A DNA stretch of 64,000 bases from Arachnia propionica (GTDB taxonomy: Bacteria > Actinomycetota > Actinomycetes > Propionibacteriales > Propionibacteriaceae). Within the stretch, counting starts at the first letter, position 1; every line of letters begins with the position of its first letter. Made by a program: the position numbers and the translations under genes. The stretch covers positions 1 through 64,000 of the forward strand of contig NZ_RQYT01000015.1 of the NCBI RefSeq assembly GCF_003932785.1, given 5' to 3'. Shown here piece by piece: positions 1 through 64,000 of the stretch. Below the pieces are notes generated by a model. The model had not been told where the DNA came from. It saw nothing but the letters and a program-made list of their open reading frames with translations, and did no database searches.

Positions 1-2
1 TG

Positions 3-1478
3 GTGAAACTGTTGGAGCCGCTGCCGGACGCGGCCGAGGTGCTGGCTCAAGGACTGACCCATGAGCACGTGGATGTGCAGCGGGCGGTGGTTGCGTCCCT
101 GAAGCGCCTGGGGCGTGAGGACCTGGCCGATGCCGGCGGGCTGTCCCCGGTCGTCGCTGCAGAGATCGGCGTGGAAATGAACCCGACCGAAACCCGGCAG
201 GCCACTGCGGTGGTGGACCGTCCGGCCCGGCCCGTGGTGCCCTTCACCGATGAGGACGCCCTGGAGCGGGTAGCCGCCCTGGTGGAGGACGGAGGCGACC
301 CCGTCGAACTGGAGCTGGCGCTGGCATGGTTCGCCGGGACCGAGAGTCCCGGGGAGAGGCTCGCCCCGCTCAGGAAGCGAGTCAAGGGCGCGCTGACGCC
401 GCTCCTGCAGGCGGCCTTCAACCTGCCGCCTGAGGTGGGCGCTGAACCGTGGCCCTTCGGGGAGGTCCCGGCCGTGCCGTCCTCGGTGGCACAGGCACTG
501 TGGCACCAGCGAATTGCGGAGGTCGCGGCGGTCGTCGCCGGGAAGGAACCCCGACGGCCGTTGCTGGCGACTCCTTCGGATTCCCACGGCTTCGTCGAGG
601 GCAGCGCCTTCCTCGACCGACTGTCGCAGGCTCGGGCCAGCCTCGGTGACGGTGTGGACCTGCGGCTCCGATGCCCGGGCGATCTGGTGCAGGCGGGGTT
701 CAGGCTGACCGAGCCGGATCGCCTCCGGGCAGAACAGGTCCTCGGATTCTCGTTGCCCGGCCCCTCGTCACGGCTCAACGTGGTGTGGGTCGGGAAGGAG
801 AGTGACGAGAGGAAGCCGAACGGGGAACCCGAGGTCACCTGGTGGCGGGCACGAATGAGCTGCGAGCCGGAGCCGACCGAACCCCATCCCGTCGAAGGGT
901 GGAATCACCTCAACGGGGACGTGCTGCCCTTCGCCCTCGTCGATCCGAGCAGCACCGCCTATCTCGTCGCCGCGACGATCGAGACCGCCATGTTCGGTGT
1001 GACGGACTTCCCGTCGCAGGTTCCCCGAGCGTTGAGGTTCCTCCGGGAGCAGAACGGTCGCTGGGCACCCGAGACCGCACAACTGCTCGCCCTTGCCATG
1101 TCCGCCCAGCGGGCGGAGACCCGCACGCTGGCCGCGGAACTGCTCGCAGAGAGCATCCCCGGGCGCCTCGGTGCGGCTGAGACCGCCGAGGGGATGGCAG
1201 CGACGGTGATGTTGTGCAAGGTCAACCGTTGGGCCTCATCCCTGTCGGATGCGGCCAGCATCAACGCGGGATCGGTGATCGACCTGCTGACCGCCCTGCT
1301 GCCCAGGTTGGATCCGGGACTGCGTGGCATCGGCGGGCTCATGCAGCTGTTGCTGGACGAGCAGCTGCGTGTGGGGCGTCTCACCGAGGATGAGACCCTG
1401 CGGGAGTGGCTGGCGGGGTTCACGGGTTCCTCGGCTGCCGCACGCTGTGCCAAGGCCCTGCTGGCCGCCGTCCCCTGA
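3..1478 (+). CDS. Alpha-solenoid-like protein of unknown function, 5' end cut by window
   Basis: The reading frame is open at the left edge, so the true start is probably upstream; the GTG at position 3 is only the first in-frame start seen. The visible 491 residues end in TGA. The N-terminal part (residues 1-45) reads like a HEAT-type helical repeat, with a phrase typical of repeat units (HEHVDVQRAVVASLKRLG). The C-terminal third is again helix-rich and leucine/alanine-rich. No catalytic motif, signal peptide or membrane segment is visible. The pattern is reminiscent of the DUF6493-type solenoid proteins of actinobacteria, but I cannot confirm that from sequence alone. The next gene converges on it with 6 nt between stop codons and no obvious terminator. 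Confidence 0.6.
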   Translation: MKLLEPLPDAAEVLAQGLTHEHVDVQRAVVASLKRLGREDLADAGGLSPVVAAEIGVEMNPTETRQATAVVDRPARPVVPFTDEDALERVAALVEDGGDPVELELALAWFAGTESPGERLAPLRKRVKGALTPLLQAAFNLPPEVGAEPWPFGEVPAVPSSVAQALWHQRIAEVAAVVAGKEPRRPLLATPSDSHGFVEGSAFLDRLSQARASLGDGVDLRLRCPGDLVQAGFRLTEPDRLRAEQVLGFSLPGPSSRLNVVWVGKESDERKPNGEPEVTWWRARMSCEPEPTEPHPVEGWNHLNGDVLPFALVDPSSTAYLVAATIETAMFGVTDFPSQVPRALRFLREQNGRWAPETAQLLALAMSAQRAETRTLAAELLAESIPGRLGAAETAEGMAATVMLCKVNRWASSLSDAASINAGSVIDLLTALLPRLDPGLRGIGGLMQLLLDEQLRVGRLTEDETLREWLAGFTGSSAAARCAKALLAAVP

Positions 1479-1484
1479 CCCGGG

Positions 1485-3728
1485 TCAGTAGGGCTCGGTG
1501 AACAGTCGATCAGCTCCCCGCTGGTGGAGCAGCCTCGTGGCGTCCTCGATCATGCCCGGCGACCCGCACAGGTACACGTCCGTCGTCTCCCAGTCGAGGT
1601 CCAGCTTCGTCAACTCCGTGGTCACCCTGCCGTGCCTGGCCCCGGGCACGGCCTCGCGGCTGATGCAGCGGATGGTGGAGGGAAGGGGATCGACGAGCAT
1701 CGTCGTGAGATCCTCCTGGGCCGTCCGGCACCCGAACAGCAGCAGGTCCTCGTCCCTCATGCCATCGGCGAACATCGGCAGGAACGGGGCCAGCCCCGTC
1801 CCCGTCGCCACGAACAGTCGGCGTCTCCGTGACCGCGCCGCGACGAACCGGCCCAGCGGTAGCTCCACCCGCGTCGTCGTCCCCGGCGTCGCGGCACGGA
1901 CGAAACGCGACCCGGCGCCGCCCGAGGCGGTGCTGATGAGCAGCCTCAGCCTTCCCTCCCGGAGTGAGACGATCGAGTAGTCGCGCCACTCGTGGTCCCC
2001 GACCAGCAGTCGCGCGAACTGCCCGGCCTGCCATGGCCCCACCTCGCCCTCCAGCGCCAGGGTGAGTTCCCTCACGGTCGGGGTCAGGTCCAGGACCTCG
2101 ACGACGGTGGCGACGTACCTGTCCTCGGGCAGGGGGGTGTCCCTCAGGTTCGCGACGCGTCCCTCCCGCACCGCCTTCATGATCGTGGGGTAGCCGCGGG
2201 GCCCCAGCACCTGGCCCGCCGCGGCGGCGCCGCCCATGAGGGCGCCGACCACGCCGAGGCTCATCGTGTCCTGGCCCGACAGGAACAGACCGCGGATCGG
2301 GGTGGCCGGCCCCAGACGCCGGGCCCGCAGCCGAGCGGGCGTTGCGGGAATCCCGAAGAAGGCGCCCCGCGGGTGGGCCGTGTAGTGCTCCGCCGTCAGA
2401 GGAGTGGACACCTCCACGTGATCCACCAGGTCCCGGAAACCCGGCAGGACCCGTTCCGCGAGATCCAGCAGCCCATCGGCGATGCGCTGCTTCAGGGCGT
2501 CGTAGTCCGCGCCGCGGTTGCCCTTCGCGGCGTCCTGCCACTGCCTGAAGGCGGAGAACGGAGCGCTCGTGACGATCTCCGCGGTGTGGACCGCCTGGCC
2601 GGCCTTCACCGACGGGAAGGAGATGAACCCCTCCGTGGCCCTGCCCTCGAGGAGATTGCGGGTGTGGGTGGCCTCGTCGTCGTGGTGGTAGTCGCCGAAC
2701 ACCCGGATGCTCGACCCGTCCACCCCGATCGACGCCGGGTCCTCCCGGAACCGGACATAGGCGACCACGGCCGAGTCGCCCACTCCCAGCTGTTCGATCT
2801 GGGTACGTGTCGGTTTCAGCAGGTTGCCGATCGCCCCCTTCGTCGGGAGCAGCTGGGTGAACGTCGTCCTGGCCCCGATGCCGGAGACCACCACAGGGGC
2901 CCGGTACACCACCTCCGGTTCCCCGGGTTGCCGCAGGTCCCGGGCCCGCACCCCGACGGCACGTCCCTCGTCCAGGAGGATCTCCAGGACCTCCTGCCCG
3001 ACGCGCACCTGGCCGCCCGCAGCCTCGATCCCCGCCTCGAAGGTTCGGGCGATCCGGGCGCTGCCCCCGGCCGGGAACCACGCGCCCTTGAGGTAGTGCT
3101 CGAAGATCAGGGCGTGGATGGCGAACGCGCTCTTGGCCGGGGGGACCCCGTAGTCGCCCCACTGGCTCGCGAGCAACGCCCTCAGGCGGATGTCACGGAC
3201 GTTGCGGTCCAGCCATTGCTGCGTCGTCATCGTCCCGAGCCGCTGGGTCAATCGCTGCACCGACCGCATTGCTGCGGCCACCGGGGCGGGCATCATCCCC
3301 TGCATGAAGCCCAACTGGATCCAGCGACGCGCCTTCGTGATGTCGGCGAACCAGCGGGAGATCGCGACCTTCTCGTCGGGAAAGAGTTCGACGAGTCGTG
3401 ACCAGTACTCGTGCTCATCAGCGATCGGGCGCAGCTCGAAGTCGGGGTAGACGTACCGGTCGAACTCCTCCGGCATCCGGTTCCAGACCAGCTGCCCCCC
3501 TGACAGGTAGTCGGACAGGAGGCGTGGATCCTCACCCGGGGACATCGCCCCGACGTAGTGGACCCCGACATCCCAGGAGGCGCCACCTCGTCGGAAGGTG
3601 TGCGTCTGGCCCCCCGGTTCGGTGTGGCGTTCCAGGACCAGCACCCGCATTCCCGCGACCCCTGCCAGGAGCCCGGCGGTGGTGAGACCGCCGATCCCGG
3701 AGCCGATCACGATCACGTCGTAGGACAC
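1485..3728 (-). CDS. CrtISO-like FAD oxidoreductase fused to a ferredoxin/flavin reductase module
   Basis: A 747-residue two-part flavoprotein. Residues 1 to about 505 form an amine-oxidase/phytoene-desaturase type flavoenzyme related to carotenoid isomerase and retinol saturase: the dinucleotide motif GSGIGG is at residues 9-14 and the C-terminal FAD motif (GLFLSGQDTMSLGVVGA) closes this half. From about residue 530 to the end is an FNR-like module with the flavin motif RDYS, the pyridine-nucleotide loop GTGLAPF (about residue 640) and the terminal YLCGSPGMI motif. The start chosen is GTG at 3728 because it has a strong AAGGAGG ribosome site directly upstream and begins right before the FAD fold; a longer frame to 3794 lacks this. 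The fusion suggests the enzyme feeds itself electrons from NAD(P)H. The substrate is unknown; a carotenoid or isoprenoid is possible. Confidence 0.8.
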   Translation of the reverse strand: MSYDVIVIGSGIGGLTTAGLLAGVAGMRVLVLERHTEPGGQTHTFRRGGASWDVGVHYVGAMSPGEDPRLLSDYLSGGQLVWNRMPEEFDRYVYPDFELRPIADEHEYWSRLVELFPDEKVAISRWFADITKARRWIQLGFMQGMMPAPVAAAMRSVQRLTQRLGTMTTQQWLDRNVRDIRLRALLASQWGDYGVPPAKSAFAIHALIFEHYLKGAWFPAGGSARIARTFEAGIEAAGGQVRVGQEVLEILLDEGRAVGVRARDLRQPGEPEVVYRAPVVVSGIGARTTFTQLLPTKGAIGNLLKPTRTQIEQLGVGDSAVVAYVRFREDPASIGVDGSSIRVFGDYHHDDEATHTRNLLEGRATEGFISFPSVKAGQAVHTAEIVTSAPFSAFRQWQDAAKGNRGADYDALKQRIADGLLDLAERVLPGFRDLVDHVEVSTPLTAEHYTAHPRGAFFGIPATPARLRARRLGPATPIRGLFLSGQDTMSLGVVGALMGGAAAAGQVLGPRGYPTIMKAVREGRVANLRDTPLPEDRYVATVVEVLDLTPTVRELTLALEGEVGPWQAGQFARLLVGDHEWRDYSIVSLREGRLRLLISTASGGAGSRFVRAATPGTTTRVELPLGRFVAARSRRRRLFVATGTGLAPFLPMFADGMRDEDLLLFGCRTAQEDLTTMLVDPLPSTIRCISREAVPGARHGRVTTELTKLDLDWETTDVYLCGSPGMIEDATRLLHQRGADRLFTEPY

Positions 3729-3778
3729 GGAACCTCCTTGTTCGGTCACCTGGACCGGGACGGCGTTTGGGGGCGGCG

Positions 3779-3807
3779 GGTATCGTTGCATCATCTGCTG
3801 AGGGCAA
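3779..3807 (-). promoter_or_regulatory. Candidate sigma-70-type promoter for the flavoprotein fusion
   Basis: On the minus strand TTGCCC (3802-3807) and GATACC (3779-3784) are 17 nt apart, a good -35/-10 arrangement about 50 nt upstream of the GTG start at 3728. The -35 region also contains GGGCAACCTA on the plus strand, which resembles one half of an iron-box palindrome, but the other half is missing. Confidence 0.4.
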
Positions 3808-3964
3808 CCTAGGAGGAATCGGCACGGGAATCAAGACCCGGGCCGGTGCCACGTGGGTCAGCAGAGTCGACATGGCCATGGAGCGGACCCGTTCCTGCGT
3901 CGGTCGGAGGCGCCCTGGCCGTCCGGGGAACCCGCACGGTAAGACATCCTTAAGGAGAAGACGT

Positions 3965-4183
3965 ATGGGCATCGAGAACAACATCCAGGAAGGCGTCGGC
4001 AAGGCCAAGGAGGCCGTCGGCGAGGCCATCGGCAACGAGGAGCTCCGCAGGGACGGTGCTGCTGACCGTACCGAGGGTGGCCTCGGACAGATCGTCGACA
4101 AGGCCAAGGAGGGCCTGGGTGACCTCGCCTCCGGCGTTGCCGACAAGGTCGAGGAGATCAAGGACAAGTTCACCAACAAGTGA
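3965..4183 (+). CDS. CsbD family stress-response protein
   Basis: A 72-residue, highly charged protein rich in Lys, Glu, Ala and Gly. The start MGIENNIQEGVGKAKEAVGE and the segment GLGQIVDKAKEGLGDLA match the CsbD family of small general-stress proteins, which form amphipathic helices; their molecular role is poorly known. Start ATG at 3965 is supported by a TAAGGAGAAG ribosome site 4-12 nt upstream; the longer open frame begins with arginine/glycine-rich residues unlike the family. The gene stands alone, with a divergent flavoprotein gene upstream and a strong terminator immediately downstream, so it is probably a monocistronic stress gene. Confidence 0.9.
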   Translation: MGIENNIQEGVGKAKEAVGEAIGNEELRRDGAADRTEGGLGQIVDKAKEGLGDLASGVADKVEEIKDKFTNK

Positions 4184-4193
4184 GTGAACCGAC

Positions 4194-4230
4194 GGGGCGG
4201 TGGCCGATCCATGGCTGCCGCCCCGCTTTT
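4194..4230 (+). terminator. Rho-independent terminator after the CsbD gene
   Basis: A 12-pair stem (4194-4205 with 4213-4224, two G-U pairs) closes a 7-nt loop and is followed by GCTTTT. It lies 10 nt after the CsbD stop and separates that gene from the ABC operon. Confidence 0.8.
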
Positions 4231-4256
4231 CCTCCTGGCGACGAGATGGGGGCGCC

Positions 4257-5084
4257 ATGATCCAGTTCGACAACGTCACCAAGACCTACCCTGACGGCAG
4301 CGTCGCTGTCGGGGGCATCAGCCTCCACGTACCCGAGGGCTCCACGACGGTCCTCCTCGGATCCTCCGGATCCGGCAAGACCACCCTCCTGCGCATGGTC
4401 AACGCGATGGTGCAACCCACGTCCGGACGGGTTCTCGTTGCGGGCGAGGACGTCGCGGGGCGTGATCCCGTGGCCCTGCGTAGATCCATCGGCTACGTCC
4501 TCCAGGACGGGGGACTGTTCCCGCACCGTCGCGTCATCGACAACATCGCGACCGTCCCCCTGCTCGAGGGAACCCCCAGAACCCAGGCCCATGCCCGGGC
4601 CATGGAGCTGTTGGAACTCGTCGGTCTCGACGCGGGGCTGGCCAGGCGGTTCCCCAATCAGCTGTCCGGCGGGCAGCGGCAGCGTGTCGGAGTGGCGCGT
4701 GCCCTGGCGAACCATCCTCGCCTCCTCCTCATGGATGAGCCCTTCGGTGCCCTCGACCCGCTGGTTCGGGCGGATCTGCAGCAGGAACTCATCGACCTCC
4801 AACACCGACTCGGGACCACGATCCTCTTCGTCACCCACGACGTGGAGGAGGCCTTCCTGCTCGGGGACCAGGTTGCGGTGCTGCGCCCTGGGGGGATCCT
4901 CGCCGCCATGGGGACCCCTGCTGATCTCATGCTCTCTGAGGACGACTTCGTGGCCAGGTTCGTCGGGACCGGTCAACGACGGCGACGCCTCACCACGGTG
5001 GAGCGCCACGGGCGGGTCGTGGTGATCGACGGTGACGGCCGTCCCGTCGGCACCCTCGCGCAGGAAAGCGGGTCGTGCCCTTGA
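4257..5084 (+). CDS. Osmoprotectant (betaine/choline/carnitine-type) ABC transporter ATPase
   Basis: 275-residue ABC ATPase, first gene of a four-gene importer operon. It has Walker A (GSSGSGKTT), the signature LSGGQRQRVGVARAL, Walker B (LLLMDEPFGALD) and the switch histidine in FVTHDVEEA. The combination with two OpuCB/OpuCD-type permeases and an OpuCC-type lipoprotein assigns it to the osmoprotectant-uptake (OpuC/ProV-like) group rather than amino-acid transporters. ATG at 4257 is chosen because it begins exactly at the conserved MIQFDNVTKTYPDG start; an in-frame start at 4200 would lie in the preceding terminator. The C-terminal 60 residues after the ATPase core are short and lack a complete CBS pair, unlike classical OpuCA. 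It overlaps the next gene by 10 nt. Confidence 0.88.
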   Translation: MIQFDNVTKTYPDGSVAVGGISLHVPEGSTTVLLGSSGSGKTTLLRMVNAMVQPTSGRVLVAGEDVAGRDPVALRRSIGYVLQDGGLFPHRRVIDNIATVPLLEGTPRTQAHARAMELLELVGLDAGLARRFPNQLSGGQRQRVGVARALANHPRLLLMDEPFGALDPLVRADLQQELIDLQHRLGTTILFVTHDVEEAFLLGDQVAVLRPGGILAAMGTPADLMLSEDDFVARFVGTGQRRRRLTTVERHGRVVVIDGDGRPVGTLAQESGSCP

Positions 5085-5722
5085 GGTGGCTCTCCCAGAA
5101 CTGGGGACTGACCCTCGAGCTGCTCGTCGATCACGTCCTCCTGGCGGGGGCGGCCATCCTGGCCGCCACCCTCATCGCCATCCCCTTGGGAAGGCTGGCC
5201 GCCACACGACCCCGCTCGGGGGGTGCGTTGCTTGTCGCCCTCTCCCTCATCTATGCGATTCCCTCTCTGCCGTTGCTCGTCATCGTGCCCGTCATCGTCG
5301 GGATCCCCGTCCGTTCCGGACTGAACATGGTGATCGTGCTGACCCTCTACGGGGTCGCGGTGCTCGTGGCCCAGGTGGCGGAGGCTTTCCGTGGCCTCCC
5401 CAGGGAGGTCATGCTGGCAGCCGATGCCGTCGGGGTGGGGCGGTGGCGTCGCTTCTGGGGCGTGGAGCTGCCGCTTGCGGTGCCGGTCCTGGTGGCGGGG
5501 CTCCGGGTGGTGTCAGCGTCGACGGTCTCGCTGGTCACGGTCGGTGCCCTCGTCGGGGTCCGGTCGTTGGGCTTCCTGTTCACTGACGGGTTCCAGAGAC
5601 GCATCGTCGAGGAGCAGGTCGTGGGGGTCGTGGCGACGCTGCTGCTGGCACTCGTGCTCGACCTGCTGCTGGTCGGGCTGGGTCGGCTCCTCACCCCCTG
5701 GGCGAGGAGGGCGGCGGCATGA
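5075..5722 (+). CDS. Osmoprotectant ABC transporter permease (first)
   Basis: 215-residue inner-membrane permease with about five to six hydrophobic segments and the EAA-type loop region near residues 108-135 (EVMLAADAVGVGRWRRFWGVELPL, split here into its key part AADAVGVGRWRRF). It belongs to the BPD_transp_1 family and most resembles OpuCB/OpuCD. The GTG start at 5075 lies inside the end of the ATPase gene, so translation is probably coupled. It presumably forms the channel together with the following permease. Confidence 0.85.
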   Translation: MPLRWLSQNWGLTLELLVDHVLLAGAAILAATLIAIPLGRLAATRPRSGGALLVALSLIYAIPSLPLLVIVPVIVGIPVRSGLNMVIVLTLYGVAVLVAQVAEAFRGLPREVMLAADAVGVGRWRRFWGVELPLAVPVLVAGLRVVSASTVSLVTVGALVGVRSLGFLFTDGFQRRIVEEQVVGVVATLLLALVLDLLLVGLGRLLTPWARRAAA

Positions 5723-6402
5723 ACCTCTTCATCGAGGCGTTGGCATGGCTGTTCGACCCCGCTCATCTCGGGACCATCGGCCGCCGTGTGACGGAGCATC
5801 TCCTGTTCACCCTCGCGGTGGTGGCTGCCTCCGCGATCATCGCCCTGCCGTTGGGGATCCTCATCGGTCACACGAGACGCGGTGCCGTTGCGGTGCCGTT
5901 GCTGACATCGGCGGCACGTGCGCTGCCGACGCTCGGCCTGTTGACCCTCGTCGGACTCTGGCTCGGTATCGGGGTCCAGGGTCCCTTCCTGGCACTTCTC
6001 GTCCTGGCCCTGCCGCCGATGCTCGCGGGAGCCTATGCGGGGGTCGGAGGCGCCGACCCGGTGACGGTGGACGCGGCGCGGGCCCTCGGGCTGAGTGAAC
6101 GCCAGGTGCTGACCCAGGTCGAACTCCCGGCGGCGGCTCCGCTCATCGTGGAGGGGATCCGTTCGACGACATTGCAGGTCGTCGCGACGGCGACCCTCGC
6201 CGCATACAACGCGGACGTGGGGCTGGGGCGCTTCCTGTTCGCCGGACTCAAGACTCGCGACTATGCACAGATGCTCGGTGGGGCAGTGCTCGTGGTCGTG
6301 CTGGCGCTTGTGCTGGACCTGTTGCTGGTCCTGCTCAAGCGTGCAGCGATCCGCTTGGCTGATCCCAGCCGGGCGACCCGGATGAAAGGGGAAACCCGAT
6401 GA
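5719..6402 (+). CDS. Osmoprotectant ABC transporter permease (second)
   Basis: 227-residue permease with an N-terminal membrane segment around residues 29-50 and four or more further segments. The cytoplasmic EAA loop (DAARALGLSERQVLTQVELP) is near residues 116-135. It is a paralogue of the upstream permease and with it would form the heterodimeric membrane channel. The ATG overlaps the upstream TGA by 4 nt, and its own stop overlaps the next ATG, so the operon is tightly translationally coupled. Confidence 0.85.
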   Translation: MNLFIEALAWLFDPAHLGTIGRRVTEHLLFTLAVVAASAIIALPLGILIGHTRRGAVAVPLLTSAARALPTLGLLTLVGLWLGIGVQGPFLALLVLALPPMLAGAYAGVGGADPVTVDAARALGLSERQVLTQVELPAAAPLIVEGIRSTTLQVVATATLAAYNADVGLGRFLFAGLKTRDYAQMLGGAVLVVVLALVLDLLLVLLKRAAIRLADPSRATRMKGETR

Positions 6403-7295
6403 GACGCAGGACCTGTCTGTTCCTCGCAGCGGCAGCCGTCACCCTCGCGGGCTGCGGCACCGCGGCCCAGCTCGAAGGGGGAGAGCAGGGCACGTCGACA
6501 CTCGTCGTCGGTTCGCAGGACTACTACTCGAACGAGATCATCGCAGAGGTCTATGCCCTTGCCCTGGAGGACGGCGGCTACGAGGTGAAGCGGCAGCTCC
6601 GGATCGGACAACGGGAGGTCTATGTGCCCGATCTGCAGGCGGGCCGCATCGACGTCTTCCCCGAGTACAGCGGCAATCTGCTGCAGCACTTCGATCCCGA
6701 CACCGAGGCGAGGCTCGCCGAGGACGTGACGACGGGGCTGGCGGAGGCCCTGCCGCAGGGGCTGCGGGCCCTCACGTTCGCCCCCGCCACCGATCAGGAC
6801 TCCTACGTGGTGACCAAGGAGTTCGCCGAGACCCACTCCCTGACGCAGATCGGGGACCTGGCCGGGGTGCCGGGCATCATCCTCGGGGGCAACTCGGAGT
6901 TGGAGTCCAGGCCCTACGGCCCGAAGGGGCTCAAGGCCACCTATGGTGTCGAGGCCTCCTTCACCCCCATCGAGGACTCCGGGGGTGCGCTCACGGTGCG
7001 GGCGTTGCGTGACGGCCAGGTGAGCCTCGTCGACATCTACTCGGCCGACCCGGTGCTGACCGAACCCGATCTCGTGGTGCTCGAGGACCCCAAGGGGTTG
7101 TTCCTGACCTCGAATGTCGTCCCCATTGTCTCCGACAAGGTCGACGACAAGGCGGCGGCCATCCTGGACCGGGTCTCGGCGGCCCTGTCCCCGGAGGACC
7201 TGCGGGAGATGAACCAGCGATCCATCGCGGAACAGACCCCGGCGGCCACCATCGCCGCCGAGTGGTTGCGTGCCGAAGGGCTGATCGAGTCATAA
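6399..7295 (+). CDS. Osmoprotectant ABC transporter substrate-binding lipoprotein
   Basis: 298-residue lipoprotein. The signal peptide ends in the lipobox LAGC, giving Cys20 as the lipidated residue. The mature part starts with TLVVGSQDYYSNEIIAEVYA and contains DVFPEYSGNLLQHF, both characteristic of OpuAC/QAT-family glycine-betaine, choline or carnitine binders. It captures the solute outside the membrane for the two upstream permeases. ATG overlaps the preceding stop by 4 nt. A palindromic repeat starts immediately after its TAA stop. Confidence 0.88.
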   Translation: MRRRTCLFLAAAAVTLAGCGTAAQLEGGEQGTSTLVVGSQDYYSNEIIAEVYALALEDGGYEVKRQLRIGQREVYVPDLQAGRIDVFPEYSGNLLQHFDPDTEARLAEDVTTGLAEALPQGLRALTFAPATDQDSYVVTKEFAETHSLTQIGDLAGVPGIILGGNSELESRPYGPKGLKATYGVEASFTPIEDSGGALTVRALRDGQVSLVDIYSADPVLTEPDLVVLEDPKGLFLTSNVVPIVSDKVDDKAAAILDRVSAALSPEDLREMNQRSIAEQTPAATIAAEWLRAEGLIES

Positions 7296-7358
7296 GAGGG
7301 TGCGTGGTCAGGGGGACACCGGGGCGACCGCAGCGGATGCGCCTCTCCGCGCCCCTCT
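7296..7358. repeat. Dispersed palindromic repeat, short copy
   Basis: Begins directly after a TAA stop. The ends AGAGGG-T-GCGTGG and CCGCGCCCCTCT can pair (12 pairs with one bulged T). The inner block (ACCGGGGCGACCGCAGCGGA and following) is nearly identical to a block near 50784-50826, where the same two ends also occur. The hairpin may act as a terminator between the osmoprotectant operon and the luciferase-like gene. Confidence 0.6.
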
Positions 7359-7448
7359 AAGCCCTTGTGACGCCAATATCGGAGTGTCGGGAATGAACTC
7401 AGCCCCAAAGTGGTTTACCATTCAAACAGTTTTTCAGAGGAGAACACC

Positions 7449-8612
7449 ATGCAGTTCGGTATCTTCAGTGTTGGTGACGTGACCACCGACCCCACGACGG
7501 GGCGCACCCCCACGGAGCACGAGCGGATCAAGGCCACCGTCGAGGTCGCCAAGCTCGCCGAGGAGGTGGGTCTTGATGTGGTGGCCCTGGGGCAGCACCA
7601 CAACCCGCCCTTCGTGGCGAGCTCGCCCACCACCACCCTGGCCTACATCGGCGCCCAGACGAAGAAGATCCTGCTCTCGACCGCCACCACGCTCATCACC
7701 ACCACCGATCCGGTGCGCATCGCCGAGGACTACGGCACTCTTCAGCACCTCGTCGATGGCCGGATGGACCTCATGCTCGGGCGCGGCAACACCGGTCCCG
7801 TCTACCCGTGGTTCGGCAAGGACATCCGCGACGGCATCCAGCTGGCCGTGGAGAACTACGCCCTGCTGCGTCGCCTCTGGGACGAGGAGGTCGTGACCTG
7901 GGAGGGACGGTTCCGCACCCCGCTCCACGGCTTCACCACCACGCCTCAGCCCCTTGACGGCGTCTCCCCGTTCGTGTGGCACGGCTCCATCCGTAGCCCT
8001 GAGATCGCCGAGCAGGCCGCTTACTACGGCGACGGCTTCTTCTCCAATCACATCTTCTGGGGGCCCAGCCACACCCAGCGGATGGTCGAGCTCTACCGGC
8101 GCCGCTTCGCCCACTACGGACACGGCACCGAGAAGGAGGCCATCGTGGGTCTGGGCGGTCAGGTGTTCATGCGCAAGAACTCCCAGGACGCCGTCCGTGA
8201 GTTCCGGCCCTACTTCGACAACGCGCCGGTCTACGGTGGTGGCCCCTCGCTCGAGGAGTTCACCGCTCAGACCCCGCTGACCGTCGGCACCCCCGAGCAG
8301 GTCATCGAGAAGACGCTGCACTTCCGCGACTACGTCGGGGACTACCAGCGCCAGCTGTTCCTCATGGACCACGCCGGACTTCCCCTCAAGACGGTGCTGG
8401 AGCAGGTGGAACTTCTCGGCACCGAGGTCGTGCCCGTCCTCCGGCGTGAGTTCGAGGCGCTGCGCGCGCCCGGCGTCCCCGATGCCCCCACCCACGCCTC
8501 CCGCGTGGCGGCCCTGGGCGGCAAGGAGCCCGAGGAGGGACGCGCAGCCGTGGACCACTGGACGGGCACCAGGGCCGAAGAGGACAACGCGTCGGCTGCG
8601 GGGCGACTGTGA
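7449..8612 (+). CDS. LLM-class FMN-dependent luciferase-like monooxygenase (CE1758-type)
   Basis: 387-residue TIM-barrel flavoenzyme. It starts MQFGIFSVGDVT and contains ALGQHHNPPF and LMLGRGNTGPVYPWFG, typical of the bacterial luciferase-like group that uses reduced FMN and oxygen. The next gene encodes a matching FMN reductase and overlaps it by 4 nt; this gene pair is known from corynebacteria and relatives as the CE1758/CE1759 families. ATG at 7449 is preceded by AGAGGAG at good spacing, and the upstream frame is short and AT-rich, so this start is firm. The physiological substrate is not known. The last 40 residues are charged and look disordered. Confidence 0.85.
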   Translation: MQFGIFSVGDVTTDPTTGRTPTEHERIKATVEVAKLAEEVGLDVVALGQHHNPPFVASSPTTTLAYIGAQTKKILLSTATTLITTTDPVRIAEDYGTLQHLVDGRMDLMLGRGNTGPVYPWFGKDIRDGIQLAVENYALLRRLWDEEVVTWEGRFRTPLHGFTTTPQPLDGVSPFVWHGSIRSPEIAEQAAYYGDGFFSNHIFWGPSHTQRMVELYRRRFAHYGHGTEKEAIVGLGGQVFMRKNSQDAVREFRPYFDNAPVYGGGPSLEEFTAQTPLTVGTPEQVIEKTLHFRDYVGDYQRQLFLMDHAGLPLKTVLEQVELLGTEVVPVLRREFEALRAPGVPDAPTHASRVAALGGKEPEEGRAAVDHWTGTRAEEDNASAAGRL

Positions 8613-9208
8613 CCCGCTTCGTCGTCATCCATGCCGGGCTGCGAGTGCCGTCGACCACCAAGTTGCTGGCTGACGGCTTCGCCGCCGCCCTTGCCGAGCA
8701 GGAGTCGGATGAGGTGCGAGTGATCTCGCTGCGGGATCACGCACACGCCATCGTCGACGCCATGCTCACTGGCCTCCAGACGGAGGCGCTGACGGAGGTC
8801 ATCGAGGAGGTGGCGGCGGCCGAGGCCCTGGTCGTGGTCACCCCCACCTTCTCGGCCTCCTACTCCGGGCTGTTCAAGAGCTTCGTGGACATCCTCGAAC
8901 CGGGCATCCTCAAGGGGCGCCCAGTCGTCCTGGCGGCCACCGGGGGAACGGCGCGACATTCGCTCATGCTGGATTTCGCGTTGCGTCCGCTGCTGTCCTA
9001 TCTGGGGGCCCTGCCGGCCCGCACCGGGGTGTTCGCTGCCACCGAGGACTTCGGTGGTGCCGCAGCGCCCCAGGTGCAGCGTCGGATCCAGGAGGCCGTC
9101 TCGGAGCTGCGCTCCATGATGTCCTGCGCACCGCAACGTCAGGTCCGCGACGAGTACGACGATGTCGCCCCCTTCGAGGACCTGCTTCGTGGCCTGGGGA
9201 GGGCCTGA
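8609..9208 (+). CDS. NAD(P)H-dependent FMN reductase (CE1759-type)
   Basis: 199-residue flavodoxin-fold reductase. The N-terminal phosphate loop region (HAGLRVPSTTKLLADG) and the segment VTPTFSASYSGLFKSFVDIL match the NADPH-dependent FMN reductase family. It would supply reduced FMN to the upstream luciferase-like monooxygenase. The GTG start overlaps the upstream TGA (GTGA), indicating coupled translation and a two-component monooxygenase. The stop is 5 nt before the end of a convergent tRNA gene. Confidence 0.85.
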   Translation: MTRFVVIHAGLRVPSTTKLLADGFAAALAEQESDEVRVISLRDHAHAIVDAMLTGLQTEALTEVIEEVAAAEALVVVTPTFSASYSGLFKSFVDILEPGILKGRPVVLAATGGTARHSLMLDFALRPLLSYLGALPARTGVFAATEDFGGAAAPQVQRRIQEAVSELRSMMSCAPQRQVRDEYDDVAPFEDLLRGLGRA

Positions 9209-9213
9209 GGTAC

Positions 9214-9289
9214 TGGCGACCCCGGTTGGATTCGAACCAACGACACCCGCTTTAGGAGAGCGGTGCTCTATCCCCTGAGCTACGGGGCC
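9214..9289 (-). tRNA. tRNA-Arg (anticodon CCT)
   Basis: Minus-strand cloverleaf: acceptor GGCCCCG with CGGGGTC, D arm GCTC/GAGC, anticodon arm CCGCT-CTCCTAA-AGCGG giving CCT, T arm GTTGG-TTCGAAT-CCAAC, discriminator G and an encoded CCA. It reads AGG codons, which are rare in this GC-rich DNA. Confidence 0.95.
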
Positions 9290-9370
9290 AACTGGGACAG
9301 CCTATCCCATTGTGGCCCCGGTGGTCGCGCCACCACGGGCGGGATCGTGTTCCGGCCGGATCCGATGTCG

Positions 9371-9382
9371 TAGGCTGCCCGC
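9371..9382 (+). promoter_or_regulatory. Leaderless-type promoter: -10 box 6 nt before the DUF2249 start
   Basis: TAGGCT (9371-9376) followed by GCCCGC and then ATG at 9383. A TANNNT box 6-7 nt before the start codon places the transcription start on the codon itself. The same box-spacer pair (TAGRCT-GCCCGC-ATG) recurs before the patatin gene. Confidence 0.55.
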
Positions 9383-9664
9383 ATGAACGAACTGCCGATC
9401 AGCGAGAAGTCGTCCTGCGGTTGCGGACACGATGCCGAGTTGCCGGAACTCGACGTACGCGCCATTCCCCATGCCATCCGGCACGCCGCCATCCACGGTG
9501 TGGTCGACTCGCTCCGGCCGGGGGCGGCCTTCATCCTCGTGGCTCCCCACAACCCGCTGCCGCTGCTGGCGGAGATCCAGCAGCGGCACGGTGAGACCAT
9601 CCGGGTGACCTACCTCGAGGAGGGGCCGGAGGCCTGGCGGCTCAGGCTCGGTCACGGCCGATGA
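9383..9664 (+). CDS. DUF2249 domain protein
   Basis: 93-residue soluble protein. After a Cys-rich start (SCGCGHD) it contains ELDVRAIPHAIRHAAIHGVVD, the core of the DUF2249 fold, which is TusA-like and in other bacteria accompanies nitrogen-oxide and heme-related redox genes. It lies 16 nt upstream of the membrane-anchored copper nitrite reductase fusion and probably shares its transcript. No ribosome site precedes ATG; a -10 box 6 nt away suggests a leaderless message. The CGCG-type cysteines at residues 12 and 14 could bind metal, but this is inference. Confidence 0.75.
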   Translation: MNELPISEKSSCGCGHDAELPELDVRAIPHAIRHAAIHGVVDSLRPGAAFILVAPHNPLPLLAEIQQRHGETIRVTYLEEGPEAWRLRLGHGR

Positions 9665-9680
9665 TCCCGGCGGGACGCGA

Positions 9681-12299
9681 ATGAACCCGGGCAGGGGCAG
9701 GCGTTCCGCACGGGACCACACCGTCGTCGTGTGGCTGGTCGGCGCCCTCATCGTCGCCATCGCCCATCGAGTGGTGCCGGGGTCCACATGGCTGATGGTG
9801 CACCTCGTCCTCCTCGGCGCCGTCACCCATTCGGTGTTCGTGTGGAGCCAGCACTTCACCGCGGCGTTGCTGCGGAACCGCCCCGACGAGACCCGCGCCC
9901 GGCAACAGAACCGCAGACTCACCCTCCTCGCGCTCGGGACGCTGGCGGTCCTCGTCGGGGTGCCCGCCACCTGGTGGTGGCTCGTCGTCTCCGGGGCGGT
10001 TCTGGTCTCCGTGGCCGTCCTGTGGCACGGCTGGTCGCTGTGGGGGCAGCTTCGGGTGGCACTGCCCGGCCGCTTCAGGATCGCGGTCTGGTACTACGTG
10101 TCCGCGGCGGTCCTCCTGCCCGTCGGGGCCGGGTTCGGAGCGGTGCTGGCCCTTGGCCTTGACGCCACCTGGCACTGGAGGCTGCTCGTCGCCCACACCA
10201 TGACCAATCTGCTGGGGTGGATCGGCCTCACGGTGGTCGGCACCCTCATCACCTTCTGGCCGACCGTGCTCCGCACCCGCATGGACGACCGGGCCGAACC
10301 ACTCGCCAAGGCCGTGCTGCCGTGGCTGATCGGGGCCGTCCTCGTGGTCGTCATCGGGGCCATGACCGGGGTCCGGGCGGTCGCCGTGGCCGGACTCGTC
10401 GGCTACCTGGCTGGACTCTGTGTCTGGGGGCGGAGCCTCGTCGCGCCGCTGCGCACCCGTCCGCCACGCGAGTTCGCCTCGGCCTCCATCCTGGCCGCGA
10501 TGCTGTGGGGAGTGGCCGCCCTCGTCATCACCGGATGGGTCGTGCTCCTCACGCCCCCGGCCGGGTGGAGCGCGTCAGCGACGCTGCTGGCGACGGTGTG
10601 GGCGGGCGGATTCGCCGTGCAGCTCCTCACCGGAGCGCTGAGCTACCTGCTGCCCTCCGTGCTCGGCGGCGGTCCGCGAGTGGTCCGGGCGGGGGCGAGG
10701 TGGTTCGACAGGTGGGCCGCCTTCCGGCTCGTCGCCATCAACGGGGGACTGTTGCTGGTCCTGGCGCCCACTCCCGACGGGGTGCGGCTCCTCGCCGCTG
10801 GCTGTTGCGTCCTCGGCGCCGGGCTGTTCATCCCCCTGATGTTCGGGGGCATCCGGGCAGGCGTCGCCGAGCGTCGAGCACTGGCGGACGAGCAGGGCGC
10901 CGGGAGCCGACCGGCAACGGGAGAGACACCCCCGCGCCCCTCCGCCTTCACCATGAACGGTCTGATGGCCGGGGCCATGGCGTTGACCATCGCGGTGTCG
11001 GTGGGCATGGGACTCGGTCGCGTCACCCATGAGGACCCCGGCGGTCAGGCGGTGACCCCGACCGGGAACACCGTTCGGGTCCAGGTCAAGGCCGAGGGGA
11101 TGCGCTTCGTCCCCGACTCCGTGGCCGTGACGGCCGGCGACCGGGTCATCATCGAACTGGTCAACGCCGACCCCGCCATGGTCCACGACCTGAAGCTGGC
11201 CGGGCGGACCACCCCTCGCCTCGCGGCGGGGGAGCGGGCCGAGCTGGATCTCGGGGTGGTCAGCGAGTCGACACAGGGATGGTGCACCGTCGTCGGGCAT
11301 CGGCAGGCCGGGATGGTCCTCGACCTCCAGGTGGCGGGCGCGGCCCCGTCGCCCGAGGAGGAATCGCACCGTGGCGGGCACCATCACGGTCCGGCCCGGG
11401 CGGATTCGGCCCCGTTGCAGGAGGTCGTGGACCCGGTCGCCCCGCCCCTTCCCGAAGGCACCGTCCATCGCGTCGAGATGCGGGTCACGGAGGTGCCCCT
11501 GGAGGTGGCGCCCGGGGTGTGGCAGCGCCGCTGGACCTTCAATGGCAAGGCCGTCGGGCCGACGCTGCGGGGCCGGGTCGGTGACGTCTTCGAGATCACG
11601 CTCATCAACGACGGCACCATGGGGCACTCCATCGACTTCCACGCGAGCAACCTCGCGCCCGACGAACCCATGCGGACCATCGCGCCCGGCGAGAGCCTGG
11701 TCTACCGGTTCACCGCGCAACGGGCCGGGATCTGGCTCTACCACTGCGGGACACCGCCCGTCTCCTCCCACATCGCGGCGGGGATGCACGGTGCCGTCAT
11801 CATCGAACCCGAGGCAGGATTCCCGGAGGTGGACCGGGAGTACGTCGTCGTGGCCTCCGAGATCCATCTCGTCGACGGTACCGGCGACAGCCCCGGAACC
11901 GCGGCTGACGTGGACGCCGCCCAGGCGCAGACCGACACCCCCGACTACTCCGTCTTCAACGGCATCGCCCACCAGTACATCCAGCGTCCGTTCGAGGCCA
12001 GGGTGGGGGAGAAGGTCCGGTTCTGGGTCCTTGCGGCGGGCCCGAACCTCAGCACCAGCTTCCACATCGTCGGGGCACAGTTCGACACGGTGTACCTCGA
12101 GGGCGCCTACCTGTTGAAGGATCGCGTCGACCCGTTCGGCAATGTCGGCGGCGGCTCGCAGGCCCTCGGCCTCGAGGCCGCCCAGGGAGGTTTCGTCGAG
12201 ACGGTGTTCCCCGAGGCCGGGCACTACACCGTCGTCGACCATGCCTTCCTGGATGCCGAACGCGGAGCCATCGGCACCGTCGAGGTCACACCCTCCTAG
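9681..12299 (+). CDS. Membrane-cupredoxin-copper nitrite reductase fusion (NirK-type)
   Basis: 872-residue protein in three parts. Residues 1 to about 455 hold roughly 12 hydrophobic segments, including HTMTNLLGWIGLTVVG, reminiscent of the heme-copper oxidase/NorB-like membrane fold. Residues about 465-555 form a cupredoxin with all expected type-1 copper ligands (His in VHDL; Cys, His and Met in WCTVVGHRQAGM). Residues about 590-872 form a two-domain copper nitrite reductase: HSIDFH supplies the active-site Asp652 and type-2 ligand His654; YHC (His688, Cys689), SSHIAAGM the remaining ligands; SFHIVG and VDHAF correspond to the second-domain active-site and type-2 histidines. It should reduce nitrite to nitric oxide outside the membrane. 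The stop shares CTAG with the convergent next gene. Confidence 0.87.
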   Translation: MNPGRGRRSARDHTVVVWLVGALIVAIAHRVVPGSTWLMVHLVLLGAVTHSVFVWSQHFTAALLRNRPDETRARQQNRRLTLLALGTLAVLVGVPATWWWLVVSGAVLVSVAVLWHGWSLWGQLRVALPGRFRIAVWYYVSAAVLLPVGAGFGAVLALGLDATWHWRLLVAHTMTNLLGWIGLTVVGTLITFWPTVLRTRMDDRAEPLAKAVLPWLIGAVLVVVIGAMTGVRAVAVAGLVGYLAGLCVWGRSLVAPLRTRPPREFASASILAAMLWGVAALVITGWVVLLTPPAGWSASATLLATVWAGGFAVQLLTGALSYLLPSVLGGGPRVVRAGARWFDRWAAFRLVAINGGLLLVLAPTPDGVRLLAAGCCVLGAGLFIPLMFGGIRAGVAERRALADEQGAGSRPATGETPPRPSAFTMNGLMAGAMALTIAVSVGMGLGRVTHEDPGGQAVTPTGNTVRVQVKAEGMRFVPDSVAVTAGDRVIIELVNADPAMVHDLKLAGRTTPRLAAGERAELDLGVVSESTQGWCTVVGHRQAGMVLDLQVAGAAPSPEEESHRGGHHHGPARADSAPLQEVVDPVAPPLPEGTVHRVEMRVTEVPLEVAPGVWQRRWTFNGKAVGPTLRGRVGDVFEITLINDGTMGHSIDFHASNLAPDEPMRTIAPGESLVYRFTAQRAGIWLYHCGTPPVSSHIAAGMHGAVIIEPEAGFPEVDREYVVVASEIHLVDGTGDSPGTAADVDAAQAQTDTPDYSVFNGIAHQYIQRPFEARVGEKVRFWVLAAGPNLSTSFHIVGAQFDTVYLEGAYLLKDRVDPFGNVGGGSQALGLEAAQGGFVETVFPEAGHYTVVDHAFLDAERGAIGTVEVTPS

Positions 12300-13696
12300 T
12301 TGTCGTAGCAGGTGATGTGGACGTGGTCCTTGTGGTTGGCGGTGTCGCTGCCACGGCTGGACATGTTCCGCCAGCCCTCCCTGTCGCGGGTGATGTTCCA
12401 GATCTGCTGGTTCCAGATGATGTAGTGCACCCGGAACTCCTTGTGGTTGGCCTTGAAGAAGTTCGCGATCTCCTGACCCAGGGCATGGTTCCTGCGGTAG
12501 TTCGGGATCATGATGTCGACGGCGCGCCCGGCGGGATGGTCCGGGGTGACGTCACGACGCCAGCCGTACATCGTCTTGATGGCCGGAATGTTCGCCCAGA
12601 CGTGACGGACGATCTTCTTGATGTTGGCGTTGGTCTGGTCCAGGCCGCTCGACCAGCCGCGGTTCAGGGTGCCGCCATCGCCCCCGGAGGAGGCGGCCGC
12701 GGGCGGGGTCGCGCTGACGTACCGGGCCGTCACCCAGCGCATGGTCCCGTTGTGCAGGATCTGGGCGCGAGCGTGCTCGACGACGCCCGTGACCTGGAGC
12801 TCGCTGCCCTTGGCGATCGTGCCCGTGTAGTCCTTGCCGGTCGAGGAGTGCCACACGTTGAGTTCGGCGGTGGCGTACTTCGTCGTGGTCGTCGGCTGCG
12901 GGGTGGGGGCCGGGGCCGGGGCTGAAACCGCTCCCACCTCGACGAGGAACTTGGCGTTGAACCAGCGGAGATTCCCCTGGTACAGGGCCTCGGCCATGCC
13001 GTTGCGGACCACGCCCGTGCAGTCGAGGATGGTGCCCTTCGGGACATCGCCCAGCGACTTGTAGTGGCGGTCCGGGGTGGTGCGGATCATCAGCGCGGTG
13101 GTGGCCCGCATCCGCTTGGTCGTCTGCGGGGCCGGTGTCGGAGCGGGGGCAGGCGCCGGGGCCGACGCGTTCTGCGTCGACAGGTACCGGGTCGCGCCCC
13201 ACAGCGTCTCGCCCTGCCAGACCACCTGGGTGAAGCTGCCGCTGGTGCTTCCCGTGAGGCCGAGCCTCGTCCCCTTGCGCGCGACGGTGCGCACGGAGGA
13301 ACCCAGGCTGGGACCGGTGCGGAGGTTCAGGTTGACCGTCGTGACGGCCTCGCCGGCCTGGCCCGTCCCCGTCGGCGGGGCCGGTGCGGCGTTGCCGCCG
13401 TCGCTGACCGGGGTGAGGTACTTGGCGAACACATAGGCGGTGGCTCCCCGGTACTCGACCCTGGACCAGCCGTTCTCGGTGCTGTGGACGACGATGCGCT
13501 CCCCCTTGCGCAGTCGCCCCACGCGGGCGTGTCGGGTGCTGGGGCCCTTGCGCACGTTGACGGATGTGGTGGCCTGCATGGTGGCGTTGGCCGCATCCGC
13601 TCCCGCCACGAAGGGCAGGGAGCCCACTGTCTGCATGATTCCTGCAGCCATTCCGGCCGACAGGACCACCCGTCTCGTCTGCACGATCCGATTCAC
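12296..13696 (-). CDS. Secreted multi-SH3b protein with M15-like/ARB_07466-type cell-wall hydrolase domain
   Basis: 466 residues. The start VNRIVQTRRVVLSAG is a signal peptide with a TRR motif that could be Tat-like; cleavage probably after the ADAANA region. Four bacterial SH3 domains follow, spaced by Ala/Pro linkers (for example VNVRKGPSTRHARVGRLRKG and LNLRTGPSLGSSVRTVARKG), which usually bind peptidoglycan. The last 120 residues contain DHPAGRAVDIMI and NHKDHVHI, the zinc-ligand pattern of the small hydrolase family seen at the end of many actinobacterial wall proteins. GTG at 13696 has GGAGGA 5 nt upstream. Its stop overlaps the nitrite reductase stop. It has a long upstream region. Confidence 0.82.
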   Translation of the reverse strand: MNRIVQTRRVVLSAGMAAGIMQTVGSLPFVAGADAANATMQATTSVNVRKGPSTRHARVGRLRKGERIVVHSTENGWSRVEYRGATAYVFAKYLTPVSDGGNAAPAPPTGTGQAGEAVTTVNLNLRTGPSLGSSVRTVARKGTRLGLTGSTSGSFTQVVWQGETLWGATRYLSTQNASAPAPAPAPTPAPQTTKRMRATTALMIRTTPDRHYKSLGDVPKGTILDCTGVVRNGMAEALYQGNLRWFNAKFLVEVGAVSAPAPAPTPQPTTTTKYATAELNVWHSSTGKDYTGTIAKGSELQVTGVVEHARAQILHNGTMRWVTARYVSATPPAAASSGGDGGTLNRGWSSGLDQTNANIKKIVRHVWANIPAIKTMYGWRRDVTPDHPAGRAVDIMIPNYRRNHALGQEIANFFKANHKEFRVHYIIWNQQIWNITRDREGWRNMSSRGSDTANHKDHVHITCYDN

Positions 13697-14075
13697 GATT
13701 CCTCCGAGTAGTTGTCTCGTCCCGACGCGCCGTCTCCCCCTAGGTCTCGGAGCCCTCGGCGACGTCGACTGCTCCGGAGATTAGGAAGTTCAAATCCACT
13801 CCCACAAGCCCGTGAGGGGGCTTTTCCGGTGCCAAGGGATGGGAATCCGCGGATAATCACATTCGTGTGATTCCCGGCTGCCAAGCACGTCCAAACGGCC
13901 ATGACAAGGGGTGATGTGTGTCGTCTTTATGGTTGACTCGTGTGACGATCGATCCTGAGTGGTAGCTGAGAAAGCCGAGGGCAAAACACCTCAAGTGTCA
14001 CTTCAGGTTCAGGGTGTGATGGCAAAGTGAATCTCCTTCGACACAACCGCCGAATGGCCGTGGACCGCCCCTGAG
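13697..14075. other. Long divergent intergenic region with two hairpins
   Basis: About 380 nt without a gene. It holds a 7-pair hairpin with TTCG loop (AATCACA at 13855-13861, TGTGATT at 13866-13872) and a 6-pair hairpin (AAGCCC/GGGCTT near 13807-13824). On the minus strand it may form a long structured leader for the SH3b gene. I could not match it to a riboswitch class. Confidence 0.35.
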
Positions 14076-14087
14076 TAGACTGCCCGC
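14076..14087 (+). promoter_or_regulatory. Leaderless-type promoter of the patatin gene
   Basis: TAGACT at 14076-14081, then GCCCGC, then ATG at 14088; no ribosome site is present. The spacer is identical to that before the DUF2249 gene. Confidence 0.55.
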
Positions 14088-15533
14088 ATGGCGAGCAGAG
14101 GCTGGTTCGGGATCCCGTTCTTCGACCGTCAGCCGGAGACCACCACCACTGCCTGCGTGCTGTCCGGTGGTGGATCACGCGCCAGTTTCCAGATCGGCGC
14201 GCTGTCCTACCTCTACGCGATGGACCCCGAGTTCACGCCGACCATCTTCGTCGGCACCTCGGCCGGCGCGATTCTCGCCTCCGGACTGGCGCAGTACGCC
14301 GACGTCGAGGGGCAGCGGGGGTTCCTCCGACGCATCGACGAGCTGTGGTCGGGCATGCGGGAATCCGAGGACATGTTCACCCCACGCCCCTGGCTTGCCC
14401 GGATCCTGGCCGAGGCGCCCGCGTGGCTGGAACTCGTCGGCCAGGCCGGGCGCCCACAGGAGACGCAACGATCATGGCTGCCCCGGCGGCGTCGTCGACC
14501 GGACCCCGTCGAGGTGGAGGAACCGTCGGACCCTGTCGCGGAGGCGCTCAGCCCCGACGTGGAACTGCGCGTCGACTTCTCCTTCAGCCTCGTGGCGCAG
14601 CTCGCAGGCAACCTCGGCCGACTACCCAAGCTCGGGGGCGACCTCGTCGCCGCGAGGGCCGGGCTCGAGCAGTCGCGCTCGATGTACCGCCCCGGCCCCG
14701 TCCTCGCCCAACTCCTCGACCCCGACACCTTTGACCCGCAGCGGGTGAGACACTCCGGGGTCGAGCTGCGGATCGCGATGGTGGCGCTCGAGACGGGGCA
14801 CCTCCACTTCATGCGGCAGGACGGTGCCCTGGTCAACCGGGAGGACCAGGTCATCGACCCGGGGCCGCACAACCTCACCCGCGGTGTCCTCGCCTCCTGC
14901 TCGCTCCCCGGGGTGTTCCGGCCCGTCCCCATCGGGGCGGAGACCTACATCGACGGCGGTGCTCGGGAGAACCTGCCCGCGGAGATGGCCATGGGGCATC
15001 TCGGGGCAGGGCGGACCTACGTGGTGTCCTCCCAGTTCGACGGGGTGCCCAGGCGCGCCTCCATGGCCGACGCCGACATCTTCCAGGTCGTCATGCGGGC
15101 CACCGAGATCCTCATGGACGAGTCCGGGCGCGATGAACAGGCCTACGCCCACTCGGCGGGGGCCGTGGTCATCTCCCCCGAGGTGGACGTCCACGACCCC
15201 ATGACGGTCAAACCCGGTCTGGTGGGGATCTTCCGGGACCACGGCTGGTCCCGCGCAGCGGCGGTGATCCAGGGGGCCACCCCCGACGAGTCCCAGGCGC
15301 TCAACAGGGTCACGGAGCTGCGAATGCGCGCCCACGACCTCGAGGAGGACTGGCTGGAGGATCCGGCTGACCGTCGTCGCCTGATCGAGCTCGGCAGCGC
15401 GAAACTTGAGCTGCGTGATGCGATCGCCCGCTGCCCGGAGGATCTCCTCAATCCGGGGACGATCCTCAGCTGGCGGGACTTCGAGGCCCATCCCGAGCCC
15501 CCTTTGATCGACCCGCCCTGGCTGGGACGGTAG
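14088..15533 (+). CDS. Patatin-like phospholipase
   Basis: 481-residue lipid acyl hydrolase of the patatin family. The oxyanion loop [11 protein letters not shown] is near residue 28, the nucleophile serine lies in GTSAG (near residue 57), and the catalytic aspartate in DGGARENLP (near residue 288), so the Ser-Asp dyad is complete. An Arg-rich insertion (residues about 125-145, [10 protein letters not shown]) and about 130 extra residues after the core make it longer than a minimal patatin. No signal peptide is evident, so it is probably cytosolic or membrane-associated, cleaving acyl chains from phospholipid. It stands in front of the amylosucrase-like gene with an 80-nt gap but that gene has its own promoter. 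Confidence 0.88.
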
Positions 15534-15599
15534 TGCCCGCTCGCGTCATCCGTCTTGTCAGCACAGCGCCCCCGCCGGGCCCATGGGCCGGCCACCCCC

Positions 15600-15612
15600 T
15601 AGGGTTGAGGGC
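15600..15612 (+). promoter_or_regulatory. Leaderless-type promoter of the amylosucrase gene
   Basis: TAGGGT (15600-15605), 7 nt, then GTG at 15613. This spacing decides the start in favour of GTG 15613 over the upstream in-frame ATG 15583, which lacks any ribosome site. Confidence 0.55.
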
Positions 15613-17490
15613 GTGGACGACATCGACGATGTGCTCGAGCTGCGTTGGGACCGCTACGGGGAGGAACTCGTCGCGGCGTTGCACCGTGTGTATCCGGAAC
15701 CCGATCGCCTCGCCGCGCGGGTCCGGGGGCTCGTCCGGGACGCGCTGGAATCCCGGCCCGCAGCCCTGAGGCGCCTCGACGAGACCCGGCTGTTGCGCCC
15801 CGACTGGCTTCAGCGGCCCGGAATGGCGGGCTACGTCTGCTACACGGATCGGTTCGCCGGGACCCTCAAGGGTGTCACGGAACGTCTGGATCACCTGCAG
15901 GACCTCGGCATCACCTATCTCCACCTCATGCCGTTGCTGCAACCCCGGCAGGGTCCCAACGACGGTGGGTACGCCGTCGCCGACTACCGCGCCGTGCGCA
16001 GCGACCTCGGGACCATGGCGGACCTGGCGGGACTGGCAGCGGAACTGCGACATCGGGGCATGTCGCTGGTCGTTGACCTCGTGCTCAACCATGTCGCGAA
16101 GGAACACGAATGGGCCGAGCGGGCTCGAGCGGGGGAACAGCGCTACCGTGACTACTTCCTCATCCATCCGGACCGCACCCTTCCCGACGAGTACGAGCGC
16201 ACGCTGCCCGAGGTCTTCCCGGACTTCGCGCCCGGCAACTTCACGTGGGACGACGAGGTGCAGGGATGGGTCTGGACCACCTTCAACGACTACCAGTGGG
16301 ACCTCAACTGGGCCAACCCCGACGTGTTCTGCGAGTTCGTCGGGATCATCCTCAACCTCGCCAACCACGGGGTCGAGGTGCTGCGTCTCGACGCCATCGC
16401 GTTCATCTGGAAGGTGATGGGGACCGACTGCCAGAACGAACCCCAGGTCCATGACATCACCGCCGCCCTGCGTGCCGTGCTGCGGATCGCTGCCCCCGCC
16501 TGCGCCTTCAAGGCCGAGGCCATCGTCGGGCCGCGTGATCTCATCGCCTACTTCGGCGAGGGGCGGAACCACGGGAGGCTGTCCGATCTCGCCTACCACA
16601 ACTCCCTCATGGCGCAGCTGTGGTCGGCCCTCGCCAGCCGTGACGTGACGTTGCTACGGCAGGCCCTCGACGGTTTCCCGCCGAAGCCCGCCAATGCCAC
16701 TTGGGGCACCTATGCGCGTTGCCACGACGACATCGGCTGGGCGGTGGACGACCGCGACGCCGCCGCGGTCGGGCTCGACGGGGCGGCACACCGTCGTTTC
16801 CTCTCCGACTTCTACTCAGGTGTCTTCCCGAATTCCTTCGCGCGCGGGTTGGTGTTCCAGGCGAACCCGGCGACGGGGGATCGACGCATCTCCGGGAGCC
16901 TTGCCTCCCTCGCCGGCCTGGAACGTGCCCTGGCTGAGGGGCAGGAGCCGGAGATCGAGCTCGCCGTGCGTCGGATCAACCTGCTGCACACCGTGATCTG
17001 CGGCTTCGGTGGCATCCCGCTCATCTACATGGGGGACGAGATCGGGATGCTGAACGATCACGGCTATGCCGAAACCCCGGAGCACGCGGAGGACAACCGG
17101 TGGGTCCATCGCCCCGTCATGGACTGGGCGACGGTGGCCGAACTCGATCGGCAGCCGCACAGCCCCGCGGCGCGGATCCACGCCTGGCTGCGTCACGTGC
17201 TGGGGGTCAGGCGTCACACCCCGCACCTCCACGCCAGCGTCGAGTCCATCACCCTGGACGTCGGGGACCGACGAGTCCTGGCGCTCGGCCGCAGCCACCC
17301 CGTCGGGCCTATGATCCAGCTGTACAACCTCTCGGAGGAGCGCGTGACCCTGCCGATGCAGGTGCTGCGTGACCGGTTCGGTCGCAGCGCGCGGGAGCTG
17401 CTCGACGACGTGGACTGGGACCTCGGCCCTGAGAACCTCGAACTCCCGCCCTACGCGGTGAAGTGGTTCATCCAAGGTCGGGACCTCTGA
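15613..17490 (+). CDS. GH13 amylosucrase or sucrose hydrolase
   Basis: 625-residue alpha-amylase-superfamily enzyme of the amylosucrase subfamily (GH13_4). Conserved parts in order are [26 protein letters not shown], the first catalytic block [14 protein letters not shown], the long amylosucrase-specific stretch around [12 protein letters not shown] and [10 protein letters not shown], the nucleophile Asp in VLRLDAIAF, the acid/base Glu in FKAEAIV and the third Asp in CHDDIGW. Such enzymes split sucrose and either polymerise the glucose or release it; the sequence does not distinguish the two. No signal peptide, so it acts in the cytosol. The start chosen removes ten Pro/Arg-rich residues found upstream. 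Confidence 0.85.
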
Positions 17491-17526
17491 GCGTCCGGGT
17501 CCGGAGGCGTGGCTGAGGCGCAGCAG

Positions 17527-17599
17527 TGCCCCCAGCGGGGCTCGAACCCGCGACCCGAGGATTAAAAGTCCACTGCTCTGCCAGCTGAGCTATAGGGGC
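17527..17599 (-). tRNA. tRNA-Lys (anticodon TTT)
   Basis: Minus strand: acceptor GCCCCTA with TGGGGGC, D arm GCTC/GAGC, anticodon loop CTTTTAA giving TTT, T arm GCGGG-TTCGAGC-CCCGC, discriminator A. CCA is not encoded. The anticodon stem GTGGA/TCCTC carries a T-T mismatch at the second pair. Confidence 0.93.
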
Positions 17600-17636
17600 G
17601 TTGGAATTGTAGTACGGGTCGGGGCAATCTTGAAGG

Positions 17637-18224
17637 GTGGGTGACTGGATCGGACTCGTGGTGGCGCTGGCAGTGGGGGTGCCGCTTCTCCTCGCGGCGG
17701 TGTGGGGTGACGTGCGGCGACGCCGTCGCAGCGAGGGCCCCGTGGAGGACGCCGGGGTCGGCTACCTCACGGCCTCCGAGATTGCCGCCATGCCCGCCCC
17801 GCCCGCCGCGGCACGACACGACGTCGAGGCGGGGACCCTCCTGCCGTTGGGACACGCTGACCCCGGGTTCGCCGACGCCGACGGGAGGGTCGAGTTCTCC
17901 GACGCCCGGATCCTCATGATCCGGGGCGCCGGCCTGACGATGCGGGAACTCATGGTGCCCCTGTCGCGCCACCAGCCGCTGGTGATCGTCGCCGAGGAAC
18001 TCGACCCCGAACTCGTCGACACCCTCGTCGCGAATCGCCGGGCCCTGCACCTGCTCGTCGTGGCCGTGGTCACCCCCGGCGACGCAGGCATCGCGGAACT
18101 CACGGGGGCCGAGCCCCTCGACGTGTCGGACCTCAAGGCCGGCTACGTGCCTGAGGAGGCCCTCGGCCGCGCCGCCACCTGGGTCAGCGACGCGGAGACG
18201 ACGAGGATCGTCCCCGCTGAATGA
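17637..18224 (+). CDS. Membrane-anchored protein with a GroEL apical-domain-like fold
   Basis: 195 residues. An N-terminal membrane segment (IGLVVALAVGVPLLLAAVWG, residues 5-24) and an Arg-rich stop-transfer (RRRRR) suggest a single-pass protein with its main domain in the cytosol. The remainder lines up with the substrate-binding apical domain of GroEL: PLVIVAEELDPELVDTLVAN corresponds to the GroEL [20 protein letters not shown] segment, IAELTGAEPL to IATLTGG-V, and the end DAETTRIV to KDTTTIV. The equatorial ATPase and intermediate domains are absent, so it cannot be a chaperonin by itself. Function is unknown. GTG at 17637 lies 6 nt after CAATCT, a weak leaderless-type -10 box. Neighbours are a tRNA and a repeat region, giving no context. 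Confidence 0.72.
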   Translation: MGDWIGLVVALAVGVPLLLAAVWGDVRRRRRSEGPVEDAGVGYLTASEIAAMPAPPAAARHDVEAGTLLPLGHADPGFADADGRVEFSDARILMIRGAGLTMRELMVPLSRHQPLVIVAEELDPELVDTLVANRRALHLLVVAVVTPGDAGIAELTGAEPLDVSDLKAGYVPEEALGRAATWVSDAETTRIVPAE

Positions 18225-18304
18225 GGGATCGCGCCGCCCCCGGGCGTGTTCGGGGAGCCCGTGTAGGACGACACGAAGAGTTCTCCAGAAGAGCCTCATC
18301 CGTC

Positions 18305-18328
18305 ACAGCCCCGGCATGCCGGGGCTGT
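18305..18328. repeat. Perfect 24-nt palindrome
   Basis: The two halves of 18305-18328 are exact reverse complements (ACAGCCCCGGCA and TGCCGGGGCTGT). As RNA it gives a 10-pair stem with a CATG loop. It lies 80 nt after the apical-domain gene and could end its transcript, although no T run follows. Confidence 0.55.
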
Positions 18329-18353
18329 TGTGCCTTCGTGGGTGCATCGCCAT

Positions 18354-18430
18354 GGTCACGAATCGCCGTGCTGCTTCCATGGCACCGTTGACATCGCGAT
18401 CTCACCGAAGCAAAGCGGCGATTCGTGACC
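18354..18430. repeat. Long imperfect inverted repeat (MITE- or REP-like)
   Basis: The 15-nt arm GGTCACGAATCGCCG (18354-18368) is repeated exactly in reverse complement at 18416-18430. After a 3-by-3 mismatch the pairing resumes with TGCTTC/GAAGCA, so the hairpin has about 21 pairs. No open frame lies inside. It is one of three structures stacked in this 400-nt gene-free interval. Confidence 0.6.
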
Positions 18431-18499
18431 ACCTCGTCCTTCAGTCACCCCGTCCAGCGGGCCTCCCGCTCCCCCCGTCGGCCTCCTCACCGTGCTGAT

Positions 18500-18602
18500 T
18501 CGCCTGCCTTGGGTCGGAAACGCCTGCCTTCTTTCACTTCGCCTGCCGAACAAGACGGGCGAGCCGCCGACAAGGCAGGCGAACCACACCCAAGGCAGGC
18601 GA
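18500..18602. repeat. Array of CGCCTGCC boxes before the CDF gene
   Basis: CGCCTGCCTT occurs at 18501 and 18521, CGCCTGCC at 18540, and the reverse complement AAGGCAGGCG at 18572 and 18592. Neighbouring boxes are 19-20 nt apart, about two helical turns. The outer copies extend to an exact 15-nt inverted repeat (18500-18514 and 18588-18602). It ends 36 nt before the CDF start, so it may be an operator array or a structured leader. Confidence 0.6.
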
Positions 18603-18638
18603 GTTGCCACCTGGGGCGTCAGGCGCAACGATGGCTCG

Positions 18639-19553
18639 GTGACCCAGGAGAAGCACCAGGACCTGAGCCGATACGGGTGGATCGCCGTCGGCGCCGCCCT
18701 CGCCACCATCCTGCTCAAGGCAGGGGCCTGGCTCGTCACCGGGTCCGTCGGCCTCCTCGCGGATGCCGCCGAGTCCGTGGTCAACCTCGTCGCCGCCATC
18801 GTGGCTCTCATCGCCCTGAAGATCGCCGCCAAACCCGCCGACCACAACCACCACTTCGGGCACACCAAGGCCGAGTACTTCTCCGCGGGGGCGGAGGGGC
18901 TCATGATCTTCATCGCCGCCGCCTCCATCATCGTCTTCGCGGTGCAGCGGTTGCTGTCCCCCCAGCCCCTGGAACAGGTCGGTGTCGGTCTCGCGATCTC
19001 CGTCGTCGCCTCCGTCATCAACGGGGCGGTCGCGCTGCTGCTGCTCCGTGCCGGGGAACGGCACAACTCCATCACCCTGCGGGCCGACGGCAAGCACCTC
19101 ATGACCGACGTCCACACCTCCGCGGGCGTCCTCGTCGGCATCGGCCTGGTGTGGCTGACCAAGTGGGACTGGCTCGACCCCGTCGTGGCGATCGCCGTCG
19201 GCATCAACATCCTGTTCACCGGCTACAACCTGGTCAAGGAGTCCACGGCCGGGCTCATGGACATCGCGCTGCCCGAGGCCGACAACGAGCGGCTCCGGGC
19301 CATCCTGCGTTCCCACACCCGGGAGGGCATCGACTTCCACCACCTGCGGACCAGGGAATCAGGGGCGCGTCAGTTCATGGAGTTTCACCTGCTCGTTCCG
19401 GGGGAGTGGAGTGTCAAACGCGGCCACGACTTCCTCGAGGACCTCGTCGACGAGATCGTCCTGGAGTTCCCGCGCATGAGCGTCACGGGACACCTGGAGC
19501 CCGTCGAGGACCCCCGCAGCTACGAGGACGGGGTGGAGCCGTTCACGGGGTGA
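18639..19553 (+). CDS. Cation diffusion facilitator (CDF) metal exporter
   Basis: 304-residue membrane transporter with six hydrophobic segments in the first 210 residues and a cytosolic C-terminal domain. The segment LLADAAESVVNLVAA and the conserved PADHNHHFGHTKAEYFSAG after TM2 identify a FieF/ZT-type CDF protein. TM5 region KHLMTDVHTSAGV provides the His and Asp (spaced by four) expected for metal binding. CDF proteins export zinc, iron, manganese or cobalt by proton exchange; the metal cannot be read from sequence. GTG 18639 is chosen because it starts just before the conserved DLSRYGWIAVGAALAT; a longer frame would run through the repeat array. The end overlaps the convergent PPDK-regulator gene by 11 nt. 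Confidence 0.85.
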   Translation: MTQEKHQDLSRYGWIAVGAALATILLKAGAWLVTGSVGLLADAAESVVNLVAAIVALIALKIAAKPADHNHHFGHTKAEYFSAGAEGLMIFIAAASIIVFAVQRLLSPQPLEQVGVGLAISVVASVINGAVALLLLRAGERHNSITLRADGKHLMTDVHTSAGVLVGIGLVWLTKWDWLDPVVAIAVGINILFTGYNLVKESTAGLMDIALPEADNERLRAILRSHTREGIDFHHLRTRESGARQFMEFHLLVPGEWSVKRGHDFLEDLVDEIVLEFPRMSVTGHLEPVEDPRSYEDGVEPFTG

Positions 19554-20421
19554 TCCGCAGCTGCCCCGCCGGACGGCGGAGCTGTGCCCCGGCCTTCCGG
19601 GCGCGCTCATCGACGATGTCGATGATCCGGGCAGCCGCCTCCTCCAGCGCCAGACCGGTCGTGTCGATGATCGGTGCGGACAGCCGACGCTGGATCTTGC
19701 CCACCTCGTCCAGCTCGTCGTAGATCTTCACCAGATCGGCGTAGCCGTCCCGCGTCCCGAACCCGCCGAGACCCTGGACCCGCCGGGAGCGGATCTGCAG
19801 CAACCGCTCCGCGTCGATGGTGAGACCGACGATCCGCCACCGGTCGATGCCGAACAACTCCTGGGGCGGTGTGATTCCCGGAACCAGCGGCACGTTGACC
19901 GTCTTGTAGCCGAGGTACCCCAGATAGATCGACAACGGGGTCTTCCCCGACCGTGACGCGCCGATGAGGCAGATGTCGCACTCCCTGAGCGCGGCGGGCA
20001 TGGCGCCGTCGTCGTTGCGGATCGCGAACTCCATCGCGGAGATCCGGACGAAGTAGTCCGCCTCGACCCCCACCGGACGCATCGGCACCTCATCCGCGGT
20101 GTGACCGGAGATCCGCTCCAGCGCGCCCAGCGCATCCCCCATGAGATCGGTGTAGGGCAGCCCGAGATCCTCGCAGGCGTTGATGACGAGACTGCGCAGC
20201 TCCGCGTTGACCAGGGTGAAGAAGACGGCGATCGGCCGGTCGGAACGTTCCTTCAGCGTGGTGAGGGCCTTCACCATCGCCTCCATCCGACCCAACCGCG
20301 GATGGCGGATGATCTCGAAGTGGGCATCCGGGAACTGGGCCCGTGCGGCCCGGGCCAGCCGCACCGCCGTCTCGCCCGTCGAATCAGCCAGGACGTGGAT
20401 CTCCAGATCGCCTTTGGTCAT
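19543..20421 (-). CDS. ppsR: Pyruvate, phosphate dikinase regulatory protein (kinase/phosphorylase)
   Basis: 292-residue member of the DUF299 family. These bifunctional enzymes inactivate pyruvate phosphate dikinase (or PEP synthase) by ADP-dependent phosphorylation of a threonine and reactivate it by Pi-dependent phosphorolysis. The family P-loop is present as GASRSGKTPLSIYLG, and the start ILADSTGETA (here VLADSTGETA) and the phrase GLTIDAERLLQIRSRR are typical. The target enzyme is in this window at 45170-47824 and carries the target threonine next to its catalytic histidine. ATG 20421 is preceded by TAGCGT with a 6-nt spacer, so the message is probably leaderless. The gene symbol follows usage for this family and may be replaced by a PPDK-specific name. 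Confidence 0.9.
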   Translation of the reverse strand: MTKGDLEIHVLADSTGETAVRLARAARAQFPDAHFEIIRHPRLGRMEAMVKALTTLKERSDRPIAVFFTLVNAELRSLVINACEDLGLPYTDLMGDALGALERISGHTADEVPMRPVGVEADYFVRISAMEFAIRNDDGAMPAALRECDICLIGASRSGKTPLSIYLGYLGYKTVNVPLVPGITPPQELFGIDRWRIVGLTIDAERLLQIRSRRVQGLGGFGTRDGYADLVKIYDELDEVGKIQRRLSAPIIDTTGLALEEAAARIIDIVDERARKAGAQLRRPAGQLRITP

Positions 20422-20427
20422 GGCCCA

Positions 20428-20433
20428 ACGCTA
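20428..20433 (-). promoter_or_regulatory. Leaderless-type -10 box of the PPDK regulator
   Basis: TAGCGT on the minus strand, 6 nt before ATG at 20421; no ribosome site is visible between them. Confidence 0.5.
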
Positions 20434-20466
20434 CAGGGAAGCAGCCACCGGGGAGGGGCGGGGACC

Positions 20467-23400
20467 TCATCCCTGCGTGATGACCACCTCGTTGATCGTG
20501 GAACGGAACCGTCCCTCCTGGACCTGCGGCAGCTTCGTCAGGTACACCAGCAGGTACCGTGCCTTGACCGGCTGCTCCGGGGTGAGGGTGGCCTCGGTGG
20601 GGGCGTCGGCGAGCTTCGCGACGACCTCCCACTGGTCCTGCCGATCCATGGGGGCCTTGGCGGCGCCCGCCTGCTTCGGCACCCTGAGCTCAACGTCCTG
20701 GCCCGCGTCGGCGAACAGCAGCTGCACGGAGGCCACGGGTGCCTCCACCCCGAGATCCAGCACCAGCCCGACGCCGGGCTTCTCGCCGCCCATGTCGGGG
20801 CGGTTCCGGTACCTGGCCGTCGACCAGCCCGTGCCGGGATCCCCGTCGAGAACCAGCGGGGCGTCCTCGGGATTCTCGTCCCCGGAGCCGTTGTCGGCCG
20901 TGGGATCGAACGACGTGGCGCTGATCCGCAGCTCGACCGGTGCGGGTGGAGCCTCCGTCGCATCGCTCGTGGCGTCGCCGGTGGTCGTCGACGCCGCCGG
21001 CGGGACGGCCGCCTCCTTGGGTTTCTGGTTGAGCGCCGCGATCACCAGGCAGATGATGAGGGTGCACAGGGAGAGCACCAGCACCGTCAGGACCAGCGGA
21101 CGGCCGGTCCGGGAGTTCGGCGACTCCCCGTGCTCCTGGTCGGTGTGGCGTGACCGTGGTGTCTGGGGGGCGGCCGGCGGTGGCGGCGGTACCTTCACCG
21201 CCTGCTGCACCGAGGTGGGGCGCTCCGCCTCCGGGTCGGCGACGGGATCCGGGATCGGCTCCAGGGCCGGCCTCGGGCGGGGGTGCCCCTCCGGGTTCTG
21301 CCGGGCCAGACGGACCCGGGCCTCCAGATTCGAGGAGGCGTCCGCGCCACCCAGCACCTCGTCGAGGCGGGCCGCCAGCTGGGACGTCGTGGTGATCCGT
21401 GGGTCCGAGACCGCCCCCCTCAACGTCAACGTGGCCGAACAGATGCGGTCCAGGGCGGGGGAGACCCCCGACGTCACGGTGTGCGCAGGAGCGGTCTCGC
21501 CCGCGATGATCGGGGCCGCCGGCAGTCCCCAGGCCGAGGCCCCGGGCCAGTGCCGCACGAGCATCGCGTACAGCAGGCTCGCGAGCCCGCGCACGTCGTT
21601 GGCCTCGCGGTCCCCCCAACTCGTCGTCCGGCCGGCGTTGATGCCTGCCTCCACCCCGAAGCCCACCAGCTTCACGGCGCCCAGCGTGGTGATGACCACG
21701 TTGTCGGGGTTCAACTGCTCATGGAACAGGCCCTGTGCGTGCAGCGAGGTGAGCGCGTCCGCGAGTTCCCGCACGACCCAAGCCGCCTCGACCGTGCTGA
21801 ACGAACCGAAACGCAGCAGGTCGGTCAGCGAGGCCCCCTTCGCGTACTCGCACACCACGTAGCCGCCGAGACCCCGGATGTCGTCGTCGACGCTCACCGC
21901 GTCGAGGACCCTGAGGAACCGTGAATCCGTGGCGGTCGCACCCTTCCGGGCGGACTGCAGCAGCCCCTCGATGTGAGGGCTGTCGGCCGGGATGACATGG
22001 GCGACGACGTCCCGGGAGAGGACCATGTCGTGGGCACGCCACGTCTCCACGCCACTGCGCACCGCGAGGATCTCCTCGATCCGGAAACGGGTGGAGAGCA
22101 GATCGCCCGGCTGGAGCAACGAGTCGACCCCCTGGGAGGCCTCCGGGCGCGCCTGCCAGACGACGCTGGGCTCCGTTGGCTCGTCGACGACGGCAGGCAG
22201 CACCGTCGTGTCCGTCGAATCCTCCATCTCGATCCGCTGTGAGATCGGGGGCAGGACCGGCTCCTCCGCCTGCCTCCGGTGATGGTTCGGCATCCGGGCC
22301 ATGTCCCACCCGTTGTAGCCGCCGTCGGCGATGATCGTGTGGATGCTCGTCGGCATCATGTCGTCGACGAGGGCTGCCGCCGTGGCGGGTTCCAGGGCGA
22401 TGGTGGGGCGCAGCGACTCCGAGTCCTCCTCCGCGACCCCCGGATCCGCCGCGGGTCGGCGTCCGCCCAGCCGGTTCCGCACGAGATCCGTCATGCTGCG
22501 CAGCTCGCGCACCTTGAGGAGCTTTCCGACGGTGGCGTAGATGGCGCCGAGGAAACCGCCCCCCACGAGCATCGCGAGCAGGGGACCGAGGACGCTGCCG
22601 GACAGCGCCCCCATGATCCAGTCGGCGAGGAACCACGCCACCACCGAGCCGAGGGCGGCCCCGAGCGACAGCCGAGCGATGTGCAGCAGCAGATCCCGCC
22701 CGTTGAGGCCCGGCACGTGCTGCCGCAGCTTCCGCCAGCTCAGCTGCACCCCCACGAAATAGGACACCGAGTACGCCAGGGCCAGCGCCGCGGCCGTCCA
22801 CAGCGGGTTTCCCACGAGATGGACCAGAGCCAGGGCAGCCACGGCATTGACGGCCGCGATGATGCACTGCAACAGGAACGGGGTGCGGGTGTCCTCCAGG
22901 GCGTAGAAGGTGCGCAGGCACACGAACTGGACGGTGAACGGGATGAGACCCACCGCGAATGCCATGAGCGTCCAGGCGATGAGCACCGCGTCACGGGACC
23001 CCTGCCCGTGGCCGAACAGCAGCACCGACATCGGGCCGGACAAGGCGATGAAGGCGAACGAGGCGGGGACCAGGGCGATCAGGGCCAGCCGCAGGGTCTT
23101 CCGGGCCTCCTGGGCGACCCCGTCGAGATCCCCGGCCGCCGCCAGCCGTGACGCGTTCGGCAGCATGGCGGTCGCGAGGGAGACGGTGATGAGGGAGTGG
23201 GGGAGGATCCACATCAGGTGGGCGTTGGCGTAGACGCTCGAGCCGCCGCCCGCCCCCGTCGCCGTCGCCGAGGTCGCCAGCCGGTTCACGAGGATGAGCA
23301 CCAGCTGGTTGACCGCGACGAAACCGAGGGTCCACTTCGCCAGGTGGAACGTGTGGCCGAGGCCGACCCCCCGGAGGTCGAAGCGGGGACGGAAACGGAA

Positions 23401-24114
23401 ACCGACCTTCTTGATGAAGGGGACGAGAACCAGTGTCTGGATCACGATGCCGACCGTCGAGCCGAGCCCGAGCAGCAGGATCTGGGGCTGCGTGAACGGG
23501 CCCCCGTGATCCCCGGCGTTGCCCCACACCACGAGGTAGATCCCCAGCACCATGAGCGAGACGACGTTGTTCGCGATCGGCGCCCACATCATCGGCCCGA
23601 ACTGGTCCCGTGCGTTGAGGACCTGGCCGAACAGGAAGAACACCCCGTAGAAGAAGATCTGCGGCAGGGTGCAGTAGGCGAGCGCCACCATCGAGGCGTA
23701 CTGGTCGGTCAGCTCGGGGGCCCGCCAGGCCGAATCGGAGTAGAACGACGTCACGACGGGGGCCGCCAGGGTCATGAGGGCGGCCACCGCGCCGATGACC
23801 AGCATGAAGGCCGTGATGACCCGGTTCGTGTACGCCTCGCCCCCGTCCTCGTCATGACGGATGGCGCGCACCATCTGCGGCACGAGCACCGTGTTGAGGG
23901 CGCCACCGGCGAACAGGATGTACAGGGCGTTGGGGATGGTGGTGGCGATCGAGAGGATGTCCGCCTGGCGGGTGCCGTTGCCGAGGATGAAGGCGATGAG
24001 CATCACGCGGATGATGCCGAGGGCGCGCGAGACGAGGGTGCCGGCCGCCATGAGGACGCTCGCGGACAGAAGCTTCCGCGTGCTGCTGACCCCGCCCTTG
24101 TTGCTACTGCTCAC
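20467..24114 (-). CDS. murJ: MurJ/MviN lipid II flippase fused to a pseudokinase
   Basis: 1215 residues. The first 530 form the MurJ/MviN fold with about 14 membrane segments (start SSTRKLLSASVLMAAGTLVSR), the flippase for lipid II. A linker leads to a kinase-like domain at about 650-900 (LLSTRFRIEEILAVRSG onward) that has lost its catalytic residues: HRD is replaced by LFHEQLNPDNVV, DFG by VGFG, and the VAIK lysine by VVAHVI, so it is a pseudokinase. A further membrane segment (VLTVLVLSLCTLIICLVIA) and a secreted beta-rich domain follow, as in mycobacterial MviN, where the pseudokinase recruits a partner to control wall synthesis. GTG 24114 overlaps the DUF6049 gene by 11 nt; the same pair occurs in mycobacteria. 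Confidence 0.9.
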   Translation of the reverse strand: MSSSNKGGVSSTRKLLSASVLMAAGTLVSRALGIIRVMLIAFILGNGTRQADILSIATTIPNALYILFAGGALNTVLVPQMVRAIRHDEDGGEAYTNRVITAFMLVIGAVAALMTLAAPVVTSFYSDSAWRAPELTDQYASMVALAYCTLPQIFFYGVFFLFGQVLNARDQFGPMMWAPIANNVVSLMVLGIYLVVWGNAGDHGGPFTQPQILLLGLGSTVGIVIQTLVLVPFIKKVGFRFRPRFDLRGVGLGHTFHLAKWTLGFVAVNQLVLILVNRLATSATATGAGGGSSVYANAHLMWILPHSLITVSLATAMLPNASRLAAAGDLDGVAQEARKTLRLALIALVPASFAFIALSGPMSVLLFGHGQGSRDAVLIAWTLMAFAVGLIPFTVQFVCLRTFYALEDTRTPFLLQCIIAAVNAVAALALVHLVGNPLWTAAALALAYSVSYFVGVQLSWRKLRQHVPGLNGRDLLLHIARLSLGAALGSVVAWFLADWIMGALSGSVLGPLLAMLVGGGFLGAIYATVGKLLKVRELRSMTDLVRNRLGGRRPAADPGVAEEDSESLRPTIALEPATAAALVDDMMPTSIHTIIADGGYNGWDMARMPNHHRRQAEEPVLPPISQRIEMEDSTDTTVLPAVVDEPTEPSVVWQARPEASQGVDSLLQPGDLLSTRFRIEEILAVRSGVETWRAHDMVLSRDVVAHVIPADSPHIEGLLQSARKGATATDSRFLRVLDAVSVDDDIRGLGGYVVCEYAKGASLTDLLRFGSFSTVEAAWVVRELADALTSLHAQGLFHEQLNPDNVVITTLGAVKLVGFGVEAGINAGRTTSWGDREANDVRGLASLLYAMLVRHWPGASAWGLPAAPIIAGETAPAHTVTSGVSPALDRICSATLTLRGAVSDPRITTTSQLAARLDEVLGGADASSNLEARVRLARQNPEGHPRPRPALEPIPDPVADPEAERPTSVQQAVKVPPPPPAAPQTPRSRHTDQEHGESPNSRTGRPLVLTVLVLSLCTLIICLVIAALNQKPKEAAVPPAASTTTGDATSDATEAPPAPVELRISATSFDPTADNGSGDENPEDAPLVLDGDPGTGWSTARYRNRPDMGGEKPGVGLVLDLGVEAPVASVQLLFADAGQDVELRVPKQAGAAKAPMDRQDQWEVVAKLADAPTEATLTPEQPVKARYLLVYLTKLPQVQEGRFRSTINEVVITQG

Positions 24115-26005
24115 GACTCTCCCTGGCCTGTTCCTTCTGCACCGTTCTGATCCGCAGCAGGGTGCCTCCCAGCACCACTGCACCGGAGACAATGATGATG
24201 ATCCAGCCGACGCGCCCGAAACCCGTTGCCGTGACCTCCACAGGGATGACAGGTCCGAACCTGGTGCCGCTGGGGGTGGACAGCTGGGCGGACACGGTGA
24301 CCACCCCGTTCGCCTTCGCCACGGGGGCGATGCTCACCGTCTGCTGCTCGCCCGGGGCGATCGTGACGACCTCCGTCGCGGGGATGTAGATCCTCGTCGG
24401 GGAGTTGCTGGTGAACTCGACCCGCAACCGCACCGGTTCCTGCAGCGGGTTGCTGACCGTCATCGGGAAGACGTTGCGATCGGAACCCATGACGAACTGG
24501 CTGGCGGAGGTGAGCCGGATCTGCGCCGCGTCGACATCCCCGCTGGGATGGGCCGAGATGAACTCCAGTGCCTCCTTCTCCGAGTCGAAGTCCGCGCTGT
24601 TGGCCAGGGCGGCCCGGGTGGCGTTGAGACCGGTCCGGTCCGTCCCCGTCAGTTCCTCCAGCAGCTGGGACTCGCTGAACAGCTCCTGGGAACGGGTCAG
24701 CAGGGAACGCCACGGCGTTGCCGAGGCGGGATCCACCTCGAAGTGGGCGGCCTCCCTCGGAACCGGCAGCGCCACCGGGGTCTCGGCGTCGGGGATGAGT
24801 GGGAGCCGGGTCAGTTCCGACGCGCTGCGTGCCAGGTGGACACGGGTGTTGCCGCGCAGGATCTCGTCGGCGAGGCGACGCTGGGTCACCTGGACGGGGG
24901 ATGTGGTGGAGCCGGGGCCGATGCCCGGGCGGCCGAGTGGATCCACCAGCAGCCCCGATGTTGAGGAGCCACCGATCGTGCCGCTGGAGACGAGGTTGTC
25001 ACCGAGGACCCAGCGGTAGCCGGAGCGGGCCAGGATGAGGGCGAGATCCTCGTTCGCGTGGTTCCCCAGATCCGCGGCGAGCGGCAGGGAGGCGAGCTGC
25101 GCCATCTCGGAGGCCTGCAGCGCCGTCTCCGACCAACCGAGGGCCGTCTCGAACTCACTGAGCGAGCCCGTTGCGTGAAGGCGAGGCAGGTCGGGGTTGC
25201 CGAACGGCAGCCGTATCACCCGGCCCTGGGAGACGAGGCTCCGGACCCGTTCGAGGAAACGCCCGGCCAGTGGGTTCCCCGGCTCCTCCGCGCCCGCCAC
25301 CTCGTGATCCGAGGCCAGGACGGTCAGTTCGGCGAGGAGGGCCGGATCCACCAGTAGCAAGCGGTGGGGCTCCTCCGCGGCGGACAGGAGGGCGTCGAGA
25401 TCCCCCTCGATCCTTTGCGCCAGGGAGTGGTCCACGAAGTTCCTCTCCCCGAACAGGGTGGGGCGATGGGTCAGCTTCACCACGCTCGCCACGGGGAGCT
25501 TCGCAGTGGTGGCGGGGGCGAGGATCCGGCCCCGGCCGACGGTGGTGCGCCCCCGGTTCTCGCGCGTCGCCCGGACGTGGACTCCCAGCAGGTACACCGC
25601 GTCATCCTGGTCCAGGGTGAGATCCCCGATGGTCGCGCTGACCTGGAAGGTCGTCGACTCGCCGGGGGCGAGGGCCTCGACGAACATGACGTTCGCCTCG
25701 TTCAGCAGCCGCCTGCCCAGGGGATTCTCCGGCGAGGATGCCAGGGCGGTGTCGAGGTCGTCGAGCGAGACGAGGGGCTCGGTGTCCCGCCAGAAGTGGA
25801 TGGTGAGGTCCGTCAGGGTGTCGGAGGTCGTGTTCCGAACCGTGCCGGTCAGGGTGACCACCTGATCGGGCTGGTCGAGCCGGAGCAGGCTGGGCGCGAA
25901 GGAATCGAAGTTCACCTCCACACTCCCGTCAGCCCGCGCCGGGGAAAGGCCGAGGGACAGCGCCGCCATCACCAGCAGCACGCAGAACACCAGCCTTCTC
26001 ATCAC
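24104..26005 (-). CDS. DUF6049 family secreted membrane-anchored protein
   Basis: 633 residues. The start VMRRLVFCVLLVMAALSLGLSPARADG is a signal peptide. The body is an extracellular region with CARDB-like beta segments (VVTLTGTVRNTTSDTLTDL) and a long alpha/beta core. One membrane segment (VGWIIIIVSGAVVLGGTLL) lies near the end, followed by a short basic tail. The gene immediately precedes murJ and overlaps it by 11 nt, the conserved actinobacterial order (Rv3909-Rv3910 in M. tuberculosis), so a role in the lipid II flippase complex is likely but unproven. The start GTG at 26005 is preferred to ATG 26002 because TACGAT lies 6 nt upstream, a leaderless arrangement; they differ by one residue. 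Confidence 0.82.
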   Translation of the reverse strand: MMRRLVFCVLLVMAALSLGLSPARADGSVEVNFDSFAPSLLRLDQPDQVVTLTGTVRNTTSDTLTDLTIHFWRDTEPLVSLDDLDTALASSPENPLGRRLLNEANVMFVEALAPGESTTFQVSATIGDLTLDQDDAVYLLGVHVRATRENRGRTTVGRGRILAPATTAKLPVASVVKLTHRPTLFGERNFVDHSLAQRIEGDLDALLSAAEEPHRLLLVDPALLAELTVLASDHEVAGAEEPGNPLAGRFLERVRSLVSQGRVIRLPFGNPDLPRLHATGSLSEFETALGWSETALQASEMAQLASLPLAADLGNHANEDLALILARSGYRWVLGDNLVSSGTIGGSSTSGLLVDPLGRPGIGPGSTTSPVQVTQRRLADEILRGNTRVHLARSASELTRLPLIPDAETPVALPVPREAAHFEVDPASATPWRSLLTRSQELFSESQLLEELTGTDRTGLNATRAALANSADFDSEKEALEFISAHPSGDVDAAQIRLTSASQFVMGSDRNVFPMTVSNPLQEPVRLRVEFTSNSPTRIYIPATEVVTIAPGEQQTVSIAPVAKANGVVTVSAQLSTPSGTRFGPVIPVEVTATGFGRVGWIIIIVSGAVVLGGTLLRIRTVQKEQARESREQ

Positions 26006-26011
26006 CCGACC

Positions 26012-26017
26012 ATCGTA
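26012..26017 (-). promoter_or_regulatory. Leaderless-type -10 box of the DUF6049-murJ operon
   Basis: TACGAT on the minus strand, 6 nt before GTG at 26005. Confidence 0.5.
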
Positions 26018-26082
26018 GAACCTCCCGTCACATGGACGGACGGTTGACGTCTCCCACAACCCGCCGGATAGAGTTCCACCAT

Positions 26083-26166
26083 CGACAGGGGAGCGCAGCA
26101 GCGCTGAGAGTGCGGGCCACCGCAGACCCTCGAACCTGACCCGGTTAGGACCGGCGTAGGGAGTCG
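26083..26166 (+). promoter_or_regulatory. TPP riboswitch (THI element)
   Basis: All core parts are present in order: P1 strand CGAC (26083), the GGGGAGC segment, GCTGAGA, ACCCTCGAACCTGA, the P4/P5 part GGTTAGGACCGGCGTAGGGA and closing P1 strand GTCG (26163). It lies 75 nt upstream of the YkoE gene, so thiamine pyrophosphate should shut off this importer. Confidence 0.95.
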
Positions 26167-26240
26167 GGAATCTCATGTCGGCGCGCCGTGCGCCGACGTC
26201 CCTGAGGCATCCGGGAGACCGGCCGACCACAGGAGTCATC

Positions 26241-26867
26241 ATGACCACCACCACCAGCCACCCCCACGTGGCCACCGGAAGTCCTTGGAACTGGCGCTCC
26301 ATCGACATCGTGACCCTCGCCATCCTCGGTGTCGCCCTCGGCGTCGCCTTCTGGGGCTGGGACACCTTCCTCTACCTGCCGATCGAGGCTGCGCTGAGCG
26401 CCTACCCGCCCGCGGCCAGTCTCACGCTCGGTGTGTGGCTGCTGCCCGCCATCATCGGCGGACTCGTGGTTCGGCGGCCAGGGGCGGCCCTGTTCTGCGA
26501 GCTCGTCGCCGCCGTCGTCGAGGCGCTCCTCGGCAACGAGTGGGGACTCAACGTGCTCGTCTCCGGTTTCCTGCAGGGGCTGGGGGTCGAGATCGCCATG
26601 GCGATCCTGCTGTGGCGCAACTGGCGGCTCGTCATGGCTGTCCTGGGAGGCCTGCTGGCCGCCGTCCTCGAACTCGTGCTGTGGGAGTGGTGGGTCTACC
26701 AGAAGGAGTTCAGCTGGTCCCAGCGTTTCGTCGCGCTCGGCTGCGCCCTCCTCTCCGGCGCCCTGGTTGCCGGGATCGGCGGCTGGGCGTTGGTGAAGGC
26801 CTTGGCACGAACCGGGGCCCTGGATGCGTTCCCACCCGGACGGGAACGGCTCGCCGAGTCCGCATGA
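26241..26867 (+). CDS. ykoE: YkoE-type thiamine-precursor ECF transporter S component
   Basis: 208-residue integral membrane protein with about six segments. It begins the core with WNWRSIDIVTLAILGVALGV and has WGWDTFLYLP and EALLGNEWGLNVLVSGFLQG, typical of YkoE, the substrate-binding component of the ECF importer for the thiamine precursor hydroxymethylpyrimidine. A TPP riboswitch controls it, and the ATPase/EcfT partner is fused in the next gene. ATG 26241 has AGGAG 6 nt upstream. The stop overlaps the next ATG by 4 nt. Confidence 0.88.
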   Translation: MTTTTSHPHVATGSPWNWRSIDIVTLAILGVALGVAFWGWDTFLYLPIEAALSAYPPAASLTLGVWLLPAIIGGLVVRRPGAALFCELVAAVVEALLGNEWGLNVLVSGFLQGLGVEIAMAILLWRNWRLVMAVLGGLLAAVLELVLWEWWVYQKEFSWSQRFVALGCALLSGALVAGIGGWALVKALARTGALDAFPPGRERLAESA

Positions 26868-29059
26868 CGCCCACCCTCGATCCGGTCCCGCTGCGGGCCG
26901 ACAACCTCACGTGGCAGCCCCTCGGGGCACGCCACCCGGTGCTCGAGGGGCTGAACCTCGCGATCGGGGCGGGAGAGCGGGTGCTGCTCGCCGGGGTCAG
27001 CGGGGCGGGGAAGTCGACCCTGCTGCGGGCCTTCGCCGGGGTCCTTGCGGAGCACACCCCCGGCGACCTGGGCGGGGACGTCCTCGTCGATGGCACCCCG
27101 GCCCGCAGCGGACGTCCCGACGTGGGGCTGGTGCAGCAGCAGCCGCACGACTCGGTGGTGGCGGAGACCGTGGGACGCGACGTCGCCTTCGGCCCGGAGA
27201 ACCTGGGACTCGAACCGGACTCGATCCGGCAACGGGTCAGCGAATCCCTCGCGCTCGTGGGTTTCCCCCACGGGGAGCGGCACAGCACCGCCGCACTGTC
27301 CGGTGGACAGGCCCAGCGGTTGGCGCTCGCCGGCGTGTTGGCCCTGCGCCCCGGGGTCCTCCTCCTCGATGAGCCGGCGGCCATGCTCGACGCCGACGCG
27401 GGGCGGCAGATCCGCGAGGCGGTCCGGCAGGTCGTGGGGCTGACCGGTGCCACCCTCGTCGTCGCTGACCACGACATCGCCGGCTGGGTCGGGATCGTGG
27501 AGCGGATCGTGGTCCTCGACGAAGGGCGGGTCAGGTTCGACGGCTCCCTGACGGAGGTCGTCGGCAACCATGCGGCGGAGCTGCTGGAGCTGGGGCTGTG
27601 GGTGCCCGGGGCGCCGGACCCGGAACCCCACCTCGTTGCCCTGCCCGATTCCACCCCGTTGCGGCTCGCCGCCCACGATCTGCGGGTGGCCAGACGTCCC
27701 GCCCTCAGCTTCCGGACCACTGAGCGGCCCGGCCACCTGGTCCTGGACGGTCAGGGAATCACCCTCAATGCCGGCGAGTTCGTGGCGCTGCGCGGCGACA
27801 GCGGTTCCGGCAAGACCACCCTCATCCAGACGTTGCTCGGCCTGCTCACCCCGGAATCGGGGCGGGTGAGCGTCGAGGGCCTCCCCGAGGGCCCCGCCGA
27901 GTGGAGTTCCATGGAGCTGGCCTCCCGAATGGCCTGGGTGCCGCAGTTCCCGGAGGCCCTCGCGGTGGGGGAGACGGTGCTGGGCTCCTTGGTGGCGACA
28001 GCCGGTGTCCTCGGACGCGACACCGAGGAGACGGAGGCCCTGGGCAAGGGACTCCTCGAGGCCCTCGGGCTGGGCGACAAGGCCCGACGTCATCCGCTCA
28101 GCCTGTCCGGCGGGGAACAGCGACGGCTCGCCGTGGCCAGCGCGGTGCTCCACGCCCCCTCCCTCATCCTCGTCGACGAACCCACAGTCGGGCTGGATCG
28201 TCATGCCTGGTCGGCCGTGACGGGGCTGCTCCTCTCGGCCGTCGCCTCCGGTGCGGGGGTCCTCGCGGCCACCCACGACGAGGCGTTGACCCGCCGGGCC
28301 GACCGTGAGGTCCGGCTGACCGCGCAGCCGCAATCCCCACCGACCGCGCCGCCCAAGCCGAGGCCGGGTGCGGCCCGCCGTGCCGGGCCGTTGTCGCTGC
28401 TCGCGAGCGTGGTCCTCATCACGGTGCTCGGCCTGACCGGCTCAGGGATCGCCCCGCTCGCGGCGGGCTGGGCGGCCATGTTCCTCATCGGCGGGGCCCT
28501 CGTGGGGTTCCGGTTCCACCTGCTGCGCCTGCTGCCCGCCGTCATCGCGGTGCTGTCCGTGGCGTGGTCGAACTGGATCCTCGCGTCACCACCGAGCATC
28601 CTCCCCGCCGTCGAGGCGGCTCTCCGCATCGGCCTCGTCGTCATCCCCGGCGTGGTGGCGGCGAGTCTCATCGACCCGACGGCCCTGGGCGATCACCTCG
28701 GACGGCGGCTACGACTTCCCGCCCGCCCCGTGCTCGCCCTCACCGCTGCCCTGAGACGTCTCGACGAGTTCGCCGCCGTCTGGCAGGAACTGGAACAGGC
28801 CCGCCGGGTCCGCGGCCTCGGACCCCGTCGGGGGCTCGTCAGCCGGGGCAGGCACTGGGCCCGCCTGTGCTTCGCCCTGCTGGTGGAGTCGCTGCGGCGG
28901 GCCGGGCGACTCGCCATCGCCATGGACGCGCGAGGCTACTCGGCACCCGGGCCCCGCACCTGGCTGGGTGAGGCCCCGTGGACACGGACCGACACCCTCA
29001 TCGTGCTGTGCGGCCTGGTGATCGGGGCCGTCCCGCACCTGGTCAACGCCCTCATCTGA
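26864..29059 (+). CDS. ECF importer: two ATPase domains fused to an EcfT-like membrane domain (YkoD-YkoC fusion)
   Basis: 731 residues combining three subunits. ATPase 1 (residues about 8-245) has Walker A GVSGAGKSTLL, signature LSGGQAQRLALAG and Walker B VLLLDEPAAMLD. ATPase 2 (about 260-485) has GDSGSGKTTLI, LSGGEQRRLAVAS and LILVDEPTVGLD. From about 505 to the end is an EcfT-type membrane domain with the two coupling motifs containing R-G (RRVRGLG and MDARGYS). In Bacillus these are separate YkoD and YkoC. Together with YkoE, the S component one codon upstream, it should import a thiamine precursor at the expense of ATP. ATGA overlap with ykoE indicates coupled translation. Confidence 0.88.
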   Translation: MTPTLDPVPLRADNLTWQPLGARHPVLEGLNLAIGAGERVLLAGVSGAGKSTLLRAFAGVLAEHTPGDLGGDVLVDGTPARSGRPDVGLVQQQPHDSVVAETVGRDVAFGPENLGLEPDSIRQRVSESLALVGFPHGERHSTAALSGGQAQRLALAGVLALRPGVLLLDEPAAMLDADAGRQIREAVRQVVGLTGATLVVADHDIAGWVGIVERIVVLDEGRVRFDGSLTEVVGNHAAELLELGLWVPGAPDPEPHLVALPDSTPLRLAAHDLRVARRPALSFRTTERPGHLVLDGQGITLNAGEFVALRGDSGSGKTTLIQTLLGLLTPESGRVSVEGLPEGPAEWSSMELASRMAWVPQFPEALAVGETVLGSLVATAGVLGRDTEETEALGKGLLEALGLGDKARRHPLSLSGGEQRRLAVASAVLHAPSLILVDEPTVGLDRHAWSAVTGLLLSAVASGAGVLAATHDEALTRRADREVRLTAQPQSPPTAPPKPRPGAARRAGPLSLLASVVLITVLGLTGSGIAPLAAGWAAMFLIGGALVGFRFHLLRLLPAVIAVLSVAWSNWILASPPSILPAVEAALRIGLVVIPGVVAASLIDPTALGDHLGRRLRLPARPVLALTAALRRLDEFAAVWQELEQARRVRGLGPRRGLVSRGRHWARLCFALLVESLRRAGRLAIAMDARGYSAPGPRTWLGEAPWTRTDTLIVLCGLVIGAVPHLVNALI

Positions 29060-29077
29060 GGGCGACCCCTCGGCGAT

Positions 29078-31669
29078 TCAGCGGGAGGCCGTCAGGCACT
29101 GGCTCAGGGCCCGTTGGATGATCCTGACGGTGACATCCGTGAGATCCCTCCCCTCGGCCCGGGCCGCCCTTGTCAGGGCGAGGACCTCCTGGTCCACGGC
29201 GGCCCGATCCCCCTGGCTGGCCCGCAGCAGGATCCTCCGCGCCGCCAGCGCCTCACTCGTCGGGGAGGCCAGTGCCCCCTGCCCCAGCGCCCACTCCGCC
29301 CCATCGAGGTCACCCCGGGCGAGGCAGCGTTCCGACAGCACCACCGCGGCGTCGACGATCGTGGCCACCATGTCGCACCGCAGGGGCTCCGCCCACAGCC
29401 ACTGGAACTCGAAACCGCCCAACGGGGCCCCACGCACCAGGGCCAGGGCCTCGGTGAGGGAGGCCTCCGTGGCCCGGTTCACCCCACCGGCGACGAGGGC
29501 CTGGAACTGCTCCCAGTCACTGGAGACGCTCGACGCGAGCTGCACCCTTCCTGAGTAGGCGTCGGGCAGGTGCTCCCCGGCCGCGGAACGACCGAGCCAG
29601 CCGCGGAGCCGGGACACGACGGAACGTCTGGTGCCCTCCGCGATCATGAGCCCCTCCCGCATCTGGGTCGGCGTCGATCCAGGATGGGTGAGCAGCCAGG
29701 CACAGGCCTCGAGGCACCGACCGACACTGCGCTGGGGGGTTTCGCCGTCGCAGGCGACCAGTTGGGCCTCCCCCAGAAGGAGCAGGGTTGGGGAAGACGG
29801 TGTCGGGGGCATCCTCAGCTCCTCCGAGACAGGGCTGCTGCGCAGCTGGGTGATGGGTTCCTCCCGCCACCACGGGGCAGGCTCGGATCCTGCATCCCCG
29901 GTGGTCGAGAACAGGGCGACGAGGGCACGACGTGCGGGCGCCCGCAACAGCTGGGGACTCAGCTCGACGCCGTCGTCGAGGCGGGCCCGTTCCGCGGAGA
30001 GCAGGGTCAGGAGGCGCCCCGTGACGGCATCCGTCCCAACCGGTGCGACCACGGAGACCCCCGCGCAGCCGCGGGCCAGCAGTGAGGAGACCCTGGCGTG
30101 CTCCGCCGGGGTCAACGACCTGCAGAACAGGTAGACGGTCGGGGCGAAACCCGGGGCACGATCCGGATCCCTGCGGGCCTGCGTGACAGGCTCGCCCGCG
30201 AGGGCAGTCAACCGACGTTGCACCAGGTCCTCGAGATGCACCAGCGCGACGTCGATGTCGGGAAGTGCCGTCAGCCGCGGGTCATCGACCGCAGGTGCCC
30301 AGGACTCCCTGGCCGCCACCAGGACGATCTCCGTCTCCCGGGACCAGCCCGCGCACAGCAGACTGGTGAGGAGGGCCGCCGTCATCCCTGACACCTCCTC
30401 CTCACCCCCCGCCAACCACAGGGCACCGGGCTCGAGTTCCAACCAGACCTCCGCCAGGTCCCCCCGCCACCCCAAGAGCACGTGGGTGGGGCTGAGCGCC
30501 TGCTCCGGGGGTGAGGCGCCCTGCCCCAGCAGACCGAGCGCTGCCCAGTGGCGTGACAGTTCCTCGGGCGGGGTGGGGATGCGCCGCCCGACCGTGCGCT
30601 GCGTCAGCCCGAGGCGGCGACGCCCGATGAGGGCCGTGGCGACCCCGGCGGCCAGGAGTGCGCCCACCGGGCCGAGGACCTCCACCGCGGCCGAGGGTGC
30701 GGCCTCGGGGGTCTCCGCAGGGGCGGACCGGATGGCATCCGGGGCCTCAGGCTCCCGGTGTGCGGGAGGTGCCTGTGGGGGTGACGGTGAAGGGGGCGGG
30801 ACCTCGGGGGGTTCGGGGGCCGCCCCCTCGGGCGGGGTGGGGGCAGGCTGGTCGGGGGCCTGCGGCGCGCCCTCGCCGGGCAGCGTGAGGCGCCAACCGA
30901 TGTCGATCTCGTCCGGGTTGTCGACGAGGTCCCGATTCGCCTCGTGGAGCTCCGGCCAGCGGGCCGGGTCACCGAGATGCTCCTCGGCGAGGTCCCACAG
31001 GGTGTCGCCCTCCTCGACGGTGATGCTGGCCGGCAGCAGGAGGATCTCTCCCGCCACGAGTTCGGCGTGCGGATCGAGCCCAGGGTTCGCAGCCACGATC
31101 TCGCGCCAGCGTTCGCCGCCGCCCAGTTCCCTGGCCGCGATGTCCCACAGCTCGTCCCCGGGCCGCACCTCGTACTGGTTCCACCGCGCGGCCAGGGCGG
31201 AGCGGTCGTCCGGGACCGATGGCTCCGGGAGCCGGTGGGGGGTCGTTCCCTCCGGCACGGGACCGGGAACCGCGGACACGATCGGGACGACGGGCGGTGC
31301 CGCGTGGGCGGTCATCACCGGGGCCAGCGCGGCGGCCACCAGGAAGGACACCATCGGCGTGAGCCACGAGGTGCCGGGCAGCCGCAGGCGGATCCGGTCG
31401 CGGGAGAGCTGCGCGGCGAGCTCCGCGACGACACTCCACGCGAGCACCGACCACGCCCCCCAGGCGACGAGGGTCAGCAGCGCCAGGGTGAGTGTCCCGT
31501 CGTCCGGCCGGAACCAGCCCCCGGAGAGCACGGACCACGACAGCCCTGCTGTGCTCCCCCAGTGGAGCAGGAGCCAGGGGACCCCCACGAGGATCACGGC
31601 CAGCAGCGTCGCCGCGGCGAGCGCCACCGTCAGGCGTTTCAACGCAGTTCCCTCCCCCCGTGAGGTCAC
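29078..31669 (-). CDS. LysM-transmembrane-BTAD protein of the Tad operon
   Basis: 863 residues with an unusual layout. Three membrane segments lie in the first 110 residues, then a Pro-rich stretch, two LysM domains (YEVRPGDELWDIAARELGG and ITVEEGDTLWDLAEEHLGD, residues about 165-270), another Pro-rich linker, a fourth membrane segment (LGPVGALLAAGVATALIG), and about 500 cytosolic residues ending in a winged-helix plus bacterial transcriptional activator domain (BTAD) as in SARP regulators. Topology puts LysM outside and BTAD inside. The start is uncertain: GTG 31669 overlaps the preceding stop (GTGA), while TTG 31642 has a better ribosome site (GGGGGAGGGA). It is the last gene of the Tad cluster, so it may link wall sensing with pilus control. 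Confidence 0.78.
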   Translation of the reverse strand: MTSRGEGTALKRLTVALAAATLLAVILVGVPWLLLHWGSTAGLSWSVLSGGWFRPDDGTLTLALLTLVAWGAWSVLAWSVVAELAAQLSRDRIRLRLPGTSWLTPMVSFLVAAALAPVMTAHAAPPVVPIVSAVPGPVPEGTTPHRLPEPSVPDDRSALAARWNQYEVRPGDELWDIAARELGGGERWREIVAANPGLDPHAELVAGEILLLPASITVEEGDTLWDLAEEHLGDPARWPELHEANRDLVDNPDEIDIGWRLTLPGEGAPQAPDQPAPTPPEGAAPEPPEVPPPSPSPPQAPPAHREPEAPDAIRSAPAETPEAAPSAAVEVLGPVGALLAAGVATALIGRRRLGLTQRTVGRRIPTPPEELSRHWAALGLLGQGASPPEQALSPTHVLLGWRGDLAEVWLELEPGALWLAGGEEEVSGMTAALLTSLLCAGWSRETEIVLVAARESWAPAVDDPRLTALPDIDVALVHLEDLVQRRLTALAGEPVTQARRDPDRAPGFAPTVYLFCRSLTPAEHARVSSLLARGCAGVSVVAPVGTDAVTGRLLTLLSAERARLDDGVELSPQLLRAPARRALVALFSTTGDAGSEPAPWWREEPITQLRSSPVSEELRMPPTPSSPTLLLLGEAQLVACDGETPQRSVGRCLEACAWLLTHPGSTPTQMREGLMIAEGTRRSVVSRLRGWLGRSAAGEHLPDAYSGRVQLASSVSSDWEQFQALVAGGVNRATEASLTEALALVRGAPLGGFEFQWLWAEPLRCDMVATIVDAAVVLSERCLARGDLDGAEWALGQGALASPTSEALAARRILLRASQGDRAAVDQEVLALTRAARAEGRDLTDVTVRIIQRALSQCLTASR

Positions 31670-31845
31670 TTGGGCAGGTTCGCCTGCACGAAGGCGGTGA
31701 TGGCGGTGACCACAAGGGTGGCGATGACAACCGCCCCGGCCAACAGGATCGCGTTCTCGGTGGACTGCGACAGCCCACGCTCGTCACGTCGAGGACGCGG
31801 GAACCACGCGTACACCTGCCGGAGGATCAGGTCGATGGGGATCAT
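31666..31845 (-). CDS. Flp pilin-like small protein
   Basis: 59 residues. After a short basic start it has DERGLSQSTENAILLAGAVV followed by a long hydrophobic helix, matching the Flp/class-III-type prepilin with a Glu five residues after a Gly, the usual processing site. ATG 31845 has AAAGGAAG upstream. It sits between the Tad C protein and the LysM-BTAD gene and is probably the major or minor pilin assembled by the Tad machine. The prepilin peptidase is not in the window. Confidence 0.75.
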   Translation of the reverse strand: MIPIDLILRQVYAWFPRPRRDERGLSQSTENAILLAGAVVIATLVVTAITAFVQANLPK

Positions 31846-31927
31846 GGTGCTTCCTTTCACTGTCATCATGGGCAACCGGTTGCCACGTCGTTCTCTTTCC
31901 ACAGCTCTCTTTGCACAGGTCCTGTCC

Positions 31928-32815
31928 TCACCGCCCCACGAGGGCGAGCAGGGGAGGGGCGATGAAGGCCAGACCCAGCGCCAGGGCGGGCAGGGTCATC
32001 CAGATCGTCAACGCCTCCGTGTCCCGCTGCGCCTCGGTCTGCAACCGCGCGTTGTGGCCCTCCCGGAGTTCCGAAACCCGCGCCAACAACGTCTCGGCGA
32101 GGGCCGCCCCCTGCTCCTCCAACCTCATGATGTCGGCGAAGTCCCCCAGCTCTGGAAGGTCCCACTCCTCCGCGATGCCCTCCAGCTCCCGCCACGGCGA
32201 CGACTGCTCCAGACGCGCCCGCTCCAGCCCTCGGGCGATGCGGCGGAACAGTGGGGCGGAGGCCAGATCCGCCGCGTTGGCCGCGGCCTGGGAAGCGGAG
32301 GCGTTGGCCAGCCGCTCGAGGACGACCAGGTCGAAGAAGGTGTACAGGGACTCCGCCGTGGCACGGTCCGTCTCCCGAGCCCCGCGGCCCAGCCGGAGAT
32401 CAGCCGTGAAGTAGCCCGCCACCGCCAGCACCGGGGCGAGCACCATGGGTGCCGGGTGGGGCGACATCCCGAGAGCCGCCTGGACCGCCACCCAGACCAC
32501 GGGCAGCACCAGACCGGTCACGGCGAGGACGAGCTTCTCCGTGAAGAAGTCCTCCACACTCCTGCCGCAGCGCAGCAACAGCCGTTCCTGGGCCGAGGTC
32601 AGGGGCAGTCGCAGCACCCGCCGGAACCAGCCGCCGGCCGCCTCCAGGCCACGAGGTGGTGGGGAGGCATCGGCGGGGGAGCGGGCCGAGGACTCGGAGA
32701 GCCCCGCCAACGCCCGGTGGAGCGCGACGGGGCGCCGCATGGCCCCCAGCGCTGCGAGGAACACACCACCGGCGATCATCATCCCGATCAGGATCGCCCA
32801 GGCCAGCGTCGTCAC
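31928..32815 (-). CDS. tadC: TadC-like type II secretion F-domain membrane protein
   Basis: 295 residues with an N-terminal membrane segment, a central T2SSF domain (LYTFFDLVVLERLANASASQ region) and two closing membrane segments (LTIWMTLPALALGLAFIAPP). It forms the inner-membrane platform of the Tad pilus with TadB. The GTG start overlaps the TadB stop by 4 nt. About 80 nt separate it from the Flp gene. Confidence 0.82.
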   Translation of the reverse strand: MTTLAWAILIGMMIAGGVFLAALGAMRRPVALHRALAGLSESSARSPADASPPPRGLEAAGGWFRRVLRLPLTSAQERLLLRCGRSVEDFFTEKLVLAVTGLVLPVVWVAVQAALGMSPHPAPMVLAPVLAVAGYFTADLRLGRGARETDRATAESLYTFFDLVVLERLANASASQAAANAADLASAPLFRRIARGLERARLEQSSPWRELEGIAEEWDLPELGDFADIMRLEEQGAALAETLLARVSELREGHNARLQTEAQRDTEALTIWMTLPALALGLAFIAPPLLALVGR

Positions 32816-33663
32816 GTCGCACCTCCGAGGAAACGCATCCCCCGGCGGGGCCGCATCCGATGCCGCAGGATCAGGAGCGAACCCACGTAGAGGACGGTGA
32901 TCCCGAGGGCGAGCGCCTGACCGAGCGGGGTACTGAACGGGGCGAAGTAGCCGGGGGACAGGATCACCATCGCGCCCAGGATCACCAGCGTGATCGCCAC
33001 GACCTGGCGCACGACGGCCAACGGCTTGGCCCGTTCCGTCGCGAGCAGCCGGGCGTCGCGGAGCCGCTGCCTCGTGTTGTCGGTCAGCGCGTCCAACAGG
33101 GCCCGGGAACCGGTGCCGCCGCGATCCGAGGCCATGGCCAGGGCCGTGAGCGGGCCGTCGGCCTCGGCGGAGTCGATGTCGTCGGCCATCGCGAGCAGGG
33201 CATCCCGGGTGGTCCAGCCGAGATCGATGCGCTGCACCAGCCGATCCAGTGGCACCAGGAGCCGCTCCGGCGCCTGACGCGCTGTGCTGAGGATGGCGTC
33301 ACGCACCGACTTGCCGGTTCCGATGGAGGGACCGAGGAGCCGTAGCCAGCGGTCGAGAGCCGTCAGGTCGTCCACCTCGTCGTTGGGTGGGGCCGTCAGG
33401 GCGAACGGTATCCCGACTGCGACGGCCGGAATGGCCAGGGCCAGGATGGGCCACCCCGTGAGGATCGCCGCCGCCACCCCCGCGACGAGGACGGCGAGGA
33501 TCCAGACCCGCCAGGCGCGGCCCAGCCGCGACCACAGTCTCGCCATCCCCCCTCGGGATCGTCGGGGGTGCCGGGGAGCGTCGTGGCCGCGCCACCCCAT
33601 CACCACGAGCCACACCCCGCCCGTCACCAGGATCCCGCAGCCGGCGGCCGTCAACGTTCCCAC
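32812..33663 (-). CDS. tadB: TadB-like type II secretion F-domain membrane protein
   Basis: 283 residues. An N-terminal segment (AAGCGILVTGGVWLVVMGW), an internal pair (VWILAVLVAGVAAAILTGWPILALAIP) and a T2SSF domain with LMTALAMASDRGGTGSRALL-like content (here LTALAMASDRGGTGSRALL) followed by two C-terminal segments identify TadB. It pairs with TadC. The start GTG 33663 lies 13 nt inside the TadA gene, so expression is coupled. Confidence 0.82.
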   Translation of the reverse strand: MGTLTAAGCGILVTGGVWLVVMGWRGHDAPRHPRRSRGGMARLWSRLGRAWRVWILAVLVAGVAAAILTGWPILALAIPAVAVGIPFALTAPPNDEVDDLTALDRWLRLLGPSIGTGKSVRDAILSTARQAPERLLVPLDRLVQRIDLGWTTRDALLAMADDIDSAEADGPLTALAMASDRGGTGSRALLDALTDNTRQRLRDARLLATERAKPLAVVRQVVAITLVILGAMVILSPGYFAPFSTPLGQALALGITVLYVGSLLILRHRMRPRRGMRFLGGAT

Positions 33664-35081
33664 GACGGCCTCGCGAAACGGGAGAGCTCCTGGGCGAACC
33701 GGGCCTCCGGGGTGAAGGAGGCGGGAGGGCCACTCGTGTAGACGAGATGGGTGCTGGGGCGACCCGCCTCGACGGCCCCCGTCAGGTGACGGATCTCGCT
33801 GACGAACCGTCTGCGCAGCCCGCCGCGCCAGGTCTCGTCCTCCAACCGGACGTGGACGATGAGGTCGATGTGGTGGGCGATCTGGTGGAGGGCCTCCTCG
33901 ATGCCGAGCACACCGCCCTGCGCCACCCGTGCCGCCAATCGGTCGATGGTCGAGGCGGCCGAGTGTGAGTGCGTCGTCGAGAGGGTGCCCGCACCCGAGA
34001 CCATGGCCTCCATCATCGCCCCGGCCTCGGCGCCGCGGACCTCCCCGACGACCAACCGGGACAGGTTCTGACGCAGTGCCTCCGGGATGAGGTCGGCGAC
34101 GCTCCAGTCCCCGACACGCCTGCCACCGACCTGCTCGCCCATTCCGGATCGTGCCTGCAGGGCCAGCATGTTCCGCCGGTTGGGCTGGAGATGGGTCAGC
34201 AACTCGAAATCCGTCTCGAGGGTCCCGAAGCGTTCATGCTCGGGGATCTCGGCGATGAGGGCCCGCAGCAGGGTCGTCTTCCCGGCTCCCTGATCCCCTG
34301 AGATGACGATGGAGCGGCGGGCAAGGACGGCGCGCGACAGCAGGTGCGCCACCTCCAGCGGCATCATGCCGCGCTGGGCGAGGTCGTGGAGGGTCACGGA
34401 GGTGAGGGTGTGTTGACGGATGATGACGCTCGGGCGATGACTCAGCCCGAAACCGATGGCATGGAGTCGGAACTGACTGCCCAGGGCCAGGGTCATCGTG
34501 GGGTGCGCGTCGTCGAAGGGGCGTGGTGGGGTGGCGGTCTCCCCGAGGAAGCGCACGATCTCGATGAGTTCCTCGTCGGAGTCGGCGACGGGAGGATGGG
34601 CCACTCGGCGACCGTCGGGGTACTGGACCACGACACTGTCCCACCCGGAGATCTCGATGTTCTCCGCCTCGGGGATGGACAGCACCGGGGTGAGGCGGCC
34701 GTAACCGAAGATCGCGTCGGCGATGGCCTCGGCGTACCGGTCCTCCAGTTCGAGCGGCCACAGCGCAGCCCCCTGGCGGCCGAGCTGCTCCACGTGCGCG
34801 CGGACCACGGCCCGCACGATGGAGCGTCCCTGGACGCGTCGGTCCTCCTCGGGCATGGGGGTGCCGTGCTGTTGCAGCCAGTCCTCCCGGGCCTCGGTGA
34901 TCTGTTCGACGGCCTGGCGTCGGAGTGCCACCACGAGTTTCCACTCCACCTCGTGGACGGTGGAGGCGGGCAGGTCCCGGCGTGGGGCCTGCTGCCAGGG
35001 CTGCGGGCCGGGGTCCCCGAGACCCGCGAGGGCCCCGGAGAGGGTGGGGAGGTCTGCGATGGGTCCTGGCACGGGGCTCAC
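33651..35081 (-). CDS. tadA: TadA-like pilus assembly ATPase
   Basis: 476-residue secretion ATPase (CpaF/TadA). Walker A is GDQGAGKTTLL, Walker B LVVGEVRGAEAGAMMEAM, and the His box TTHSHSAASTIDRLAA. The N-terminal part has the usual helical region (RAVVRAHVEQLGRQG) and FGYGRLTPVLSIPEAENIEI. The enzyme powers Flp pilus assembly from the cytosol. GTG 35081 is chosen for its GTGA overlap with the upstream gene; ATG 35093 is an alternative four codons longer. It overlaps tadB by 13 nt. Confidence 0.88.
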   Translation of the reverse strand: MSPVPGPIADLPTLSGALAGLGDPGPQPWQQAPRRDLPASTVHEVEWKLVVALRRQAVEQITEAREDWLQQHGTPMPEEDRRVQGRSIVRAVVRAHVEQLGRQGAALWPLELEDRYAEAIADAIFGYGRLTPVLSIPEAENIEISGWDSVVVQYPDGRRVAHPPVADSDEELIEIVRFLGETATPPRPFDDAHPTMTLALGSQFRLHAIGFGLSHRPSVIIRQHTLTSVTLHDLAQRGMMPLEVAHLLSRAVLARRSIVISGDQGAGKTTLLRALIAEIPEHERFGTLETDFELLTHLQPNRRNMLALQARSGMGEQVGGRRVGDWSVADLIPEALRQNLSRLVVGEVRGAEAGAMMEAMVSGAGTLSTTHSHSAASTIDRLAARVAQGGVLGIEEALHQIAHHIDLIVHVRLEDETWRGGLRRRFVSEIRHLTGAVEAGRPSTHLVYTSGPPASFTPEARFAQELSRFARPSWER

Positions 35082-35857
35082 CGCCTGCCCCATTCGGGGA
35101 TCACGTTGCAGGCCCGACGCAACGTCTGACGGAGGTCGGCGAGCCCCCGCATGAGGCGGGAGGTCTGGAAGTTCCGGGGCGCGGGTTCGCCGTCGCTCAG
35201 CACCGCCGCCTCGCGAGGACTCCACGGCACCGGCGCCACGGGGACCCGGAACTCCGCCTCCACCTCGCTCGCCAGGTAGGGTCGGCCCGGGCCGACGAGG
35301 CCGAGCAACATCCGTCTGCGTCCGGGGGTGCGCTCCACGGCCTCCCCGACGCGGGGCAGGTACAGCCGCGACGCCGCCAGGGAACGCAGCGAGCTCCGGG
35401 CGACGAACAGCACGAGGTCGGCTGCGGCCATGAGATCGGGTGGCAGACCGTCAGGCCCCACCCGTCCCGCATCGACGACGACGGCGGTCCCGGTCTCCCC
35501 GAGCCAGCGGAAGCCGTCCGCCAGGGCCGACCAGACGGGCTCGAAGGAGTGCACGGCCTCCGGACGGTTGAACCCGGGCAGGAACCGGGCCTGGGGAGCC
35601 AGGGTCGGGGCCAACGGAAGGGAGAGGGAGGCCAGTTGGGGGCCGAGCTGCGGGACCTGCCGGTGCGCGAGCGCCACCGCCGCCAGGCCCGTGTTGCCCA
35701 ACGAGCCGCCCTGGAGGTACCCAGCGGGGATGGCCTGCGCCGGATCGCGGTCACAGTCGACCAGCAGCACGGGAGTGCCCCAGGTCAGGGCGAGGCCGAG
35801 CGCCGTCGTCGTGGTGCCGGGGGCGCCGGGAGCGCCCGTGACGAGGATGATGGACAT
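35078..35857 (-). CDS. CpaE/TadZ-like ParA-family protein
   Basis: 259 residues of the MinD/ParA fold. The nucleotide loop at the start is GAPGAPGTTTTALGLAL, where the usual deviant Walker lysines are missing (G-A-P-G-T-T-T), so ATP use may be altered; this is common in pilus-associated CpaE/TadZ proteins. It should position the Tad machine. The ATG overlaps the upstream SAF gene by one nucleotide (TGATG), and its stop overlaps the tadA start. Confidence 0.8.
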   Translation of the reverse strand: MSIILVTGAPGAPGTTTTALGLALTWGTPVLLVDCDRDPAQAIPAGYLQGGSLGNTGLAAVALAHRQVPQLGPQLASLSLPLAPTLAPQARFLPGFNRPEAVHSFEPVWSALADGFRWLGETGTAVVVDAGRVGPDGLPPDLMAAADLVLFVARSSLRSLAASRLYLPRVGEAVERTPGRRRMLLGLVGPGRPYLASEVEAEFRVPVAPVPWSPREAAVLSDGEPAPRNFQTSRLMRGLADLRQTLRRACNVIPEWGRR

Positions 35858-36453
35858 CACCGGATCCCGACCACGTAGAGGACCAGTTGTTCCTGGGCGG
35901 ACAGGGAGGCGACGGCGGATGCCTTCTCCACGGGGAGGGCGACGTCGATGAGGCGGGTCGTGTGGTCGTCGAGCAGCCGCGGCGCGGTCACGACGATGGC
36001 GTCGACCGCGGTTCCGTCGACGAGGCTCACCAGTTGCACCGCCTGGCCGGGGACGATCTCCCGGGCCGGGATCCGTCCCGGCCCCAGGGACAGTCCGACG
36101 ATGGCGGACCCCTCCGGCAGGGGGTCCATGCCGAGGAGTCGCTGGGACGGGAACGCGTCCGTGGGGAGATCGAAGCCCGCGGTCCTGCCGACGAGGGAGT
36201 CCAGTTCCGTCGAGGGGATGTGGTTCGGCATCCCGGGTGGGGCCTCGGCGATCTTGAGGTCCTCGGCCCGGATCACCTGCCCCCGCGTGACGTCCCTGGC
36301 CATCGCCACCGCGGGGCGCGTCTGATGGGTGGAGTTGTGGAGGGCGGCCGCCCCGAGGCCACCGAGGGTGACGCACAGCAGACCCGCAGCGATGAGGCGG
36401 GGGTGCCTCCTGCGCCCCGCTCGGGTGGTCACTTTCGCCACTGGCTCCGACAA
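35857..36453 (-). CDS. SAF-domain protein (CpaB/RcpC-like)
   Basis: 198 residues. One membrane segment near the start (LIAAGLLCVTLGGLGAAAL) is followed by a SAF domain (AVAMARDVTRGQVIRAEDL) like the pilus assembly protein CpaB/RcpC. It faces outside and is the first gene of the Tad operon. The proposed TTG start at 36453 has a strong GGGAGGAG site 7 nt upstream; the next start is a GTG six codons in. Longer frames upstream are arginine-rich and unlikely. Confidence 0.7.
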   Translation of the reverse strand: MSEPVAKVTTRAGRRRHPRLIAAGLLCVTLGGLGAAALHNSTHQTRPAVAMARDVTRGQVIRAEDLKIAEAPPGMPNHIPSTELDSLVGRTAGFDLPTDAFPSQRLLGMDPLPEGSAIVGLSLGPGRIPAREIVPGQAVQLVSLVDGTAVDAIVVTAPRLLDDHTTRLIDVALPVEKASAVASLSAQEQLVLYVVGIR

Positions 36454-36659
36454 TGCTGTCTCCTCCCTGGGTGGCAGCACCGTAGGGGCCCGGGAAACGG
36501 GGCACGCGGGTCCGCCCCATAATTGGCCAAACGACTGACACGGCCCCAACCGTGAATCGCGATTTGCTTGACTTTGGATGGGTATTCGTATGCTTGCGAT
36601 CGCACTAATCTGGTGGGAATCGCCAAGCACTGTTGCTTCGCTCGGAAAGGAAAGCCGCC

Positions 36660-39242
36660 GTGAGTGCAGTTCCAGCCAGCAGGCCGGTCCTCGTGGCCCC
36701 GATGACCGGTGTCATGGTGCGTCTCGAGGATGTCCCCGACCCGGTCTTCGCCCAACGGATGGTGGGGGACGGATTCTCCATCGATCCCCTTGAGGGGAGG
36801 CTCGTCTCCCCGGTGGCGGGGGAGGTCGCGAGCGTCCAACCCTCCCGCCACGCCCTGACCGTCCGCAGTGACGACGGGCTGGAGGTGCTCATGCACATCG
36901 GTCTCGACACCGTCCAGCTCGGCGGGGACGGCTTCACGACGCGGGTGAGTGCGGGGGAACGCGTGGAGGTGGGGCAACTCCTCATCGAGTTCGATCTGGA
37001 CGAGGTCGGACGACGTGCCAAGTCCCTCCTGACCCAGGTGGTGGTGAGCAACGTCGAGGCGATCTCCTCGATCACCCCGGTGACGGGGATCGTCACCGCG
37101 GGTGAGTCCACCGCCGCTGAGGTCGACCTGGCGGAACCCGCTGCCGACGGTGCGCAGCCGGTCACCGGCGCGCAGGCCTCGTCGGATGCCGTCCTCGTGC
37201 CGAACCCGACGGGGCTGCATGCCCGCCCCACGGCCACCCTCGTCGCGTTGGCCAAGAAGTACCGCTCCGACATCCGGCTGCGCCGGGGCGACGACTCGGC
37301 CAACGCCAAGTCGATCGTCGCCATCATGGGGCTCGCCGTGGCCTGTGGCCAGAAGGTCGTCGTCACCGCGCATGGGCCCGACGCGGCCGAGGCCGTGGAG
37401 GAGCTGGCGCAGGCCATCCAGGAAGGACTGGGTGAGGACTGCCCGACGCTGCCGAGCGGTGGGATCATCGGCAGCGACGACACCACCGCGATGCCTGCCA
37501 TCACCGAACCCGTCGTCGACGTGGGTCCGCGGTCCGGGGACTGGAACCTCCTGCTCGGGGCCTCGGCGTCCCCCGGGCTCGGGATCGGCCAGGTCGTCCA
37601 GTGGCGTCACGAGGACATCCGGGTCGAGGAGCAGGCCGAGGACCGACACAAGGAACGGCGTCGGCTCAACACCGCCATCGACCGGGCACTGCTTGACCTG
37701 TCCGCACTGGAACGGCGACTCGCCGACGAGGCCTCGACCGAGCGGGCCGAGATCTTCGCGGCCCATCAGGAGATCCTCCAGGACCCGGAACTTCTTGATC
37801 TCGCCGCATCCGGCATCGACAAGGGCAAATCCGCCGCTTTCGCATGGCGGGCCGCGTTCACGACCCTTGCGGATCAGCTGGCCGGGTTGAGCAATGAGGT
37901 GCTCGCGGGGCGGGCGAACGACGTGCGCGACGTCGGCAGCCGGGTCCTCGAGGAACTGACGGGTCAACGGTCCCAGCGGCCGGAACTCCCTGAGAACACG
38001 ATCCTCATCGCTGAGGACCTCACCCCCTCCGACACGGCGCAGCTCGACCGGAGCCGTGTCGTCGGATTCGCGACGACGGGAGGCGGGGCCTCGAGCCACG
38101 TCGCCATCATCGCGAGATCGTTGGACATCCCGGCCGTGGCGGGCATCGAGGGACGTGCCCTGGAGATCGCCGACGGCGTGCCGGTCGTCCTCGATGGTTC
38201 GAAGGGTACGTTGCGCACGGGGGTCAGCGACGACGAGATGGCCCGGTTGCGAGAGCGGCAGGCCCGCATGGCTGAGCGCAGGGCCGTCGAGGAGGCCGCG
38301 AAGGATGACCCCGCCATCACCACGGACGGCCACCGGGTGGCGGTCGTCGCGAACATCGGTGGGGTCGATGATGCCGTCGCCGCGATGGGCAAGGGGGCCG
38401 AGGGAGTGGGCCTGCTGCGCTCCGAGTTCGTCTTCATGGGGCGCGGCACGGCGCCGAGCGAGGAGGAACAGGCCCAGGTGTACGGCGAGTGCGGCCGAGC
38501 CCTGCGCCCCGGGCAACCACTGGTCATCCGTACCCTCGACGTCGGTGGGGACAAGCCGCTGGCCTACCTGCCGCTCCCGGCGGAGGAGAACCCGTTCCTC
38601 GGTGTGCGGGGGGTGCGCGTCGGCCTCGAGCAGCCTGCACTGCTGCGTGCCCAGATCAGGGCGATCCTCGCTGCGGCCGGCAGCGGTCCGAAGCTGCACG
38701 TCATGTTCCCCATGATCGCAACCCTGGAGGATTGGCGCAGGGCCAAGGGGATCTTCGACGAGGAGCGCGCCGACATGTCCCTGTCCGGGGAGGTCAGCCT
38801 CGGCATCATGATGGAGGTTCCCTCCGTCGCGGTCATGGCGGAGCAGTTCGCGGCCGAGGAGGGTTGTGACTTCTTCAGTGTCGGGACCAACGACCTCACC
38901 AGTTACACCTTGGCGATGGACCGGGGTCACCCGAAGCTGGCCCCTCAGGTGGATCCGTGCAACCCCGCCGTCCTGACCCTCATCGGGCGTGCGGCCGAGG
39001 CTCTCCATGCCCGTGGCAAGTGGCTCGGTGTGTGTGGTGGTGTCGCCTCGGACCCCCAGGCCGTACCGATCCTCGTCGGACTCGGGGTGGATGAGCTGAG
39101 CTGTTCAATCCCGGCGATTCCTGCCGTGAAGGCCGCTGTCCGGTCCTGGGATCTCGCGACGTGCCGCGACCTGGCCCGCAGGGCCATCGCCTGCGGCACG
39201 GCCGCCGAGGTCCGCGCACTGGTTCCCGTCGACGAGTACTGA
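36660..39242 (+). CDS. PTS fusion EIIA(Glc-type)-HPr-enzyme I
   Basis: 860 residues uniting three phosphotransferase components. EIIA (residues about 10-150) has its phosphorylatable His79 in HIGLDTV. HPr (about 175-265) has His187 in GLHARPTATLV and the regulatory-type serine in NAKSIVAIMGL. Enzyme I (about 290-860) has the active His480 in GGGASSHVAIIARS, the PEP-binding C-terminal half (SVGTNDLTSYTLAMDR) and the Cys in GVCGGVASDP. Phosphate should pass from PEP to EI, HPr and EIIA within one chain and then to the EIIB-EIIC of the next gene 10 nt downstream. GTG 36660 has GGAAAGGAAAG upstream. A possible promoter (TTGACT 36568, TATGCT 36589) has a short 15-nt spacer. Confidence 0.9.
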   Translation: MSAVPASRPVLVAPMTGVMVRLEDVPDPVFAQRMVGDGFSIDPLEGRLVSPVAGEVASVQPSRHALTVRSDDGLEVLMHIGLDTVQLGGDGFTTRVSAGERVEVGQLLIEFDLDEVGRRAKSLLTQVVVSNVEAISSITPVTGIVTAGESTAAEVDLAEPAADGAQPVTGAQASSDAVLVPNPTGLHARPTATLVALAKKYRSDIRLRRGDDSANAKSIVAIMGLAVACGQKVVVTAHGPDAAEAVEELAQAIQEGLGEDCPTLPSGGIIGSDDTTAMPAITEPVVDVGPRSGDWNLLLGASASPGLGIGQVVQWRHEDIRVEEQAEDRHKERRRLNTAIDRALLDLSALERRLADEASTERAEIFAAHQEILQDPELLDLAASGIDKGKSAAFAWRAAFTTLADQLAGLSNEVLAGRANDVRDVGSRVLEELTGQRSQRPELPENTILIAEDLTPSDTAQLDRSRVVGFATTGGGASSHVAIIARSLDIPAVAGIEGRALEIADGVPVVLDGSKGTLRTGVSDDEMARLRERQARMAERRAVEEAAKDDPAITTDGHRVAVVANIGGVDDAVAAMGKGAEGVGLLRSEFVFMGRGTAPSEEEQAQVYGECGRALRPGQPLVIRTLDVGGDKPLAYLPLPAEENPFLGVRGVRVGLEQPALLRAQIRAILAAAGSGPKLHVMFPMIATLEDWRRAKGIFDEERADMSLSGEVSLGIMMEVPSVAVMAEQFAAEEGCDFFSVGTNDLTSYTLAMDRGHPKLAPQVDPCNPAVLTLIGRAAEALHARGKWLGVCGGVASDPQAVPILVGLGVDELSCSIPAIPAVKAAVRSWDLATCRDLARRAIACGTAAEVRALVPVDEY

Positions 39243-39252
39243 GGAAGTTGAC

Positions 39253-41082
39253 ATGAGCACTGCATCTGAGATCGTCGCCGCCGTCGGCGGCCCCGCCAAC
39301 ATCAGGTCGTTGACCCACTGCGCCACGCGGCTGCGGTTCGAGCTCAACGACGCCAGCACGGTGGACCAGGCCCAGGTCGAGTCCATCAAGGGCGTGATGG
39401 GTGCCGTTCCCCAGGCCGGGGATCGGTTCCAGGTCATCATCGGCGGCGCCGTGAGCACCGTCTTCCAGGAGATCAACTCCCTACCCGAGATGGCCGATCG
39501 CCAACCCATGAGCGACGCCGATGTCAAGGCGGCGGCCCGGTCCAAGGCCCGTGGCAAGGTGGCCTGGCTGGACGCCTTCTTCGAGTACCTGTCCGACAGC
39601 TTCCGACCGCTGTTGGGCGTCCTGCTGGGCGCCTCCCTCATCCTGGCCGCGGCAGCCGTCCTCGACGCCTTCGGGGTCTTCGACTTCCAGTCCGACTCCA
39701 AGGCTGCGCCCTGGGTCTTCCTCGACGCCATGTGGCGGGGCGTGTTCTACTTCCTGCCCATCGCGGTGGCCTACAACGCCGCGAAGAAGCTCGATGTGGA
39801 TCCCTGGCTGGGTGCCGTCATCATGGGCTCCCTCATGACACCGGAGTTCGTGCGGCTCGGGTCCAAGATCTACACCGAGACCACCAAGGGCTCCGGGATG
39901 TTCACTGAGGCGTTGCGGTACCTGGAGACGACCTGCACGAAGAACGTCACCCTCGACAAGGAGTTCTGCACCGTCGACATCTTCGGGTTGCCGCTGCAGC
40001 TCAATGACTACGGCGGCCAGGTGTTCGTCCCCCTGCTCATGGTCGCGCTGCTGGCCGTGGTGTACCGGGTGCTGAAGCGGATCTTCCCCGAGAACGTGCA
40101 GATGGTCTTCGTGCCATTCTTCGCGATGATCATCATGATCCCCATCACCGCGTTCCTCCTCGGTCCTGTGGGCGTGTGGGCGGGCAACGCCATCGGTGGT
40201 GGCCTGGCCTGGCTCAACCACCATGCCCCGATCATCTTCGCGATCATCATCCCGCTGGTGTACCCCTTCCTGGTGCCGCTCGGGCTCCACTGGCCGCTCA
40301 ACGCGCTGATGCTGCTCAACCTGGACAACCTCGGGTACGACTTCATCCAGGGCCCCATGGGTACGTGGAACTTCGCCTGCTTCGGCGCGACGGCCGGGGT
40401 GCTCTTCCTGTCCATCCGGGACCGCGACGCGGCGATGAAGCAGACGGCCACGGGTGCGCTGGCGGCGGGTCTCTTCGGCGGCATCTCCGAGCCGAGCCTC
40501 TACGGCATCCACCTGCGTTACAAGCGGATCTATCCGCGCATGCTCGTCGGCTGTCTGGTCGGCGGCGTCACCATCGGTACCCTCAGCATGCTCTTCCCGT
40601 CGCCCGACGGGATCAGTGGCGTGACGACGGGTGCGTTCGCCTTCACGTCGCTGTTCACCATTCCGGTGTTCAAGCCGATGTGGGTGTACGCCGTGTCCAT
40701 CGCGGCGGCCTTCATCGTCGCCATGGTTCTGGTCATCATCTCGGACTACCGCACCCCCGAGCAGAAGGCCGCCGCCCGCAGGGCCGCCGAGCCGGCCGGG
40801 GCGGAACCGCGGGTCATCGTGGTGAGCGACGTCGAGACCAACCAGGCCCGCCAGTGGGTGGCCGCCCTGGGTGGCGAGGGCAATGTCACGTCGGTCGAGC
40901 CCATCGCCGAGACCCGGATCCGGGTGGAGGTCGTCGATGATTCCCTCGTGGATCGCGAGGCCCTGTCCCGTGCCGGGCTGGTCGGTCTGGTCCAGGTCGG
41001 TGACCGCACCTGGCACCTGGTCGCCGGGCTCGAGGCCGCCCAGTTCGCCGAGGGCATGAGACGGCGACTCGCGTCGGTGTGA
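39253..41082 (+). CDS. PTS EIIB-EIIC permease with extra degenerate IIB-like C-terminus
   Basis: 609 residues. EIIB is first (residues 1-85) with the phosphorylatable Cys23 in SLTHCATRLRF. EIIC follows with about ten membrane segments and the signature GGISEPSLYGIHLRYKR, most like the beta-glucoside/sucrose/trehalose family. Residues about 525-609 again resemble an EIIB (QWVAALGGEGNVTSVEPIAE then TRIRVEVVDDSLVDREALS), but the Cys is replaced (PIAETRIRV against DACITRLRV), so this copy cannot carry phosphate. The EIIA is supplied by the fused upstream gene, making a complete two-gene PTS. The sugar is not identifiable. ATG 39253 has GAGGAAG upstream, overlapping the previous stop. Confidence 0.87.
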   Translation: MSTASEIVAAVGGPANIRSLTHCATRLRFELNDASTVDQAQVESIKGVMGAVPQAGDRFQVIIGGAVSTVFQEINSLPEMADRQPMSDADVKAAARSKARGKVAWLDAFFEYLSDSFRPLLGVLLGASLILAAAAVLDAFGVFDFQSDSKAAPWVFLDAMWRGVFYFLPIAVAYNAAKKLDVDPWLGAVIMGSLMTPEFVRLGSKIYTETTKGSGMFTEALRYLETTCTKNVTLDKEFCTVDIFGLPLQLNDYGGQVFVPLLMVALLAVVYRVLKRIFPENVQMVFVPFFAMIIMIPITAFLLGPVGVWAGNAIGGGLAWLNHHAPIIFAIIIPLVYPFLVPLGLHWPLNALMLLNLDNLGYDFIQGPMGTWNFACFGATAGVLFLSIRDRDAAMKQTATGALAAGLFGGISEPSLYGIHLRYKRIYPRMLVGCLVGGVTIGTLSMLFPSPDGISGVTTGAFAFTSLFTIPVFKPMWVYAVSIAAAFIVAMVLVIISDYRTPEQKAAARRAAEPAGAEPRVIVVSDVETNQARQWVAALGGEGNVTSVEPIAETRIRVEVVDDSLVDREALSRAGLVGLVQVGDRTWHLVAGLEAAQFAEGMRRRLASV

Positions 41083-41088
41083 TCGCGG

Positions 41089-41124
41089 TGCCCGGCTCCC
41101 GGGGATGGCCTCGGGAGCCGGGCA
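41089..41124 (+). terminator. Hairpin terminator after the PTS operon
   Basis: Perfect 13-pair stem (41089-41101 with 41112-41124) and a 10-nt loop, 6 nt after the EIIBC stop. The U run is weak (TCTCCG). The remaining 140 nt up to the subtilase hold its promoter region and nothing else I recognise. Confidence 0.7.
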
Positions 41125-41267
41125 TCTCCGCGTCCATATCTGGATCCGGCTCACGAAGGGGGGCCGGACGTTGTAGTGTGCAGGCGGAGTGTTCGGTTCT
41201 GCAGGGGCATGGGTCCGTGGGGGATCGAATGACTGAACACAACACGCTCGGAGCAGAAGGGCAAGAA

Positions 41268-44200
41268 GTGCAACGCAGCAGATTACTGGCCACGGTGGGG
41301 GCCTTGTCGCTCGTCATCCCGACGACGATCGTCCACGCCGATGAAACAGCCGAACCCAGCACCCTGTTGGACCTCGTGCAGGCCGCACCGTCCCACGCAG
41401 TGCCGGAGGAGGCCTCCGACCAGGTGTCCGTGAACCGGGGAAGGGTCACGGTCATCGTGGAGGTGGAGGGCGATCCCGTCGCTGTCGTCGAGGCGGAGCA
41501 GGGTGACCTCAATGAATCCGCAGAGGAAAAGCACCGCGAGACACTCAAGAAGCGGCAGGAGCAGATCATCCCAGCCATCGAGGCACTGGGCGGGACGGTC
41601 GAGAACACCATGCAGTCGGCCTACAACGGCATGCGGGTGAGCATCGATGCCGACCAGCTCGACGCCCTTCGGGGACTGAGCGGGGTCACGGGAGTTCACG
41701 CTGTGCCCACTTACGAGCGCAGCAACGTGGCCGCCGATGTGATGACGGGTGTCGCTGCCGCGTGGCAGGGAACCGGCGTCGGCGACGGGGTCACCGGCAA
41801 GGGCATCAAGGTCGCGATCCTCGACACCGGTATCGACTACACCCACGCCACCTTCGGCGGAGCGGGAACTCGTGAGGCCTTCGATGCGGCGACCAAGGAC
41901 CAGACACTCACTGACTTCGGTCCTCGGGTCAAGGGTGGCATCGATCTCGTCGGGGATGAGTACACCGGCAAGAACACGCCCAAGGCCGACCCGAACCCGA
42001 TCGACTGCATCCAGGCGGGCCACGGGACGCATGTGGCCGCGACGGCGGGTGGTTCCGGCGTCACGGTGGACGGCAAGACCTACACGGGTGGTTACGGTCA
42101 GGAGACCCTCGGGACTGATTTCCTTGTCGGGCCCGGATCTGCCCCGGAGGCCGACCTCTACGCCGTGCGTGTCTTCGGATGTGACGGCACCACCGATGTC
42201 GTCGTCGAGGCGATCGACTGGGCCGTGAAGAACGACATGGATGTCATCAACATGTCCCTCGGATCCCCGTTCGGGCGTCCGGAGGAGCCCGACTCCGTGG
42301 CCGCGGCCAACGCCGTCGCTGCCGGTGTCGTCGTGGTTGCTTCCGCCGGTAATTCCGGCCCTTCCCCGTATCTCACGGGGTCTCCGGCAGCCGCTCCCGG
42401 TGTCATCTCGGTTGCGGCCAACGATGCTCGCAAGGTCTTCCCCGGCCTCGAGCTGACCATGGAGGGCGACACCGTCCAGGCCGTCGCGGCGAACGGCATC
42501 CAGTTGACGCAGGCGGCCCCGCTGCACGTTCTCAAGGATGCCCAGGGGCAGCTGGGCCTCGGGTGCACCGCGGAGGAATACCAGAACATCCCCGCCGGAT
42601 CCATCGTCGTGACCCGACGTGGCACCTGTGCCCGTGTGGCGCGGGCCGTGCTCGGCCAGAAGGCCGGGGCCTCGGCGGTCATCATGGTGAACAGCACTGA
42701 TGAGCTTCCTCCCTTCGAGGGGCCGATCACCCAGAACCCGGACACCGGTGAGGCCTATCAGGTGACGATCCCGTTCATCGGTGTCGCCGCCAAGGATGCC
42801 GAGATCCTCGTCAAGCACGACGGGCATCAGGCGACCGGAACTCCCAAGGAGATCCCCAATCCCGGCTACTCCAACTACGCCAACTTCACCTCCAGCGGAC
42901 CACGCAGCGGTGACTCGGCACTGCGGCCCAGCCTGACGGCACCGGGTGTCTCGATCGTCTCCGCAGGGGTGGGCGCGGGTACCGGCCCGCTCGTGATGTC
43001 CGGGACCTCGATGGCGGCGCCCCATGCCGCCGGTATCGCGGCCCTCGCGGTTCAGGGGCACCCGGGGTGGAGCGCCGAGGAGGTCTCCGCAGCCCTGGTG
43101 TCCACCGCTGACTCCTCGAAGGTCGCCAACTACCGCACCGTCCGGGGCGGGGGTCTCGTGGATGCCCCCGAGGCCGTCTCCACCTCCGTGTTCGCCTACG
43201 GTGACTCCACCGAGGTCAATGGCCGGACCATCCGGGACGCCGTGCTGAGCTTCGGCTACGCCGAGGTCTCCGGCACCCACACGGACACCCGCAAGGTGAC
43301 CCTGGTCAACAAGGGGGACAAGGAGCAGACCTTCGCCGTCACCGTCGATCCGTCCCAGGACTCCCTGAGTGGCGGCAAGGTCACGGTGTCCCCGACCTCG
43401 GTGACGGTTCCAGCGGGCGGCACCGCCGAGGTGTCCGTCGAGGTGTCCATCTCCGCGGCGGATGTCCCGCCGGGTACCCCCGGCAAGGGCAGGTCCCCCT
43501 GGTTCAACAACGTCTCGGGCAACATCCGCTTCGCCCAGGACAACGGTACGAACCTCGCGGTTCCGTACCTGCTGGTGCCTCGGAGCCTGTCGGAGGTGAC
43601 CGCCGGGCTGGTCACGACGGGGGTCGACGCCGGGCAGATCCAGCTGACCAACGCCAATGCCGCGCGTGAGGGTGACGCGAAACTGTTCACGTGGTCGTTG
43701 TCGGATGCCAAGGACCAGGATCCGGCCAAGGATCCCGGGATCGATCTGGCCAGCCTCGGGGTACAGACCATCGAGGACGGCGGCAAGCGTTACCTGGCCT
43801 TTGCCGTGAACATGCACTCGCGGTTCTCCAACCCGGCGAGCATCCGGGTGGAGATCCCCATCGACGTCGATGCGGACGGCAAGGCGGACCACATCCTGTT
43901 CTCCGCTGATCAGGGGAAGACCCTGGTCGGGACGTCCAACGGCGTGGCTGAGACCTTCCGGTACGACGCCTCGACCAAGAAGACCGCACAGACGGGTTTC
44001 CTCACCGTGGCGCCGACGGATTCCAGCACCATGATCATGCTCGTGGATCTGGCCGATCTGGGCTCCCCGAGCCGCGTCGGTTTCACCGCATCGACCTATT
44101 CCGGCGATCTCGAGGACAAGGTTGACGGGGTGGCCAGCTACGAGCCCGGCAACCGTCCGTTCGGCGATGGGCTGGAGGTCACGGTGCCGGCCTCGGGCTC

Positions 44201-44525
44201 TGCGAAGTTCGACGTGGCGGTCAACCGGGTTGCGGCCGAGGACCAGAAGCCGCTCGGATGGCTCGCTGTCGTCTTCGACAACGCGCAGGGTGTCTCGGAG
44301 GCACTGACCGGTGAGCTGCCGGCCGGGGTGACCCCGCCCTCTCCGACGCCGACGGCCCCGGCTCCGTCCCCGACGGTGGCGCCCACGGATCCGGCCCCGT
44401 CCCCGACGGTGGCGCCGACTGATCCGGCTCCGTCCCCGACGGTGGCGCCGACGGTCATGCCCTCGGCTCCCGTGAAGCCGACCCCGCCGCCGGTGCGGCC
44501 CGGTCTGCCTCGCACAGGCAGCTGA
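41268..44525 (+). CDS. Secreted S8 subtilase with PA domain and C-terminal LPRTGS
   Basis: 1085-residue preproprotein. The signal peptide is VQRSRLLATVGALSLVIPTT ending near VHADE. A propeptide-like inhibitor region (about 35-150) precedes the catalytic domain with Asp186 in VAILDTGIDYTHATFGG, His252 in GHGTHVAA and Ser581 in SGTSMAAPHAAG. A protease-associated domain (PLHVLKDAQG to AVIMVNSTDE) is inserted before the Ser. Fn3-like and beta-rich parts follow, then three near-identical 11-residue Pro/Thr repeats and the end RPGLPRTGS. The sortase motif is followed at once by the stop, with no hydrophobic tail. GTG 41268 is chosen by analogy with the paralogue at 54573, which shares this signal-peptide layout. 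Confidence 0.87.
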   Translation: MQRSRLLATVGALSLVIPTTIVHADETAEPSTLLDLVQAAPSHAVPEEASDQVSVNRGRVTVIVEVEGDPVAVVEAEQGDLNESAEEKHRETLKKRQEQIIPAIEALGGTVENTMQSAYNGMRVSIDADQLDALRGLSGVTGVHAVPTYERSNVAADVMTGVAAAWQGTGVGDGVTGKGIKVAILDTGIDYTHATFGGAGTREAFDAATKDQTLTDFGPRVKGGIDLVGDEYTGKNTPKADPNPIDCIQAGHGTHVAATAGGSGVTVDGKTYTGGYGQETLGTDFLVGPGSAPEADLYAVRVFGCDGTTDVVVEAIDWAVKNDMDVINMSLGSPFGRPEEPDSVAAANAVAAGVVVVASAGNSGPSPYLTGSPAAAPGVISVAANDARKVFPGLELTMEGDTVQAVAANGIQLTQAAPLHVLKDAQGQLGLGCTAEEYQNIPAGSIVVTRRGTCARVARAVLGQKAGASAVIMVNSTDELPPFEGPITQNPDTGEAYQVTIPFIGVAAKDAEILVKHDGHQATGTPKEIPNPGYSNYANFTSSGPRSGDSALRPSLTAPGVSIVSAGVGAGTGPLVMSGTSMAAPHAAGIAALAVQGHPGWSAEEVSAALVSTADSSKVANYRTVRGGGLVDAPEAVSTSVFAYGDSTEVNGRTIRDAVLSFGYAEVSGTHTDTRKVTLVNKGDKEQTFAVTVDPSQDSLSGGKVTVSPTSVTVPAGGTAEVSVEVSISAADVPPGTPGKGRSPWFNNVSGNIRFAQDNGTNLAVPYLLVPRSLSEVTAGLVTTGVDAGQIQLTNANAAREGDAKLFTWSLSDAKDQDPAKDPGIDLASLGVQTIEDGGKRYLAFAVNMHSRFSNPASIRVEIPIDVDADGKADHILFSADQGKTLVGTSNGVAETFRYDASTKKTAQTGFLTVAPTDSSTMIMLVDLADLGSPSRVGFTASTYSGDLEDKVDGVASYEPGNRPFGDGLEVTVPASGSAKFDVAVNRVAAEDQKPLGWLAVVFDNAQGVSEALTGELPAGVTPPSPTPTAPAPSPTVAPTDPAPSPTVAPTDPAPSPTVAPTVMPSAPVKPTPPPVRPGLPRTGS
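44364..44459 (+). repeat. Three tandem 33-bp coding repeats
   Basis: CCGTCCCCGACGGTGGCGCC starts at 44364, 44397 and 44430. Each unit codes for 11 residues of the type PSPTVAPTDPA in the C-terminal stalk of the subtilase. Copy number may vary between strains. Confidence 0.8.
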
Positions 44526-44532
44526 TCACGAT

Positions 44533-44562
44533 GAGGCCCCGGGGATCCCTCCCCGGGGCCTC
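44533..44562 (+). terminator. Terminator after the first subtilase
   Basis: Perfect 12-pair stem GAGGCCCCGGGG/CCCCGGGGCCTC with loop ATCCCT, 8 nt after the stop. It lies between convergent genes and can serve both. Its position shows that no anchoring tail is encoded just downstream. Confidence 0.85.
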
Positions 44563-44591
44563 TCCCGTTCCCGCGCTGGGGTTGGATGTGG

Positions 44592-45056
44592 TCAGATGTC
44601 GCCCGAGCTGACCTGCGGTACGGTGGGCAGCTCACACAGATGTGGTGTGGTGTCCCGGCCGAAACGGTAGTCGTAGCTCGTGCCGTCGACCTCCACGATG
44701 ATCTGCCATCCTGGGATCAGGGCCTGGGTGTACGTGGCGCCGGGTTCGCCGCAACCCAGGGAACCGTCCTGCCAGGTCACGGATCTGGCCTGGGTCACGG
44801 AGGCCTTGGCCCCGTCGACACCACGTGAGTCGAGATCCGTGCGGATGGCGGCCAGATGGGTCTCTGGCGCCGTGTCGCCTTCCTCGGCGGGGCTGACGGA
44901 GGGTGACGGGGCACGTTCGGCCGTGCTGGCGATGGAGGAGGAGGTGGCTTCGGAACTTGGTGACGGGGTGGCGGCGGGCTCGGCGTTGTTGCCGCCACCA
45001 CAGGCGGCCAAGGAGGCAGCCACGGCGATCAGGGTGACACGTGTTGCGGCTCTCAT
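44592..45056 (-). CDS. Secreted lipoprotein with conserved DGSLGC-type domain
   Basis: 154 residues. Signal peptide with lipobox LAAC, lipidated at Cys19, then a Ser/Pro/Thr-rich linker and a compact domain with WQDGSLGCGEPGATYTQALI and GWQIIVEVDGTSYDYRFG. This domain occurs in secreted proteins of several phyla, but its role is unknown to me. ATG 45056 lies 6 nt after TACTCT, so the mRNA is probably leaderless. It converges on the subtilase gene. Confidence 0.75.
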   Translation of the reverse strand: MRAATRVTLIAVAASLAACGGGNNAEPAATPSPSSEATSSSIASTAERAPSPSVSPAEEGDTAPETHLAAIRTDLDSRGVDGAKASVTQARSVTWQDGSLGCGEPGATYTQALIPGWQIIVEVDGTSYDYRFGRDTTPHLCELPTVPQVSSGDI

Positions 45057-45062
45057 GCATCG

Positions 45063-45068
45063 AGAGTA
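45063..45068 (-). promoter_or_regulatory. Leaderless-type -10 box of the lipoprotein gene
   Basis: TACTCT on the minus strand, 6 nt before ATG 45056. No ribosome site lies between. Confidence 0.5.
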
Positions 45069-45169
45069 CCCGCCAACCCCCGACCGGTTCCGCCTCGGCC
45101 CACTGCACCCAGTAAGGTGGTCGGCGGACGAGGTAGTCCCAACCCAGTTTCAAAGGAGAAGGGTGCGAC

Positions 45170-47824
45170 ATGAGCGATAAGCGCTACATCTACGACCTCT
45201 CGGAGGGTGACGCCACGATGCGGAACCTCCTCGGCGGCAAGGGCGCCGGGGTTGCCGAGATGTCCCGGATCGGGGTTCCGGTTCCTGACGCCTTCACCGT
45301 GACGACGACGGCGTGCGTCGAGACCATGAACCTCGGCGGTCAGTGGCCCGAGGGATTGGCCGAGGAGATCAACGCCGGTCTGAAGCGGCTGGAGGAACGG
45401 ACCGGACGCACACTCGGCGGCACCGAACGTCCGCTGCTCGTGTCGGTGCGTTCCGGCGCCGTCTACTCGATGCCCGGCATGATGGACACGATCCTCAACC
45501 TCGGCATCTCCGACGAGTCCGTGGCTGCGGTGGCCGCCGAATCCGGCAACGAGCGTTTCGCGTGGGACTGCTACCGCCGCTTCATCCAGATGTACGGCGA
45601 GGTCGTCGAGGGGGTGCCGCCCCACGCCTACGAGGACGCCCTGACCGAGCTCAAGCGCAACCGCGGGGTCGAACTCGACACCGACCTCAGCGCCGAGGAC
45701 CTCAAGGAACTCGTCGACACGTTCAAGGCCATCAGCAACGAGCACCTCGGCGGGGAGTGGACCACGGATCCCGTCGAGCAGCTTCACCGTGCGGTCAACG
45801 CGGTGTTCAAGTCGTGGCTGAATCCGCGCGCCGAGGTCTACCGGCGCGCCAACAACATCCCCGCCGATCTGGGTACCGCCGTGAACATCATGCAGATGGT
45901 CTTCGGCAACCGCGGCGACACCTCCGCCACGGGCGTGTGCTTCACCCGCAACCCGTCGACGGGTGACAAGGAGCTCTACGGCGAGTTCCTCGTCAATGCG
46001 CAGGGTGAGGACGTGGTGGCGGGCATCCGCACCCCACGCCCCCTGGCCGAGATGCGTGAGGTGCTCCCTGAGGCCTACGACCAGCTCATCGCCACGATGA
46101 AGCGGATGGAGGAGCACTACCGGGACATGCAGGACATGGAGTTCACCATCGAGAACGGACAGCTGTTCCTGCTCCAGACCCGCAACGGCAAGCGGACGGC
46201 GGCAGCGGCTCTGAAGGTGGCCTCCGACCTCGTCGACGAGGGTCTCATCACGAAGGAGGAGGCGCTGCTGCGCATCGAGCCCGCCCAGCTCGACCAACTG
46301 CTGCACCCGGCCATCGACCCCAAGCACGGCCGGAAGCCGATCGCCAAGGGGCTGCCCGCGTCGCCCGGCGCGGCCGTCGGTGAGGTCGTCTTCGACGCCG
46401 ACACCGCAGCCGAGCGGGGCGGCCGGGGTGAGCCCGTGGTGCTGGTGCGCTACGAGACGACCCCGGACGACATCCATGGCGTCATCGTCGCCCAGGGTGT
46501 CCTCACCGCCCATGGCGGCATGACCTCCCACGCGGCGGTCGTGGCCCGCGGCATGGGCAAGCCCTGCGTCGCCGGCGCCTCCGGCATCCACATCGACGTC
46601 AAGGCCCGGACCCTCACGGTCGGTGACCGCGTCATCGCGGAGGGGGAGGTCATCACCCTCGACGGCTCCACGGGGGACGTCTACGGCGAGGCCCTCGAAC
46701 TCATCCCGCCGCGCATCAACGAGGACTTCCAGCGTCTGGTGACCTGGGCCGACGAGGTGCGTCAGCTCGGTGTCCGGGCGAACGCGGACAACTTCGAGGA
46801 TGCCTCCAAGGCTCGAGAGCTGGGTGCCCAGGGCATCGGGCTGTGCCGCACGGAGCACATGTTCATGGCCCAGGATCGGCTGCCCGCGGTGCGTCGCATG
46901 ATCCTGGCCGAGACCCATGCCTCACGTACCGAGGCGCTGGCGGAGATCCTGCCGATGCAGCAGCAGGACTTCGAGGGCATCTTCACCGCGATGAAGGGGC
47001 TGCCCGTGACGGTGCGGCTGCTGGATCCGCCGTTGCACGAGTTCCTGCCGAACCTCGTCGAGCAGTCCCTGCTGGTGCAGAAGCTGGAACTCACCGACGG
47101 CGACCCGGCGGAACTCGAGGCGGCCCGTGGCACGTTGGCCCAGGTCAAGCGGCTCCACGAGCTCAACCCGATGCTCGGCACCCGCGGCTGCCGTCTGGCG
47201 ATGCTCTACCCGGAGATTCCGGACATGCAGGCCCGCGCCATCATCCGGGCGGCACTGGCCGTCCTGGAGCGCGAGGGCGAGACGGTCGGCGTGGAGATCA
47301 TGATCCCGCTGGTGGCCCTGTCGAAGGAGCTGGAGGTCCAGCGCGGCATCGTCGAGCGCGCGGTCAAGGAGGAGCTGGAGGCCGCGGGCAAGGACCTGCC
47401 CGTCACCATCGGCACGATGATCGAGCTGCCCCGGGCGGCGCTGGTGGCGGACCAGATCGCCGAGTACGCGGACTTCTTCAGCTTCGGTACGAACGACCTG
47501 ACCCAGACCGGTGTCGGCATCAGCCGTGACGACGCGGAGAACGGCTTCCTGACCCAGTACGTCATGGACCGGGTGCTGGAGCGCAACCCGTTCGAGTCCA
47601 TCGACGTGGACGGCGTGGGTCAGCTCGTCGAGATCGGCGTCACGAAGGGCCGGGCCGTGAAGCAGAATCTCAAGACGGGGGTCTGCGGCGAGCACGGTGG
47701 CGATCCGGACTCCATCGAGTTCTTCCAGTCGGTGGGCCTGGACTACGTCTCCTGCTCCCCGTACCGGGTCCCGATCGCCCGGTTCGCGGCGGCGAAGGCC
47801 GTGCTGAAGCAGCGCGAGGACTGA
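45170..47824 (+). CDS. ppdK: Pyruvate, phosphate dikinase
   Basis: 884 residues, normal length. It interconverts pyruvate, ATP and Pi with PEP, AMP and PPi. The nucleotide half starts LLGGKGAGVAEMSRIGVPVP and has SVRSGAVYSMPGMMDTILNL. The swivelling domain has GGMTSHAAVVARGMGKPCVAG with catalytic His454 and regulatory Thr452. The PEP half has SFGTNDLTQTGVGISRDD and the acid/base Cys in GVCGEHGGDP. Its regulator is encoded at 19543-20421. ATG 45170 has AAAGGAG about 10 nt upstream, and TAAGGT (45113-45118) is a likely -10 box. A strong terminator follows. Confidence 0.95.
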   Translation: MSDKRYIYDLSEGDATMRNLLGGKGAGVAEMSRIGVPVPDAFTVTTTACVETMNLGGQWPEGLAEEINAGLKRLEERTGRTLGGTERPLLVSVRSGAVYSMPGMMDTILNLGISDESVAAVAAESGNERFAWDCYRRFIQMYGEVVEGVPPHAYEDALTELKRNRGVELDTDLSAEDLKELVDTFKAISNEHLGGEWTTDPVEQLHRAVNAVFKSWLNPRAEVYRRANNIPADLGTAVNIMQMVFGNRGDTSATGVCFTRNPSTGDKELYGEFLVNAQGEDVVAGIRTPRPLAEMREVLPEAYDQLIATMKRMEEHYRDMQDMEFTIENGQLFLLQTRNGKRTAAAALKVASDLVDEGLITKEEALLRIEPAQLDQLLHPAIDPKHGRKPIAKGLPASPGAAVGEVVFDADTAAERGGRGEPVVLVRYETTPDDIHGVIVAQGVLTAHGGMTSHAAVVARGMGKPCVAGASGIHIDVKARTLTVGDRVIAEGEVITLDGSTGDVYGEALELIPPRINEDFQRLVTWADEVRQLGVRANADNFEDASKARELGAQGIGLCRTEHMFMAQDRLPAVRRMILAETHASRTEALAEILPMQQQDFEGIFTAMKGLPVTVRLLDPPLHEFLPNLVEQSLLVQKLELTDGDPAELEAARGTLAQVKRLHELNPMLGTRGCRLAMLYPEIPDMQARAIIRAALAVLEREGETVGVEIMIPLVALSKELEVQRGIVERAVKEELEAAGKDLPVTIGTMIELPRAALVADQIAEYADFFSFGTNDLTQTGVGISRDDAENGFLTQYVMDRVLERNPFESIDVDGVGQLVEIGVTKGRAVKQNLKTGVCGEHGGDPDSIEFFQSVGLDYVSCSPYRVPIARFAAAKAVLKQRED

Positions 47825-47833
47825 GGCCGGACG

Positions 47834-47871
47834 GGTGGTCGCGACATGCCCCCGGGTGTGTCGCGACCACC
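47834..47871 (+). terminator. Terminator after ppdK
   Basis: Perfect 13-pair stem GGTGGTCGCGACA/TGTCGCGACCACC with a 12-nt loop, 10 nt after the PPDK stop. The U run is poor. Confidence 0.8.
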
Positions 47872-47996
47872 GTCATCCCTGACCTGTGGTGGCTGCCGTG
47901 GTCGGGAGTTCATGCCGCCGTCCCACGGCCGAGCTGGGTGGGTTCCCACAGCGGGGCCTGCGCGGTCATGTTGCTCCAACGCGAAAGGTCCGAGAC

Positions 47997-50039
47997 TTGC
48001 TCAACTTTGTCGTGAGGTGTCTGTTGGTCGCGTCGTGGATCGTGGCCCTGGTTCTCTCCGCTCTCACCGTCGAGGGCCGCAGCAGTGGAACACCTCTCAC
48101 CAGCGATGCGGTCGTCGAGGTGACGGAGTGGCATGGGGAACAGCGGATCACCGAGCTACGGCGCGACCTGACAGCCCTCGCGGCGGCGGAGGGCGTCGTG
48201 ATCGGACAGGTCGAACCTGATGTCCGTGACAACCGCGGCTCCCGCATCATGTACCTCACAGGGCCGGGGGCCGAGGGGATCATCGCCGAACCACCCCGGG
48301 TGGATTTCGGCTCGGCCATGCGGACCAGTTTCGCCCCCATGGCCGAGATCGAGTTCCAGGACCCGGTGGGGGACTGGGTGGTTCTGGGCCGTCAGGACGC
48401 GGTGCCGGTGCTGGCCGAGGCGTTGCGGTCGAGGGGCGCCACGGTCGAGACGCGGCAGAACGAGCGGTGGCCGAGGCTCGAGGTGCCCGGAAATCTCGAG
48501 ATCGCGGTCGGTCTCATGATTGCCTCCTCGGCAGCGGCCCTGGTGCTCTCCCGCACCCGACGGGCAGCCATCTGTCGGCTCCATGGCGGCTCGGCGACCG
48601 GTTTCGCCGTGAAGGAGTTCGGCCCCCTCGGTGCGCTCTGGGTGGGCTCCGGGGTGCTCCTGCTGGCCGTGGGTGGCCTCTGGTTGTTGGCCACCCAGGG
48701 CGGCATCGGGCTGCTGGAGTGGGCGGCGCACAGTGCCAGCACGGGGATCTGGTTCCTGTGGTTCGCCGTTGTGGGGGCCATGGCCACGCTGGGAGCCGTG
48801 TGGCGCACCGATCTGGTCCGGGCGCTCAAGGGTGAGCTCCCCGCTCGGGGGATGATCGCCGCTTCGTGGGCGATGCGGCTGGGGGCCATCGTCCTGGCCC
48901 TTGCGGCGATCGGTCACTGCCTCTCCTTGGCGACAGCGGCAGCCAGCCGACAGCGGTCGCTGGAGGCGATGAGGTCGGTTCCCGGGGCGCATCTGATGTT
49001 CATCGGCGGCGCGCTCTACTCCAACGAGGCCCAGAACGCGATGGGAGCCGTCATGGGGCCCTGGCTGCAGGGGCAGGCGGAGTCCGGCCGGTTGCTCTTG
49101 GCCGCGCCCCGGGAAAGTCCCGTGGGTCAGTTGGTGTACGTCAACCGCCGATACCTGGCGAGCCATCCGCTCCAGCTGAGCGATGGCCGTGACGTGCGGG
49201 ACGTGGTCGGGGATGATGAGGTGGCGCTCCTCGTCCCGGAGGATCGGTGGGCCGAACGCGAGCTCATCGCCGCTGATGCTCGTGAGTCCATGGAGTTCGA
49301 GGTGGGGATGGGGGCCGATGTTCCCACGGTGGTGCTCATGACCCCGGCCCGGCAGCGCCTCCCTCTCTTCGGTATTCCGGATGAGACCGCTGGTTGGTCG
49401 AGTCATTCCGCCGGCCTGGAGAGCACGTGGGTGGAGGAGCCGATCGTCCTCGTTGTTCCCAATGGCGGGTTCAATGCCTACGTCTCTGCCGCCGGCGAGG
49501 GCAGGGTGTTGTTCTTCGACGCCGAGGCGCTCATCCAGGAGATCGAGGCAGACCCCGTGCTGGCCGGTTACGTGACCAGCCTCACTCCCGTGGAGGTCCG
49601 GGCGTCGCGCCATGCGGCGGAGGCTCTCATCGCGTTCAGGATGGCCGCCCTGGAGGCGGGTATCGCCGGAGTGATCGCGCTCATGGCCGGGGCGTCCCTG
49701 GCGGTGTCCTACAGCGGGCTTCGCGGGCCATCGATCCTCGTGCGGCACCTGCATGGTCGCCATGCGCTCGGCTCCTATCGATGGCTGCTGCTCGCCGAGG
49801 TGGCCCTGGCCCTCGGAGCGCTGAGCTGGCTCCCGTGGCAGGTCATGCAACGGCGTGCCCATTTCGAGGCCTTGGTGGCGGCGACGGAGGGTGGCATCGG
49901 GCTCGGTCCGCCACCTGAACTGCGGGTGGCGGACCTCCTACCGGGAGCACTGGTGGTCCTGGTCGTCTCCGGGGGACTGGTCATGATGTTGTTCTGGGTG
50001 CATCGACGAATCATCAGGAAGGGAGTCAGTGAGGCGTGA
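47997..50039 (+). CDS. Bacteriocin-associated (lactococcin 972-type) ABC permease
   Basis: 680-residue membrane protein. One segment at the start (LLVASWIVALVLSALTV), a large extracellular part, four central segments, a second extracellular part and three more at the end (ALEAGIAGVIALMAGASLAV; LLAEVALALGALSWLPW; LVVLVVSGGLVMMLFWV). This layout is that of the bacteriocin-associated integral membrane family related to FtsX/MacB, also thought to give immunity. The start is uncertain: TTG 47997 has AAAGG upstream and precedes the first helix; the open frame reaches back to 47886 but that part overlaps the terminator area. The ATPase partner follows directly. Confidence 0.65.
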   Translation: MLNFVVRCLLVASWIVALVLSALTVEGRSSGTPLTSDAVVEVTEWHGEQRITELRRDLTALAAAEGVVIGQVEPDVRDNRGSRIMYLTGPGAEGIIAEPPRVDFGSAMRTSFAPMAEIEFQDPVGDWVVLGRQDAVPVLAEALRSRGATVETRQNERWPRLEVPGNLEIAVGLMIASSAAALVLSRTRRAAICRLHGGSATGFAVKEFGPLGALWVGSGVLLLAVGGLWLLATQGGIGLLEWAAHSASTGIWFLWFAVVGAMATLGAVWRTDLVRALKGELPARGMIAASWAMRLGAIVLALAAIGHCLSLATAAASRQRSLEAMRSVPGAHLMFIGGALYSNEAQNAMGAVMGPWLQGQAESGRLLLAAPRESPVGQLVYVNRRYLASHPLQLSDGRDVRDVVGDDEVALLVPEDRWAERELIAADARESMEFEVGMGADVPTVVLMTPARQRLPLFGIPDETAGWSSHSAGLESTWVEEPIVLVVPNGGFNAYVSAAGEGRVLFFDAEALIQEIEADPVLAGYVTSLTPVEVRASRHAAEALIAFRMAALEAGIAGVIALMAGASLAVSYSGLRGPSILVRHLHGRHALGSYRWLLLAEVALALGALSWLPWQVMQRRAHFEALVAATEGGIGLGPPPELRVADLLPGALVVLVVSGGLVMMLFWVHRRIIRKGVSEA

Positions 50040-50668
50040 TGTTGGCGATCCAGGGACTGAAGAAGTCCTTCGGTGAGCGGGTGTTGTGGCGTGACCTCGC
50101 ACTGGAGGTGGAGCGGGGCACCATGACCGCCCTGACCGGGGTCAGTGGTGCGGGCAAGAGCACGCTGCTCAACTGCATCGGGTTGCTGGAGACACCGGAT
50201 GAGGGGTCCATTCGTTTCGACGGGAAGGACATCCTCGGCCTGTCCGGGGCAGCGGTGCGCCGGTTCCGCAGGGACACCCTGGGGTACCTGTTCCAGAACT
50301 ACGCCCTGGTGGAGGACGCCACGGTGCTGGAGAACCTGGAGGTGGCCCTGGGGCGTCGCCGCGCCAAGGAGAACCTCGCCGACCTCATGGCCCAGGTGGG
50401 ATTGACCGGTCACGAGCACAGCAGGGTCGCCACCCTGTCCGGAGGTGAACAGCAACGGGTGGCTCTCGCCAGGGTGATCGGGAAGCAGGCCGACCTCATC
50501 CTGGCTGACGAGCCCACCGGGGCCCTGGACGAGGAGAACTCCGAGGCCGTGGTCGGGCACCTGAGGCGTCTTGCCGACGGCGGGGCGACGGTGGTCATCG
50601 CCACCCACGACCCGGGTGTCCGGGACTCCTGCGACCAGGTGGTGCACTTGGACATGAACATCCCCTGA
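50039..50668 (+). CDS. ABC transporter ATPase, lactococcin 972 export group
   Basis: 209 residues. Walker A GVSGAGKSTLL, the group-specific LGYLFQNYALVEDATVLENL, signature LSGGEQQRVALAR, Walker B LILADEPTGALDEEN and the switch His in IATHDP. The short length and the phrase FQNYALVED place it in the putative bacteriocin-export group of the MacB/LolD-like ATPases. The ATG overlaps the permease stop by one nucleotide; a GTG one codon earlier (50036) is also possible. A palindromic repeat begins right after the stop. Confidence 0.82.
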   Translation: MLAIQGLKKSFGERVLWRDLALEVERGTMTALTGVSGAGKSTLLNCIGLLETPDEGSIRFDGKDILGLSGAAVRRFRRDTLGYLFQNYALVEDATVLENLEVALGRRRAKENLADLMAQVGLTGHEHSRVATLSGGEQQRVALARVIGKQADLILADEPTGALDEENSEAVVGHLRRLADGGATVVIATHDPGVRDSCDQVVHLDMNIP

Positions 50669-50826
50669 GAGGGTGCGCGGATAGGGGGATCGTGACGAGG
50701 ACCGGCACGGTGGCTTCCGGGCAAGGCGGACGACGAGGAGCGCACTGGATCGTGGCAGTCGAGGAGGTCCGCTGCCAGGGGGTCACCGGGGCGACTGCAG
50801 TGGATGCGCCTGTCCGCGCGCCCTCT
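50668..50826. repeat. Dispersed palindromic repeat, long copy
   Basis: Ends AGAGGGTGCGCGGA and TCCGCGCGCCCTCT pair over 14 positions with one G-U. Compared with the copy at 7296-7358, about 95 nt are inserted after the left end; the right 50 nt are nearly identical. It lies between the ABC ATPase and the convergent toxin-like gene and may terminate both. Confidence 0.6.
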
Positions 50827-50829
50827 TGC

Positions 50830-51111
50830 TCAGAGAAGGTTGGTCTGGCTGACGGCGTGGATTTTCGCGGTTTCTGTGGTGACCTCGCTCCACAGGATGA
50901 GCCAGCTCTGGCCTTGGTCGGTGACGCGGATTGCCCAGACAAAGCCATGGGTCAGAATCGGTGCATCGAGACGGTGCCGTCGGGCTCGGACGTCCCCATC
51001 AGCGATCCAGCCCACGGCTTCATCGATCTTCTCCAGCAGGTTCTCACGACCCTGCTCCCAGAGCTGGTCAAGAATGGCAGCGGCTGACTCGTCCTCGATG
51101 ACCTCAAACAT
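50830..51111 (-). CDS. Small protein, probable RelE/HigB-like toxin
   Basis: 93 residues. It reads FEVIEDESAAAILDQLWEQG, a helical start, then RRHRLDAPILTHGFVWAIRV and SWLILWSEVTTETAKIHAV, an alternation of strands like the RelE/ParE fold. No firm family motif is visible, so the assignment is inference from size, fold pattern and its place one nucleotide after an AbrB-like gene. ATG 51111 follows the upstream TGA (TGACATG). Confidence 0.5.
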   Translation of the reverse strand: MFEVIEDESAAAILDQLWEQGRENLLEKIDEAVGWIADGDVRARRHRLDAPILTHGFVWAIRVTDQGQSWLILWSEVTTETAKIHAVSQTNLL

Positions 51112-51112
51112 G

Positions 51113-51337
51113 TCAAGAACGTTTCCTGTACTTCCGACCTTCGGTCGGGCGAGCCATCGAGGCGTTGACCTGGTCAATCAGGCCGGGAGTCTGCAGTGCT
51201 GCGATCTCGATCTCGGTGAGCACCCGTGCTGGTTCCAGCAGCAGGGCGCCACCGTCCAGCTCGGTGACCTTGAAGGTCTGTTCCTTCGGGCCCAGTGTTG
51301 CTCTCCCCCTGGCGTCGGTGACCAGTACAGCACTCAT
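51113..51337 (-). CDS. Small protein, probable AbrB-like antitoxin
   Basis: 74 residues. The start MSAVLVTDARGRATLG resembles the swapped-hairpin DNA-binding fold of AbrB/SpoVT-type antitoxins; the end is basic (EGRKYRKRS). It precedes a RelE-like gene with 1 nt between, a typical antitoxin-toxin order. ATG 51337 lies 7 nt after TACCCT (51345-51350), so the transcript is probably leaderless. A longer frame starting at 51358 would begin inside that box. Confidence 0.5.
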   Translation of the reverse strand: MSAVLVTDARGRATLGPKEQTFKVTELDGGALLLEPARVLTEIEIAALQTPGLIDQVNASMARPTEGRKYRKRS

Positions 51338-51344
51338 GCCCTCA

Positions 51345-51350
51345 AGGGTA
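51345..51350 (-). promoter_or_regulatory. Leaderless-type -10 box of the toxin-antitoxin-like pair
   Basis: TACCCT on the minus strand with a 7-nt spacer to ATG 51337. Confidence 0.45.
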
Positions 51351-51382
51351 TCACCCACAGCCCTGTGAGCTCCCGGGGCTTC

Positions 51383-52063
51383 TCAGACCGTCCAGGCCTC
51401 CAGTTGGTGGCTGCGCTCCCAGAACAGCTCCTCGTAGCGGGTCGCGTCGACGAAGGCGGTCATCATCTGCTCGCGGGTCAGCTCGTCGGCGGCCTCCGCC
51501 GCCTCGTCGAGGAGTTCGATGGCCGTGGCCGTGGTGGCCTGGAAGGCCGGATCCGCATAGGCCGCCACCCAGGTCCCGTACGGGTGGTCCTTCACCGAGG
51601 CGGCCTTCTCGGCCAGGTCCAGTCCCACCTGCGCGTAGACCCAGTAGCAGGGCAGCACCGCCGCCACCCCGACCGGGTAGGGCTCATAGGCGACGTTGGT
51701 CTGGATGAAGTTGACGTAGCCCCTCGTGGTGGGGGAGGCGGCCTCGGCGTGCGGGGCGTCCTTGAGCAGCGGGTCGTTGAGGAGCGCGTCGTGCATCATC
51801 ACCTCACCCGCGACGGCCTCCCCGGCGCTCTGTGCCCAGAAGGCCCGGGCCCGGGCGTGTGGGGCGCGGGCCGCCAACTGCGCCAGGGCCCGGGAGTAGC
51901 CGCGCAGGTAGAAGTCGTCCTGGACGATGTACTCGACGAAGCGGTGCCCCGCCAGGCTGCCGTCGGCCAGCTCCACCAGCAGCGGCAGCCGATCGATCCG
52001 CTCCCTGATGGGGGCGATGCGCTCCCAGGCCGCGGCCGAGAACTCACGGGTCGTCCAGTTCAT
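51383..52063 (-). CDS. tenA: TenA-family aminopyrimidine aminohydrolase (thiaminase II)
   Basis: 226 residues, all-helical TenA fold. The conserved DDFYLRGYSRALAQLA, the AYEPYPVGVAAVLPCYWVY segment with the catalytic Cys, and EELFWERSHQLEAW near the end match. It releases hydroxymethylpyrimidine from degraded thiamine so it can be salvaged. It is the last gene of the operon; its ATG overlaps the thiD stop by 4 nt, with AAGGAG upstream. Confidence 0.92.
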   Translation of the reverse strand: MNWTTREFSAAAWERIAPIRERIDRLPLLVELADGSLAGHRFVEYIVQDDFYLRGYSRALAQLAARAPHARARAFWAQSAGEAVAGEVMMHDALLNDPLLKDAPHAEAASPTTRGYVNFIQTNVAYEPYPVGVAAVLPCYWVYAQVGLDLAEKAASVKDHPYGTWVAAYADPAFQATTATAIELLDEAAEAADELTREQMMTAFVDATRYEELFWERSHQLEAWTV

Positions 52064-52884
52064 GATGCTCCTTCGACGAGATGGTTGACCGGCCCGTGGC
52101 CGGAGTCCGGGGTGCGGGACAACCGCCAGGTGGCTCCGGCGACGATGGCCCGGTGCAGGTAGTCCCGGGCCCGCTCCACCGTCGCCACGTCCAGGACCCC
52201 GGAGCGGGCGACGCAGGCCGCCACCGCTGAACTCAGCGTGCAACCCGTGCCATGCGTGTTCCGGGTGTGGATGCGGGGACTCGTCAGCCGGATCGTGTCC
52301 TCGGGGGTGACGAGGAGGTCGGTGAGCTCGTCACCGTCGAGATGCCCGCCCTTCGCGAGCACCGCCCGCGCTCCGGCTTGAACCAGCCGCTGCGCCTGGT
52401 CGGCCAGCTCATCGGAGGAGGTCGCGGGGGCCTCGTCGAGCAGGACCGCGGTTTCCGGGACGTTCGGGGTGATGACATCGGCCAGGGGCATCAGCCGGGT
52501 ACGCATCACCTCGACGGCGTCCTCGGCCAGCAGGGCGTCGCCGGAGGTCGCCACCATGACCGGGTCGAGCACGATGGTGCCGAAGTCCTTCCGGCGGGAC
52601 GCGAGGAGGTCGGCCACGGCGCCCGCGACCCCCGCGTTGGTGAGCATCCCGAGCTTCGTGGCGTCGACGGCGATGTCATCGACGACCGCCGTCACCTGGT
52701 CGACCACGAAACCCGGGTCGAGCGCCTGGGCGGCCCGCACCCCCTGGGTGTTCTGCACCGTCAGACCGGCGATCGCCGCGCAGCCGTAGACCCCGAGGGC
52801 GGAGAAGGTCTTCAGATCCGCCTGGATCCCGGCGCCTCCGCTGGGGTCCGAGCCGGCGATGGACAGGGCGACCGGGGGTTTCAT
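52060..52884 (-). CDS. thiD: Hydroxymethylpyrimidine/phosphomethylpyrimidine kinase
   Basis: 274 residues of the ribokinase family. [20 protein letters not shown] at the start, [14 protein letters not shown] in the middle and [15 protein letters not shown] with the catalytic Asp/Gly-Thr-Gly region replaced by HGTGC are typical of ThiD. It phosphorylates HMP twice to HMP-PP for thiamine synthesis. The ATG overlaps the thiE stop and its stop overlaps tenA. Confidence 0.93.
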
Positions 52885-53531
52885 GGTTTCCTCCAGAGGG
52901 TGATGAGCTCGTCGGCGGCCAGGCGTGGATCGGGGGCGGCGGCGATGGCGGAGACCACGCAGATCCCGTCCACCCCCGCCTTGATGAGTGCGGCTGCATT
53001 TCCGGCGTTGATGCCGCCGATGGCGACGACGCGCAGCCCCTCCGGGCGGAGCCTCAGGAGTTCCTCCACACCGGTCAGGCCGAGGGGCGGGGCGGTGTCC
53101 GTCTTCGTCGCGGTCTCCCACACCGGGCTGAGGCCCACCACGTCGGCGAGTCCCTCCCGGGCGACGGCCAGCATCTCCTCCCGCGAACTGACGGAGATTC
53201 CGAGCAGCCGCTCAGGGCCGATGGCCGCCCGGGCCGCGCGGGCCGTGGCGTCACCCTGACCGATGTGCAGGTGGGTGCCCAGCTCGGCGGCGACCTCGAC
53301 CCGGTCGTTGACGAACAACTCGGCCCCGGAGGCCCCGGCGGCGACGGCCCTCTCGATGGCCCGCTGACATGCGAGCACTCCGGCGCGGAACTCCTCGTGT
53401 GTGGCGTGCTTGTCCCGGAACTGCACCACACCGGCACCGCCCAGAACCGCCTGCTCCACCGTGGCGGCCACGTTGTCCCTTCCCCCGGCGAGTTCCGGGT
53501 CGGTCACGTAGTACAGCCGCCAGTCGGTCAC
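52881..53531 (-). CDS. thiE: Thiamine phosphate synthase
   Basis: 216 residues, TIM barrel. [46 protein letters not shown] and [19 protein letters not shown] carry the conserved phosphate- and pyrophosphate-binding residues. It joins HMP-PP and thiazole phosphate. GTG 53531 overlaps the thiM stop (GTGA). Confidence 0.93.
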
Positions 53532-54319
53532 GCCCGGTCCTCCACCTCGACGAGGCGAACCACTTCGTCCGGGGTCAGCGTGTACAGGGCGTCCCGCCAG
53601 GCGACCTCGAAGCTCGCGGGCCCCTTCGCGTCGCGCCCGGCGACGAGGCCAGCGGCGGCGAACAGGGCGTGGGCCGCGACGACGGCGTCGTGGGGTCGGT
53701 CGGGACTGGCCCCCAGAGCGGCAGCCACCGTCGCCCCGAGGGAGCAGCCGGTGCCGATCACCAGCGGCATGAGGGCGTGGCCGCCGCGGATCCGAGTGAC
53801 CCGCCCCTGCGAGACGACGAGGTCCACCTCCCCGGAGATGGCGACCACCGTCCCGTGCTCGGTGGCGAGGGAGGAGGCGGCGTCGAGGGCGGCCTCGACG
53901 GGGTCAGTGGCGTCGACGCCCCGTCCCCCCGCGCTGGCCCCGGCGAGTCCGAGGATCTCGGAGGAGTTGCCGCGGATGCAGGCGGGGGAGTGGGTCAGCA
54001 GGCCGCGGGCCAGTGCGGTGCGCACGGGCAGGGCGCCGACCGCGACGGGGTCGAGGACCCACGGCCTCCCGGCCGCGCTCGCGGCCGCGGCGGCGCGTCG
54101 TTGGGCCCGGTGCTGTTCGGTGGAGCCGTTGCCCACGTTGATGAGGACCGCGGAGGCGATGCCGGCGAAGATCTCGGCCTCCTCGGGAAGGTCGATCATG
54201 GCGGGTGCCGCCCCGATCGCGAGCAGGACGTTGGCCGTGATCTGTGGCACCACCGTGTTGGTGAGGCAGTGGACCAGGGGCGCGGTGGCGCGCAGATTCT
54301 CGAGGATGGTGGCGACCAT
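53528..54319 (-). CDS. thiM: Hydroxyethylthiazole kinase
   Basis: 263 residues. VHCLTNTVVPQITANVLLAIGAAPAM at the start (shown in part: HCLTNTVVPQITANVLL), WVLDPVAVGALPVRTAL and VIGTGCSLGATVAAALGA near the end match ThiM. It phosphorylates recovered thiazole. It is first in a salvage operon whose message starts with a compact TPP riboswitch. ATG 54319 has AAGGGAG upstream; this ribosome site overlaps the riboswitch P1 strand. Confidence 0.93.
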   Translation of the reverse strand: MVATILENLRATAPLVHCLTNTVVPQITANVLLAIGAAPAMIDLPEEAEIFAGIASAVLINVGNGSTEQHRAQRRAAAAASAAGRPWVLDPVAVGALPVRTALARGLLTHSPACIRGNSSEILGLAGASAGGRGVDATDPVEAALDAASSLATEHGTVVAISGEVDLVVSQGRVTRIRGGHALMPLVIGTGCSLGATVAAALGASPDRPHDAVVAAHALFAAAGLVAGRDAKGPASFEVAWRDALYTLTPDEVVRLVEVEDRA

Positions 54320-54321
54320 GT

Positions 54322-54386
54322 GACTCCCTTGCTTCTCCAGGTTCAACGGGTGTGTTCTCAGCCCCCTCGGGGCACCCCGGCGAGTC
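54322..54386 (-). promoter_or_regulatory. Compact TPP riboswitch of thiMED-tenA
   Basis: On the minus strand: GACTC (P1), CGGGGTGCC, GGCTGAGAACACACCC, TTGAACCTG, then a shortened helix and CAAGGGAGTC closing P1. The P4/P5 arm is very short compared with the copy at 26083. The closing strand GGGAGTC contains the thiM ribosome site, so ligand binding should hide it. Confidence 0.85.
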
Positions 54387-54494
54387 GCAGTCACACCCTA
54401 GCACCGGGGAGCCCGCCACTGCCGTGGCGGCCTGTCCCACCCCCTCGCTGAAAGCTCCAACTGTCTTTTCAGAGGTCAAATCGAGGTGGCTTTT

Positions 54495-54513
54495 TTAGGT
54501 TTGGGCAACCTAA
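54495..54513 (+). promoter_or_regulatory. IdeR/DtxR-type iron box
   Basis: TTAGGTTTGGGCAACCTAA is a perfect 7-5-7 palindrome and matches the DtxR/IdeR consensus TTAGGTTAGSCTAACCTAA at 16 or 17 of 19 positions. It overlaps a TAATAT -10-like box (54511-54516) and lies 60 nt before the second subtilase. Iron-loaded repressor bound here should block transcription. Confidence 0.8.
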
Positions 54514-54572
54514 TATGCGAGCGCGCCTTGTGTGCAACAAACCCCAACGCACCGTCAAGGAAGGTGAATCGA

Positions 54573-57500
54573 GTGCGAAGAAAGAGAATCCTGGCCGGGC
54601 TGTCCGCCCTGGCCCTCCTCGTCGCCGGGCCGACGGCCCACGCCGACGAGCGGGACCCCAATTCCATCGAGGACCTGGTCGCGCCCTCCAACCAAGGAGC
54701 CGTTCCCGACGACGCGGGCGAGGCACTGCCCGAGCTCACCGGCGAGGTGGACCTCATTGTCCAGCTCGAGGCCGACCCCGTCGCGGTCGTCGCGGCCAAG
54801 GAGGGGGTGGAGATCACCGGCGCCAAGGCGGAGGAGGTCGCCGACAGCATCCTCGACGCCCAGGAGGGCGTGGCACGGCAGGTGTCCTCCCTCGGGGGAG
54901 AGGTGATCCACCGGATGCACTCCGCCTACAACGGGATGCGCATCAGGATCGACGCGGCCCGGATCACCGAGCTCCGCGGCATCCCCGGGGTGAAGGAGGT
55001 CCATGCGGCCCCCATCCACGAACGGGCGAACCATGACTCGGTTCCCGCCACCGGTGTCCCCGCCGTGTGGCAGGGAGGTGCCGTTCCCGGGTTGACGGGC
55101 AAGGGCATCAAGGTCGCGGTCATCGACTCCGGCATCGACTACACCCATGCCACCTTCGGCGGCGAGGGCACCTTGGACGCCTACGAGGCCGCGGTCAACG
55201 CCACCACCCCGCAGTACACCGGCCGGGTCAAGGGCGGTTACGACTTCGCCGGCGACGGCTACGACGGTCGCAACGCCCCGCAGGCCGACGAGAACCCCCT
55301 CGACTGCGAACGCAACGGCCACGGCACCCATGTGGCCGGAACCCTCGCCGGGTCAGGCGTGCTCGCCGACGGCAGCACCTACACCGGCACCTACGACGAG
55401 AACACCCACAAGCAGGAGTTCCGCGTGGGCCCGGGCGTGGCCCCCGAGGCGGACATCTACGCCCTGAAGGTCTTCGGCTGCTCCGGCGGCACCTCGCTCG
55501 CCACCGAGGCCATCGACTGGGCGGTCAAGAACGACATGGACATCATCAACCTGTCGCTCGGCTCGTCGTTCGGTCGGGCCACGGACCCGGATTCCGTGGC
55601 CGCTGCCAACGCGGTCGCCGCCGGCGTGGTCGTCGTCGCGGCCGCCGGGAACTCCGGCCCCGCGCCCTATCTCGCCAGTTCCCCCGCCGTCGCCACCGGT
55701 GTGATCTCCGTGGCGGCCAGTGACCCGCGCAAGTCCTTCCCCGGCGCGACACTGACCGTCGACGGTGCCACGGTGACGGCGATCAATGCCAACGCGTACC
55801 GGCTCATCGAATCCGGCCCCATCCATGTCATGCGCAACGATGACGGCTCCGTCGCCGACGGGTGTGACCGCGACATGTGGACCCGGGTGCCCCACAGCCA
55901 TGTCGTCGTGACCCAGCGGGGCGGCTGCGCGCGGGTCCTCAAGGCCATCAACGGCCAGCGTTTCGGCGCTCTCGCGGTCGTCATGGTCAGCGACACCGAC
56001 GAGCTGCCGCCTTACGAGGGGCTCATCACGCGCAACCCCGAGACCGGCGAGGCCTGGCGGGTGCGCATCCCGTTCCTCGGGGTGAAGAAGTCCGACGGGG
56101 ACACCCTCGTCGCGGCCGACGGCAAGACCGTCACCTTCGCGGAGACCACCGTGGACAACCCCAACCACGGGAAGTTCGGTGATTTCAGCTCCGCGGGCCC
56201 GCGCTCCGGTGACTCCGCGATCCGCCCGAGCGTCACCGCCCCTGGCGTGACGATCCTGTCCGCCGCCGTCGGGACCGGGACCCGGGGCGAGGTCAACGAG
56301 GGAACCTCCATGGCCTCCCCGTACGCCGCGGGTGTCGCGGCGCTCGCCAAGCAGGCCCACCCCGACTGGAGCGCGCAGGAGATCGCCGCGGTCATGGTGA
56401 CCACGGCTGACACCGAACGGGTCGCGGACCACACCTTCCCCCGCGGCGGCGGCATGGTGGACCCCGTTGGTGTCGTCCACTCGAAGCTCCTGGCCCTCGG
56501 CGACAGCCGGGAGGTCAAGGACACCACCGTGCGTGAATCCGTCCTCGCCTTCGGCTTCGCCGAGTTCACCGGCACCCACGAGGACACCCGCACCGTCACC
56601 CTTGTCAACAAGGGCGACGAGCCCCGCACACTCGCGGTGAGCGCCGTTCCGAGCAAGGAGTCGCTGCCTGCCCGGGTCACTCCCGGCGTCACCGAGGTGA
56701 CCGTGCCCGCCAACGGCTCCGTCGACGTCCCCGTCTCCCTCTCGGTCAAGGCCGCCGACGTGCCGAGCAGCCTCGCCCGGTTCAACGACCCCAACTTCCG
56801 TGAGGTCTCCGGCAACATCCACTTCGAGGACGCCAACGGCGAGGCCATCAACATCGCCTACCTGCTGGTCCCCCGATCCCTGTCCGATGTGAAGGTCGCC
56901 ACCACTGCGGTCGACGACGACACCGTCGAGCTGAGCTTCACCAACGAGGGCGGTATCAAGGCCTTCACGGCCCTGTACAACTGGGGTCTGGCGGACGCCG
57001 ATGACATCCCCGAGGGCAAGGACGTGGGTCAGGACATCGCCGCGGTGGGTGTCTCCGCGGCGGGCGATGCGACGCTGATGAACCTCAGCTTCGCGGTCAA
57101 CACGAGCGGCCGCTGGTCGAACGCCGCGCCCGTGCTGTTCAACGTGCTCATCGACAACGACAACGACGGTGTGGACGACTTCAGCGTGTTCAGCATCGAT
57201 TCCGGCCTGATCCGGGAGCGGGCGATCAACGGTCGCCCCGAGGTGTTCGTCACCGACCTCAAGACGCAGAGGACCGTCCCCGGCAACGCGGAGACGCTGG
57301 CCCCGACGGACTCCAGCACCGTCGTGATGCAGGTCCCGGCATCCTTGGTCGGGGTGACCGGCAAGTTCACCTACACGGTCACCTCCACCAGCCTGCGCGA
57401 CACCACCGCGGCCGACACGGTTGACGGCAAGGCCGTCTACGACCCCCTGAACAAGCCGTTCGCCGACGGCCGGTTCTTCGGTGTCGCGGTCGGGGAGACG

Positions 57501-57848
57501 AAGAGCTTCCAGGTCGACCGGAACGCCAGCTACGGCGAACAGAAGCCCCTCGGCTACATGGCCGTGGTCTTCGACAACGCCAGTGGCCGCTCCGAGGCGC
57601 TGACGGGCACCCTCGAGGTCACGCCGGCCCCGGTGCCCCCGCCGGTGTCGCCGTCGCCCGCCCCGTCCACGGCACCAACGGCCGCTCCCACGGTTGCTCC
57701 GACGGCGGCCCCGACGGCCACGCCCACGGTTGCTCCGACGGCGGCCCCGACGGTCACGCCCACGGCTGCGCCGACGACCAGGCCGACCGCCAAGCCGACG
57801 CCCATCACACCTCGCCCGGGTCTGCCCCGGACGGGAACCGAGGGCTGA
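54573..57848 (+). CDS. Secreted S8 subtilase with PA domain and C-terminal LPRTGTEG, iron-box controlled
   Basis: 1091 residues, paralogue of the gene at 41268. Signal peptide VRRKRILAGLSALALLVAGP ending near THADE. The catalytic triad is Asp185 (VAVIDSGIDYTHATFGG), His250 (GHGTHVAG) and Ser579 (EGTSMASPYAAG). A PA domain (PIHVMRNDDG to AVVMVSDTDE) is inserted as in the paralogue, and beta-rich domains follow. The end is a long APT/APTV-type repeat stalk and RPGLPRTGTEG, then stop, with no membrane tail. GTG 54573 has AAGGAAGG 7 nt upstream, a firm start. The iron box directly upstream suggests it is made under iron limitation, perhaps to degrade host iron proteins (inference). Confidence 0.88.
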   Translation: MRRKRILAGLSALALLVAGPTAHADERDPNSIEDLVAPSNQGAVPDDAGEALPELTGEVDLIVQLEADPVAVVAAKEGVEITGAKAEEVADSILDAQEGVARQVSSLGGEVIHRMHSAYNGMRIRIDAARITELRGIPGVKEVHAAPIHERANHDSVPATGVPAVWQGGAVPGLTGKGIKVAVIDSGIDYTHATFGGEGTLDAYEAAVNATTPQYTGRVKGGYDFAGDGYDGRNAPQADENPLDCERNGHGTHVAGTLAGSGVLADGSTYTGTYDENTHKQEFRVGPGVAPEADIYALKVFGCSGGTSLATEAIDWAVKNDMDIINLSLGSSFGRATDPDSVAAANAVAAGVVVVAAAGNSGPAPYLASSPAVATGVISVAASDPRKSFPGATLTVDGATVTAINANAYRLIESGPIHVMRNDDGSVADGCDRDMWTRVPHSHVVVTQRGGCARVLKAINGQRFGALAVVMVSDTDELPPYEGLITRNPETGEAWRVRIPFLGVKKSDGDTLVAADGKTVTFAETTVDNPNHGKFGDFSSAGPRSGDSAIRPSVTAPGVTILSAAVGTGTRGEVNEGTSMASPYAAGVAALAKQAHPDWSAQEIAAVMVTTADTERVADHTFPRGGGMVDPVGVVHSKLLALGDSREVKDTTVRESVLAFGFAEFTGTHEDTRTVTLVNKGDEPRTLAVSAVPSKESLPARVTPGVTEVTVPANGSVDVPVSLSVKAADVPSSLARFNDPNFREVSGNIHFEDANGEAINIAYLLVPRSLSDVKVATTAVDDDTVELSFTNEGGIKAFTALYNWGLADADDIPEGKDVGQDIAAVGVSAAGDATLMNLSFAVNTSGRWSNAAPVLFNVLIDNDNDGVDDFSVFSIDSGLIRERAINGRPEVFVTDLKTQRTVPGNAETLAPTDSSTVVMQVPASLVGVTGKFTYTVTSTSLRDTTAADTVDGKAVYDPLNKPFADGRFFGVAVGETKSFQVDRNASYGEQKPLGYMAVVFDNASGRSEALTGTLEVTPAPVPPPVSPSPAPSTAPTAAPTVAPTAAPTATPTVAPTAAPTVTPTAAPTTRPTAKPTPITPRPGLPRTGTEG

Positions 57849-57860
57849 GGCTGCACGTGT

Positions 57861-57896
57861 GACGCGGCAGGGGGGGCCCGATCCCCCTGCCGCGTC
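57861..57896. terminator. Bidirectional terminator between subtilase and PEP carboxykinase
   Basis: Perfect 14-pair stem GACGCGGCAGGGGG/CCCCCTGCCGCGTC with an 8-nt loop between two convergent genes. Confidence 0.85.
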
Positions 57897-57900
57897 CGGG

Positions 57901-59772
<1,872 letters not shown>

Positions 59773-59964
59773 GGAATGGCACTCCTTCGGTCGGCACTTC
59801 AGTGGGCTACCGCTGCGCCCGGCCGGACTCCGGTCGGGTACCTCGAGCGTATCGCTCCGGCTGCGGATTCGAGGGTGCTCGACGACGAATCGCTGAGGTT
59901 CTGGACGATGGTGGGGCATGGGAAGGTCAGGGATGAATCAGGGACGAAGACCCTGGGGGTCAGG

Positions 59965-59985
59965 GTTGAGCGTGGTAGACTCAAC
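59965..59985 (+). promoter_or_regulatory. HAIR-like HspR operator overlapping the clpB promoter
   Basis: GTTGAGC, 7 nt, ACTCAAC. The HspR consensus is CTTGAGT-N7-ACTCAAG; spacing is exact and 11 of 14 arm positions match. The -10 box TAGACT (59976-59981) lies inside it, so binding would block RNA polymerase. Confidence 0.75.
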
Positions 59986-60014
59986 TCTGATGAATCGCAC
60001 TCTGGAGGACAGCC

Positions 60015-62585
60015 TTGAACACTGAGAAGCTCACCGCCAAGAGCCGCGACGCGGTGACCGCCGCCGTCCGGCTGGCTCTGACCGCGGGCAACCCCAACGC
60101 GGAACCCGTGCACCTGCTGCACGGACTCCTGCTCACCCCTGACAACACCGTCGGCGCACTCCTCGCCGCAGCCGGAGCCGATCCCGACCGGGTCGATGCG
60201 GAGGCGGAGGCGGCCATCGCGAAGCTCCCCTCGTCCACCGGCAGCTCCGTGACCCAGCCGTCGATGTCCGGACCCCTCGCCCGGGTCCTCGCCACGGCCG
60301 AGACCCTCGCCGACGAACTCGGAGACCAGTTCGTCGCCACCGAGCACCTGCTCATCGCCCTGGCGAGGGTGGCGTCCGAGGCGCAGACCATCCTCAACCG
60401 GGTCGGCGCCACCGCCGACGTGCTCACCCGGGGCTTCCAGGACGCCCGCGGTGCCAAGCGCGTGACCTCGGCGGAGTCCGAGGGCGGGGAGTCGGCGTTG
60501 GAGAAATACTCCGTCGACCTCACCGAACGGGCCCGGGCCGGGAAGATCGACCCCGTCATCGGGCGCGACCAGGAGATCCGCCGCATCGTGCAGGTGCTGG
60601 CGCGGCGCACGAAGAACAACCCCGTGCTGATCGGTGAGCCCGGCGTCGGCAAGACCGCCGTCGTCGAGGGTCTGGCCCTGCGGCTGGTGGAGGGCGACGT
60701 CCCCGACTCCCTCAAGGGTCGTCGGCTGGTCTCCCTCGACCTGACCTCCATGGTGGCCGGGGCCAAGTACCGCGGCGACTTCGAGGAGCGCCTGAAGGCC
60801 GTGCTCAGCGAGATCAAGGAGTCCGACGGCCAGATCATCACCTTCATCGACGAACTGCACACCGTCGTCGGCGCCGGGGCGACCGGCGACGGCAGCATGG
60901 ATGCCGGCAACATGCTCAAGCCCATGCTGGCCCGCGGTGAACTGCGGATGATCGGCGCGACGACCCTCGACGAGTACCGCGAGCACATCGAGAAGGACCC
61001 GGCGCTGGAGCGGCGCTTCCAGCAGGTCTACGTCGGTGAGCCGAGCGTGGAGGACGCCATCGCCATCCTGCGGGGGCTGCGGGAGCGCTACGAGGCCCAC
61101 CACAAGGTGCGGATCACCGACGCCGCCCTCGTGGCGGCCGCCGCGCTCTCGGACCGCTACATCACGAGCCGTCAGCTGCCCGACAAGGCCATCGACCTCG
61201 TCGACGAGGCGGCGTCCCGGCTGCGCATGGAGATCGACTCCTCCCCGGAGGAGATCGACATGTTGCGTCGTGACGTGGACCGGATGCTCATGCAGGAACT
61301 CCACCTCAAGAAGGAGGACGATCCCGCCTCCCGCGAGCGCCTCGCCGCGCTGCAGCAGGAACTGGCCGACGCCCAGGAGGAACTGCGTGGCCTGGAGGCC
61401 CGCTGGGCTGAGGAGAAGTCCGGCCTCAACGCCGTCGGCGACCTCAAGGAGCAGATCGACGCGCTGCGGATCGAGGCGGACCGGGCCCAGCGTGACGGCG
61501 ACCTCGGCCGCGCCTCCCAGCTGCTCTACGGGGAGATCCCCGCCATCGAGCAGCGGCTCGCCGAGGCCGAACTGAAGGAGGGGGAGGCCGTGAGAATGGT
61601 CTCCGATGAGGTCTCGGACACCGACATCGCGGAGGTCGTCGGCGCCTGGACGGGCATCCCCGTCGGGCGGCTGCTCCAAGGAGAGTCCGAGAAGCTGCTG
61701 GAGATGGAGGAACGGCTCGGCCGGCGCCTCATCGGGCAGGTCGAGGCCGTGCGTGCGGTCTCCGATGCCGTCAGGCGGTCCCGGGCGGGCATCTCCGACC
61801 CGAATCGCCCGTCGGGTTCCTTCCTGTTCCTCGGGCCGACGGGTGTCGGCAAGACCGAGCTGGCGAAGTCGCTGGCGGACTTCCTCTTCGACGACGAGTC
61901 GGCGATGGTCCGCATCGACATGAGCGAGTACTCGGAGAAGCACGCCGTGGCCCGTCTCGTCGGTGCGCCTCCCGGCTACGTCGGCTACGAGGAGGGCGGG
62001 CAGCTCACCGAGGCCGTGCGGCGTCGGCCCTACTCGGTGGTGCTGCTGGACGAGGTGGAGAAGGCCCACCCGGACCTGTTCAACATCCTGTTGCAGGTGC
62101 TGGACGACGGCCGCCTCACCGACGGTCAGGGCCGCACGGTGGACTTCCGCAACACCATCCTCATCCTCACCTCCAACCTCGGCTCCCAGTACCTGGCCGA
62201 TGCCACCCTGTCCCCGGAGGAGAAGCGGGAACAGGTGATGGCGGTGGTCCGGTCCGCCTTCCGGCCGGAGTTCCTCAACCGACTGGACGAGCTGGTCATG
62301 TTCGAGCCGCTGACCCGTGAGGACCTGGGGCGCATCGTCGACATCCAGCTCGGCAGGCTGAACGCCCGGCTCGCATCCCGCCGCATCGTGGTGGAGCTGA
62401 GCGACGAGGCGCGTGGCTGGCTCGGCGACGTCGGCTTCGACCCGATCTACGGGGCCAGGCCGCTGCGGCGCCTCATCCAGTCCACGCTGGAGGACCAACT
62501 GGCCAAGGGCCTGCTGGCGGGCCGGATCCACGACGGCCAGACGGTCCGCTTCGACCGCGACGGCGACGGCGTGACCATCGTCTGA
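60015..62585 (+). CDS. clpB: ATP-dependent disaggregase ClpB
   Basis: 856 residues. N domain with [10 protein letters not shown]; first AAA+ domain with Walker [10 protein letters not shown] (near 209) and [12 protein letters not shown]-domain coiled coil (about 400-520); second AAA+ domain with GPTGVGKTE (near 609) and the ClpB-type C-terminus. It rescues aggregated proteins with DnaK. The start is TTG 60015, supported by GGAGG 7 nt upstream; no better start exists. A HAIR-like site suggests HspR control. The IGF/L loop for ClpP binding is absent, as expected for ClpB rather than ClpA/C. Confidence 0.95.
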
Positions 62586-62609
62586 GACCCATCGACGAGA
62601 GGACGCGGA

Positions 62610-62622
62610 TAGGGTGTGGGGC
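62610..62622 (+). promoter_or_regulatory. Leaderless-type promoter of the duplicated-domain gene
   Basis: TAGGGT (62610-62615), 7 nt, GTG 62623. The same box and spacer length precede the amylosucrase gene. Confidence 0.5.
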
Positions 62623-63414
62623 GTGACAGACGCGTCCCACACCCGAGTCGGGGAGTCCCGACCCCTCAGCCCCGAGGTGAGGTCCCTCCTGGAGCGCCTG
62701 TTCGGTGTCGGTGACGACCACGGGGCCGAGGCATTGCGGGCCCAGCTGGAGGGAGCGCTGGAGGTGCGCAGCGAGTACGGCTGGCGTATCGGCTTCGAGG
62801 TCCGTGCGGATGTGCCACGCTCTCGGACCCGGCTTCGCGAGTACCCCGTCCACCTCATCGGTGATGACCTGGGCAGACCGGTGTGGGTGACTCTGCGGTT
62901 GGTTGACGGTCGGCTGGACGAGTTGGAGATCCTGCGGGAGGGGCTGCTGTTGGAGTGGGAACAGGACCTCGCGGAACTCGACTTGGAGGTGTTCCACCGA
63001 TCGCATGATGTGAGCGACGTTCTCCAGCTGCTGGACCCCGACACCGAGGGGTGTCTGTTTCGCCCTGTCCCGGTGGAGCCACTGATCCGTTCGCTGGTTG
63101 AACGGATGCTGGATGCCGACGCGCGCGAGAACGCGGAACTGCGGCAGCAGTTGGACGTGGTCCGGGCGCTGTGGTGCCCCGGCGGTCACGTCGTCTTCGA
63201 GGTCGCCACCGAGGTGCCACGCCTCCCAGGGGCCAACCACGATTTCCCGGTCATGCTGGCCGGGCAGGACGGCGACGGCTCGTTCTGGGTCATCCTGCGG
63301 ATCGTCGACGGATGCCTCGGGGAGCTGGAGCTCTTCAGGGACGGCCTTCCGTGGGCCGAGGGGATGACCAGGCTTGCCGATCTCGACCTCCGGCCCGTCC
63401 CCGCACCCCAGTGA
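62623..63414 (+). CDS. Hypothetical protein with an internal domain duplication
   Basis: 263 residues, soluble, acidic. Two copies of an approximately 95-residue unit can be aligned: RSLLERLFGVGDDHGAEALR to LRLVDGRLDELEILREGLLL, and RSLVERMLDADARENAELRQ to LRIVDGCLGELELFRDGLPW. Each has a helix followed by strands and the phrase VDG-L-ELE-R-GL. The family is unknown to me; the repeated motif resembles small DUF6984-like or immunity-type domains, but this is weak. The preceding gene is clpB, 37 nt away, but the gene seems to have its own leaderless promoter. Confidence 0.6.
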   Translation: MTDASHTRVGESRPLSPEVRSLLERLFGVGDDHGAEALRAQLEGALEVRSEYGWRIGFEVRADVPRSRTRLREYPVHLIGDDLGRPVWVTLRLVDGRLDELEILREGLLLEWEQDLAELDLEVFHRSHDVSDVLQLLDPDTEGCLFRPVPVEPLIRSLVERMLDADARENAELRQQLDVVRALWCPGGHVVFEVATEVPRLPGANHDFPVMLAGQDGDGSFWVILRIVDGCLGELELFRDGLPWAEGMTRLADLDLRPVPAPQ

Positions 63415-63417
63415 ACC

Positions 63418-64000
63418 TCACCCGGTCCACAGCCAGGCATCGGAGCGTTCCCGCCACCACAGCGTGAGCGCCCGGACCCCCATGAACCCGACGGTGAAGC
63501 TCGCCCACAGCCAGGCCAGGCCGGTCACCCCCGTCGGCGCGAACCGGTCCACCACGAGGACGAGGGGGGCGTAGACGACGAGGGTGAGGGTCATCGCGCG
63601 GGCCAGGTAGGGGCCGTCCCCGGCCCCGATGAGCACCCCGTCGAAGAGGGTCACCCACGAGGAGATCACCAGCGCGGCCCCCATCACCACCAGCACCACC
63701 GCCACGGCGTGACGCACCTCGACCTGTGGGGTGAACAGGGCGGCGAACGGGCGGCGCACCACCGCGACGACGCCGCCCAGGAGCAGCCCGAACCCCAGGG
63801 ACCACCGGATCATGTGCCGGGAGACGGAGCGCGCCTCCCGGGCACGCCCGGCCCCCAGCGCCTGGCCGATGAGGGTTTGACCGGCGATCGCCAGTGCATC
63901 GAGAACGTTCTGCAGGAATCCCCAGATGGTGAAGGCGACCTGGTGGGCGGCCAGCGCCGTCGCCCCCTGCCGGGCCGCGGCCCAGGTCGTGAGCAGCAGC
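63418..64000 (-). CDS. MATE-family efflux protein, N-terminal part outside window
   Basis: The visible 194 residues are the C-terminal half of a multidrug/toxin extrusion (MATE/DinF-like) transporter. The frame stays open to the right edge, with AAHQVAFTIWGFLQNVLDAL and IAGQTLIGQALGAGR, a hallmark of the second bundle, followed by four membrane segments. It would export organic cations or drugs by Na+ or H+ exchange. The stop is 3 nt from the end of the convergent gene. Confidence 0.82.
   Translation of the reverse strand, partial: LLLTTWAAARQGATALAAHQVAFTIWGFLQNVLDALAIAGQTLIGQALGAGRAREARSVSRHMIRWSLGFGLLLGGVVAVVRRPFAALFTPQVEVRHAVAVVLVVMGAALVISSWVTLFDGVLIGAGDGPYLARAMTLTLVVYAPLVLVVDRFAPTGVTGLAWLWASFTVGFMGVRALTLWWRERSDAWLWTG

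Follow-up and report, generated by a model that had tools for sequence, protein, structure and literature searches.

The contacts that hold the seven-membered GroEL ring together lie mostly within its equatorial domain, and the client-binding groove of GroEL also binds GroES. Fragments with neither ring nor ATPase are known from the engineered GroEL minichaperones (GroEL 191–345 and 191–376; T. thermophilus GrAD 190–333), which consist of the apical domain alone and are soluble laboratory products; isolated apical domains of similar size can bind unfolded proteins on their own in vitro (PMC9138447, PMC4973282). An apical-like chaperonin domain outside a chaperonin is found in Fab1_TCP of the PIKfyve/Fab1 lipid kinases, and BBS6/MKKS, BBS10 and BBS12 are diverged chaperonin paralogues with altered substrate-binding positions, as described in PMC2846930. 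Among the matches listed from the open-licence literature, at the level of titles and abstract openings, none reports a group I apical domain that occurs naturally on its own or anchored in a membrane; fold-superfamily databases may already tag such proteins. The usefulness of a lone GroEL apical domain in a living cell has so far been studied with engineered fragments, and a naturally occurring protein of those limits makes it directly testable what such a domain binds and whether membrane tethering takes the place of the ring in providing avidity. It also bears on how a chaperonin domain gets repurposed.

The window analysed here, a stretch of 64,000 nucleotides from Arachnia propionica, contains a gene for such a protein (Table 1), and the evidence supports its description as a membrane-anchored GroEL apical domain without equatorial and intermediate domains. 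The earlier note on this DNA had placed the reading frame at exactly the coordinates recovered here, and the motifs that it quoted are found in the translation. The limits (GroEL 191–335) and the fold are nearly those of the minichaperones, and the protein is also a single domain without ATPase, but it is naturally encoded, carries a membrane helix, shares about 26% identity with E. coli GroEL across the aligned stretch, and has an altered groove and deletions. Compared with the group I chaperonin GroEL/Hsp60 (TIGR02348; PF00118), with which it shares a homologous apical domain, it lacks the equatorial ATPase and the intermediate hinge, has gained the membrane helix and scores far below the family cut-offs. 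According to PMC2846930, Fab1_TCP differs in being of group II (CCT3-like) and embedded in a large eukaryotic kinase, whereas the window protein is small, membrane-tethered and of group I; the BBS proteins differ in retaining the three-domain structure and in belonging to the eukaryotic group II.

Table 1. Features of the apical-domain gene and its upstream flank in the window
Feature	Position	Strand	Remarks
tRNA-Lys(TTT), upstream neighbour	17526..17599	-	strand opposite to the gene
CAATCT, possible -10 box	17625..17630	+	start codon 6 nt downstream; possibly a leaderless transcript
CDS, membrane-anchored GroEL apical-domain protein	17637..18224	+	195 aa, GTG start, TGA stop
Transmembrane helix, residues 4-22	17646..17702	+	G/A at 14 and 21 in 39/39 members
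Invariant D25 and Arg cluster 27-31, presumed cytosolic side	17709..17729	+	positive-inside; D25 39/39
Linker, residues 32-64	17730..17828	+	low model confidence (predicted structure)
GroEL apical domain, residues 65-194 = GroEL 191-335	17829..18218	+	profile and structure matches
Helix H equivalent, residues 102-111	17940..17969	+	R103=R231, M106=L234, L109=L237
Helix I equivalent, residues 124-133	18006..18035	+	V127=L259, V131=V263, A132=V264, N133=N265 invariant
Family-specific motif D-L-K-A-G-Y-V-P...L-G, residues 165-177	18129..18167	+	D165 37/39, G169 38/39, P172 37/39, G177 39/39

The homology to chaperonins shows in profile and sequence searches. Seven NCBIfam chaperonin models match the window protein alone; six of them do so at E ≤ 0.001, with a best value of 5.6e-7, and the seventh at 0.03. 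The six matches are confined to profile positions 196–333; all scores are far under the family cut-offs (28.2 bits against a cut-off of 352 for the best model). The PDB yields 59 sequences at E ≤ 1, with a best value of 1.7e-6, and in every tabulated row it is the apical part of a chaperonin that aligns; the PHROGs search gave one weak GroEL match (E 0.0071). A profile built from 39 members of the family scores 74.9–96.8 bits on all 21 real GroELs, again with the match restricted to the apical part; of the shuffled GroELs 901 of 1050 copies were reported with a maximum of 9.3 bits, and of the reversed ones 19 of 21 with a maximum of 1.9 bits. Moreover, the predicted structure is a compact fold that matches GroEL from about 188–191 through 335 in most rows and ends near GroEL 335. 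The superposition that the earlier note had suggested thus returned the apical domain, neither a different fold nor matches to unrelated families only being seen, and its identification of the domain is borne out by the NCBIfam and PDB matches, the predicted fold and the genome evidence. Its other suggestion, a search with the Pfam profile Cpn60_TCP1, did not give the expected match: Pfam found nothing in the window protein even at E 10, Cpn60_TCP1 matched none of the 39 members at E ≤ 0.01, and the single Pfam hit among them was a stray DUF7269 match (E 0.0082) in one protein. That check would have missed the domain. Cpn60_TCP1 can overlook such proteins, so others of the kind may be hidden.

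The equatorial and intermediate domains, which the earlier note held to be missing, are indeed absent. The frame of 195 aa has no equatorial ATPase domain, and residues 1–64 are helix and linker, the structure match beginning only at about GroEL 188–191. The open frame starts one codon upstream of the GTG, and across the whole genome PF00118 matches nothing but two complete GroELs, which lie on C94 and C107 and not on the contig of the gene, so no equatorial or intermediate part has been split off nearby. A split groEL was ruled out in the same way, since the genome holds no second part.

The single N-terminal membrane segment that had been proposed corresponds to a hydrophobic helix at residues 4–22 with a mean Kyte-Doolittle value of 2.55, and the protein beyond this helix and the Arg cluster is a soluble remainder. 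All 40 rows counted (39 distinct proteins, L004 and L033 being the same gene) carry 3–6 lysines and arginines within the 15 residues that follow the helix; ahead of it there are 0 in 39 rows and 1 in one. By the positive-inside rule this excess suggests that the short N-terminus would lie outside and the domain in the cytosol. Position 14 of the helix is G in 38 members and A in one, and position 21, one heptad away, is G in 22 and A in 17. Small residues at such heptad-like spacing often pack helices together, so self-association of the helix is possible and would restore avidity. It should be mentioned that the start codons of members other than the window's are putative; they were picked by a rule preferring ATG near the helix, and that of L023 was set by hand.

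In 47 of 57 genomes of the Propionibacteriaceae (family f1) the family profile finds a full-length match (profile start 1–21, end 217–222) apart from GroEL, while in the 53 genomes of the sister families f2–f4 no match at E ≤ 1e-5 falls in a frame shorter than 535 aa, which bears on the phylogenetic range raised earlier. The ten f1 genomes without a full-length match (G502, G504, G508, G005, G137, G145, G077, G023, G526 and G095) appear to reflect losses or assembly gaps; nine of them have two GroEL matches each and G502 has none. A scan of genome contigs gave only 2 close relatives. In a sample of 70 genomes from the phylum, a full-length match in a frame below 300 aa occurs only in the window's genome, barring one broken groEL: the short frame on G553:C2 (216 aa, two TGA, away from the contig end) was rejected as part of a frame-broken complete groEL. 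A second frame below 300 aa, on G555:C142 (254 aa), stands at the contig start and covers only profile positions 76–143. At L086 1958–3582, in an assembly of the same phylum, a groEL is split into several frames, probably by sequencing or assembly errors. Among the matches listed for 394 genomes of the class, only the genes of two f1 genomes, G000 and G001, belong to this type, the others lying in frames of at least 360 aa; in the 27 class genomes with at least three matches that were re-examined, each match at E ≤ 1e-8 lies in a frame of at least 329 aa, and three matches in short frames of 108, 272 and 279 aa are weaker, with E values from 7.8e-7 to 8.2e-4. The 39-member alignment omits L042, a 593-aa sister-family frame matching query positions 5–110 only and with no apical match, L043, in the region of G092, where the gene was later found by profile, and the duplicate L004.

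In a tree of these 39 proteins and 21 GroELs, a branch with 100/100 support separates the apical proteins from the GroELs, which is most simply explained by a single origin; with 1.62 changes per column on this branch, the tree cannot tell which GroEL was the source. The dN/dS ratio is 0.18–0.37 in the five pairs more than 70% identical, and the gene has apparently been under purifying selection across many genera. Two different apical-domain genes (L010 and L035) occur in G119 on two small contigs and belong to separate tree subgroups; they may represent a second copy or contamination.

A -10-like hexamer of the pattern [CT]A NN [ACG]T, ending 5–9 nt upstream of the start, is found in 25 of 39 members, compared with a mean of 1.9 and a highest count of 8 in 1000 rounds of base shuffling. 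The pattern was chosen after viewing the upstream sequences, and a consensus promoter and terminator scan turned up a single terminator-like site, on the opposite strand, but no promoter of the sigma-70 type; for these reasons the site is only suggestive, as is its fit with a leaderless transcript and with the chosen start codon.

Mapped on E. coli GroEL numbering in the 39 members and 21 GroELs, the groove is a mixture of kept and lost positions. We take the client-binding groove of GroEL to comprise Y199, Y203, F204, L234, L237, L259, V263 and V264. Seven of these eight residues are named as functional in PMC2741606. Large hydrophobic residues are kept at F204 (36/39), L234 (36/39), L237 (37/39) and L259 (33/39), the V264 position is A or V and the N265 position N in all 39, and R231 is R in 36 of 39, though variable among the GroELs. 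A large hydrophobic residue remains at Y203 in only 1 of 39, at V263 in 9 of 39 and at Y199 in 21 of 38, and E252 and D253, which all 21 GroELs share, are each retained in 4 of 39; furthermore, helix H of the window protein is four residues shorter than that of GroEL. Outside the groove there is the conserved motif D-L-x-A-G-Y-x-P...L-G with D165, G169, P172 and G177, of which G177 is common to GroEL as G318. Other conserved residues are W182 (32/39) and, nearer the membrane, Y43 (35/38) and D25, and a proline at the position of V36 is present in 35 of 37 members, the window protein itself differing. The domain thus retains part of the peptide groove and has gained features of its own, and this partial conservation speaks for a specialised binder rather than a general-purpose copy.

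The best reading, to which we give a probability of about 0.45, is a membrane-tethered holdase or client receptor that works without ATP or ring and with a specificity narrowed relative to GroEL. As a single-pass inner-membrane protein it would display an isolated apical domain at the cytosolic membrane surface, most likely with no need of ATP or a ring, and its groove between the H- and I-equivalent helices would grip short, partly hydrophobic or extended segments near the membrane, while the small residues one heptad apart may permit self-association and so regain some of the ring's avidity. Of this picture, the domain with its limits, the hydrophobic helix, the conservation and the chaperonin homology are shown, and the topology, peptide binding, oligomerisation and kind of ligand are inferred. 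More specifically, the domain might have been cut from GroEL once in one family, tethered by a self-associating helix at the cytosolic face and kept as an ATP-free chaperone or client receptor apart from the two GroELs, that is, as a natural dedicated minichaperone, which we consider possible but doubtful. It is unlikely, yet worth weighing, that the protein is a dedicated receptor whose groove binds a single partner at the membrane, for example the GroES mobile loop, the cell's own GroEL-GroES system or a particular membrane or division protein. The double use of the GroEL groove for clients and GroES speaks for this, as does the coexistence of two full GroELs in the genome, and kept groove positions beside family-specific ones such as R231 would be expected of a narrowed specificity. 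PMC2741606 tabulates N265/T266 and N206 under GroES binding. However, no partner was found, and nine of the ten f1 genomes without the protein still have two GroEL matches each.

Quite unlikely is a reuse of the scaffold in which the original groove has lost its peptide binding and the D-L-x-A-G-Y-x-P...L-G motif together with the membrane-proximal segment forms a new site. The most conserved residues do include D165, G169, P172, G177, W182, D25, Y43 and the proline at V36, none of which is known as a substrate-binding residue of GroEL, and Y203 and V263 are mostly lost; but the positions of F204, L234, L237, L259 and the invariant N265 are kept, and some of the new invariant residues (Gly, Pro) may be purely structural. 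A decaying relic without function, or a chance groEL fragment, is very improbable. Its absence from ten f1 genomes means that the protein can be lost, but this reading was rejected and is largely refuted by the full-length frame in the other 47, by the single fully supported branch and by the dN/dS ratios, and the residues invariant across members also stand against it, as does the promoter-like site that 25 of 39 members carry at a fixed distance.

The neighbourhood offers no functional partner among the tRNA-Lys gene, the SH3-repeat genes and the other neighbours in the window. In 12 of 23 loci a tRNA-Lys gene lies upstream, at most 300 nt from the frame edge. In 16 of the 22 loci other than the window's, a gene for an SH3-repeat surface protein follows 0.27–3.4 kb downstream, on the strand of the apical-domain gene. 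Gaps of 0.27 to 3.4 kb point to no operon partner. The window has an SH3_3-repeat protein 3.9 kb upstream of the gene on the other strand (12296–13696), which suggests a local rearrangement. Further neighbours in the window are patatin-like, alpha-amylase/amylosucrase-like, cation-efflux and kinase/pyrophosphorylase genes, and at 20467–24192, on the minus strand, a gene for a fusion of a MurJ lipid II flippase (PF03023, E 9.5e-88) with a protein-kinase-like domain (PF00069, E 5.3e-9).
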